64,000 bases of DNA. Origin: Chimonanthus salicifolius. Taxonomy: Eukaryota; Streptophyta; Magnoliopsida; Laurales; Calycanthaceae. Numbering within the stretch: position 1 is the stretch's first letter; the number at the start of each line of letters is the position of its first letter. A program made the translations under genes and the position numbers. The notes beneath the pieces were generated by a model. It was not told where the DNA came from and searched no databases. It worked only from the letters and a program-made list of their open reading frames with translations. The DNA lies in the NCBI GenBank assembly GCA_013350335.1, contig CM023533.1, forward strand, positions 31,726,869-31,790,868, read 5' to 3'. This document shows positions 1-64,000 of this stretch, in pieces.

Positions 1-8716
<8,716 letters not shown>

Positions 8717-9248
8717 TAGTTTTAGGTTTAGAGCAGAAAATAATTTGAAGTTCAACGCTGGTGTCATTGAGCATGTTGAGTTGGGAGAATTGTAACGAGA
8801 AGATGAAGGAACTCAAAAGCGTAGTATTTTGAATTCAATTTTGTCAGTGCAATATCCTCATCGATTGACTTGCTATGGACTGGCCCGTATGGAAGAGTAT
8901 TTATTTGATGTACCGGCACTGGCTTTTGGCAATTGTTTGTTGATGCTAAATGATCAAGATTACTTACATCCCATTTCATTCCATTCTTGGTTGGGTATTT
9001 ATATTTTTATTTCGTTTAAAGATCGCAAAAAACATGGTCACGAGTTTGGAGCTTTTGCAGTCATCTGTATACTTCCATTGCCTCAGAAAAACTGGTATGA
9101 CCCCAACAATCAGATCAGTTATCTAAAGTCAAGTGACTTGAGCAAATTTTGTTCAATGATCTACTTGTAGCCCACAAACAACCTCTATGAACATGAGAAG
9201 TCTCTTGTTTGATTGGGACATGGGCACACTGATAGTATGTATGGATAA

Positions 9249-9395
9249 GGGCAAGTGGTGTGGTGGCCATATAGCCACCGAACATTGACGGTGTGGGAGT
9301 GGCTACTGGTGGGGCCCACACCATTTGTTGTTAAATGGCTGGCTACATATAACAGATGTGTAGCCAGCCATTTCTCTCTCTCCTCTTTTTTATAT

Positions 9396-9426
<31 letters not shown>

Positions 9427-10020
9427 ACTTGTATATAGTTTTTGATTTTTTTAATTTTCTCTTTTTATTTGTTTATTTGATTATTTTGTATTTTTTGTTT
9501 TGTTTTTTGGTATAATTTGTATATTAGGGCAAATAATTATTTTGTTCTTTACTTTATTATTTTATTTTTTATACAAAAAATAAAAAATAACTCTTTACCT
9601 TTTGATTTTTTTTCCTTTACATTTGTAAACAAAATATATGAGAAACAAAAAATTAAAATTATTCTGTACAAAAAATTAAAATTATAGCTATTGAGAAACA
9701 AAAATATTAAAAATAATATTTTATTCATCGCAAACAATATGAAAAATTATATATATGTTTTGTTAATTTATTTAATTACTTGTGAAAAAATATGTAATGT
9801 CTTTATATTTATTTTCTTTTAAATTTGTTTAAAAAATGTACATAAAAAAATAATAATAAAATATTAAAAAGTAGCCATTCTACTAAGCACTATACCATGT
9901 GACGAGGTTGGCTAAAAATTATAGCCAGCCATGTCATAAAAAAAATACTATTTAATTATATGGTTGGCTACATTTAGTGACATAATCAACCATAGTATGG
10001 CTATCCTACACCACTTGCCC
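9249..10020. mobile_element. Harbinger/Tourist-like MITE, 772 bp
   Basis: The element begins gggcaagtggtgtggtgg and ends with ctacaccacttgccc, giving a perfect 13-bp inverted terminal repeat GGGCAAGTGGTGT. It is flanked by TAA on both sides (9246-9248 and 10021-10023), the 3-bp TTA/TAA target typical of PIF/Harbinger elements. Inside, tagccagcca and its complement recur, including a hairpin-like pair at 9333-9373. A TA microsatellite lies near 9397-9425. No transposase is encoded. Confidence 0.85.
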
Positions 10021-10618
10021 TAAGGGGACCTTATAGGAAGGGGTTTCCTGTGGGGTCGACGGTCTTTAGTAAATTTTACTTACAAGGAAGGGATTCTGTC
10101 AGTGTGAATGTTTTTATTCTCAGTTGACACAATTCATCCTATTTCAAGGTGTGTTTTTTATGGGGCTCATTCTCTATTTCTTCCAAGTTCTATGCCCTCC
10201 TGTACAAGTTATTTAGGGAAACCTCTTTTTAGCAGTAACAGTATTAAAATTGTCTTACACCCAAAAACCTTATAAATACATAAAGGGGTCTAAGAGACTT
10301 AAATCCGAGAAAAACACATAAAGAGCAATGAAGTACTAAACGACGGGACAAAATACAAAGAGACCCCAGCATATAGGCCCAAAGTTTACCCCAAGCTCTC
10401 CCCACACGCCATTGTTTGTCAAGTTAACTCTGTTAAGATCCACGTGGACTAAGGGGAAGAAGAAGACTCGGAGAATGCAATCTAATGGGCTAAGGGAAAG
10501 AAGAGGCTCCCTTGGAGGTTGGTCATGATAGTAAGAGAAACAAAGAACCTATGTTAGAGTCATGAGATCTCCTTCCAGCAGCTTAGATGGTTAGCCAACG
10601 GGGTTGCACTGAATACTT

Positions 10619-10856
10619 TCAATGACGTCCATCCACTTTGACTATTAAGATCAAGTGGTTAATGATTGATTTTTGGACTGAAACTTGAAATGGTGATAGT
10701 CTTTATGCCTTCTTTCGATATGTGCGGTTGGATTTTCAATGATGTCCATCCACTTTGACTATTAAGATCAAGTGGCTAATGATTGATTTTTGGACTGAAG
10801 TTTGAAATGGTGATGGTCTTTATGCCTTCTTTCAATATGTACCGTTGGATTTTCAA
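10619..10856. repeat. 117-bp tandem duplication, two copies
   Basis: Unit one starts at aatgacgtccatcc (10621) and unit two at aatgatgtccatcc (10738), an offset of 117 bp. The copies differ at only a few positions, mostly transitions. No coding potential was seen. Confidence 0.92.
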
Positions 10857-13740
10857 GTTCCAACACCAAATGCAAAATAATTGAGATTTAAATGCTGATG
10901 TCGTGCTTTGGCTTTAATAGGCCGATGGACTTTAGACGGACTCGAGATTTTGTAGATATTAATTGGATCGGAATACAAAACCTGTGTTGAACTTGGCTCG
11001 TGAAGAACTCTGCCATGGTTAAATATAAATATGTAATTTTCTTAATTCTTACTAATTATAATTTTTTTTTATCTTATTTTGTTACCATCTACTCAAAATC
11101 CACAGCATTCATATTTCCTTCCCTATACAAATTTGGAGATAGATAACTCCGAAAAGTATACGTAATACAACTATACGAGTACACATTATAAAAAATCATT
11201 TTTCATTTATTATCCATTGTTATATGTCTCATTCTTTATTTGTAAATATTTTTTATACATTCTTTTAAATTATTTTCATATAAATCATTTTTCTTTATTT
11301 TTACAATTTTTCAAACACGTGTCAATTTTCTTAAAAGTATTCATTTCATATTATTTAACTATATAAAATTTATGTCCAAAAATTATTAGAAATTATTTTC
11401 CATTTTCTTGATATTTTTGGGCATTTTCGAAATGTTTTTAATAAAATATTAAAATCTCAATTTCGTAACTTGAGCACTCTATTATGATGTTTAAATGGCC
11501 ATTAAATAATGATACAATTACATGGAAACGAAGCTTAGATTTTTTTTTTTTTTTAATTTTTTTTTTTTTTAAGTTTTGGATTGAGAAAATCGACAGGAGA
11601 GAGAATGCCCATCACCGATATACAATTTTAACCCCTGGTCTATATATAAATACAAAATTTAAATTAAAACGTGTTAACAGAATTATAAGTTATCAAAATA
11701 ATCATGGAAGGTAGGGAGCAATTGTCCATTGAAAATGTCTATATATAAAATTATAAATATAAGGTCTTAAAAGAAATCATGTTGACAAAATAGTGACAAA
11801 TGTTCAAAATAAAATAAAAAAAAAAAGTTTGTTGAAATAATCATGGACATTTAATGAGGCTCCAAATAGTGACCAAATGTTTAAAAATTAAAAAAAAAAA
11901 AATTAAAGTAACAAAATTAAGATAAAGTAATCAAAATTATATACATTGATCCCATTAAAATAATTTTTTATTGTACAGATTTGTGCATTAACCTTTCTAG
12001 AGGCCCATCATAAAAAAACCAAAATAGGGCCATATGTAATGCGTAAAGGTTCAAACATTAAAAAATAATTTAAATTTATCAAAAATGTAAGAAATGTAGA
12101 AATAGAAATTCATTTATCAAATTAAAATATAAAGATTTAAATTGGCCTGTTATATAGATTTTAAAATATTTGTTTCCAACTCCACTTCAAAGGGTCACTC
12201 CATGTAGAGTTACTCGGTGTGTGGGAGTAAAGAGGCTTGCACATGCCCCAAGAATTAGTCGGATGCTCTAAGACGGTTGGACACCTTATCATAAAAACAA
12301 ATAAACATTTTCCTTCTCATCTAAAAGGCCACAAAACCAGATTCACACTATAATTTCTTGAGCACTAGTTCCATTTTCCATCCTTGTTCTGTATGGTACA
12401 CACATCTAAACCCATGCAAGGGTGTTTGAAATGCTAATGATCCCAAGGTCCTCGAATTCCCCAGGAAAAAGGTTTTCCTTTTTTATCACAAGCTTAAAAA
12501 AAATCATTTAGTTACACTGAATAAAACCACTATAGTGGTAGCTGTGCTGTTGTTGCATCAAGGTAGTCTTTTGTGTTCATTGACATAATGCAACAGCTGT
12601 GGGGAAGAAAGAAATAAATAGTAAGAAAGACGAGAACTCCAAGATCTGCCTCTTCACCAACAGCTGGATGAGGAGGATTTCTCCAGTATATCTGACTGAT
12701 GCACCACAGGCAGTACAGACCTATAATGACCAGTATGAGTTTCATGGATTCACTTGTTTGTGTTGTAATGGACTTCCCAGGCTTCACCCTGCAGGCGAAC
12801 ATGTAGAATGGATAGGACTATCAGTAAACATGGAAAGAATTGAAGGATTCAGGAATTCAGCTATGATGTAGTATCATTTCAAGTTTTTTCTTTGGATTTT
12901 TGCCTCACACCAGGCCAAACAGCTCCTACCATCCAACAGAGGCTATCAAACGGATGTTCAGCGATGACAATAATCAGCAGTTTATGGTTAGATTATTTGA
13001 AGTCTGAAGATTGAAAACAATGTTGGTAGCAGTTGGTTGATCATCTCTATACATGGTTGATCATCTCTATACAGAAGATGCAGTCCTGGGATTGAGGGTG
13101 AAATTCACCAACATAAAGGAGGTTCCAAAAGGGGTCAAGTCCCAATGGTTACACAGGTTTCATCCACTTGAAATGATATGTAATCTCCATGTAACCCCCG
13201 TTACCCCAACCTCATTCCAGTAATTCTTTTCACTAAATGCGATGCAAACTAGGTCCATAGCTTGGAAATAGATGTCAGTCACAATCAAGATCTGTCCACA
13301 GGTCATGTGATTGCTACTCAAGACAGAATAGATCTACACTTAAAACATTGAAATCATTTTTCGAAATAAGTACATTCAAGAAAGCCTAAAAGCTTCTTTG
13401 ATAAAAGAAGAGGTGCGGGAATGTCGATTAATATGGTTTTGGCACATCTGCTACTAATATGTATGGCTGGAGGCTTTGATAAAGAGATATACAAGCCAAA
13501 GACTTTCAAACCCACTCATCCATGCGGGCCTAAGTGGGCTTGAAACTCATTTGTTCATGTGTCCTATGGGCATCAGATAGACAGTCGGCCCATAGAGAAA
13601 AGAAACATACCAAATCCAAATGCAAATACCAACCACAATTTGATTAGATAAATGGCTTCAATGATGTGGATGATCCATCAACCAATTCGTAGAAGCTATT
13701 ACTTAGTAATCATAATGTACTCTCTCTCTCTCTCTCTTCT

Positions 13741-14075
13741 CAGTCTATCCAGTGATAAAATAATCTCATAAAGATTATGCTTAAATTAGAAATTTCCTCA
13801 ACTACAAGTCTTCGAATTAAAAATGAGTTGGGCCAGTCATATAAATTTTTGGTTCCGTCTACAATTGGGACAGTCTGGATTCGATCCACAATTGAGATCT
13901 CTCTCCCTGTCTAATGCAGTCTACAAGAATCTCACAATGATTATGCTTCATTTAGAACTTACCTAAACTAAAATACAAACTAGGAGCCTGTAGTTAATCT
14001 TCTAATTTTATTAATGTATTTGTCTAGTCATATAACTTGTTGGTTCCATCCACAATTCAGACAGTCTGGATTGGC
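13741..14075. repeat. Imperfect ~190-bp tandem duplication in intron 3
   Basis: Two related blocks each run from an aatctcat/aatctcac stretch through attatgctt, then tggttcc, to cagtctggatt (13871 and 14062, about 191 bp apart). They have diverged considerably, so this is an old duplication. Confidence 0.7.
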
Positions 14076-14202
14076 ATACATGTATGGCATCTTTATGACC
14101 AGTTTCAAATATACACTGTAATCTCATTCTATTTTAAAAAATGAAAACTGAATGCAGGTGAAGTCTGAGGTTGAGGTATACAATGACCAGTTTTCTCATC
14201 CT

Positions 14203-14253
14203 TTTTTTTTTTTTGGGGTTGGGGGGTGTGGGGGGGCAGGGTGGGGTGGGGAA
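14203..14253. repeat. T-run followed by G-rich tract in intron 3
   Basis: A poly(T) run is followed by many G3-G7 blocks on the + strand, which gives G-quadruplex potential. On the transcribed sense strand of the host gene it reads as C-rich followed by poly(A). Confidence 0.85.
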
Positions 14254-15249
14254 GGAGAAATATTCATGCTTTCTTCTGTTTTCATCATGAATATTTTTCT
14301 TCTCAGGTCCAATGGAATGGGACAAACTAGTTTGCAGTTTGGCACTGGTCAGAATGAACTAGGTAACTGTATTTCAGATGAGTGCTAAATTCTCCCAACA
14401 GATATGTACGACCATTAACATTGAGTGATCAGATAAACCATGAAAGATGAATAAAAGATGCATGTAATAATTTATTTTCACCTGTTGATATAAATGAAGC
14501 CTCCTATCAAACAATTGCATAAGAGCCCAACTACAACCACAGCATCAGGATTAATAGGAGCTCGGCTTTTCCACCAACCTGTGCTCAGTATCCAAGTATA
14601 CATTGAAGAATGACCATTTTCCTGTTGACATAAATGATGCTCAATGAATTCAAAACAAAGATCATAGAAATGTTTCATAGGTAGGGAAAGCAAAAATGAC
14701 ACAAGCAGGCAATACAAAAAAAAAAGAAAGAAAATGTCTCCATTTAGAGCCTTTTTTTGTATCTTTTCTTTTCTGGAAAAATACCTATTAGTTTGAAAAA
14801 ACACCAAGAATCCATGCTCTAAAACAGCAATGGCCCAGATCTTAGAATGCATATTTGTCTCTTACAGCAGATGTCATCTTCTGTGCTGAAAATTTTATGA
14901 TTTATTGGCAGCAGCTTGTTATTAGTAGCACAACTTGACTCATCAACAGTATTCATTTTCACAAAAATATTTTAAATGGCAGTAAATAGCAACGCTTTCC
15001 ATATAATGTCCACTCATTACTTTACAAAAAATGATGGAAGCCCATTGATACTTGCACAACTATTCAGATTAAAGCTTAAGGTCAGAAGTCAGAAGCACCA
15101 TGAACATGGGAATTCAAGATATCATGTTTCATAGACTCCTCTTGTCGTCCCACTGCATTCCCATCCAGCTCCTATTTTCTTATAATTTTGCAATGGACAT
15201 GGGTCCCAAATTTAGCTTATGATGGACCCTCTTATCTAGCTTGATTTGT

Positions 15250-15255
15250 TGGGGT

Positions 15256-15291
<36 letters not shown>

Positions 15292-15308
15292 GGGGGGGGG
15301 GCGGGGAA
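15250..15308. repeat. Long poly(G) tract in intron 2
   Basis: Close to 60 bases of nearly uninterrupted G on the + strand, broken by single T and C bases. It is the source of spurious poly-Gly and poly-Pro reading frames. The true length is uncertain because such runs are hard to sequence. Confidence 0.9.
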
Positions 15309-15949
15309 GGGAAGATTTGTATGAACCACCGGATAATGATAAAGATTGCATGCAAATATACAACTATAATGAAACATTTGGCATTATTAAGCTCTGATCT
15401 TCTAGAAAATTTGCTTTGGGAACTAATGTCCAATTCCATGGAAGGATTATCACCCATGTCATCTGTTCTTACCTTGCTTTAGAAAAGGTGAAGTCATTTT
15501 GTTTAAGTTGAAAAGAAGATGTATTTACCTTGGGAACTAGAATATTGCCAGAAGATCATATCAATGTTGTGCCAGCCCTTCAATTCATGTCATTCTATAT
15601 AAAGTTTTACTTTCATCAAAACTTCATGTCATACTGGGTAAAATGAAAGGAACCACTGCCAAGAGTCGATGGTGGAGGCAAGAGGGACGAGTACTGATTT
15701 GGGGGAAAACAACATCTCTGTCTTTGTTTATATCAACATTGAAAATTTCTCTAAACTTGAAATCTTCACTCTTTTCAACAAGGTAGGTAATATAGTTGTT
15801 AGTTATATCCATACTGCTAAAGATTCAGGCAAGCAATGGAGATTTGTTTTTGTGCATTTCAGTTTTGATATTGAGGTGAATGGAGCCATTGATTTGGTGA
15901 ACAAAATGATGCAGAGCCATTCCATTTAAAACCAAAGATAACTCAAGCT

Positions 15950-16770
15950 CAGGGCCGGCTAGAAGCAAATTGAGGTCTAAGACAAAAATTTTAAATGGGC
16001 CTTCTTTTAAAGGTAAAAAAACCCTTCAAAACTCATCTAAATACTCATCTTCCAAGTAAAACAAAGAAAAAGGAGAAAAAAACTACATCAGAAATTCTTT
16101 AAAAAAAATAAAAAGGACCCATCTTCAGAAGCCATCATACTGCAACTTATATCAAAAGAAAAAGGTGAAAGGAAGGGGAGAAGGTGATGACAGAAATTAG
16201 AATAATAAAATATAAATTAGAAATTATAGGTTAAGATTTTGCTAAAGCACTTGATAAAATTTTAAGAATTTGCAAAAGTCGTATTTTAAAAATAATCAAT
16301 TTTAAAGTCCCAATTTTTTTAATTTAAACCAACCCTTTTATCCGTTTGGATTTTCATTTTCAAACAAAACAAATAAAAAATAAATTTTAGATTTTAGATT
16401 TCAATTTTGAGCTTTAAATTATTTGCAACAAGCAAGTAAATTTTTTTTTCAAAATCTTTAAACCTTAATCCTGTGTGGGCCCCACACCCCTCTCATTTTA
16501 ACTCCTTTCTTTCTCAACGTGGAGCAAACCAAAATTTCTAAACCCTTCTCTCCATCGTCTTCTCCTTACTTCTCTCTTGCAGCCGCTACTCACCACTCTG
16601 TCCTTCCCTCTTTATCCCTTCTCTTCCTCTCTCATCATGTGTGCTGTAACAACCAATTCAAAAATGAGATTTTGAGAGTGGGTGCGAGTGGAGAGGAGAG
16701 GGATTTGGGGCCTTCCTAAGTGGGGGCCTAAAGCAACTGCTTGAGTTGCTTTATGCTTTAGCCGGCCCTG
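15950..16770. mobile_element. Non-autonomous TIR element with CAGGGCCGGCT ends (hAT-like)
   Basis: A perfect 11-bp inverted terminal repeat CAGGGCCGGCT bounds an 821-bp segment in intron 2. Similarity continues a few bases further inward (aagca). The CAGGG ends suggest hAT. The 8-bp flanks (ctcaagct and gctcagtg) do not match cleanly, so the target duplication is decayed or the true ends differ slightly. No transposase was seen. The small Ser-rich open frame at 16519-16719 is inside it and looks incidental. Confidence 0.7.
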
Positions 16771-17027
16771 GCTCAGTGAACCCCATAAAAATTAGAAGAA
16801 ACAAGTAGAGAGAATGCCCAAACTCAGCCCATTCGATCAAGCTTAAGCTTGTGGAAAAGGGCTCAAAAAATGAAGTCTAAAGGCCCAGTTAGTAGTTTTT
16901 TTTTCTATTTTTAAGTATTTTATTTTTTTTCCTATTATTTTATGCTATGGTCAATCCTACAAGGATAGAAATATAGTTTTATTTAAGAAATTCCTTGCAC
17001 GGGTCAATTCTCTCTTTCCTGGCTGTT

Positions 17028-17028
<1 letters not shown>

Positions 17029-17067
<39 letters not shown>
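17029..17067. repeat. (GA)n microsatellite in intron 2
   Basis: GA dinucleotide repeat with one interrupting A. Confidence 0.95.
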
Positions 17068-19425
17068 ATGTTGGACTCCTTATTCTTTGTTAGATTTTTT
17101 ACAACCCTAGGTGTCCTAGTATCACAGGTGTGTATTTTCTTTCGAGCAAATTGATCTGTGTTTTTATATTTTCATCCATATGATTCAAACATGGATAAGT
17201 CGAGTAACAGACTATCAATTCTATCATTCAGCCAATTTTTTGTAGAGAATAAAGAATTCTAAATTTCCAAATTGCGGGGTACCAGAGGTCACAAGATGAC
17301 ATTCTAGAATTTCTAATCCTCAGTGATTTTGTAATCTATAAATTAATACTATACCAAGCTATGAATGGATTTTGGATTTCAAATCAATGACTTTGTGTCC
17401 ACACAAATATGCCCTAAATAAAATATTGAATTACTTATATCCTTAGTAACAGTATGTGTTTGACTACTTTGGAAACATTCTTATTAATGATTAGACTAAA
17501 GTTCAAAATTGAGTCCATGTTTGAAGTCCATAGTGTGTTTTTTATGCAACATTCTTGTTGCGGTTCCAACCCTTATTACAAGAACCACATCTCTAAATGC
17601 CAATCTTACATCAAAATCATGCTTTCTCCCACCCAGCAATTCACACTAACTGGCAATTAGGAACTAGCACTTTGCTACTCTCATGCAACGTCCCATTTCA
17701 TGTGGCCAAGTGACTGCAAGCCCAGATTACTTACCCATACCCTTAGAATCAAGAACTTGAAACAGTGTTGTCAACTTCGATCATCTATGCATTTACAATG
17801 AAGTTTCAACTCTTCTTACACGGTGGATTCATTTGCAGTATTAACATGATCTTGTCACATCAACACCCTTCTATAAGCATCAAGTATCAAACAAGTACTG
17901 TTATTTAATCCCATTCTGAAACAGTTTTATAAAATGTATCTAGAAAGTAAGTTGTATGCTTAAAACTCTTACTTTGAAATGGTATAGATTGTCAAGAAAT
18001 ACTTCTGCATCAGCTTAATGAAAATATAGTTCTAAAAAATGGAAGGTTAGGTAACATGATGAGAAGCCATGCTATGATTAGAAGCATATTGACTAAAGAG
18101 GAAATAGAATGGCTCATAATACATATAATAGGCCAAAAATTGACAAACAGATTCCTGTTGCCATTTAAAGAAAGACAACAAACACAAATTATGACAATCT
18201 TCCAACAAACAAAGCATTTAATGAACTTGAAATTCAGACAAGCATCATTGTTACCTCAAATAAATGATCCAAGAAGAAATGTGACAATGAACCCGCACAA
18301 ACCAATAGGAAGCATTGCCATCTAGTGAGAGGAACCTGTATCAATCAAATAAAATCCATAGAAATTAAATTTAACTTAAGTTCTCACCTGTACCAACCCA
18401 ACATTTGGTACATCAGCAATGAAAAGAAAATGCCAGCAACAAACACAGAGAAAAAGCAGTGTCCAGTCCCTCTCTTTTCCTCCAGCCTTCTACTCATCTC
18501 CTTCCCAGACATTATGCAAGGACACCCCTTTCTGACTCATCCATCACAAGGGCTCTAAATGCTGAGAGACTAAGAACAGAAAATGGGCATAACATGATCT
18601 CCAATCACCACACATAATGGTATGTAGTTTGTTTTCCGCTTCATTTTTTCTTTTATTCAAGCTCGATTTTTAAGAGCTATGATTTTGGTTGGAAAATGCA
18701 TTTTATTTTTCTGATTTTGTATTTTGAATATGGGAGATTTCTTAGTCTTGGAAGAACAAAAGATTCCAGGTCAGGTTGGGTCAAGTAAAAAAATCTTATA
18801 ATAACTTGGGTCAAGTTGGGTCAAGTCAGAGAAAATATCCATTAATACTTATAGCCAAGCTGACCCAAACTCAAGAAGAGCCATTGCCACCTCTAATCAT
18901 AGATAATATGTTTGGTTAGGCTGGGCTATGGGTTATGAGTCAAGTCAAGTTGTGGTCTTCTGGATCACATCATAGGTCATGAGTCAGGATGGTTGGCCAT
19001 GGATCGGTTATAGGATTAGATCTTGGGTCATGGATTGGGTTAGTTTATGGGGTGGGTTATAGGTAAATTCCCGAGTTGCAGGAATTGCTTTTCAACCTCT
19101 CTCTTAGGAGTTCATTTTCCACATTGAAGGTTTCTACAGGACTAAAGAAAAAAATTCCAAGTGAGAATTATTTTCTATTTGTACAGACTTTCTATATAGA
19201 AAATGTTGGTCACAAACATACCAAAAGTGTCATTTGGAATTGCTGAGTTATAAAAATACAAAAAATGTGGGTAACTAAGAGCCCATTAAACACATACATG
19301 TTCCCGAAGGGAATTCTGGAAATTCCAAAATTATCAGCATTTGCTAATTCCAGAATTAGTACTCATTTGCTCTATGGTGTACTATAACCGGTATAATTCA
19401 TTCTTTCCAGACCATCCAAATTCAC

Positions 19426-19607
19426 ATTTTTTTTTTTTAAGACCACCGTGTCGGCCTCTTAGAGCACCTGAGTGATCCTTGAGGCATGTGCCACACACAG
19501 CTGATAACACTATAAGAATGACCCTTTCTTTTGTGTGAGAGTGTGAACTCAAGACTTCCCACATCTCAAATGGGTTCTTGCTGGCCAAACCGACCCTCAC
19601 GGATTTT
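19426..19607 (-). mobile_element. SINE-like retroposon, family 2, in intron 1
   Basis: A poly(T) run at the left end (poly(A) on the minus strand) and a perfect 12-bp target duplication atccaaattcac at 19414-19425 and 19608-19619 show a retroposed copy in minus orientation. The minus strand starts near gtgagggtcggtttgg and has gagttcacactc, which is box-B-like. Related copies are at 26859, 40285 and about 59624. Confidence 0.75.
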
Positions 19608-20014
19608 ATCCAAATTCACTTCTTACAGATGGATATGACATTGCCAAGAGCCACAGCAACTGGACAAATCTGGTGCAGGTCAAACAGATGGTTCAAAGAG
19701 AAGGAATTGCATTAGATAGCAGATGCAGGGTGGATGAAAGGCAGAGAGGACATACCCCAGAGATGGTATCAAGAAGGCCCCTTTGGAGGAAGAATCTAGA
19801 AAGCGAGCAGTAGAGGAGAGAAAAGGGGAGACCCAAGAGCAGGATGTAGTACAAGGGGTGGTGGATAGCGTCCATGGCGAAGGATCCCAAGGCGTCGAGA
19901 CGTCCTCCACCGAGGACGGAGAAGAGCCACTCAGCGAAGGAGCCGATGTCCGGACCCAAGAAGGCGTTGGCCGCGTAGAAGAGGCAGTGCTGCGGGCTGA
20001 ACCGTCCATTTGAT

Positions 20015-20019
20015 ACATG
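20015..20019. repeat. Left target-site duplication of the copia element
   Basis: ACATG directly precedes the 5' LTR and is repeated at 25323-25327 directly after the 3' LTR. Confidence 0.95.
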
Positions 20020-20166
20020 TATTAGAGATAATTAAGGGACCCGTGATTATCCTCACCGATAATCATGGGATGGTTGTGTGTATTCCTTATTGGTAGATAC
20101 TCTTTGTAACCTCTATATATACTGTGTATATACGTGAATGAATACGAGGGAAAATATACGTTTACA
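20020..20166 (+). repeat. 5' LTR (147 bp)
   Basis: It begins tattagagataattaag and ends tatacgtttaca. The ends are therefore TA...CA rather than the usual TG...CA, as defined by the matching ACATG flanks and by the start of the 3' LTR. It contains tatatatac, which may serve as a TATA-like element. Confidence 0.95.
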
Positions 20167-20178
20167 TGGTATCAGTAG
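20167..20178 (+). other. Primer binding site (initiator tRNA-Met type)
   Basis: TGGTATCAGTAG starts immediately after the 5' LTR. Its first nine bases match the usual plant copia primer site TGGTATCAGAGC, complementary to the 3' end of initiator tRNA-Met. Confidence 0.85.
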
Positions 20179-20449
20179 TTTAGGATTTTCTTCTCCTGAC
20201 TGGCTTTCTCGTCGATCCTGATTTCGGGACCCGTCAGATTTGCGGTAGATCTTGCCGCTTCACACCACCACCGGCACCCGTCTTCTTTCTTGCTGCGTCT
20301 CGGACGCACACGACGCTGGAATAGTGATTTGCAGTAGATCTGCGCTTCTCCTGTGCCTCTGCTTCCGTTTTCTGCCGATCTCGTTTCCGATCTGACCTTT
20401 CCGCAGTTCCGATCTGCTTCCGTGCTTTCGGCCGCACCAGCCAAACCGA

Positions 20450-20620
20450 AAGGGGCTCGATTGCTGTTTGTGCATCGCCGGCTTCCTCCCCCAGATCTGT
20501 ATCCGGCGTCTCTGCAGTTTGCCAGCCACACAGAAAGGGACTCGATTGCTGTTTGTGCATCGCCGGCTTCCTCAACCAGATCTGTATCCGGCGTCTCTGC
20601 CGTTTGCCCACCGCCGCTCT
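20450..20620 (+). repeat. ~85-bp tandem repeat in the retrotransposon leader
   Basis: Two copies of a unit containing ctcgattgctgtttgtgc and gatctgtatccggcgtct lie 85 bp apart between the primer site and gag. They create several overlapping chance frames on both strands. Confidence 0.85.
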
Positions 20621-20958
20621 TCTTCAAGCTCTGCGCTCCTCTTTTCTTCAGCAACGTCGTCGGCCTCTATCTGTGCCGATCTGACTCCGATCTGACAGTC
20701 TTCTTCGGCTTCCTTGGCTGTCCAGCTCTCGCGCATCTTCCCCTTGCTGATGGGTTCCTAGCCGCGGCTCAGAGATCTCTGTTCCGCCGCCTGCTGCCGC
20801 TGCTTTGACCAGTGACGATTCGACCGGCGTGTCGTTTTTGTTTCCAGCCCCTCACGCATCGTACGCTTGCCGTTGGGCGTTGGGTTTGCTGCGGTTATTG
20901 GGGCTTCACTTATTTTTTTTTTGTTTTCTCTCTGGGCTACTACGGTTCCACCATCGAC

Positions 20959-23900
20959 ATGGCCACTCTGCCCCATCTCTCTTCGCAACTTCAGCACTTT
21001 ATTACAGTGAGGTTAACTCCAGATAATTATTTGATTTGGAAATCTCAACTATTGCCCTTTCTCCGTGGGTACAATGTCATTGGGTATGTTGATGGCACTC
21101 TATCTGCCCCACCACAGGTTTTGCCTGTCGATCCTAAAGATAAAACTTCCTCCTCTACACAGATCAACCCTGAGTTTCTCACTTGGCAACAAAATGATCA
21201 GCTTCTACTTGGGTGTCTGCTCTCTACTCTCACAGAACCAATTCAAGCTCAATTGGTTGGTGTTCCCACGGCTCGCGCGGCTTGGCTTCAGTTGGAGCGG
21301 TCTTTTTCGTCTCACTCTCCGGCGCGTGTTATGCAACTCCGCCTCCAACTTTTACACATTCAAAAGGGCACTTCTTCTATATTGCAATATCTTACTTCTA
21401 TCAAGTCACTTGCTGATAGTCTTGCGGCGGCCGCTCGCCCTGTCACGGATGATGATCTTGTCCTCGCTACTCTGGGTGGTCTTGGTCCGGCCTATTCTAC
21501 TTTTGTCACTGCCATAAGTACTCGAGCTGAGCCTGTATCCTTCTTTGACCTACAGGGCCTTCTTTACAGTCACGAACTTCGCCTTGCACATGAGGTTGTT
21601 CCGCTTGACGTGCCCGCTCCACAAGCAAACACTTCTACTAGGCAGCAGACACATTATTTCCGCCCATCTCCGCGCGGTTCTTCCTCTCATCCCGCTCGCT
21701 CTCGGGGGCGTGGTGGTGGTCGTTCTCGGGGACGTCCTGTGCAGTCTTCGTCTCCTACTGATCGTGCTTCGGATACTCAACCTAGACGCTCGTCTCGTCT
21801 CATCTGTCAGGTTTGCAACCGCATTGGTCACACAGCCCTGCAGTGTCGCCAGCGTTTCAACAATGCCTTCCAACCTCTGGAATCCACAGCCGCCTACACT
21901 GCTTCTGTCTCGCCTCCCTTTGATAATAGTTGGTTTCCTGACTCCGGTGCTTCTCATCATGTTACGGCGGATCTCAGCAACCTTTCTTTACATTCAGATT
22001 ATTCTGGTCCAGATCACCTAACAGTGGGTAACGGTGCAGGTTTGCCTATTCACCATATTGGTTCTTCTACTATGATTTCCAACAATGACAGATCTTTTCG
22101 TCTTGGTGATATTTTACATGTTCCGTCTATTTCTCGCAACTTATTATCCGTCAATCAGTTTACACGTGATAATAATGTGTTCTTTGAATTTCACCCTGAC
22201 TATTTCTATATTAAGGATCGCACAACGGGGACAATTCTAACTCAAGGATCGAGTAAGAAGGGACTCTATCAGCTCATGCTACATTGCTCACCACACTCAG
22301 CTTCGTCTCCTACCGCGTTTCTTGGCGTACGTGCATCTCTCGAACGGTGGCATTCTCGCATGGGTCATCCTGCTACCCGTATTGTTAGACAGATTATTTC
22401 CACAGCAAAGTTACCTGTTACTCTTCATAATAAAGGTCCGGAGGTGTGCTCTGCGTGCCAGTTTGGGAAAAGTCACAAGCTGCCTTTTTCCAGCTCTCCT
22501 TCTACATCGTCTGCACCATTAGATCTTCTCTTTTCTGATGTATGGGGCCCGGCTCCTACTAGATCTGTTGATGGACATAAGTTTTATGTGGTTTTTGTTG
22601 ATGATTATTCGAAATTTTGTTGGATATTTCCACTTGTTGCTAAATCTGATGTTTTTGATACATTTGTACGTTTTCACCGATTTGTGGAAAAATATTTTAA
22701 TCGTCCTATCAAGGCGATTCAGACTGATTGGGGTGGTGAATATCAACGGTTAAGCCCTTATCTGTTGCAGAGTGGGATTCTTCACAGAGTATCATGTCCT
22801 CATACACATGAGCAAAATGGTTCTGTTGAGCGCAAGCATCGTCATATTGTGGAGACCGGTCTTACCCTAATGGCTCATGCCCATGTCCCTCAGGCCTTCT
22901 GGAACCACGCTTTTGAGACGGCTGTTTATCTAATCAATCGTCTCCCTACTCCTGTCTTGCAGTCTCGTTCTCCACTAGAGGTTTTATTTGGTCAACGCCC
23001 TGACTATTCATTATTTCGGGTTTTCGGCTGTACTTGTTACCCGTATATGCGACCTTATAATCGTCACAAAATGGACCATCGCTCTGTCCTGTGCATCTTT
23101 TTGGGATACAGTACTCGTCATCGTGGTTACAAGTGTTATCATCCCGCCACTCAGAAAGTTATTATAGCACGCCATGTGGTTTTTGACGAAAGTATCTTCC
23201 CTTTTGCAGGTTCTCCTCCTTCGTCTGAGGCGACACATTCATCTGTGTCCCTTCCTGTACCAGTTATTTTTGCTCCTTTACAGCCGCCCAGTTCTTCTGC
23301 TGTACCACATGATGCTATGGTTGAGCCCTCACATGCTCCTCCAGTTGTGCCCACGACGGTCTCCTCAGTGACGTCTCCTCCTGCGGTATCACCTGCTTCT
23401 GCACCATTATTAGCTCCTACTCCTACTTCGCCTGCCTCGGACTCTCCGGCATCTATCGGATCTGCGCCTCATCCTGCTGCCTCCGATTTTGGTGTTTCTT
23501 CTGACTCTTTGGTTGCTCCGTCTTCCACTTCTCTTCATCCTATGCAGACACGTGCTAAGTCTGGTATTATTAAGCGCAAAGCCTTGACTGCTACTAAATA
23601 TGCTTTGCCCTCATCCGACACCTCCGAGATGGTTCCCTCCTGTGTCTCTTCTGCTGTGAAATTTCCTGCTTGGCGTGCTGCTATGAGTACAGAACTTAAT
23701 GCTCTCATTCATCAGGGTACTTGGCTTCTTGTTCCACGTCAACCCTCTATGAACGTTCTTGGCTGTAAGTGGGTTTTCACCCTTAAACGACATGCCGACG
23801 GGTCGATTGCTCGACACAAGGCGCGCCTTGTTGCTAAAGGCTACAATCAACTTCCTGGCGTTGATTATCATGACACCTTTAGTCCTGTGGTTAAGTTTAC

Positions 23901-25191
23901 CACTATCCGGTTGGTTCTTGCTCTTGCAGTTTCACATGGTTGGTCTCTTCATCAGCTTGATGTCAATAATGCCTTTCTTCATGGTCATCTTGACGAAGAT
24001 GTTTATATGAGTCAACCTCCTGGTTTTGTGGATTCTACTCATCCTACGCATGTGTGCCAACTCTTGAAGTCCATCTATGGTCTCAAACAGTCTCCGCGAG
24101 CATGGTTTCGACGACTCAGTGATTTTTTACTCAGTTTGGACTTTACTAGTTCCAAAACTGACGCTTCGTTATTCATCTACCGTCATAATGATATTCTCTT
24201 ATTTCTCCTGGTGTATGTGGATGACATTCTGATTACAAGTAACTCTTCTTCCAAGATTGCTGATATTATCTCCCTCTTGGGCCGTGAATTTTCACTCAAA
24301 GACCTTGGTCGTCTTCATCATTTTCTGGGTATTGAGGTATGTCACACACAGACTGGCGTTCTCCTCTCCCAACGGCACTATGTTCGTGATCTACTCACCC
24401 GTTCTAGTATGCATGATTCAAAACCTGTGAAGTCTCCTGTTGCCTCGTCCATTTCTTTATCACGACATTCTGGCGATCCATTACCAGATGCTACCCTCTA
24501 TCGGAGTATTGTCGGAGGCTTACAGTATTTGACTCTCACGCGTCCTGATATTGCTTTTGCTGTGAACAAGGCCTGTCAGTTTATGCATCAACCCTCTACC
24601 GAGCATTGGGCTTTTGTCAAACGCATCCTTCGGTACCTTAAACAGACTATTTCCTATGGGTTACAGTTTCATCGCTCTTCTCCATTATGTTTGTCTGCCT
24701 TCTCTGATGCTGATTGGGCGGGTTGCCCTGATGATCGGCGATCAACTGGTGGTTTTGCTATCTTTCTCGGCAACAATCTGATCTCTTGGAATTCTAAGAA
24801 ACAACAAACTGTTGCTCGTTCTAGTACTGAAGCTGAATATCGGGCTGTAGCCTCTGCCTCCGCTGAGCTCACATGGTTACTTTCTCTTCTTGGGGAGTTA
24901 CATGTGTGCCTCCCTGGTCCTCCTACTCTTTGGTGTGATAATATTGGTGCTACTTATCTCACTGCCAACCCAGTTTTTCACGCTCGTACAAAGCATGTTG
25001 AGATTGACTTTCACTTTGTTCGAGATATGGTTGCTAGTAAACAACTTGTGGTGAAAATTATCTCAACCAAGGACCAGTTGGCTGATATCTTCACGAAAGG
25101 TCTATCATCCCCTCGTTTTCTGTCCCTTCGTAGCAAGCTCAATCTCGTTGATGGCGAGTTGGGCTTGAGGGGGGCTATTAGAGATAATTAA
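20959..25191 (+). CDS. Ty1/copia gag-pol polyprotein
   Basis: The frame is open from 20812, but the likely start is ATG 20959 ([10 protein letters not shown], good context), which begins a UBN2-type Gag. In order: a CCHC zinc knuckle ([14 protein letters not shown]), an aspartic protease core (DSGASHH), a GAG-pre-integrase HSRMGHP block, an integrase with [14 protein letters not shown] and [10 protein letters not shown] (D-D-E residues present), a reverse transcriptase with KARLVAKGY and YVDDILI, and RNase H with [16 protein letters not shown] and ADIFTKG. The order protease-integrase-RT-RNase H is diagnostic for copia. The stop codon lies a few bases inside the 3' LTR. No frameshift or premature stop was found. 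It is an element of the plant genome, not a free virus. Confidence 0.96.
25167..25174 (+). other. Polypurine tract
   Basis: GAGGGGGG lies one base before the 3' LTR and is the expected primer for plus-strand synthesis. The extra C at 25175 separates it from the LTR start. Confidence 0.85.
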
Positions 25192-25322
25192 GGGACCCGT
25201 GATTATCCTCACCGATAATCATGGGATGGTTGTGTGTATTCCTTATTGGTAGATACTCTTTGTAACCTCTATATATACTGTGTATATACGTGAATGAATA
25301 CGAGGGAAAATATACGTTTACA
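25176..25322 (+). repeat. 3' LTR (147 bp)
   Basis: Same sequence as 20020-20166 by eye. The right target duplication ACATG follows at 25323-25327. Confidence 0.95.
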
Positions 25323-26370
25323 ACATGCATCAGACCCACCCCCGATCCAACGGTGTAGATCATGTGCGGCCCTGGTCCCGGCATCTCTCTCTTTGTCCAA
25401 GGAAGAGCTGCCGCCTATGGACGGTGTGGCCGAGGCGCAGACATTCCCAAGGAAATGCTTCGAAGAAATTATAAAATCTAAACAAAAAGTTTCTCATTTA
25501 AAAATTTAAAAGAAATAATATATATAATCACTTAAATTAAATAAGAAAAACAATTAAATTAGAGCTTTCTTTTATATTTGTTGAAATTAAATAAATAAAA
25601 ATTTTAGTTGAAAACATTCTATATATCTTAATTCAATAAGTGAGAGTTTACGGATTTGAATATCTTTGGTGTATCCTAAAGGTAGTGTGCTCACCTATCG
25701 AAGTTTTACGTTAAATAAAAAAAAAAAGTCACAATTTTTTTTAATTCAATGGTTTAAAGTTAGAGAGCAAGGTAACGATGAAGATATTAGTTATTTTACT
25801 TATATTTATACTTCTCATAATATTTATAGGTTATGTTTTGGTTGTGTCAAGTAAACTTCTTTGTTTATAGGTTCTATTTTGCAATAAGCAAATTTAAGCA
25901 AAAGATTTTTTTTTTATATTAGAATTAGCTCATTATCACATTTGATGATATCATTTTGTGTGATATATATTAGTTTAATTGTTTTTAGAGGTAAAATTGT
26001 AATGGTGTTATAATACCAATAAACTTTTTGCTGCAAGAACTGTGGTAAAATTATAATGGTTTTCGTTTTTTCTTCTTCAATTCTAAGTTTTAATGCTTAT
26101 CATGCTGATTTTTAATATTTCTGCATGACTACAAAATTTTAAGGTGAAAATATTTTAAAAAGTAATTATTCTACTATTTAATAAATTTTAAGTAGTTTAA
26201 ATATAAAGAATAGTCAAAATTCTAGCTTTAAGCGATTGAAGAAAATTTTACTAGTCAGTTTTTAGAAAATTGCATCCAACTCAATCGACGTATTTTCTCA
26301 TTTTTAAAATAAATAAATCCTGGCATAGTTTGTTAGCCTTCATAATCGAGGTAAGACTGATACTATAGAG

Positions 26371-26682
26371 CAGGAGTTCAAATATCGACCGGACTCATTT
26401 CTCTCTCTTCACTTTTTTTTTTTTGAATTTTAGTGGTTTTTTTTAAATAATTGAAAAACAACAATTTAAAAAAAAATTAAAAGTAAATATCGGCTTGGGC
26501 CCACTTCAATATCATTTAAAAAAAAATTTAATGAGATATCGGCCGATATTTGGCCGTATTATCTCGGCGAGATATTGGTCATATCGGCCGATACAATGCG
26601 TATTGACCGAGATATCTCGGCGTTCGAAAACCAGAGATATCTCGGCCAATACTCACGGTATCAGCTGGGATTTCAACCCTTA
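26371..26682. mobile_element. ATCGGCC-rich MITE (family 1), copy 1
   Basis: It starts caggagttcaaatatcg and ends with atttcaaccctta, a degenerate inverted repeat. Candidate 8-bp target duplications are ctatagag and cagtagag (6 of 8). The interior is packed with tatcggccgata-type palindromes, shared with the copies at 27727, 27776, 47608 and 55838. Confidence 0.72.
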
Positions 26683-26858
26683 CAGTAGAGGACTACCATA
26701 AATAATGCAAAACAAGGGCTTGGTCACAAGTTTAGCCCTTCTAGAAATTGGGCCTTTTCGTGTTCCGGACCTGAGTTTATGTTAAGCCCAGCAAATTGAT
26801 GTGTCAGTTTGGATGATGGGAGGTTTATAAAATGCCCATGCTTGCACTTTCACTTTTT

Positions 26859-27073
26859 ATTTTATGACTAAGGTGTTCAGAGGTCTCACCTTTATTGAGA
26901 TAGGGGACATTCTAACTCGATTAATTCTTGAAGATGTGTCAGCCTTCTAATTCGACACACACCGGATAAATAACTACGGAGAGTAGCCCAGAGGAGTGTT
27001 GAGCATGAATCGATCCCAAGGTCTTCTTTCTTGAGGAGAGCGTCTTGACGGTCAAATCAACCCCCACTTGAGT
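26859..27073 (-). mobile_element. SINE-like retroposon, family 2
   Basis: It is flanked by a perfect 17-bp direct repeat ttgcactttcacttttt (26842-26858 and 27074-27090). The left end reads attttatgactaaggtgttc, as in the copies at 40285 and 59624, so the element is in minus orientation. Confidence 0.78.
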
Positions 27074-27112
27074 TTGCACTTTCACTTTTTTGGGCAGGCC
27101 AATGGCCAAGAT

Positions 27113-27304
27113 TAGGTGTACAACTTGGGTATGGCCCAATCCGAACCCGAACCCGACATGAGAAGGCCTGGAAAAATTGGCGTCAGGCTCACCAAGGTTT
27201 GGGGTGGGCTCACTTTTGGGCCCACAATAGTGGGCCAAATTTGACATGGTCATGCCAGGCCTAGTAGATTGAAAGAAATGTTTTTGGGCAAAGTTTCAGC
27301 CCTA
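27113..27304. mobile_element. GGGTCGGG-type MITE (family 3), short copy
   Basis: It starts taggtgtacaacttggg and ends tttcagcccta, with flanks gccaagat and cccaagat (7 of 8). The interior has the aacccgaacccgac text typical of the family. Related copies are at 34960 and 58070. Confidence 0.68.
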
Positions 27305-27726
27305 CCCAAGATTATAGGTAAATACAGAGTAGTGTGGACTACCAAATTGTTAGAAAACAGGCCTATTTATGTTAATTCTAGCGTTGAATTTAATATTTTT
27401 AATACTAATCTAACGGTGAAGATGAGTTAATGGATATCAGCCTTGAACGACTTTGAATAGTCAAATTTCATTTAATGTATTTCTAAATTATTCTTATTTA
27501 TTTATTTTAAATTTTAAAATTAATAATTACAATAGTCTGTTATAACTTCTTTAACATTAAAATTAATTCATTCATAGATATTTCCATAAACCCCAATACC
27601 TCTCAACCTAGCTTCCCTCTCCCAATGTGAGTGCGCCCAAATATGAACTACAATCTTCCCTTTCCAATGTTACTGGGCCCTGTTGGGCTCTATAATAAAA
27701 TCTTGTTGTATATTTATCCTGTACAC

Positions 27727-28455
27727 CAGGGGTAATAATCTCGTTCAATCTAAAATATTGGCCGATAATGCCAATCAGGGGTTAAAAATTCGGTTTGGCC
27801 GAATATGGCCCAATATACATATCAGCCGCAAAATTTCTCTCTCCATTTTTTTAGAATTTTTTTTTTTTAAATTTCTGAGTTTAAAAAATGGATCTTTTTT
27901 GAAAAGGTATTTATTTTTTTTTAAAAAAAATCCTTAATACATAAATATTGGCCGATATCTTGGACGATATTCACTGATATCGACCAGCCCACTGGTGAAA
28001 TGAACTTTTAAAAAAAAAAAAAAAACACTGATATTGGCCGATGCATATCAACGATAAATTTTGGACATCGCCCAATATTGGTGGAATACGGCTGATATAT
28101 AAAGGGTTTAAAATCTGATATATATCGGCCGATACAATATGTATGTATCGACCGATATTAATACCCTTGATGCCAATATTGGAGATACGATTCTCTCTCC
28201 TTTTTTTTTTTTTCAAAATATAGGCCATTTTTTATTTTTTCTGAATAAAAAAAATAAAAAACTGAAAGAAAGCTCATTTTTGAAAAATAATAATTTAAAA
28301 TCAAAAAATATTGGCAGAGTCTAAGAAGGAATCAATTTCTTGTTTTTTAAAAAAAACCAACAATATTTAATGACATCAGCTATCATATCAACCGATATCA
28401 TGTATATACGGCCAATACCTATTGACTATTGTATCCGCCGAGGTTATTACCCATG
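27727..28455. mobile_element. ATCGGCC-rich MITE (family 1), outer copy carrying a nested copy
   Basis: The left end caggggtaataatctcg pairs with the complement of cgaggttattacccatg at the right end (15 of 17 bases). The flanks share ctgta (ctgtacac and ctgtagat), a decayed 8-bp target duplication. Without the nested element it is about 330 bp. Confidence 0.75.
27776..28169. mobile_element. ATCGGCC-rich MITE (family 1), nested copy
   Basis: A perfect 8-bp target duplication ATGCCAAT lies at 27768-27775 and 28170-28177. It starts caggggttaaaaattcgg and ends ccgatattaatacccttg. It is inserted within the outer copy of the same family and is therefore younger. Confidence 0.9.
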
Positions 28456-29341
28456 CTGTAGATGTGAACAGGAATGGTTCCACGGTAAAAGAAAAGAAAA
28501 AAGTGACTCCATTTTCTTCTTTTTTTTTTATTGATAAGATAGTGGCTACTGTATAAAAGGATAAACAGAGAAGCTGTTGCAGACACACTTATTTATTTAA
28601 TACCCGAGTACTCAATACCTCCCTCACCAGATAAGCACAAACAAGTCAAGTTTTCTTAACATGTAAGGCAAGGCACCCCAGTGAGACCCATTTTGAGCTG
28701 GGCCCAAGTGTTACCTAGTTGGTTTACCCGATGGACCAACCTTAGCGAGCCTTCAATGTAGCCCAAACCTTTAGGACAGCCTAAGCCCATCATCTCAGAC
28801 CCATTTAACATACCCAACAAGCCAGAACAAAGTGATGCTAACAGGTCCCTGTAATGACATCACTGGGCCTAGTAAATCCACCCATGCATATTAAGCCCAT
28901 TTGGCATTTAGCTCATTTCCAATTGAGTTCGAGATTTGACTAAACTTTTGAACATATTTATCTCCATCTATCTGATAACTATGCTAGGTCATGGTAATTT
29001 ACTAGTCTCTCCACAACTGCGCTGAAAGTTGAGATATTAAATGCGTTCTCTTTAAACAATTCTATTTTATATTAGAGGTAAAATTAATCTCTACAAACAC
29101 ATGAAACGATCCGAAAGCCCTTTTTTCATTATTAGTACAGGAGGAGTCAAACTCAAAACCTGTTTTTCAACTGGACATTATACATATATTTTAAAAGTGC
29201 TTCACTCTTTATTTTTCTTAAGCAATTAATGACTTTAACAGATTTTTGGAGAGTGCAAATAATATCTAATAAAAATTTAAAAGGCCAGAGCTATCATTAA
29301 TATAATTAACATGACTATTGTGACCCAATCAATCTAACCCA

Positions 29342-29440
29342 GGAGTTGAAATCTCGAATTAACGAGATATATACCTATATAAAAAATGTACAGCCGACAT
29401 CTATCGTATCAACTGAGATTTATTTCACATAGCTAACCTA
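29342..29440. mobile_element. Possible deleted family-1 MITE remnant
   Basis: The text caggaggttg-like caggagttgaaatctcg, followed by cgagatat and cagccgacatc, resembles a family-1 left end and interior, but the right end is not recognisable. Confidence 0.35.
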
Positions 29441-30239
29441 CATTCAACAAGTTTCAATTGATTGGTAGACCTTTAATCCTCTTATTAAATTATCCATCCC
29501 ATAGTTTTATTTTGATCTTAGAAAATCAGTAGTCAAGATACTCAATAGGTCTTGATAATCTATGTAATTATATAATTCTTTAAACATGCCATGAATGCAT
29601 GACAGGGTGGTATTTATTTGAGCACAGAAGGTTAGAAATGTTAACAAAGAAAATGATGATCTGCAGATTCTTCTAACCTATAAAATTATTTCCTTGTGGA
29701 TATGCACTAAACTTAGGATAAGGGATTGAAATAATTCCTTTAGATATGCACAGACTCAACCTCAAATTCGCCTATTTCAAATATGTGGGGCATGCAATGT
29801 CTCACCCCATTAAAATACCCATTCTTTCTCTTCTCTTCTCTTTACTTTTTCAAGGTGACAAAGATACGTCCATATTCTAAATTTCTATGTTGCTTTCAAT
29901 TCACCCTTGCTTTAGATTATTTATATCTTACTTCTTTCTTTTAACAATTATTTATAAAACATGGTTGCATGCGATACTTAGATCTCATCTAATTATCATA
30001 AAATTATATGAATAGATAGATTATTATCAAAACTGTCCTCCACTGAAGAAGGGATCCAGTAAATTTTGCTAGTTCTCGAGTTAAAAATGAATAATTGGAT
30101 AATCTCATAATTAATTCTATAGTAAATATGTATCAAATGAAAATTATAAAAGATTAGATCTAAGTTTGATAAAAATAATAATTTGAACATATTGGATTTA
30201 AAATTAAGTGAGTCACACAAGAAACTCCTGTATCCTGAT

Positions 30240-30654
30240 CGATGTTTTAAAGCCTGGCTCGTGGAGCGACTTGTCTTAGAAGAACGGTGGGTTAAATAAG
30301 GTTTAACTGGTTGACCGTAGTCAAATCCAGTCAAACCCGTGCTATTAATATAATATTATAAATAATATTAAATTATTAACTAAGATTATATTTCATTAAA
30401 ATATATTATTTCTCTCACAAATATAATTAGAAATACCAAAAATTAATAATTGAAAAACCATATTTCCAAAAGAACCAACATCTTCATCTTCATTTAAAAA
30501 AACCAAGGGTTTTTAGGGATCACATGTCAAGGATTTATTAGATCAATAAATCAATCGAGTTGATCTGTAGGTCGTAAAGAATTTTTAATCCAAAAGGGTT
30601 TTTCAATGACTCGATCTATATTTCACCCGGATCACGATTTAGAGTCTAACATTG
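30240..30654 (+). mobile_element. CAATGTT-ended MITE (family 2), copy A
   Basis: It starts cgatgttttaaagcc and ends agtctaacattg. The flanks are atcctgat and atcctatt (6 of 8). The interior matches copy B, including gttaaataaggtt, a run of attaatataatatta and aaccaagggttttt. Confidence 0.8.
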
Positions 30655-31269
30655 ATCCTATTTAAAAAAAAGTCCAAACATTTTGTAATTTTACTTAATT
30701 AGAATATTGAATAAAGAAATACATTTTGTATGATTTGTTTTATCATAAAAGGGCAAATGGTCTTCTGCTGAAATCCTTTCAACAAATGGTGCTTCTTATC
30801 CAAAACAAAAACATCCATCATAACTCATAAGTGCCATGTAAGTGGGTATAATGGCCATAGAACACGGATCATGTTCTTAGTATCATACTATTATACAACC
30901 AAATTGTCCGTACCATCCTCAACATGTATTATCAGATTTTTAATTTGCATCATTAGTCGTAATTGACTGATCAGAAGATTCATTAAAAGGAGAAATTTCA
31001 AGTTTGATATGATAATCTATATTTATATAATTTTTATGATTAACAAATAAATAATATAACATAATTCACCACAACATTCAAAGTTTTTAACTTTCAATAA
31101 AAAAATAGTAAACTAAGATTCACGGCTTTGAAATTTAAACACGTTTAATTTCATTCCATCCTATTCTAATCAGACGTTTATTTATTCCAAGTGGGGTTAA
31201 TTGATTATTTATTTGTTTATTCAAAATATTAATTTTAAATTAACTTCGCATTAAACATGGAAATAATGA

Positions 31270-31830
31270 GAAAGCAGGAAACGGCAACATAGTGGCGGTG
31301 TGTTTAGAACATTCCTGCTGGTGGGGCCTACTGAACAGTACGTGGATAGGGACGGGTGGCACCCCCTCGAAACTGCCGCGAAATGAGGCTATGGATAATG
31401 TGGGTCCCACCCGCCTTAACTGCGATACCATGTCCCCCGGCGAACCATTCACGTGGATACACGTGTACCGCACCGCTAACCTAATTTAGGTATCTGATGA
31501 CGTGAGAATGTGGTCCCCACTGAATCAGCCACTCCTCGTCCTGCAGTTGGTCCACGTGTGCATTCCACACGGAAACGGAATGGTCCAGCGGGCGAGAACC
31601 ACGAGAGGAGCAGCGCAGATATCCCTGTCGGGACGATTCTATATCTGCATCGGGCAATGGCCAATTTGCAAAAGACACGGGATTTATCTTTATTTACGAA
31701 ACTGCCTCCCTGTGTTCGTGTGAAGGTATAGCAGCTTCGTCTTGTCTAAATAGAAGCGATGGCTTTGTGGTAATTCGAGCTGAAACCGGGGGCGATAGAG
31801 TTGGGGTGCGTTATCCGTGAAATTGGTTTT
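31270..31830. promoter_or_regulatory. Isolated GC-rich promoter-like island
   Basis: In otherwise AT-rich DNA, about 550 bp is GC-rich. It holds three CACGTG G-boxes (31450-31455, 31460-31465, 31553-31558), a TGACGTG motif near 31498 and a palindromic class-I-TCP-type site GTGGGTCCCAC (31400-31410). Such clusters are usual in plant promoters. No coding exon with family similarity was found within several kb on either strand; the nearest starts are 25384 (-) and about 39.4 kb (+). It could be a displaced promoter, the remains of a lost gene, or a non-coding transcription unit. Confidence 0.45.
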
Positions 31831-32507
31831 TTTTTTTCCTCCGACAGTACAGCAACGATATCAATGTTCGTTGACGTTGAGTTAGACTAACAAGACATTT
31901 TAATAAGATATACGATGAAATTTATATAAATTAAATTTATTTTACATGTGATTTTATAAATATAAAATATATAAAGATTCAATATTAATTAATAATTTGG
32001 ACTATATAATTTAAGTTTTTAATTGTTGTTAAATATAAATTTTTAATTTTTAAAGTTTAAAATAAAAAGAATAAAAAATAATAAAATTCAAAGTTCATAA
32101 AGAACCTACTTTTGTAATTCTATTTATATTATATTTATCGATTTAAACTTTAAAATTTATTTAATTTAAAAATCTCAATAGAGATGGCGTTAAAAAGCTT
32201 TGAATAGAGCTCACAATTTCTAATTCCTTTCATTCTCAATTAATGAAGTGGCTTTGAAAATGCCCTTTCACATTTCGTTATTTACGTAAATACCCTACTC
32301 CTTTGTATTATCTTTATCCTTTCCCTACTTGTACTATTTACTACAAATCACATGCAGTGTGCATTGGGAATTTGGGATCATTCAAAGGAAATTTTTGTTT
32401 AAATTTTTATACAATTCCCATCAGCACTAATTCTTTTTCTATCCCCATTACATTTATTATAAATTGGATTATTTCATTTATTTTCTTTTTAAGTAATATG
32501 TATAAAA

Positions 32508-32509
<2 letters not shown>

Positions 32510-32538
<29 letters not shown>
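32510..32538. repeat. (TA)n microsatellite
   Basis: Perfect AT dinucleotide repeat of about 29 bases. Confidence 0.95.
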
Positions 32539-32542
<4 letters not shown>

Positions 32543-32940
32543 ATTCTATATTAGAAATGAAACTATATATACAAAATTATTTATAAATCTCGTATATTAA
32601 ATAAATCTAACTAAAGGCGAAGTCAAAATATCCATTCAATTTATTAAATGTTTAAGAATCATTCGCTACAGCCCACCATGTCTTCCACTTAAAAATGTCT
32701 GAGCAACATGTACAGGACCCTCTCGATTTCTAGTCCACTCTTATAAAACGTGTTGGTTGGATAATTCATCCAACAATTTTTGTTTTGTACTAGGTATTAT
32801 TAATGTTGAGTTTGGTGTCTGCCCTTTTCTAAATGAAAAATGGGTGGTCCACCAATTTAGATTTGTTTACCTCTTAGTAGAATAACAATAGACAATTTAT
32901 GCTTTAATTAATCACTCAATCATATAAATTATACAAGAAT

Positions 32941-33391
32941 CAATGTTTTAAAATTCGGTCAGTAGAGTGACCCATCTCAGAGGAACTGTGAGTTAAATAA
33001 GGTTCAACCAGTTGACCCATAGTCAAATTCGATTAAACCCATGCTATTAATATAATATTATAATTAATATTAAATTATTAACTAAAATTATATTTTATAA
33101 AAATATTTTTTTCTAACAAACTCAATTATAAATACTAAAAATTAATAATTTAAAAATCATATTCTCAAAAGAACCAACACCTCTGTCTTCATTTTCTTCA
33201 TTTAAAGAAAACCAAGGGTTTTAAAGGTCAAGGGTTACGGGTCACGGGTTTACTAGAAAAACCGAGTTGACCCATAGGTCGCAGAGGGTTTTTAATCCAA
33301 AAGAGTCTTAAAATGACCCGACCAGTGTTTCAGTTGGGTGACGGTTGACCCACAAGTCAACCCACGAGTTAGGTCGGGTTTGATAACATTG
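32941..33391 (+). mobile_element. CAATGTT-ended MITE (family 2), copy B
   Basis: A perfect 8-bp target duplication ACAAGAAT lies at 32933-32940 and 33392-33399. The ends caatgttttaaaa and tttgataacattg form an imperfect terminal inverted repeat. It is 451 bp with no coding capacity. The 8-bp duplication suggests hAT. Confidence 0.9.
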
Positions 33392-34959
33392 ACAAGAATG
33401 AATTGATGAATAATTTTTTTTTTTATAATTTCTTACACAGTTGAAATGATTAATTCACTCATGAATTGATTCACATGGTAGTAGATTATAGTGACATCAT
33501 AAATTGTCTACTACTATATCAGTAGAAGATTTGAACTCACTGTATAGGATAGTGCGTGACAATAGTTTTTATAGAGTGAGTACGATTAAAAGAAAGGTGC
33601 AATTAATAGACAACAGAAGCATACAAGGACATCTGGTTCAACACTATTTTTTTTTTAATTTACGTATAAAAAATTCTAAGAATATTTGTTGAACAATGTT
33701 TTATGTCTTAGATATGACATATTATTTGTAAGATCTATTGGAAATCGATTTGTACATCGATACTTTTCACTATAATGGTGTACAAGGATAAATTTGCTCC
33801 TTGATAAATTGTAATAAATTGATAATATTTCTATTTTCTCCTTTTAGTTTTTCAATTCATTGCCATAAAATAAGGATAAAATAGTCTCAATGCACTATCT
33901 TTGTAATAGTACCAGCGCACTAATCAATTGCCAAATTATTTTAATTCATGTGATAAAATTATTAAAAATATTTTATATTTGAACATAATGCTTACTAAAG
34001 ATCACTTGATCAAGTCTATTAAGCAAAACATTAAAGACTAAAACATTTAGTGATTAAAAATAATTTAATGTGATCTAACTTGAAAGACTCATGAGATACA
34101 ATGTCATTGAAAGTGAATTTTTTTAAGTCCATTTTTAGTTATAGACCTTCTCACTAGGCTTATCACATGGGAGCAAAATGAAATCACATGGGCATTTGAA
34201 ACATGTGCATGTGTGAATAACATGTATGATTATTTAAGTATACAAATAGAAAGGAATAATTTAGGCTATTTTTAGATGGGAAGAAGTGAGTAGACCTCCT
34301 AAGTTCTTCTCAATCCTCTTGTTTGGATCTCTCTTTTGGGGAGAAAGTGGTTTCCACAAAGTACCAAATTTTACTTTTTTCGTGAAAAAACTTTACTTTC
34401 TATGCAACTCTTCATTATTTAAAAAAAAAAATAAAGTTAAATAAAAAATATAACTGATGGAGATTAAAAGTTTATTTCAAACTCGATATATTAATTAAAA
34501 TTTAGCCAAAAAATAAATTCTAACTACGTGATCTTAACGGTTGAAAATCATAAAGCTTCATTACTTTTTCTTTTAATACATATGGTGATTTCTACTGCTA
34601 AGGTCAAGTGGTTAGAATTTGATTTCTTAGTTGAAATTTGGTCTACATGTTGAGTTTAAAATGATTTTTAATCCCACTAGATATTTTTCTTTTAAGAATT
34701 CATGGTTATTTTAAAAAATAAAAAACCAACATACAACTTATATAAGTGTTACTAGGTTCTCCATTTAAATACTACTTGAACTACTGATCTATGCCCTCGA
34801 AGAAGTAGGAGACTTTCCTTACTTTAAATTCTCTTCATCTAAACAAAACATTAAGGTACTCATTAGAAGTCAAAACATGTCATTGGTCAAACAAAAAGTA
34901 CATTTGCTTTCTAAGGAGTACGAACATTTTAAAGTAATTTGAAAGATGTCCCTAAATTT

Positions 34960-35307
34960 TAGGGTTGAAATTCGGGTTGAATTGGGTCGGGTTTCAATAA
35001 ATTCAACTCAACTCATGTCAAAACTTATTAAACCCGACCTGATCCGACCGGAATTGCTGACCCAAGGTACTCAACTCAACCCAACCCAACCAAAATTTCT
35101 GACCCGACTCAATTAGAGTGTTGTTTTATAACTTGGTACACTCGGATTAGGTCCAGTTGCTTTTAAATTTCTCAACCTGACCTAATCCGAATTTCATGCG
35201 GTTTTATTTTTTCCTAACCTTACCCAAGATATACAAAAACATAACCCATTGATTTTTGAGTCGGGTCATGTGGGTCGACTCAAAACCCGACCCAAGTTTC
35301 ACCCCTA
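34960..35307. mobile_element. GGGTCGGG-type MITE (family 3)
   Basis: A perfect 8-bp target duplication CTAAATTT lies at 34952-34959 and 35308-35315. The ends tagggttgaaa and tttcaccccta are inverted repeats. The interior alternates gggtcgggtt and aacccgacc blocks and can fold extensively. Confidence 0.88.
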
Positions 35308-36299
35308 CTAAATTTTTACAATTTTATAGTGTCTTTAACTTTTGGCAAAAATTCTACAAAGACTCTCTAGACATTGTTGGTCAATCGTCGATGTTTGTAG
35401 CTAGAATTTTTTTTTTTCATATAGATTCTAGGACCCACTTGAAGGTCAAAACCATTTAAAATTTAAAAAATTGAAAAATATATTTTATGGATTACCAACA
35501 TTTAATTTAACTTGGATCAAATGATCATTTCTATGAATTTTAGGAGATTTGAAATTATTTAATAATGTGTATCACTTTGAGCATAAAACATGCCTAATAC
35601 ATTGGTAGCCGTCTTACTTGTCAATTCCATCCCGTTCCATTTTGGCTAGAATGCACAAACATTCTAGATTTGATAAAAAAAAATGGAAACAAACATGTTT
35701 AGTTTTGGTATCGAGCTATGTATCAAACCGTTCTAGTCTATTCTGGTCGACCCTACCCATTATGTTCAATGGTTTTTCTATTTTTAGTATTTTAATTAGA
35801 GCTAAATGGAAAACCCAATGGTACACATAAACAAAATTAACTTTATAAGCTATAATTGGAAAAAAATTGAGCTTAAAATTCAAGTTATACTTACTTGATC
35901 TTAGTGGTTATACTCATCAGATGTTTTGAGTTCAAGTGACTAAAAATTAAAGTTAAGGCTAAATTTTGATTCAGTTGTAGTTCAAGAACAACAATATGAG
36001 ACTCATGTTTATTTGGAGCGAGAGTCCACTTAAATTTAGACAACTGTTTGAATGTGTTTATTTATATTTTATGTAGACCATTTTATTTGGGTTTGGGTGG
36101 ATGCTATACTGGGATGGTGTATATTTAGCAATACTACGGCATTGAATGTTGGTTTGTGAAAAAGAAATACTATAATATAGATAATGGAGATGCATATGTT
36201 AGAGATCGATGATGAAGATAACATTATATGATAGAATTAGAAATGTACATGTTTATGAAACCTTAAAGAAAGCTCATCTACAGAATTTACTTACTCTAT

Positions 36300-36774
36300 G
36301 TTTTTAAGACAGAAAATCAAATATTTGAAAATATTATTAGAGGCAATGAAGGTAAAGGTGGTATGAAATATTTTACAAAATCTTATAAAGGTGATGATTT
36401 AGTTCATATGAAAGAAAAGGAACTTCATAATCTTTGGGGGCAAAGTATCTAAAGAGGGTGAGATTGTCTTGGCAGCTAGATGGAAGCTATACATGTGACT
36501 CTCAGTGTGTGAGGATTTTAGGAAATACAAATTGATGGATTTCTTGACCTTGTGGGAGAGGTGTATGAGGAGTGTTCCTAGGAGGATCAGAGCTTTAGAT
36601 ATATGGTCCATCTTGAACGGGTATCCAAATTTAATGTAGATGGTGCAGTTATGCGTGAACTCAGACTTTAGGAATATGTGAGGTTCTTAGTCACTCTAAT
36701 GGTACCTCTTACGTGAGCTTTTCAAAGTTAGTGGGGTGAGAGATTCCAATGAGACTCAAATCTTAGATATTTTG
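36300..36774 (+). mobile_element. LINE relic with RNase H fragment
   Basis: Around 36626-36774 the + strand reads KFNVDGA, then GICEVLSHSNGTSYVSFSKLVG. After a frameshift it reads RDSNETQILDILQ. This resembles the RNase H-like domain of plant LINE polyproteins (KLNVDGA, GGVLRDxNG). Stops and frameshifts show it is dead. It is cut on the right by a family-2 MITE. The left limit is a guess. Confidence 0.55.
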
Positions 36775-37408
36775 CAATGTTATCAGAACCGGACAGTGTA
36801 TCGAAGTGTTTAAATAGAAGTTTAGGTTAAATAAGGTTCAACCACAGTCAAACTTGGTCAAACCTGTGCAATTAATATAGATATTATAAATAATAGTAAA
36901 TTACTAATTAAGATTTAATTGTTGAATTGAAATCAAAGATTATTTTTTAATATGAAGAAAAAATACCTTAATCAAATCAAATCAAAGATTTAAATAATTT
37001 TAGTCTCTAAATTTTTGTGTTATTCAAATTATATGAAATTTATAAAATTAATTTAATTAAAAATATTTATACTAATTTTTGGACCAACTCAAAACTCTAT
37101 ATTAATAAAGTAATTACATTTTTTGTCACTTTAAATTATTTATAAACTCCATACTTATATATCTATATAGTATTGTGCAAATGTTGAAATATAGTATAAA
37201 ATAGTTCTTTTTTTTTTTTTAAATTTAAAATTAGCTATGGAAGTTTTCTTAAAAAAAAAAAAACTAAAAAAATTAAAAGTTGTGTTGAACCGTGGTTCAA
37301 GGTAGTTCAACATGGTCCATTGTGGTTTTTGAGCCTGGACGGTTCAAACCGAATCGGGAAGATGCCGGTCGCGGTCGGACTGGGTCCGGTTCAGTTTGCT
37401 TTACATTG
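36775..37408 (+). mobile_element. CAATGTT-ended MITE (family 2), diverged copy D
   Basis: It starts caatgttatcagaaccgg, includes ggttaaataaggttcaacc as in copies A and B, and ends near ctttacattg. No good target duplication remains (atattttg and gcattatg). It appears to have inserted into the LINE relic on its left. Confidence 0.55.
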
Positions 37409-37486
37409 GCATTATGAATGAATAATACACTTTCTTTTTTACCGTATTTTTTTCCACGTAAATCACTATGTTACGATATATTTTGT

Positions 37487-37600
37487 TTTTTTTTTTTTAT
37501 TTAGGTATGAAAAACTATGAGATACCTAACGTAAAACCTCACGAGTGAACCCACTATGACACATCAAGATTAAGCCATGACCTCCCGCTTTATTTCAATC
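37487..37600 (-). mobile_element. 5'-truncated SINE, family 1
   Basis: A poly(T) run followed by gagatacctaacgtaaaacc and gagtgaacccacta matches the copies at 49565 and 55228. The tRNA-like head with box A is missing. Confidence 0.6.
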
Positions 37601-39389
37601 AACATGTTATTATAGTAGAGTTGGAGAGATCCTCTTCGGTGCACGGATTTAGATCTGAATCGGTTTTAAATCTGAGTGAATCTGTCGTTCTTCTTTCAGT
37701 ATTTTCAGAACTGATTTTCAGATCTGTCGCGGCCTCGTCAACCGTCGGACAAAGTCATAGAAGAGGAATCAAAATATGTCAACACTATAGATATAGAATA
37801 GAATTTGATATTGATTTGTAATGTCGCTCAAGTCCATACAAAGTGGACAAATGTATGGTACGTACACACTGGGTGAAACAATTGTGTGTCTGATACTGTT
37901 TTCACATTTAGATGAGCTAGATCTCGATGAAATAAATTCTTAAACGATGGAAGGAAACGTCTTTTGTACTTCATGAAGACAATAATATCGAAGATAGATA
38001 AAAAAATCAACGAAGAGGAGAAAATTAAAACATAAAGATTTTTTTTAGTTTCCTTTCGGTACATTCAGAGAGTTCAAACAGATCTACTATCTTCAAAGGC
38101 GAAGAACAAAAAAGAGGCGGCTCTCGTTACAAATCTATTTCTTTTTCTCTCACAAAATAAAAATATATACTACCCTGATTAGGATTTACATGAGAGAATC
38201 GGTTCACTGTAATTGAGGTAACCAACTTCTTTAAATTTACTTTAAATTTTGAAAAATAAATTTGATGGATAGATTTGTTATGTTCAAATTGTGACAGAAA
38301 TCAAGTTGAATTAATCATTTTAAATATGATTTCAAGTTTAAAAAAGTTCAACAATTTGTAAGAACTTGGATGGGTGGATTGGGTTGGTCGTGAGATGGTT
38401 GTAACCTATTCAAATTAAATTTGAGTTACTACTTTTGACTCAATGTATCTTTCATTCATTTTCTGAGCTATCTATAATCTAATTTGTTTTCAAAATTTCA
38501 ATTTATTTTTATTTTTAGCCAACTAATATAAGTTGGGTTGAATTGTTCAAAAAAATTTGAGAGTTAACTAGTGTAATTAAGTAGACAATTTGGTGTATAA
38601 ATAGTGTATATGGTATTAGCTTGTTTCAAATAGAAAGACATCTATACAAATAAGTCTCCATCACCAAAGTATAGTCGTTCTCAAAAGTATGTCTCCATCA
38701 CCAAAGTCTTTAAAAGTTATCATATAAATATATAAAAAATAGAGAATATGTATAATATTACAGTAACTCAAATGATGTAGCTTATGTGAAGCTGACCTAG
38801 CCTAGCCCAAATTAAAAATATCTCATGTCTTCTAACTTATATCAAACCCATATTTCAAATGGATTGAGTTAGCCCATCATATTTTAGATTTCATTAGTTA
38901 GACCGAATTAAACTTAGCACAAACATCCCTGCTTAATTTTTTTAAGAATGGGTTTAAATTATACACTTAGAAATATAAAAGTAAGCCTATATTTCAAATG
39001 AATTGAGTTAACCCATCATATTTGAGACTTTGATTAGGTTGAGTTAAACGTATCCCAAATTGCATCCCTGCTTAAATTTATCCATTGATGATTGTATTTT
39101 ATAATGTGTTTAAATTATGCATATAAATGTAGTCTTAAAAAAAAAATTATTCATTCACAGTAAATTGATTCAAAGAATATAACCTCTAAAGAAAAAAATA
39201 TAAGCTAGCCTTGCAAAGAAAAATTCTCAAATTTTGGTGCTTTTTTTTCTCTTCTCCATAATCCATTTTAGCCATTTAGGGCAGTCCTAGGCTGCGAGAG
39301 GGGTATTTTAGTGATTATAACTAAATTGAGGGGTATTTTGTAAGCCTCCGCAAAACAAATGTTTAACGTAATCCAAGTCTCAATAGTTT

Positions 39390-39756
39390 TTTTTTTTTTC
39401 CTTCCCTCTCAATCTCTCTTCACACCTCTGAGACTTCGCTTTTGTTCAAAGAAATAAGAAGATAAAGGATGGAAGCTTCGTCCCTTTCTCTTCTCCCTTC
39501 GATTTTCGGCGTCCATATCCTCATTTTCTGCTCGCATTCCGGCCAAATCCATGCCCACGGTTACCTGAATCTTGACTGAAATATCATCTGCAAACTCCTC
39601 TGCAGTCTCGGACCGCCAATCGCTGCATTTTCTGGTCTGCCATTTAAATTCTCGTTCCAGATTTCTATTATCCTGCAAAATTATTGACCTTTATTATCTT
39701 GGATTCGCTTTTTTTATTCCGGGCTTTGGAGCGATTTCCTGGGTTGTGAGTTTCAG
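39390..39756 (+). other. Probable 5' leader exon of the TPS gene
   Basis: This C/T-rich stretch resembles a plant 5' UTR and ends in a good donor (tttcag|gtgaga, donor at 39757). It lies 3.3 kb upstream of the TPS start, consistent with the leader intron common in class II TPS genes. A short upstream ORF (ATG 39469, stop 39577-39579, 36 codons) lies in it. The transcription start is not determined. Confidence 0.5.
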
Positions 39757-39775
39757 GTGAGATTTCAGGTTTCTG

Positions 39776-39801
39776 CTCTCTCTCTCTCTCTCTCTCTCTC
39801 T
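39776..39801. repeat. (CT)n microsatellite at the leader intron start
   Basis: CT repeat just downstream of the putative donor site. Confidence 0.95.
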
Positions 39802-40284
39802 GTCCTTATTTTCATATCGCTCTTTCAGTCCTTATTTTCATATATAGCCCTCCTCGCATTTGGATCGGCATTTTTGCTGGATGGTTGCATGATCAGATGA
39901 CCGTAAAAATCGATTATTTTCTTCCTTCTCTGTTTACATTCTTTTTTTAGAAACATTTATTTAAAATTCTTTTTTAAGATTTAAAATTTTAAGTGAGAAA
40001 TGTTTCGAGGACACGAGATCAACGAAAATAGATAATAGATTATAGAAAATTTATGTAATATGCTATTTTAGCAGATTCTGTCATTTCATGGGTTATTTTT
40101 GAACAGCTGAGGTGTCCGCAGATGGTGAAATTCATAGTTTAGAGGCCATTCTTACCTGTCAGACTGTAAGAACTAAGATATCAATGTTGATTTTTTAGAT
40201 AAAATGACTAGTAATAAAATTTAAATATGATTTATAACGACGAGATGCCTTGCTGTATATTGCCTCGAAAATGGTCCCATTCTT

Positions 40285-40444
40285 TTTCATTTTTTTTTAA
40301 ACTAAGGTGTCAAGGCCTGACTAAGCATATGTCAATCTCTTAATTCACCCACACTGAATAAATTCAATTTTATGTTGAGAGTGAATCAAGCACAACTCCC
40401 GAATTGTGAAGCAGGTTGTTCGCCATCAGGACCCTCCTGGTTCT
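40285..40444 (-). mobile_element. SINE-like retroposon, family 2, in the TPS leader intron
   Basis: It starts with a T-run and actaaggtgtcaaggcctga, the family signature in minus orientation. The flanks tggtcccattctt (40272-40284) and tggttccattctt (40445-40457) match at 12 of 13 positions. Confidence 0.7.
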
Positions 40445-41416
40445 TGGTTCCATTCTTAACCCACCATATGTCACCAGGCCAAAAAACAGCCTTCTATGAC
40501 ATTATTTCAGAAGGGGCTAAAGTAAAAATAAAATATTTACCATTTATATGTATTTGAATAGAAACAGAGTTGGCAAAATTATTGGAAACGGGAATTTTGG
40601 ATAAAAGTGCGAGGAGAATTGTTTCATTGGGAATTCCGTTTCCTTTTTGAACTCTTAGTACTGCGTAGATATCCTATCCAAATATACGAAAACCAAATCA
40701 ACCAAGGCCTTTTATTTTTTCTTTTTGGAATTTTGGAAATACCTGGACTGGGGTCTGCCAAAGTTCCAGGTTGAGTGCCCAGTATTGGATTTTGAATGGA
40801 AGAAAATCCTATATTCTCTTCTTTTTTTGTTCAAAAGATAGTGTTATTATTGTTTTTGTTAAAAAAAGGATAATGTTTATGGTTGTTATGCTCTTCCATT
40901 TTCAGGAAGGGAAGAAACACATCATTTGAAAAGAGATTTTGTTCTCCCACAGGGAAGACGTAGGTGTAGTTCATAACCTGATGTAGGCGTGATGAGTCAG
41001 AAGCACTCCTGCATTTGGGTTTTGGTGGACTTGTAATTTATAATTAATCCTTTTTTTTTTCTTATATATTCTTGCTTTTTAGTTTGCCCCAAATGCTTAA
41101 ATAAGATTTATTTGAGGATAATCTTTGGCAGAGGCCAAATATTTCATAAGCTTTATGCTCTCTTCTGTTGAATATTGCTAGACTCAACAGAGTATTATAA
41201 TTTGGTGGAACTCAATGCAGAATCTTGAGAAGTTTTTACTTTTTCATCTATGTATAAGAATTATCTTGAAACATCTTGCCTCTTCAAATACCTCAGATGA
41301 AATTGTATAAGTAAGCTTAAGAAGGTTGAATTTTTCTATTTTGATGAGCTTTTGTGTGGGTTTCAAGTTTTCAGTTGTACTCCTCAAATGAGGAATTTGT
41401 ATATGATTGACCCATG

Positions 41417-41560
41417 GGTATGAAGATGTCCCAACTGATTAAAAAAAAGGTATAAAGATATCCCAACTGATTAAAAAAAAGGTATAAAGATATCCCAACC
41501 GATTAAAAAAAAAGGTATGAAGATATCCCAACTGATTAAAAAAAATATATGAAGATATCC
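41417..41560. repeat. Minisatellite, 32-33 bp unit, about 4.5 copies
   Basis: Units of ggtatgaagatatccca followed by actgatt and an A-run begin at 41417, 41449, 41481 and 41514, with a partial fifth unit. Unit length varies with the A-run. It lies in the TPS leader intron. Confidence 0.95.
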
Positions 41561-42291
41561 TTGTCTCTTAATTATGTTCAGTATGGCTAGAACCCCTGTA
41601 AATTTCTGCATTTGAGCAATTTGACCTCACAATCGTCGGCAAATGGAGAATAAACATGAAATACTGTGATAGTCCACATTGAGCTAGAAATGACAAAAGG
41701 TTAGATCGCTTGGACCTGTTGAGTTATGCTTAGTGCTTCCCATCAGATTACTGGCTTGAATTTCTGGAGAATGGATACAAAAATACAAATTCGAGGCCCA
41801 GGGATCCTATGCTTATCGTCAGGTCCACGATAATTCCTTATCAAGAAAAGAATTGATTTGTTTTTCCTAGTCATCATTTCAAAGTTTCAAGTTTAAACAG
41901 TTGATTATTCTCTGTTCTCCAAGTTCCCGTTGCATTTTTAGTTAACCAAATTCTTCAGGTACTCTTGCTGGGACTTCTGGTGAGTGGGCAAGTCATATTT
42001 TTCTTTTGTTTTTTTAATTATTATTTTAACAAGTTTTTGGTTCCTGATTACATTATCTTTTTCCGTTATGTTACACTGGATCTCAGATGATCTCAATCAT
42101 TTATTTAGAGAAAACAATAGTGGGAATGGAATTTCAGTTGCAATGCTTGTCACTATGTCCCGAATTTACGAAATCTTTTACAGGATTTCAACATTAACAC
42201 CATCTTAGGGCTGGTCACCTTAATTCTCAATGTACCTCTCTCCTGCTTTCTATTCTCTTTTCCCCCCTCTTTGGAGCTAGTAGGACACAAC

Positions 42292-42735
42292 TAGTCAAGG
42301 CACAAGCTGCAGTCAAGGCACCAAGTGGTTTTGGAGCCTAAGGTGCAAGGTGCATGCCAGGGTGCGGGCCTAATTTTTTTAGGCGTGCTTATCTAAATAT
42401 TTTATAAATTACTGATTAATTTGTGTCTTTACTACATCACTGCTAACAAAATACAATTTATTCATATAAAACAACGAACATATTAAACAAATACTTTTAT
42501 CTTTAGAGGCAAGTATATTATATACTTAAGTGGAGTTTCTAGGTAAGTATTATTAGTTAAGAATTCATTTTAACTATGATATCTAATTACTAATAAAAAA
42601 CTAAAATAAGGATTGTGGTGGATTTTTTTTTTAAAGGGGCTTAACTAAGGTGATCCAGCCTTGAGCTAGGCGAGGTGCAAAATGGGTTTGGAACCAAGGA
42701 CTGAGCCTAGGCGCATCTAAGCCGTGCCTTTGACT
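42292..42735. mobile_element. Possible TIR element with TAGTCAAGGCAC ends
   Basis: The left end tagtcaaggcac and the complement of the right end gtgcctttgacta match apart from one inserted base. The interior has aggcgtgc, ctaggcgagg and ctaggcgcatct near the ends. No target duplication was found, so this could also be chance. Confidence 0.4.
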
Positions 42736-42958
42736 ACATGGTTATCAGAAAGAAAAGAAAAAGAATCATGTTTGGGGTTTTCATTTGAGTTCTTGTGCTA
42801 GAGAACTTACTATGAATTTCTCTTGTCCATGCATATTGTTTAAGTTTGCAGGCTGTAGCATTTATGTGCAGGAATATGCATGTATGCAATGAATTCACAT
42901 GCAAAATGCATTCATGGAGTATGAGTATTGTACTAATATTGTTAGTTATTTAACAGGT

Positions 42959-43048
42959 ATGGTGTATGTTCATTATCAGACAAGAAATTGGAGCAGTATT
43001 GTGCTACATCTTAGACTGTACTTTCTACGAGGCTCAAGTTATTTTTGA
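42959..43048 (+). CDS. Upstream ORF in the TPS leader, 29 codons
   Basis: The ATG lies two bases after a plausible acceptor (ttaacag|gtATG) and the frame reads MVYVHYQTRNWSS, then IVLHLRLYFLRGSSYF, with stop TGA at 43046-43048. That is 72 bases before the main ATG. A second frame over the same bases is also open (CSLSDKKLEQYCATS, then TAG) but has no local ATG. Peptide uORFs are known in leaders of some plant trehalose-phosphate genes (from memory). Whether this peptide is conserved was not tested. If translated, it would be expected to reduce or condition translation of the main frame. Confidence 0.45.
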   Translation: MVYVHYQTRNWSSIVLHLRLYFLRGSSYF

Positions 43049-43120
43049 TAGAAATTTGATTGTTGGTTGGAAGTATTCTCCACTTCTGCGATTTGGTTAT
43101 CAGGACACAGAGTAGCAATC

Positions 43121-45778
43121 ATGATATCAAGGTCATGCACGAACCTTTTAGATTTGGTATCTGAAGACCTATTGGATATCCCTAAAACTTCTGGAAGAGT
43201 TCCTAGGATTATCTCGGACCTATATGATTATGGTAGTGATGTTGAGGATTCAAATGATCTTTTGACTGTATGCCGGGAGCGGATAATCATAGTAGCTAAT
43301 CAGCTTCCAGTGCTTGCTCAAAAGGATCCAGTGGATGGGTCTTGGACCTTCAGAATGGATGAGGATTCACTCCTGGTCCAACTGAAGGATGGTTTCTCAC
43401 GTGATACAGAAGTTATTTATGTTGGTTCTCTCAAGGCTGATATAGATGCAAATATGCAGGAAGAAATAGCTCAAAAGCTTCTAGAAGTCTACAACTGTGT
43501 ACCCACATTTCTGGCACCTGATCTACAGAAGCGATTTTACCATGGGTTCTGTAAGCAGCAGCTTTGGCCACTTATCCATTATATGCTTCCCATTTTTCCT
43601 GATAGCTGTGATCGCTTTGACCGGTCCCTATGGCAAGCCTATGTTTCTGCCAATAAAATATTTGCAGATAAGGTGATGGAGGTCATTAATCCTGATAATG
43701 ATTATGTCTGGGTTCATGATTATCACCTTATGGTTCTACCTACTTTCTTAAGAAAGCGATTCCATCGAGTTAAACTTGGTTTCTTCCTTCACAGCCCATT
43801 CCCCTCGTCGGAAATATACCGGACTCTGCCAGTCAGAGATGAAATTCTGAGGGCTCTGCTAAACTCTGATCTAATTGGTTTCCACACATATGATTATGCC
43901 CGCCACTTTCTTTCTTGCTGCAGCAGGATGCTTGGCTTGGATTATGAATCAAAACGGGGTTATATCGGGCTTGATTACTATGGTCGAACAGTAAGCATTA
44001 AGATTCTTCCTGTTGGTGTCCATATGGGTCTTCTTGAATCTACATTGAATCGACCATGTACATCCATCAAAGTTAAAGAGATCCAAGAAAATTTCAGTGG
44101 GAAGAAGTTGATTATAGGTGTAGACGACATGGACATTTTTAAAGGCATTAGCCTGAAGCTACTAGCCATGGAGCAACTCCTGGAACAGCACCCTGAGTTA
44201 CAGGGCAAACTAGTCTTAATTCAAATTGTCAATCCTGCAAGGGGCATGGGGAAAGATGTTAAGGAAGCAAGACAGGAAGTATACTCAACAGCTGAAAGGA
44301 TCAATAGGGTTTATGGGTGTAAAGGCTATGATCCTGTGGTTCTGATTGACCAATCTGTTCCTTTTTATGAGAAAGTTGCATATTATGTGGTGGCAGACTG
44401 TTGTATAGTGAATGCTGTGAGGGATGGGATGAACTTAGTTCCATACAAATACATTGTTTGCAGGCAGGGAACTGAGCTGATGGATGAAGCTAGTGGTGCC
44501 ACTGCAGACTCTTCTCACACAAGCACGCTTATTGTATCTGAATTCGTAGGTTGCTCACCTTCTCTAAGTGGAGCAATCAGGGTTAACCCATGGAATATTG
44601 ATGCTGTGGCTGATGCTCTGAATTTAGCTATTACCATGCCCGATTCTGAGAAGCAACTGCGCCATGAAAAGCATTACCGTTATGTCAGCTCTCATGACGT
44701 GGGTTATTGGGCTTTTAGCTTTTGGCAGGATCTGGAGAGAGCATGCAATGATCATTATAGCAGGCGGTGTTGGGGCATTGGGTTTGGCTTGGGTTTTAGA
44801 GTTGTTGCTCTTTCTCCAAACTTCAGGAAGTTGTCAATTGAGCACATTGTATCAGCATACAAGACAGCCAGTAGAAGGGCAATATTTTTGGACTACGATG
44901 GCACCGTCATGCCCCAGACATCTATTATTAAAAATCCCAGTACTGAAGTTGTTTCTATTCTCAATAGCTTATGCAGTGATTCGAAGAATACTGTGTTTAT
45001 TATAAGCGGCAGAGGGCGACCTTCTCTTAGTGAGTGGTTTGACCCATGTGAGATGTTAGGAATTGCAGCAGAGCATGGATACTTCATAAGGTATTTTTCA
45101 ATTTGAGAGTAAGTTGTTTGTTAAACTTGAACCCGGTCTCTTTTATGTGCCACTATGTCATTGAAAATGTGTATGGGAACAAGATTCTATCCATCCATCA
45201 GGTGGTTTCTTTGTGCCTTGGCCACCTTTAACAATTAGGCTGTCAGCCAGGCTTCTTACCCATCTCTGTGGTAGTGTGGTATACTGGAGCACACCTAATG
45301 CTTGGATTTGCCCAAGTTTTTTGTTTAGTTACATGACAATCCTCTTGATGGACAGTTGGGCATTCAACCTTGCGTGCTTGCCACATCTTTGTATTCTCGT
45401 ATGTGTCTGTCAACAGACAAGTTAGACGACCGTTGGCAGCATAGAAAGAGAAGCTGGCTCTTGAAAATTTTCTTTTCATATCCAAATATGAGTTGGTAGC
45501 TTTACTTAAGAAGTCGTGTTTTACCTATATGTGCTACCAATTGTTTAGTGACTACAGTCATCATTAATACAATGGATCTGTCAGTAGAGCAACTCTGAGT
45601 CTGACCAGACTCCATGGCTTGGGTTTGTTAGTTTGTGTTTTCAAATTATCAAGTTCTCTAACTTCTTAAGAACAGCCATTTACTTCACAAATTTCTCAAG
45701 AAGAGAATAGTTAGTAAATAGTTCGCAGATTCTCTTTGTTGCATTCATCTGTTATCCTTGATAGAGAGTGAGAGCGAG

Positions 45779-45815
<37 letters not shown>

Positions 45816-46700
45816 ACTTCATAATTTAGTCATCTTGTTGTTCTAGCATCTATTTATTGATTTTTTTCCTTTGATTTTGGTAGGTGGAATAAAAACTCTG
45901 ATTGGGAAACATGCTCTTTGCCTGATGATTTTGACTGGAAAAGAATTGCAGAACCAGTAATGAGATTGTATACAGAGACAACTGATGGCTCCTATATTGA
46001 ATCGAAGGAAAGTGCATTGGTTTGGCATCACCAAGATGCAGATCCTGATTTCGGATCCTGCCAAGCCAAGGAATTGTTAGATCATCTTGAGAGCGTGCTT
46101 GCAAATGAACCTGTAGTTGTTAAGAGTGGTCAGAATATTGTGGAAGTTAAACCACAGGTATACAATCTCTTGTCATATTATCATATTGCCACTTTTGGGA
46201 CTTAAATCGCTGAGACTAGCCAGCGCTGTATAATACTTTGTGAGCTTCAAGCTCTTAGAAGTGAAGTTGACTCCTTCCATCCTGACCATGAGGAGAGGTT
46301 TACTGCACTGAAGACAGGTTTTCCATTTTCAGGCTTTTACTGTAATCAATGCCCTTACTTTTTTCTTGAGAATTTGCAGGGTGTGAGCAAAGGATTAGTG
46401 GCAGAGAAGCTTCTTTCATCGATGGTTGATAGTGGAAAGCCATCCGATTTTTTGTTGTGCATTGGGGACGATCGTTCTGATGAGGACATGTTTGAAAGTA
46501 TATCCAAACAAGCCTCTAATCTATCATTGCCGGCAGTTCCTCAGATTTATGCATGCACTGTTGGCCAGAAGCCAAGCAAGGCTAAGTACTACCTGGATGA
46601 CACTGTAGATGTTGTAAGATTGCTTAAAGGTCTTGCAGCTGCTCCGAAGCAGCAGCCGAAGCGTTCTAATGTTCAAGTTTCTTTTGAAAGTGCCACTTGA
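43121..46700 (+). CDS. TPS: Class II trehalose-6-phosphate synthase-like protein (TPS8-10 type)
   Basis: Coding exons 43121-45090, 45884-46157 and 46380-46700 join in frame to 854 residues, the normal class II length. I start at MISRSCTNLLDL because this matches the family N-terminus; an in-frame ATG at 43067 would add 18 unlike residues. A GT20 synthase-like domain covers about residues 50-540 (HDYHLMVLPTFLRKR, FFLHSPFPSSEIYRTLP, VNAVRDGMNLVPYKYIV). A HAD phosphatase-like domain follows, with LDYDGT at 590-595, SGRGR, AEHGYF and GDDRSDED at about 777. The synthase phosphate-site Arg of class I proteins (NRLP) is Gln here (NQLP, residue 61), consistent with the regulatory, catalytically silent role assigned to class II TPSs. 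These are known as sugar-signalling proteins interacting with SnRK1 and 14-3-3. The leader intron and uORF suggest post-transcriptional control. Confidence 0.95.
45763..45813. repeat. (GA)n microsatellite in TPS intron
   Basis: GA repeat with two GAGC interruptions, shortly before the second coding exon. Confidence 0.95.
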
Positions 46701-47607
46701 GGTAGGTTATGGATTATTGACTTGATATTGCTTTATGCACTGTAAGAAGATTGGCGATGAATGCTGGAGGGTGATGTTAATTTATACACTGCATCAAAGT
46801 GGTAGAGACGTGCTGCAGACATCATCGGACTTGGTGGGTGGAGGAGATGCTGCCATATTTGTCTTTGTTTTGGAGGAATGATAGATGCAGTTGCATTTGG
46901 AACCAGCTGACTTCTCACCTGAAGAAACACAAGGCATTTAACTTGTTCTGAGAGATTTTGAAGTAAGATGGAAACATTTTCTCAGCAGATTAGTTCAAAA
47001 TTTTATAGTTTCTGATTGAGTTGATCCAATTGCACATCATTGATTTGTACAGGCACATTCCTCACATAAATCATTACATTTTTGAAAGATCCTTTTATAC
47101 AGTGCAACGGCCTTGATTTGCTTGGTTTTGATGCTCGTGCCCTTTTTCTTTTTCTTTTTTAAAAAAGATTATGTTTGATAATTGAGAGCTTTTTGGTACC
47201 ACCTTCAATATTATTGTTTCACACTAAGGCCAGCAATTGATCATTAGTAACAACCAGTGTTGGAAAACTCGAAACTAAGACTTGGTTCAGAATCCCATCG
47301 AATCAAGAAAGTCAGCTGAGTTTTCAGAAAAATTTGAAAAAAACTCAAGAAAACTAATTGACTCGCTTGATTTGATATCATGTTAAGTTGAGCTGATTCA
47401 GGTTGGGCCAAGTTTTTTTGAGTTTTTAAACTTTGGAACAAGGTTCAGAGGGTCTTTTCAGAGTTTCCAGCAAAAGTTTAGAATCTTTTAAAAATTATGA
47501 AAGTTTGATGATTTTTTTCCAAATAACTTCAGAAAGATACAAGTCCTTTAATCCAAAGGAGTTGAAGTGATGACCAAGAGCGGGTCTTCAGAAGAGGGAG
47601 TTCTAAG

Positions 47608-47973
47608 CAGGGATTTAAAAATTGGTTTTACCGATATATCGGTCGATATTTTTCTCTCTCCTTCAATATCGGTATATTTCTCTCTCTTCCGACATCGGAA
47701 CTGTGAAAAATCGTAAAAAACCGTGAAACCCGTGAATCCTGAATCGTTGAAAACCGTGAAAAACCGTATAGGTGTTTTTTTAAAAAAAAAATTAAAAAAA
47801 AAATTAAATACAGATATTTATGAATATCGGCCTATATTGTGACCGATATTTCGGACCGAATATCGGCCGATATGTACGGCCGATGCTTATCGTATCGCTC
47901 GATATTACTCGGTCTTAAAAAATCGATATATATCGGCCGATACGATATGTATCGGCCGATATTTGAACCTTTG
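47608..47973. mobile_element. ATCGGCC-rich MITE (family 1)
   Basis: The target duplications gttctaag (47600-47607) and gttctgag (47974-47981) match at 7 of 8 positions. It starts cagggatttaaaaattgg and ends ttgaacctttg. The interior contains repeated tatcggccgata blocks and a set of aaaaccgtgaaaaaccgt repeats. Confidence 0.85.
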
Positions 47974-48658
47974 GTTCTGAGATTGATTTTCATTCCACTC
48001 CAAAAAATCACTTCTATATGAGTTACTCGATGTCTATAGGTTTTGAGGTTTGCACATGCCTTGAGGATTAGACATTTGGTAAAAAAGTAAAAATAAATAA
48101 AAGACCTCAATCTACAAAGTTCTTTTATCGGATTCTCCTTTTGATTTTTTTCCTTTCCTCTGAATATTGATGGAGAGATTCTATCATGTAATAAACTATG
48201 GGATTTAATAAATAAGGTAGATTAAATAAGCAAATCATGGTTCACCGGGAATGGACCACACAGAATTAAAATTATTGTGCCATCCTATGAGTTCTACCAA
48301 CGTTGGCTACCTCTCCAAACATATATTCTAGGTCCAAAGATCTTTAGGGCAAGGAATTTCAATTATACATGTAGGTTCTAAATTCTATATTTAGTAAATT
48401 TTATTAATCTGAAAATTAAGAAATTTTTAGAATATTCATTGTATATTTTGGGGGCTGAGAGTTATTAGTTGAATATGAGAATTTTATAATTACAATAATT
48501 CATATGAGAATTTTTCAAAAACACTTTAAAATGAGAATTTATAATGCGGAATTTCAAAACTTTTGAGAGTAATGAAACTTCTAATACTTTCAATTCTCTC
48601 CATAAATTCCAACTATAGTTTGTTTGAGAATGAACACGTAATCGACTATTTTTTTTAT

Positions 48659-48930
48659 AGAAAATCATGACTTGACAACATTCTTCAGGTATGATTCAGT
48701 CTCAAAAGCTATCAATTGAGAGGAGGGTGCCTCAAGTGTTATATTGAGTTATTGGTATTTCAAATTAGACGATATAGGACTCTCTTATCACTTCACAACC
48801 ACCCTCACGTGCAACTACTCACCCTCCTTTATGTACAACGGTTGTATGCAGAACTTACTTTGATACCATTTTAGAAAATCATGACTTCATAATATTCTTG
48901 AGGTAGAACTCGCTCAAAAGATAACTTTTG
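48659..48930 (-). mobile_element. TRIM-like LTR retrotransposon remnant
   Basis: The segment agaaaatcatgactt recurs at 48659 and about 48872, each followed by ttcttNaggta text, like two short LTRs. Between them, at 48861-48869, tgataccat is the complement of ATGGTATCA, a tRNA-Met-type primer site adjacent to the second repeat. The orientation is therefore minus. No coding sequence. Ends are approximate. Confidence 0.5.
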
Positions 48931-49564
48931 AAAATGAATTGTATTTAAAGAATATTAACATGTCATGGTTTTCTAACAATTTCAAAGATAATTGATTTGT
49001 ATACTGGTACATTTTATTTAAGGAGGTACGGGGACCAATTTACCTTTAATTTATTATGATAAGTTAAAAAGTAATTGATAAAATGAAAATATTATTAATT
49101 TAGTAACAAATAAAAGATAAAATAGTCCTGATACTCCTTTAAGAAAAAGTACAAATCAATTTTTATTTTCAAACATGCAAGAGGGGCCCTCCAATACTCC
49201 AATTAAAGCTCCGGCTATGCAATGATAAATGATTATGTTTAACAGTGCAAATTCCATGCACCGCTGTTTGTGGGGCAATTGATTTTAATGGTGATGATTG
49301 ACTTGAAGATGTCTAAATTTGAATATTGATTAAAAAAAGTCATCTCGATTTATTTGTAAGCTGATGGGTTTTTAAAGTTTAAAAAATTTGTTCACTTTGT
49401 TTTTTTTTTTTTAATAATCTTCTAAGCTTTTGAGCTTCTAGAGTTTCATTGAACTAATTAAATTATTTTGGAAGAGATTATATTTAAACAAACATATTTT
49501 TAAAGGACACATTGTCATTGCCATTGATAGACAAAATCTCTTCATATCTATTCAACTAATCTTT

Positions 49565-49734
49565 TTTTTTTTTAAATTTACATTCGGGAAACCGCGGGAT
49601 AGTCAGTGTAAAAACCTCCATAGGTGAGTCCACTCTCTCTGGGACACACTAAGGTTAAGCTATGAGGTTTGAATCCACAACCTCCCATTTCTTGAGGCGG
49701 GGAAGCAACCAATTAAGCTACACCCCATGTGAGT
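49565..49734 (-). mobile_element. tRNA-derived SINE, family 1, full length
   Basis: A perfect 16-bp target duplication tattcaactaatcttt lies at 49549-49564 and 49735-49750. The minus strand has a tRNA-like head with box A (tagcttaattggtt) and a degenerate box B (ggattcaaacc), and ends in poly(A). It is similar to the copy at 55228. Confidence 0.88.
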
Positions 49735-50930
49735 TATTCAACTAATCTTTAGTTAATTAATTTCAGTAAAAAGTTTCAACATTATTGATCTGGTAAAACA
49801 TAACTGTTATTCAAAACTTAGATGTTATGACTAAAACCTCATGTAGTCTAAACCTTTATAAATTTATGTGAGCTAGTTATAGTTGTAGAGAGAAAAGGAG
49901 AAAGGGGCTGAGAGATAATGTTGTGTTCATCTATTAAAACTTAAAAAGATATAAATATGATATAAAAGATAAAGAGAAAATAATGAAGGTAGAATTGGAT
50001 TTAACGTCTAATTATGCCTTCAACGTAGAAACAAAATAATCCAGCAAGATCCAACCTAAATTTAAAAATTCCAAGAGAATCTAGACTTAAAAAACATTAA
50101 TATATAAGGAGATCTTCGAATCAATTTCGACAAAATAACCAACTCTTGATCACTCATCCTAGATTGATGGGCAAACGAAGTTTTGAATGGATGAACTGAA
50201 ACTCCAAAATTCTCTCCGAAAGAATAGAATGAGGTCAATAACTTCCTTAGGTAAAATTTGACACCATGCAAATTCAAGAACTAGAATAAAAAACACTTCC
50301 AAAGAAGGACAAATAATTGAACTAAAACTAGAACTAACTAAGAAATTACGCTAGAATACAAGTAGAAAATCAAACAAGAACTAAAAGTTGCACAAAGCAA
50401 AGAAGCTTGAATTGACTGGATGTGTTTGTACATTGGCACAAGGCCTCTATCATCACCTCCTTAGATGGGATTAAATCTACACCACACATTTCAATTTCTC
50501 TCAGATCAAAGATTTTGGATGCTTGGAAACTTATGTCAACATCACCCACAAGCACTATAGATCGGGTTAGGTGCCCAAGGGTTTGAGGGCAAGACCTTTA
50601 ACACAAAATGAGAATACCCAACGACTCGAACAAATAAAGCAATGTATATTTATTTTAATTTTGATTGAGTCATTGGTTTCCTCATCAGAAAAGAAAAGAA
50701 AAAGGTTTATTCTTTGTGGATGGAGAAAGACAGCGAGTCTAAGCCAAGCTATCTTCAAAATTATAGCAATGGACAATGCAGGCCGCGGCCACACCAATGA
50801 CAATTATAATGGACAAGCTTTGATACCGATGACATCTGAATCCATTCTTGCAAGAATCTTCTTCTCCTAATAAACCCCTAATCAAACTAAAACACTCTTA
50901 ATCCTTCTGTGTCGTGTGTGTGACAGAGAG

Positions 50931-52983
50931 ATGAGCTTTGAAGGTAATAGAAGATGGTCTCTCAATGGAATGACTGCTCTTGTAACCGGTGGAACCAAAG
51001 GAATTGGGTCAGTCGCTTCTGCACTCTTGTGTGCATAACTTGCATAGGAATGGCTCTATTTTCCAATTTGAATTTTTATCCAAAAGATTTGGCTTTGAGA
51101 GAATTAGGTTTACACCATAGTTTTTCAACTTGTTTTCGACTTTCATCGTCGACTGTTCGACTTGATAAACTCCATACAATTCAATCTTGAAGTCGAGCAA
51201 CTCGGTATATAGCAATTCAATTGGATTTCTAGTTGAATCTCTGTTTTGAATTCTTAAACAAGTATAGCATGGCAGGGGAAGTAAGACTCAATAGTGTAAA
51301 CAGATTGTTTTTGTTTTTTTTTTTTGTTTTTTTGAGTTGATTGATTTTTTGAGTTTATGAACAATCTTAACGACCATTATACCAATCCAACCCCGGTTAT
51401 CCAACTGGTCTGCATCTGTAATTCATTTAGATTGACGATGGATGTTCAGATAACCAGTTAAAGAGTGAGTGATTAATGACTATTTGGATGTCTGAATTGT
51501 TTTTCAGTCGCGCCATTGTTGAGGAACTTGCTGGATTCAGAGCGACCATACACACATGTGCCCGCAACCAAACGGAGCTCGATCAGCGGCTGCAGGAATG
51601 GAAGGAATTGGGATATCAGGTGACAGGGTCCATTTGTGATGTAGCGTCACGATCGGCACGTGAGAAGCTGATGGGGGAGGTGGCATCTCTCTTCCAAGGG
51701 AAGCTGAACATCCTTGTGAGTTCATTCAATTATTCGAATTTTCAATCTTCTATGGTGGAAATCCATTCATTGAATGGTCTGCAACTTTCGATCCTTGCAA
51801 ATAGTTTCCAGCCCCAGACCCTGTCCTACATGCTTCATCACCATTACTGTTCTGCTCTTTTCAAGCTGTGGTCATTATCTAGATTGTTTTTAAACTTCTA
51901 CTCAGAAAACAGCAGTATTTAAAATATTAGCAGATATTTATGGAGTAAATTCTTGAAAATATGATGCAACATATCAGGCTGTATCATGTACTCTACAGAT
52001 TCCACCATTTCAAATGACACCCATATTGCCGATATGGCCGATAGAGATTTGAGCAATATGCTGAAACAAATTGAATCTCTTTCCGTCGTAAAACAAGCAA
52101 TTGCAGATGATTGAATCCATTTGTGTGAACATAGGTAAACACTGTTGGAACAGAGATACAGAGGCCAACTGTTGATGTTACTGCTGAAGATCTCTCACTT
52201 GTGATGGGTACTAACTTCGAATCCAGTTACCATTTGAGTCAATTAGCATATCCTCTCTTAAAAGCCTCTGGACTGGGAAGTATTGTGTTCATCTCTTCTG
52301 TCGGAGGTGTGGTATATTGTTCTGCTAGCTCCCCATACGCAGCTAGTAAAGGTATTTAGTACTGAAGATGATTTTTTTTTTTTTTTTTATCTGAGGGAAT
52401 TTAAGTAAATGTTGTTATGATTATAAAATATCATCTCTGTTTTTCTTTCAGGAGCCCTCAATCAAATTACAAAGAATTTGGCATGCGAGTGGGCGAAAGA
52501 CAATATTCGAACAAATTGTGTCGCGCCATGGGTTATAAAGACTGACATGCCAGTTGTTACCAATGTATGAACACACCCTTGATCTTTCTGTTAGTAAAAA
52601 AAAATGGTACCATCACCAACTCCTAACTCTCCAAGAACACTGCTTGAATTGAAATACTTCATTAGTTTTTAAAAATGGGATAGATTCTTATCTTTTCCAT
52701 GGAGATGATAATTTTGAATTGAGTTCCAAAATAAGGACTTTTCATTAAGCTAAACTCATAAGGTCTTATGTGTTTCCTTTGCCTTCTATTGTAGATCTTG
52801 TCCAATAAGGATCTGGTGGAAGCACTGATTGCCCGGACTCCTCTTCGTCGCTTCGGAGAGCCGAACGAGGTTTCATCTTTGGTGGCATTTCTCTGTCTAC
52901 CGGCTTCTTCGTACATTACAGGACAAGTAATAGTTGTTGATGGAGGACTCAGTATCAACGGTTTCTCTTTAGGAGGAGACTAA
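50931..52983 (+). CDS. Tropinone-reductase-like short-chain dehydrogenase/reductase
   Basis: Coding exons 50931-51007, 51508-51715, 52135-52351, 52452-52564 and 52795-52983 join in frame to 267 residues, the normal size for this SDR group. The protein starts [20 protein letters not shown] with the cofactor motif TGGTKGIG (residues 19-26). It has catalytic-type Asn122 ([11 protein letters not shown]), Ser150 (ISSVGG), Tyr163 and Lys167 (YAASK), then [20 protein letters not shown] and a typical C-terminus GQVIVVDGG. It probably binds NADP(H), as the plant tropinone-reductase-like subgroup does. The real substrate cannot be read from sequence; most family members outside Solanaceae and Brassicaceae do not make tropane alkaloids. 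The usual LVNNAG strand reads LVNTVG. All introns are GT-AG. Confidence 0.94.
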
Positions 52984-53439
52984 TTGTTCTGCTGATCACA
53001 TCAAAACTGTGAAGCAAATAGCAGCAGAACTTTAGAGGGGGAAGGGGGGTGGGGAGGTGTCGAGCGGATCCCCAAATTTCAAAATAAAATCATCACCCAT
53101 GTCATTTACCGATCATCAACGAAGTCTTAAATATTTAGATTTGACTTTTTAAATTCTACTTCACTACTTAAATCTCTGTTAAACTTGAATTCTTTGTTAG
53201 CTCAACAATCTAATCTCAATTAGCTTCTAAACATACAATGTAAATGTATGCTTTTGAGAAACGACCTATAATGCTACAATTTGAAGAACTTGGAAATTAG
53301 CCTGGTTAGGCTATGGCACCTGAACTTGGCACACAAGTTATCTACTTAGTATAAAGAAGCCTTAAGAAAAAATTTGCACCAGCATCCATCTGATATAACC
53401 CAACTAAGTTAAATGTTGTTCACCAATGAGAAGGAAATT

Positions 53440-53720
53440 TTTCAAGGGATTCTCGTGTATCTCAAATTAGCTCAAGTGTTTCTCAAATTAGGTGATGTGA
53501 GACTCTCTTGTCACTTCAAACTCGCCCTCATATGCAACTGCTGTTGTATATGAAATCTGCTCTGATACCATATTAGAAAACTATGACTTAATAAATTTTT
53601 TTAGGTAGAACTCACTGTCAAAAGCTAGCCGTTTGAGGATGGTACCTCTATTGTTGTTATATATAATCATTGGTTTCTCAAATTAGATGACGTGGAACTC
53701 TTTTACCACTTCATATTGAC
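53440..53720 (-). mobile_element. TRIM-like LTR/primer-site remnant
   Basis: At 53559-53570, gctctgatacca is the exact complement of the plant copia/TRIM primer site TGGTATCAGAGC. It lies next to an LTR-like tattagaaaactatgact that matches the element at 48.66-48.9 kb. Flanking text (caaattagatgacgtggaactct) is shared with that element too. Confidence 0.5.
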
Positions 53721-54371
53721 ATAACCCTTATGTCAATATGGAATTTGAATTTCTACTTGAGAGTAAAAATGAAGAAAAAGTACTTGCAGTTCAAACAGAC
53801 CTAAGAAATACTTAATTATTGAGAGGCAATATCACCACTCCAATATTCTTTGCTGTCCTTTTTCTTAGTTATTTTATGATTGAAATGATGATAAAAATTA
53901 ATGAACTAATCCGTTTTTTGAATGACTTAGTTCTTTGTTATTAAATTAGTTAAACCATAAGCATGAAGAACCAGAGTGCGTCTACAAGTTAGACGCAATT
54001 CCAGTGATTCTGAAGTCTAATGGTATATTCTGTAATAGTTTAATCTTACGATTTAAAAATTGATATACTGTATAAATCTGAGGCATATTAGTATCATAAA
54101 ATAAAATAAAATATTTCTACATCAGAATCATACCAAGATTCGAATAAATGGAATTCTTTTGCCAATGGATAGGAGCACATTGAGTGAATGGTCTATATTA
54201 GATATTGTTCTATTTTATTTAAATAATTGTCAGATCTGATGGCTAAAAAAATTAAACATTCTAAAATATGGTATAAGAGAATTATAGAGAAGCTTCCTCT
54301 CTTCTGGTAAGAAAAATATCCATTGCAATGCGTCTGATCATATCATATACACACTAAAGGCTTGCAATGTA

Positions 54372-54571
54372 CTCTCTTTGTCTCAATTTAGTTGTCTCAT
54401 ATGAATTTTGGAATTGTCTCAAAATAGTTGTCCCAGTTATATTGGAATCGTATAAAATGTGTTAAAAAATGATAAGAATTACCTCTCAGTTGAGGTGGTT
54501 TAAAGTCAAATTCAAATTCATTAAAAAATACAAATGTTTAAAATGAGACAACTAAAATAAGACGGATGGAG
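54372..54571. mobile_element. Stowaway-type MITE, 200 bp
   Basis: TA flanks both sides (54370-54371 and 54572-54573). The ends ctctctttgtctcaatttag and the complement of ctaaaataagacggatggag pair as the CTCCCTCCGT-type inverted repeat of Stowaway (Tc1/Mariner). No coding sequence. Confidence 0.85.
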
Positions 54572-55227
54572 TATTAAACAGAGGGTTAGTAGGATAGAAC
54601 GTTCACATGAACAATACACATTCTCACACTTCTTCAATCCCACATTTAAGTAGTAAATCGAAATCAAAGACGATATGTCTCAGCCGATATTTTCAGTCCT
54701 GACCCATATATATAAATTATTCTCATAAAATTTTGGTGTATATAGCTTGGAAAGCTCCATCTAGACTCAAACAGATAGATGAGTTTGAATGATCTTGGAT
54801 TATATATAGTATTTATCTAATGATAAAAATTTATCAGGTTAGATCACTAAAATATAAATTTTAGAATGGCATTTTATCAAATTAAATATGAATGCAGGAC
54901 TGGATGAGTGTAAAGGAAACAAATATAATGGATCTGCTGTCAATCCAACAAAACTAAAATTTGAACTACAAGCAAGGGGCTAAATATCAGTTTCAAATTG
55001 ATATATTATTAAATATCAGTGTATCGATAATACATATCATATTAGTAATATATCGATGACATACGATTGTATCAGCTCAGAAAATATTTTTATTAAAAAT
55101 AAAACTATATCACGTTTGGCATCATGTAATTATTTTGGTGACATCTCGGTCTAATATCAATGAGAAATAATTGAATCAGTCCTATACACTGTGTATTAGA
55201 TATGGTCGATAGTATCATATTAGCAGA

Positions 55228-55390
55228 TTTTTTTTTTTTAAATTTACGTGTAGAAAATCGCAGGATACCTAGCGTAAAATCTTCACGGGTGAGCCCATTA
55301 CCCCGATGCCACAATAAAGTTAGGCCATGGGGACTCGAACCCATAAGCTCCCGCTTCCTGAAATGGGAGGCAACCAATTGAGCTACAGCC
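55228..55390 (-). mobile_element. tRNA-derived SINE, family 1
   Basis: On the minus strand it starts ggctgtagctcaattggttg, with box A, then box B ggttcgagtcc (perfect consensus), and ends in about 12 A residues. The flanking attagca on both sides suggests a short or decayed target duplication. It is the best preserved promoter of this family in the window. Confidence 0.82.
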
Positions 55391-55837
55391 ATATGAATTA
55401 TTAGCATATGTTTAGATCTGATTGTACTGTAGGTACTTTTAAATTGAGAATAGTGGCTAGGGTGAAGACACTGAAGAAGACAGGTTGGACACATGTAGAA
55501 CTCTGAACAATGATTGGGTCCCTAATCAACTTCAATTAGACCTATTATTCGATGCTTATGTAATTAACATCTTTTAAATAAGTTAAGATACTGGGCTGAT
55601 TCGAAAATCGGCAATTGTTTGTACTTTGTAAATCTGTTGGTGTATCTATGAGCATCCAAATGTTCAAATATGTCCAAACCCATGATGCCAGAGTGATTAA
55701 GAAGAAGATTACTTGTCATTGATGTCGTCTTCATCGACAATTGTAAATTTGTATTTACTGTTCCATTTTCTCTTCTGTTCTCTATTACATTACCCATTTT
55801 ATATGATACTAGATTTTTAAAATATTGTCATACACAC

Positions 55838-56184
55838 CAGGGGTCGAAAAATCGGCCTGTCTGAGATTTTGGCCGATTTTTCATATCGGCCGAGATTTTT
55901 TCTCTCTCCTCAAAATTTTTTTTTTTTTGAAAATCTCGGTGGTTGAAAAAAATCATTTAAAAAAAATTAAAAAGCTGTTTTTTTTAAAAAGAATGCAAAA
56001 ATATAAATAGCGGCCGATATATCGGCCGAGATATCGACCGGGCCCACAACCGATATTTGTTTTTTTTTTTAAAGAAATCGGCCGATTTTTTTTTATCTGG
56101 CCGATACGGTATATATCTCGGGCGTCCAAAATCCGAGATATCTCGGCCGATACGATACGCATCAGCCGAATTATAATATCCCTG
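55838..56184. mobile_element. ATCGGCC-rich MITE (family 1)
   Basis: The flanks atacacac (55830-55837) and atacacag (56185-56192) match at 7 of 8 positions. It starts caggggtcgaaaaatcgg and ends aatatccctg. The interior has repeated atcggccgatat and cgagatatc blocks. Confidence 0.87.
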
Positions 56185-57173
56185 ATACACAGTGAAGTGT
56201 TGGATAATAAATAAGATGGTGATCGGCCTGTTGCTTTAATGTTTCTTTCAATACGTTGTCATATAAATTATTTTGATCAGATTGATCAAGCCATATTTTT
56301 AAAGGCTATAAAGTTTAGAGATTATAGGAATAATTTAAATCACAAAATTTTGAGAGTTTTAAAATATGACTTGATCAATCCGATCAAAATGAATTTTATG
56401 GTGGAAAACATATTAAAAGAAAAATTATTCCAATGAATTCATCACCACTCTATTTAGTGAATCCCACACCTAAGTGCGTGTAGCAATACCATACAACCTA
56501 ATACAAGGATGAACATCTCATTTCAAATTAATCCCGACTGAAAACAACCCTAACCCTGCAATTGACAACGTGGTATTTGAAGCGTAGAAAAATCTCACAA
56601 AATGGACAAGAGTTTTATTAATTTGGAAATGTTATATATTTAATAGTTAGGTTACTTCAACCGGGTTTTATTTAATGAAAACCTACGCAAGTTTGGCACT
56701 TGTACAATAATGTCTAGGTCATCAAAATGTGATTGATAAATAACAATGTGTTGCACTCTTAATGCCGTTTTGGATATTGTGGATATCTCATTATCATTCA
56801 TCGATATTTTATCTATTTGAGGTTGACTTTTCGAATTTATCTTTTCATTTAAATCTATCATAAATTATAATGTTGGTTATTCCACGGTAATAAAACCTTC
56901 CATTCTTATGAAAGTATGTACATACATAAAAAACAATAAGAGACCTAGACACCTTGGTCATAAATAAAATAAATAAATACATAAAAAGCAATCAATGTGA
57001 TAAGATTTTATTTGATAGCAACAATTAATCTCAACATCATCGATAATTAAGAGAGGATGATGTACATTTAAACTAGTCATGAAATACAATTTCATGAACT
57101 TAATTTTTGCTCACATAAAATGTCCTCAGTCCTCACATTTACTGGTTCTTGAGCTCAAAGGTTACCTTAATGG

Positions 57174-57548
57174 TAGGGCTGCAACTCGAGCTGGGTCGGG
57201 TCGGGTTTCAAGAAACTCGTCCCGATCTGAATTCTCAACTCGACTTGACCCGACCCGAAAAACCCATCCCGACCTGAATTCTCAACCTAAAATTCTCGAC
57301 TCAACTCGACCCGAATTCTTACACAAATTAACCCGAATTCTAACCCGACCTGCGTTTTGAACGCATTTTAGTCAGATCGAGTCGGGTTCACTTGTAAAAT
57401 CCTCAATTTGACCTAACCTGAATTCCATGCAGGTTTTTGTCATCTCAATCGGATGCAACCCACTGATCCGAAATTCTCAACCCGGCCCGCATGATTTCTC
57501 GGGTTGAGTCATGCGGGTCGGTTCAAAACAATATTGTACCATGATTTT
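57174..57548. mobile_element. Probable GGGTCGGG-type MITE (family 3), degenerate right end
   Basis: It starts tagggctgcaactcgagc and continues with gggtcgggtcggg and many cccgac blocks. The flanks cttaatgg and attaatgg match at 7 of 8, but the right end does not show the expected cagcccta. Confidence 0.5.
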
Positions 57549-58069
57549 ATTAATGGTATCCACTTCAAACTCAACCATAATCAGCTGTAACTCTTGCGGT
57601 AGGGTGGTTTTAAATGTTCCCTTTTATTGGAATATATTTAGAACATTCGAATAAGTAGAGTTATTATGTAATTAGGATTATTAATTTGAGTTTATCTCTA
57701 ATTAATAGATGTATTTGATTTAGAATTAGGTTAAGATTTTGAGTTTAATTGTGATAGCCCTAGGGTCAGCTAGAGACTATAAATAAACATAATAACTTAA
57801 GTATTTAATAATACACAGTTTATTCTTTACTACATGATCTTATTAACCGATACAAAGAGTTCTACGTGTTTCTCCTTAATCTCCATTTCAAACTAATGGA
57901 GAGAAATTAACCTTACATCCGTTTTCTTAGAGATTGATTTCTCCAAATCTCTAACAGGTCCCAAGACAACTTTCTCACCATCTTTTCAGGAGTAGATATT
58001 TTTTTTTCAATGATGCTAGGTATTCTTGTCATATTTATCAGGATCTCCCCAAAAGCAAATGGCAAGACA

Positions 58070-58452
58070 CAGGGGTGAAACTCGGGTCGGGTTTTGCCCA
58101 AACTCGCATGACCCGACTTGATAATAATGTGGGTTGGGTTATGAAAGTCGGGTCAGAGGGTTGGGCAGAGAAATCAGAAAGCCGTATTGAATTTGGGTCG
58201 GATTAAGTTGAGAGATTTTTAAGTTAACCTGACTCAATCAAACCTGACTCGACTCAGTAAAAAGTAGGCTAAAATAGGTTCAAAATGCGGGTCGGATCGG
58301 GTCGGGTTTGGAGTTGAGTCGGATTATAATTCAGGTCGGGCCAGGTCAAGATATCTGGGTCAAAAGTTTAAGTCAGGACGGGTCTGGTTCCATATTAGTA
58401 ACCGACCGGGTTAGAGTTTGAAAAATCCGGCCCGACGCAGATTTCAGCTCTA
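58070..58452. mobile_element. GGGTCGGG-type MITE (family 3)
   Basis: The target duplications gcaagaca (58062-58069) and gcaaggca (58453-58460) match at 7 of 8 positions. It starts caggggtgaaactcggg and ends gatttcagctcta. Internal gggtcggg and ggtcggatcgggtcggg blocks recur. Confidence 0.82.
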
Positions 58453-59623
58453 GCAAGGCATAACATCGCATAATACATCATCAAAATATTTTCCAATAGA
58501 AAAAGTAATAAGCACCTTTTTATCTCTCATTACCTCATTTCCGAGCTTGAACCATGAAATCTAATATGGTCTGGAAAGCTTCTTGGTTCTCAAGTTGAAA
58601 TGATAAATCACTTCCTGTGCCACTGCATTTCTACAATTTCCATTGTGTATGACAGGTTACAGATCTTGCCTCCCATAGTGCAGAATGAAGCAAAATTTAC
58701 CTAAATTGCCACCTATAAAGGGTGGCGGGCCATACGCATATTGACATTAGCAAGCCCTGTTAATGATCATGTACACTCTTATACTGCCAAATTAAGGATA
58801 TTCAGAATTTTCCACTTTTCTAATTGAATATTTAAAATTCTAAGTACAAGAAATAAGGTCTAGACTCATATTTCATCATTTAAAATCTTCCAATTAACAC
58901 ATTTGTGGCCCAAATTCTTTTTAGATAACCCTCTGTTGAACCTGTCAAGTTTTCGTCAATTTTTTTTATTTTTTTTTGAGCAGTGAAAAAAAATTCATTA
59001 AATAAGAAGGAAGTACAAAGAAAATCAAACAAAAATAGGTCTATAAGAATTAGACCCACATAATAAAGAAAAGTAAGAAGAAATAAATACAAGGAGGAAA
59101 GAGAAATCAAATGAAATAAACTCGAGCAACATGATTGTCAACTTCCAATTTATCAAATTTTAAAGCGATACTAACAATCTCATTTTCAAAATCTTCCCCT
59201 ACTGTGACCTTATCACAAATGCTCCATGATGAGGCTGAAATGCTAATGGTCAAGTGAGGTTATGATGGAGATCCTTTAATTTTATTTTGGATTTTATAAA
59301 TTTAAATATGCGTACATACATGGGTATAGTATCATCATCTAGTATCTCATAATTAAATTCTATAAATTATTTGACATATACTCTCCATCAATATCTCACA
59401 ATCTATTACATTCTCAGTCTGCACATTTATGTCTCAGTAATTATTGCCTTTAATAATTATTATTTTTACCATCGAAAGGCTAGATCAAATTTTAATTGTT
59501 CTGTTTAGTTATATCAAATTTTAAATATTTTTTATCACTTATAATATGTTACTAAAATTTTCATTGTAAACATTAAAGCTACTGTTACCTATGTTATTTT
59601 CCTCAACAATATATAAAACTACG

Positions 59624-59800
59624 AATTCTTTTTATGACTAAGGTGTTCAAGCCTCTTAAAACATCCTACTAATTTCTAAAGCATGTACAAACCTTTCTAT
59701 TAAAAAACACAAGTAATTTTAGAGAGAATGACTCTTTTGAAATAGAATAGAAATCGAGCTCAACACTCTCGCTCCGAGAAACAATCCCTCTATAAACCTA
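59624..59800 (-). mobile_element. SINE-like retroposon, family 2, degenerate copy
   Basis: The left end tttttatgactaaggtgttc is almost identical to the copy at 26859, followed by cctcttaaaacatcctact. The right end and target duplication are unclear. Confidence 0.55.
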
Positions 59801-60325
59801 TAACAATTTATTATGTGTTATACATTTATTTTATTTTCATTTAATTCACTTTTACTTTTATTTTATATATCTATTTATTATTATTTTTAGTTATAAACCT
59901 TGCCCATCAAATAGGTCTTTTGTTGTTAATTTAAAATGATAAAAATTTAAAAGATTTAAATGGGATAGCAATCCTCCCACGGGAGTTTTGTGTAATCTGA
60001 CACGAGTTTTACTGTATTGTTCATTTGTCCTTCGAATCGACTTCGTAGATCACTGACCTTTCCACTGCTATATAAATTGGCTCACTAACCAGATCATTAA
60101 CCGACTCACTGAAATTTAATTAAGTGAGACTGTTTTTTCATAAAGAACAGCAAATTGGATCACTGATTTCTTTTTAAATACTTTCGTACAGTAGTAGAAG
60201 GCTAAAATGGATAATATCATAAATCTCGTATCTCGTTATACAAAATATCCGTGGGAAGATCGACACCATTTAAAAAACATCATTTAATTAATCCAAAATC
60301 ATTATAGGCTCTAATCATCTTTAGT

Positions 60326-60336
60326 GTGGGACCCAC
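60326..60336. promoter_or_regulatory. TCP-type palindrome upstream of MOCS2B
   Basis: GTGGGACCCAC fits the class I TCP consensus GTGGGNCCCAC. It lies about 210 bases before the MOCS2B start codon, a usual position in promoters of housekeeping plant genes. Confidence 0.5.
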
Positions 60337-60544
60337 TTACAGCTGTACCAAATCGTCAACGGACGGTGGCGGTGTGACGCGAGCTCTGTCAAAAAATAAT
60401 GCTCGAAGACTGCGTTACAGTCGTTGGACCTCTCTCGTTTCTCTATTTCTTCCTTTCTCATCGCCCCACCCCAATCCCATCTTTCTTCTGCTCACTCGAT
60501 CTTGAATCGAGACCGTTGATTGGTCGAAATCATCAACTGATCCG

Positions 60545-61135
60545 ATGGCAGAGGAGGACAAGGAGAGAACACTGGTGGAAATCATCGAGGATCCTTCATC
60601 CCCCATCGATCCCATCAAATACACCGACTTCGTAAGCAGTCCCAAATCAGGCGCCATCGCCACTTTCGCCGGCACAACGCGCGACTCCTTCGAAGGGAAG
60701 CGGGTGGTCGAACTACGCTACGAGGCGTACGTGCCGATGGCGATCCGACGGCTTAGATCGATCTGCTCCTCCGCCCGTTCGTCCTGGGACCTGGACGCCA
60801 TCGCCGTCGCCCACCGTCTGGGCATTGTTCCGGTCGGCCAGACCAGCGTATTCGTCGCCGTGTCGGCCGTGCACCGGTCCGACGCGTTGGACGCTTGCAA
60901 GTACCTGATCGACGAGATAAAGGCATCCGTACCGATATGGAAGAAGGAGGTGTACGAAAACGGAGAGGTGTGGAAGGAGAACTCGGAGTTCATGGAGAGT
61001 AGGTTAGCGCTTGGGATTGGAAAGGGTGCGCACGATAAGGGCAGCTGCTGCCGGGGAAAGGTTAAGGTGGGGTGCGTGGACGATGCGGCGCACGTTAGAC
61101 ACGAGCAGGGAGGAGTAGAAGGGAAACTTTCCTAG
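60545..61135 (+). CDS. MOCS2B: Molybdopterin synthase catalytic (large) subunit
   Basis: This MoaE-family protein (CNX6 in Arabidopsis) works with the small MoaD-like subunit to insert dithiolene sulfurs into cyclic pyranopterin monophosphate, giving molybdopterin in the cytosol. The single-exon frame encodes 196 residues. Family landmarks in order are GAIATFAGTTRDSFEGK (36-52), LRYEAYVPMA, the HRLGIVPVGQ block (90-99), VSAVHRSDALDACKYLIDEI and the active-site lysine region VPIWKKEVYENGEVWKEN (129-146). The start is the first ATG of the frame, followed directly by family-like sequence. The C-terminal 45 residues beyond the core are not conserved in MoaE. The GC content is much higher than the flanks, as is common for intronless plant genes. 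The last two codons and the stop lie at the left edge of a duplicated segment. Confidence 0.95.
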   Translation: MAEEDKERTLVEIIEDPSSPIDPIKYTDFVSSPKSGAIATFAGTTRDSFEGKRVVELRYEAYVPMAIRRLRSICSSARSSWDLDAIAVAHRLGIVPVGQTSVFVAVSAVHRSDALDACKYLIDEIKASVPIWKKEVYENGEVWKENSEFMESRLALGIGKGAHDKGSCCRGKVKVGCVDDAAHVRHEQGGVEGKLS

Positions 61136-61336
61136 TCGGGTGAGATTCAGCGGAGGGGTATTTTGCAAATATTCTCTCAATGTTTGTTTTTTCAACTAAT
61201 TATAAAATGTATTTGTAATTTTTGTTTACCAATCAAAATAGCTCTCTTTACGTGCCAATGTTTAAATTGTGACTAAATAATATTCATGTAGGTAGCTAGT
61301 GGGAAGTGGAAGCTAATGATAATATCAAATGTATTT
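61127..61336. repeat. Duplicated segment, left copy (MOCS2B 3' flank)
   Basis: Starting at ctttccta, the last two MOCS2B codons and stop, this stretch is about 95% identical to 63784-64000. My hand alignment gives about 10 substitutions, mostly transitions, plus a 3-bp and a 9-bp length difference. The second copy runs off the window, so the full length is unknown. Offset 2657 bp. Confidence 0.95.
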
Positions 61337-61536
61337 GTTAGAGTTCGGTTAGTGAGACTTCCTAATTAAGACTCTTTGATGAGATATCTTATAAAAATAT
61401 GTGATGCAGGTCAAGAACTCGGGATTTTAAGACGAATCACATAATTGGGCCTGCGTTGGATTCATTGGGTTTGACGTCTACGTTAAAATGGATATGAAAT
61501 ATAACACTAATGTTACTATTAATTGATAATTCAAAC

Positions 61537-61981
61537 CAATGTTATCAAATTTGAATCTATCCGTGGGTTGATGCGCGGGTCAACTGTGATCCAGCTAAAA
61601 TACGGGTTGAGTCATTTTAACACCTTTCTAGATTAAAAATCCTTTTAGACCTGCAGGTCAATCTGGTTTTTTTAATAAAATTGTGCTCCTTGACCCTTAA
61701 AAACCCTTAGTTTCTTTAAATGAAGAAAATAAAAATAAAGATTTTGGTTCTTTTGAAAATATAATTTTTAGATTATTAATTTTTAGTATTTACAATTGGG
61801 TTTGTGAGTAAGAAAAATATTTTTATGAAATATAACTTTAGTTAATAATTTAATATTATTTATAATATTATATTAATAGCACGAGTTTGATCAGGTTTGA
61901 CTATAGGTCAATCCAGTTGAATTTTATTTAACCCTCTTCTTCTAAAATGGGTCATTGCACGGGTTGAGTTTTAAAACATTG
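61537..61981 (-). mobile_element. CAATGTT-ended MITE (family 2), copy C
   Basis: A perfect 8-bp target duplication ATTCAAAC lies at 61529-61536 and 61982-61989. It starts caatgttatcaaattt and ends gttttaaaacattg, i.e. inverted relative to copy B and about 445 bp. It lies within the segment proposed to be tandemly duplicated. Confidence 0.9.
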
Positions 61982-61999
61982 ATTCAAACTATATAATTC

Positions 62000-62003
<4 letters not shown>

Positions 62004-62066
<63 letters not shown>
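62004..62066. repeat. (AT)n microsatellite
   Basis: About 63 bases of perfect AT repeat, just right of the family-2 MITE. Confidence 0.97.
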
Positions 62067-62069
<3 letters not shown>

Positions 62070-63027
62070 TTTTTTTTTGGGTGAGAAAATGCTTTATTTT
62101 GGTACATCAATAAATTCAAACACCTATCCGCTCAAAGGCATAAAATTGAAGAAGAGAAGGTTGTCACTCTCATTACAATTTCCGATCTCTACCTTTCACA
62201 GAAAAATAACATTATATATGCTCTTATTAGAATTAATATAAGGTACAATGTGAAAATTAGAAAATTACTCTGCTTTTGACCAAATCGACAGTACATATCT
62301 CTCATCATCAAGTTTCAAAGAACCTAACACTTTTAACACAGCTCTTATATATATATTTTTTAATAGAACACATTCAGGCCAGGCCCTTGCCATTGTTTAG
62401 AATCTTAAAACATGGACTCAACCCAAGAATATAATGCAAGAGTTCTATCATATTGATTTCACAAAACCCTGAAGTTGTATTAAATTTATTAATCTTTTAA
62501 CTATTCAAAATTCAATTGAGTCGAATCAAATCAGACAAAAATAATACATTCGATGATGGTGATGTAGGATATGTTTTTGGAGCCTACAGCTGATTTTGTT
62601 TTCAGGCATGCAATTGGGCAGCATTAACACTGATAGAATATTCTAAGGTTGGGTTGTTTTGGGCTTCCATTCATTTGGACTTTGGACCAATTCAAATAGA
62701 GAAAGTTTTAGATCCAAAAGCATAAGATTTGAATACACAAAGCATCTGAATTCGTCTGTTCTGTACTTGTACCCGCCGGCATTCAAACTTTACGAGTTTT
62801 TTATTATGTTATGCCTGCAAATCTGTCATCTACTAGCAACCTCACACGGCAACCGAGTGACGAGATTACAAAGTCCATTGAGAAATCAGCCAACTTTTGA
62901 TTTCTTCACGTTGTAGCTTTCTTTTTGTTCTAAAATGATTCACTTAGATATATTCCCTACTACTTTAATATGAAAATCCATCACACCCCTTTTCTGCTTC
63001 TTCCAACACTCTGATCCTCCTGCAACT

Positions 63028-63783
63028 ATGGGAAGAATCCTCACATGGGTGGTCTTTGTTTCACTCCTTTCCTACTCTGCAAACTCCTCCATTCCAGAAG
63101 AGGAGAAGCAGTTACTTCTTGACTTCTTTCAAAAACTCACCGGCAGTGCTCGCCCGACTGATCCCAATTTTGGTTGGAATGCCACCTCTGACCCATGCAC
63201 CGACAACTGGAAAGGCACAAGCTGTGACTCTCAATTCTCTGTCAAGAAAATATTTCTTGAAAACCAGGCTTTCAATGGTGTTCTTTTCTTAAAATCAGTC
63301 TGCTCGTTGCAATCGCTCACTCTCTTGAGCATTCAGAACAACAGCATCAGTGGAGAGATATCAGAAGACATTGGTAACTGTAGGCAACTGACCCACCTGC
63401 TTGTCAATGACAACAAATTTTCAGGAAATGTCCAGGCGTCTCTCTCGCACTTGAATAACCTGAAGAGGCTTTCTATCTCAAACAATGACTTTTCTGGTCA
63501 GTTACCTGATTTGTCCAAGATTTCGGGGCTAATATCGTTTCTTGGTCAGAAGAATCAACTCAGTGGGAGCATACCGGAGTTAGATTTCACCAACCTTCAG
63601 CAATTCAATGTCTCTTTTAACAAACTCACTGGTCCTGTTCCTAAACCAGCCAGTCGTTTTGATCTAAGCAGCTTCGATGGGAATCCTGGGTTGTGTGGAA
63701 AACCACTGCCAAATCCATGTACACCTCCAAAGAAGCGGTCAAAAATCTCGAAAGGAGAACGAGTTCTCATGTTCTTAAATTAG
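63028..63783 (+). CDS. Truncated LRR receptor-kinase ectodomain (subfamily III-like)
   Basis: 251 residues: a signal peptide (about 1-20, MGRILTWVVFVSLLSYSANS), an LRR N-terminal cap (FGWNATSDPCTDNWKGTSCD), then LRRs including LSIQNNSISGEI, LLVNDNKFSGNV, LSISNNDFSGQLPDL and FNVSFNKLTGPVP, and the capping SFDGNPGLCGKPLPNPC. Relatives are LRR-III receptor-like kinases with a transmembrane segment and kinase domain right after this point. Here the frame ends at KGERVLMFLN* exactly where a duplicated copy of the MOCS2B 3' flank begins (63784). The product would be secreted and soluble, without membrane anchor or kinase. It may be a dead partial copy or a decoy-like protein; expression is unknown. 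The probable intact gene should lie right of the window. Confidence 0.88.
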   Translation: MGRILTWVVFVSLLSYSANSSIPEEEKQLLLDFFQKLTGSARPTDPNFGWNATSDPCTDNWKGTSCDSQFSVKKIFLENQAFNGVLFLKSVCSLQSLTLLSIQNNSISGEISEDIGNCRQLTHLLVNDNKFSGNVQASLSHLNNLKRLSISNNDFSGQLPDLSKISGLISFLGQKNQLSGSIPELDFTNLQQFNVSFNKLTGPVPKPASRFDLSSFDGNPGLCGKPLPNPCTPPKKRSKISKGERVLMFLN

Positions 63784-64000
63784 CTTTCCTAATCGGGTGA
63801 GATTCAGTTGAGGGGTATTTTGCCAATATTCTCTCGATGTTTGTTTTTTCAACTAATTATAAAATGTATTTGTAATTTTTGTTTATCAATCAAAATAGCT
63901 TTCTTTATATGCCAATGTTTAAATTGTGACTTAATATTCATGTTGGTAGCTAGTGGGAAGTGGAAGAAGCTCTGGCTAATGATAATATCAAATGTATTTG
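63784..64000. repeat. Duplicated segment, right copy (fused to the LRR gene)
   Basis: From ctttcctaatcgggtgag onward it follows 61127-61336 to the window edge. Its left boundary coincides with the premature end of the LRR reading frame. Confidence 0.95.

What the first reader, a model, noticed from the sequence alone, without database searches (positions are those of the whole stretch)
61127..64000. Segmental tandem duplication junction truncates an LRR receptor kinase before its membrane segment
The DNA right of the LRR stop codon is a ~95% copy of the MOCS2B 3' flank (63784 onward equals 61127 onward, offset 2657). The simplest model is a tandem duplication whose left breakpoint was at the end of MOCS2B and whose right breakpoint was inside an LRR kinase gene. 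The left unit then carries a headless-kinase fragment and the next unit should carry the full receptor. The result is a secreted LRR ectodomain with no anchor, possibly a decoy.
Basis: partly seen in the sequence, partly recalled or inferred. Interest (0 to 1): 0.82.

Follow-up and report, generated by a model that had tools for sequence, protein, structure and literature searches.

The report
Tandem array truncating a plant receptor
In a plant chromosome a short segment holding the outer half of a cell-surface receptor gene was copied head to tail, so that one copy now stops just before the membrane anchor; this is a real but ordinary kind of gene duplication, and nothing yet shows that the free outer half does a job.

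Summary
Observation confirmed: 61127-61337 and 63784-64000 agree in 198 of 220 alignment columns. The match starts at the last 9 bases of MOCS2B and right after an LRR stop codon; 14 of 14 aligned relatives continue there towards a membrane segment. I read beyond the window in the host assembly. The tandem-duplication model holds, but there are three units. Unit 1 (window) encodes a clean 251-aa ectodomain. Unit 2 (63784-71690, numbering continued) ends in the identical junction; its LRR copy is wrecked by a Copia-related insert, a 1-nt insertion and a 10-nt deletion. Unit 3 (71691-75545) has membrane segment and kinase exons, but in this assembly frame changes just before and just after the membrane segment. 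So no unit reads as a full receptor; the one other place found, a 70% paralog, has open exons. A functional decoy is not shown: no transcript seen, dN/dS about 0.8, two conserved residues lost; an intact frame is expected by chance in 25-51% of cases at the divergence next to the gene, 1% at the flank's. New example of a known kind (cf. Xa21D, SLG/SRK).

The parts
60545..61135 (+). MOCS2B (MoaE, molybdopterin synthase catalytic subunit), single ORF, 196 aa; its last 9 bases (stop codon included) begin the duplicated segment
   Evidence: ORF; PF02391 E 1.6e-38; a 98% identical protein P0234 has the same C-terminus VEGKLS
61127..63783 (+). Unit 1 of the tandem array: MOCS2B 3' flank, LRR upstream region, LRR ectodomain ORF
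   Evidence: Compared with units 2 and 3 beyond the window
61127..61326 (+). MOCS2B 3' end/3' flank block, about 2% different between units 1 and 3; the copy at 63784 would supply the 3' end of an LRR1 transcript (inference)
61537..61981 (.). hAT-like MITE with 8-bp target duplication ATTCAAAC (61529-61536 and 61982-61989); absent from units 2 and 3, so most simply it came into unit 1 after the duplication
   Evidence: related copies at 32937-33391 and 30238-30635; the hAT label is by its ends and 8-bp duplication (recalled features)
62374..63027 (+). Region just upstream of LRR1, 2% different from unit 3 (14 of 651 sites)
63028..63783 (+). LRR1: ectodomain-only ORF, 251 aa, N-terminal hydrophobic stretch, cysteine caps, no membrane segment
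   Evidence: model pLDDT 88.8, pTM 0.81; nearest solved folds SERK1/2, BIR3 complexes and PRK3 ectodomains
63778..63783 (+). Junction: LRR homology to unit 3 ends at 63777; six bases AATTAG of uncertain origin give the stop codon; MOCS2B-flank homology starts at 63784; the same bases stand at the second junction 71690|71691
63784..64000 (+). Start of unit 2 (continues to 71690 in window numbering, G000:C2:31790652-31798558)

Best explanation
A head-to-tail segmental duplication joined exon 1 of an At2g26730-like LRR receptor kinase gene, at the start of its predicted membrane segment, to the last 9 bases of the upstream neighbour MOCS2B. The same junction was then copied once more (most simply by unequal crossing-over), giving three units. 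Shown: the junction, its exact repeat, the order of the units, and the lesions in units 2 and 3 as assembled. Inferred: if transcribed from its duplicated upstream region, unit 1 would end translation at the junction's TAG, use the MOCS2B-type 3' end that follows, and yield a secreted, unanchored LRR ectodomain. I take this product to be most likely a neutral by-product of a decaying array, not a selected decoy.
For: Junctions 63783|63784 and 71690|71691 are identical over TTCTTAAATTAG|CTTTCCTAATCGGG, so one break event was later copied. In unit 3 the LRR gene reads on past the break into a membrane segment, kinase exon 1 (homology to 74444) and kinase exon 2 (homology from 74961). In one search, 14 of 14 relatives continue at this point towards a membrane segment; several relatives that look like unspliced reading frames end together later, near LLHG/LLNG, so no intron is expected at the break. 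Whole-assembly search with 63028-64000: 5 candidates, 5 places, namely unit 1, unit 2, unit 3, the unit-1 flank and a 70% paralog on C7 (only best candidates are scored there). Units 2 and 3 share five flank indels of 5-28 bases against unit 1; units 1 and 2 share three LRR coding sites against unit 3, among them the derived Q136: the pattern expected if unit 2 is an unequal-crossover hybrid. No MOCS2B body was found in the fetched DNA to 84000. Decay: unit 2 lost its LRR start and has a 1-nt insertion and a 10-nt deletion; unit 3 has two frame changes. LRR1-LRR3 dN 0.0195, dS 0.0245.
Against: The LRR1 and LRR3 ectodomain frames are both open, and without codons 62-88 dN/dS is 0.29 (0.0059/0.0204), which would fit some constraint; at the divergence of the flank an intact LRR1 frame would have a chance of only 0.01 (0.002-0.21). 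In the LRR part two sites group units 2 and 3 (63591, 63643) and 14 sites set unit 2 apart from both others, so the crossover rests on few sites. The frame changes in unit 3 rest on one assembly; the second may lie at a run of six A and could be a sequencing error. Age, crossover and neutral status are inferences.
Confidence: 0.8

Rival explanations
1. Selected soluble decoy or co-receptor: LRR1 (and the 268-aa ORF of unit 3, which also leaves the frame before the membrane segment) are secreted ectodomains that titrate the ligand or partners of a membrane receptor, as proposed by the first reader.
For: Signal-like start, cysteine caps and a confident fold. Short ectodomain-only relatives are listed from Ricinus (with a hydrophobic tail), Aristolochia fimbriata and Manihot (P0123-P0125) and one unnamed source (P0122). 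Precedents in print: Xa21D (passages of PMC3036077) and SLG (passages of PMC3616866). RinRK1, of which At2g26730 is named a homolog, binds NFR1/NFR5 through its extracellular domain (passages of PMC11053012). dN/dS 0.29 outside codons 62-88; intact-frame chance 0.01 if the flank's divergence applies.
Against: No transcript of this gene seen: nothing above 59% identity among the best 120 of 885 hits or the 115, although MOCS2B of a near relative is in the same database at 98%. LRR1 lost D87 and P136. Intact frame by chance 0.25-0.51 at the divergence next to the gene. The short relatives may be partial gene models.
Confidence: 0.12
2. A larger tandem duplication (MOCS2B plus whole LRR-RLK) followed by a deletion from the LRR exon to the end of the second MOCS2B gives the same junction.
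For: Same end structure; nothing in the units excludes it.
Against: Needs two events; no trace of MOCS2B body in units 2 and 3, though the deletion would have removed it.
Confidence: 0.15
3. The MOCS2B flank is a small dispersed repeat or filler that landed in the LRR gene, with the rest of the gene behind it.
For: The in-window data alone would fit this.
Against: Similarity runs on and is followed by second and third LRR copies; no copy outside the array among the 5 places (a dedicated search with the flank did not complete).
Confidence: 0.01
4. Assembly artefact: false duplication or mis-joined haplotypes.
For: One assembly, no reads available.
Against: The copies differ by private substitutions and indels, a hAT-like MITE in unit 1 only and a Copia-related insert in unit 2 only; differences per window of about 100 bases of the flank 2-17%.
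Confidence: 0.04

Closest known systems
[quoted passage not shown]
   Same: An LRR receptor kinase relative that keeps the extracellular LRR domain and is truncated behind it (passages of PMC3036077; the original paper was not held)
   Different: There the cut is a retrotransposon insertion and partial resistance is reported; here the cut is a duplication junction and no function is known; different LRR subfamily (recalled)
SLG and SRK at the Brassica S locus
   Same: A secreted ectodomain gene closely linked to a receptor kinase gene and inferred to derive from a duplicated copy of it (passages of PMC3616866); conversion between the two is presumed for radish alleles (passages of PMC10934505)
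   Different: S-domain, not LRR; there the kinase partner is functional; here the kinase-bearing unit is frameshifted in the assembly
Probable inactive receptor kinase At2g26730-like family (LRR-RLK; a homolog is RinRK1)
   Same: Ectodomain 58-60% identical to the Cinnamomum member P0002; same caps and repeat layout
   Different: Unit 1 lacks membrane segment and kinase
LRR ectodomain-only proteins in plant receptor surveys
   Same: A class counted in a survey of 350 genomes (passages of PMC10834447)
   Different: Here the mechanism of origin is visible at the base level

Membership tests
Tandem segmental duplication | Copies in direct orientation and adjacent, with a defined junction | tested here: met
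Tandem segmental duplication | Distal copy continues through the proximal breakpoint into the rest of the gene | tested here: met
   Unit 3 reads on into membrane segment and kinase exons, though out of frame
At2g26730-like LRR receptor kinase | LRR ectodomain with N- and C-terminal cysteine caps | tested here: met
   LRR_1 and LRR_4 above cut-off; Cys 57, 66, 223, 231 invariant in the alignments
At2g26730-like LRR receptor kinase | Membrane segment in frame | tested here: not met
   LRR1 ends GERVLMFLN*, P0002 and P0011 read GERVLMFLGYIILG; LRR3 leaves the frame at GERVL
At2g26730-like LRR receptor kinase | Kinase domain in frame | tested here: not met
   None found in units 1 and 2; present but out of frame in unit 3
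Soluble receptor decoy (Xa21D-like or SLG-like) | ORF of signal-like start plus ectodomain without anchor | tested here: met
   the signal peptide was judged by eye and hydropathy, not by a dedicated predictor
Soluble receptor decoy (Xa21D-like or SLG-like) | Expressed and secreted | not testable with these tools
   No host transcripts on hand; nothing above 59% identity listed
Soluble receptor decoy (Xa21D-like or SLG-like) | Maintained by selection | tested here: inconclusive
   dN/dS 0.8 overall, 0.29 without codons 62-88; chance of an intact frame 0.25-0.51 or 0.01 by the divergence assumed
Soluble receptor decoy (Xa21D-like or SLG-like) | Functional full-length partner in the genome | tested here: inconclusive
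   Unit 3 is frameshifted; the C7 paralog (70% DNA) has open exons with LRR, membrane segment by eye and kinase; by eye it starts like P0005-P0007, it was not put in a tree

The most novel reading that the evidence does not exclude
The whole locus has turned into a source of membrane-free ectodomains: one copy by a duplication junction and the kinase-bearing copy by a one-base insertion some eight bases before the same point, with the two ectodomains kept alike (about 2%) by gene conversion while a 75-bp island in the first repeats (codons 62-87, 9 changes, all nonsynonymous) diverges, much as is presumed for SLG and SRK. This would be repeated loss of the anchor under selection for a soluble receptor.
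Probability: 0.08. Interest if true: 0.65.

Novelty: new member of a known kind. Interest (0 to 1): 0.3.

Why it matters
It is a base-level record of how an ectodomain-only receptor fragment can arise from a full receptor gene in one step: the neighbour's stop-codon region and 3' flank are fused directly behind the outer domain. If expressed, it would be a natural test of soluble receptor function in a family with a homolog (RinRK1) that acts through its extracellular domain. It is also a caution: an open ectodomain frame in a young duplicate can easily be expected by chance (0.25-0.51 here at the divergence next to the gene), so such ORFs should not be called decoys without expression data.

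Tried and rejected
Rejected: dispersed repeat; intron at the break; chance match. My first estimate that an intact LRR1 frame is unlikely under neutrality (0.044 at 0.025 changes per site on the branch, range 0.002-0.209) used the flank's divergence; with the divergence next to the gene it is 0.25-0.51, with 0.035 per site still 0.01. Synonymous divergence (0.0245) agrees with the lower figure, so I do not use the open frame as evidence of selection. Gene conversion between units 1 and 3: a change point at 62375 (LR 57.8, 0 of 1000 permutations) favours it, but 61333-62361 is elevated in all three pairs, so rate variation is not excluded; left open. The 75-bp cluster (0 of 10000 random placements; the 78-base test width was chosen after seeing it) as a single mutation event: the C7 paralog polarises some changes to unit 1 and one to unit 3, so probably not one event.

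Led nowhere: one search timed out without output; the alignment of the C7 paralog was on the wrong strand and is void (redone); paper searches gave no direct precedent; the original Xa21D paper is not held; a protein search of the host assembly for further family members did not complete, nor were DNA searches with the flank and with MOCS2B, so genome-wide statements rest alone.
Full report
What was checked. The finding claims that the DNA right of the LRR stop codon at 63783 is a copy of the MOCS2B 3' flank. It is: 61127-61337 and 63784-64000 share 198 of 220 alignment columns, with gaps of 3 and 9 bases; 198 of 208 aligned bases agree. The match begins abruptly in both places at CTTTCCTA: the last nine bases of the MOCS2B ORF on the left, the base after the LRR stop on the right. 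It runs to the window's end. 100 shuffled controls reach at most 36.5 bits, the real match 300.

The two genes. 60545-61135 is MOCS2B (MoaE, PF02391). A protein of a near relative, 98% identical, has the same C-terminus, so MOCS2B itself looks undamaged. 63028-63783 is an LRR ectodomain ORF of 251 aa. Its relatives are 'probable inactive receptor kinase At2g26730'-like proteins; the top hit, from Cinnamomum micranthum, is 58% identical. In the alignment of 14 relatives the window's protein ends GERVLMFL-N-stop; 14 of 14 run on, two of them as GERVLMFLGYIILG (P0002, P0011), into a hydrophobic segment. Several relatives that look like unspliced frames pass this point and end together later, near LLHG or LLNG, so no splice site is expected at the break. 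Against this, four short relatives (P0122-P0125) also end without a kinase, and only one of them (P0123) has a hydrophobic tail that could span a membrane; they may be partial models. In tblastn of six relatives similarity ends at 63777 for three, earlier for two, and runs at low identity to 63831 for one; DNA similarity to unit 3 ends at 63777. A tree puts the protein in a six-row group with the Cinnamomum protein, support 100/96, on a long end branch of 0.38. MOCS2B's named hits include Tasmannia lanceolata (77% over 96%) and Magnolia sinica (74% over 98%), though entries named Striga and Spinacia rank above by E-value. The host is probably a magnoliid; that is an inference, the assembly is unnamed.

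Beyond the window. After fourteen unanswered attempts the host assembly was searched: the window is G000:C2:31726869-31790868, in an assembly of 852,596,351 bases. The query 63028-64000 has 5 places: itself, C2:31798075-31798774 (94%, query 264-973, including the junction), C2:31800030-31800780 (98%, query 1-750, stopping at the break), the unit-1 flank, and C7:59754194-59754766 (70%). Adjoining DNA was fetched and numbered on from the window (position = C2 coordinate minus 31726868).

The array. Unit 1 is 61127-63783. Unit 2 is 63784-71690: flank to 64599, then an insert of about 6.6 kb in which three of four ORFs tested have Copia-type domains (Pol_BBD, gag_pre-integrs, RVT_2), then an LRR remnant from 71207, starting at about codon 88, with a 1-nt insertion and a 10-nt deletion. 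It ends in a junction identical to the first over TTCTTAAATTAG|CTTTCCTAATCGGG. Unit 3 is 71691-75545: flank, complete LRR ectodomain from 73162, membrane segment, kinase exon 1 (homology to 74444) and exon 2 (homology from 74961). In this assembly LRR3 has one extra base just before the membrane segment, so its ORF (73162-73968) is 268 aa ending in an out-of-frame tail. A second frame change lies between about 73992 and 74055; a run of six A at 74016-74021 is a candidate place, not a proven one. Units 1 and 2 do not have the extra base, and relatives fit them, so it arose in unit 3. No fourth unit appears up to 84000 or. The C7 paralog has open exons with LRR and kinase domains.

History. An identical junction in two places means one break was copied. 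In the flank, units 2 and 3 share five indels of 5-28 bases against unit 1. In the LRR part, units 1 and 2 share three coding sites against unit 3 (63434, 63471, 63529), of which Q136 is derived since P is nearly invariant among relatives; two sites (63591, 63643) group units 2 and 3, and 14 sites set unit 2 apart. This fits an unequal crossover that made unit 2 from the left part of the kinase-bearing unit and the right part of the truncated one, but it rests on few sites. A hAT-like MITE (61537-61981, 8-bp target duplication) is in unit 1 only. Divergence of units 1 and 3 is about 2% in 61127-61326, 7-17% in 61327-62358 and about 2% from 62375 on, except that 9 of the 15 LRR differences lie within 75 bases (63213-63287; 0 of 10000 random placements). 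Gene conversion, regional rate differences, or both could explain this.

Function. LRR1 would fold as a complete ectodomain (pLDDT 88.8, pTM 0.81); the first Foldseek rows are SERK and PRK3 ectodomains, PRK3 with TM 0.70/0.84. Between LRR1 and LRR3 there are 15 substitutions in 750 bases: 3 synonymous codons, 9 changed residues; dN 0.0195, dS 0.0245; without codons 62-88, 0.0059 and 0.0204. D87F and P136Q in LRR1 hit residues kept in at least 90% of 41 rows. An open frame of this length survives neutrally with a chance of 0.25-0.51 at the divergence seen next to the gene and 0.01 at 0.035 changes per site. Of 52 positions fully conserved among the relatives 1 is lost in LRR1; the other rows lose 0-5 of 51-57. 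No transcript of this gene turned up: among the best 120 of 885 hits and the 115 nothing exceeds 59% identity, although the same database holds MOCS2B of a near relative. So the decoy is possible, not shown.

Known parallels. Xa21D, cut off behind its extracellular LRR domain by a retrotransposon, gives partial resistance (passages of PMC3036077). SLG is a secreted protein linked to SRK and inferred to come from a duplicated copy (passages of PMC3616866); conversion between SRK and SLG is presumed in radish (passages of PMC10934505). Ectodomain-only proteins are a recognised class (passages of PMC10834447). The window's case is a further example by a different cut. Verdict: observation confirmed, tandem-duplication model confirmed and corrected to three units, decoy unsupported.

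Noticed in passing
61537-61981; 32937-33391; 30238-30635: Family of hAT-like MITEs (CAATGTT...AACATTG ends, the third slightly different); the first copy has target duplication ATTCAAAC and the second appears to have ATTCTTGT.
   Followed up: partly
62375 and 64599 in continued numbering (L006:599): The drop in unit 1-unit 3 divergence falls within two bases of the place where homology to unit 2 ends at the Copia-related insert; coincidence or a shared recombination break.
   Followed up: partly
63213-63287: Nine nonsynonymous and no synonymous differences between LRR1 and LRR3 in 75 bases, with three adjacent-base doublets.
   Followed up: partly
20812-25191: A long uninterrupted Copia-type polyprotein ORF of 1459 codons (Copia by eye).
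   Followed up: no
43067-45106: Large ORF (679 aa) resembling a trehalose-phosphate synthase first exon (by eye).
   Followed up: no
L006:600-7206 (64600-71206 in continued numbering): In a self-comparison the Copia-related insert of unit 2 shows no pair of long terminal repeats, only a 78-base local repeat; its left edge looks like coding sequence, so its left end and the start of LRR2 were probably lost together.
   Followed up: partly
L007:6969-7222 and L007:9487-9739: A direct repeat pair of about 254 bases, 97% alike, around minus-strand ORFs that look Copia-type by eye, downstream of unit 3.
   Followed up: no
P0122, P0123, P0124, P0125: Ectodomain-only members of the same receptor family, three of them named from Ricinus, Aristolochia fimbriata and Manihot; they may be real or partial gene models.
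   Followed up: partly
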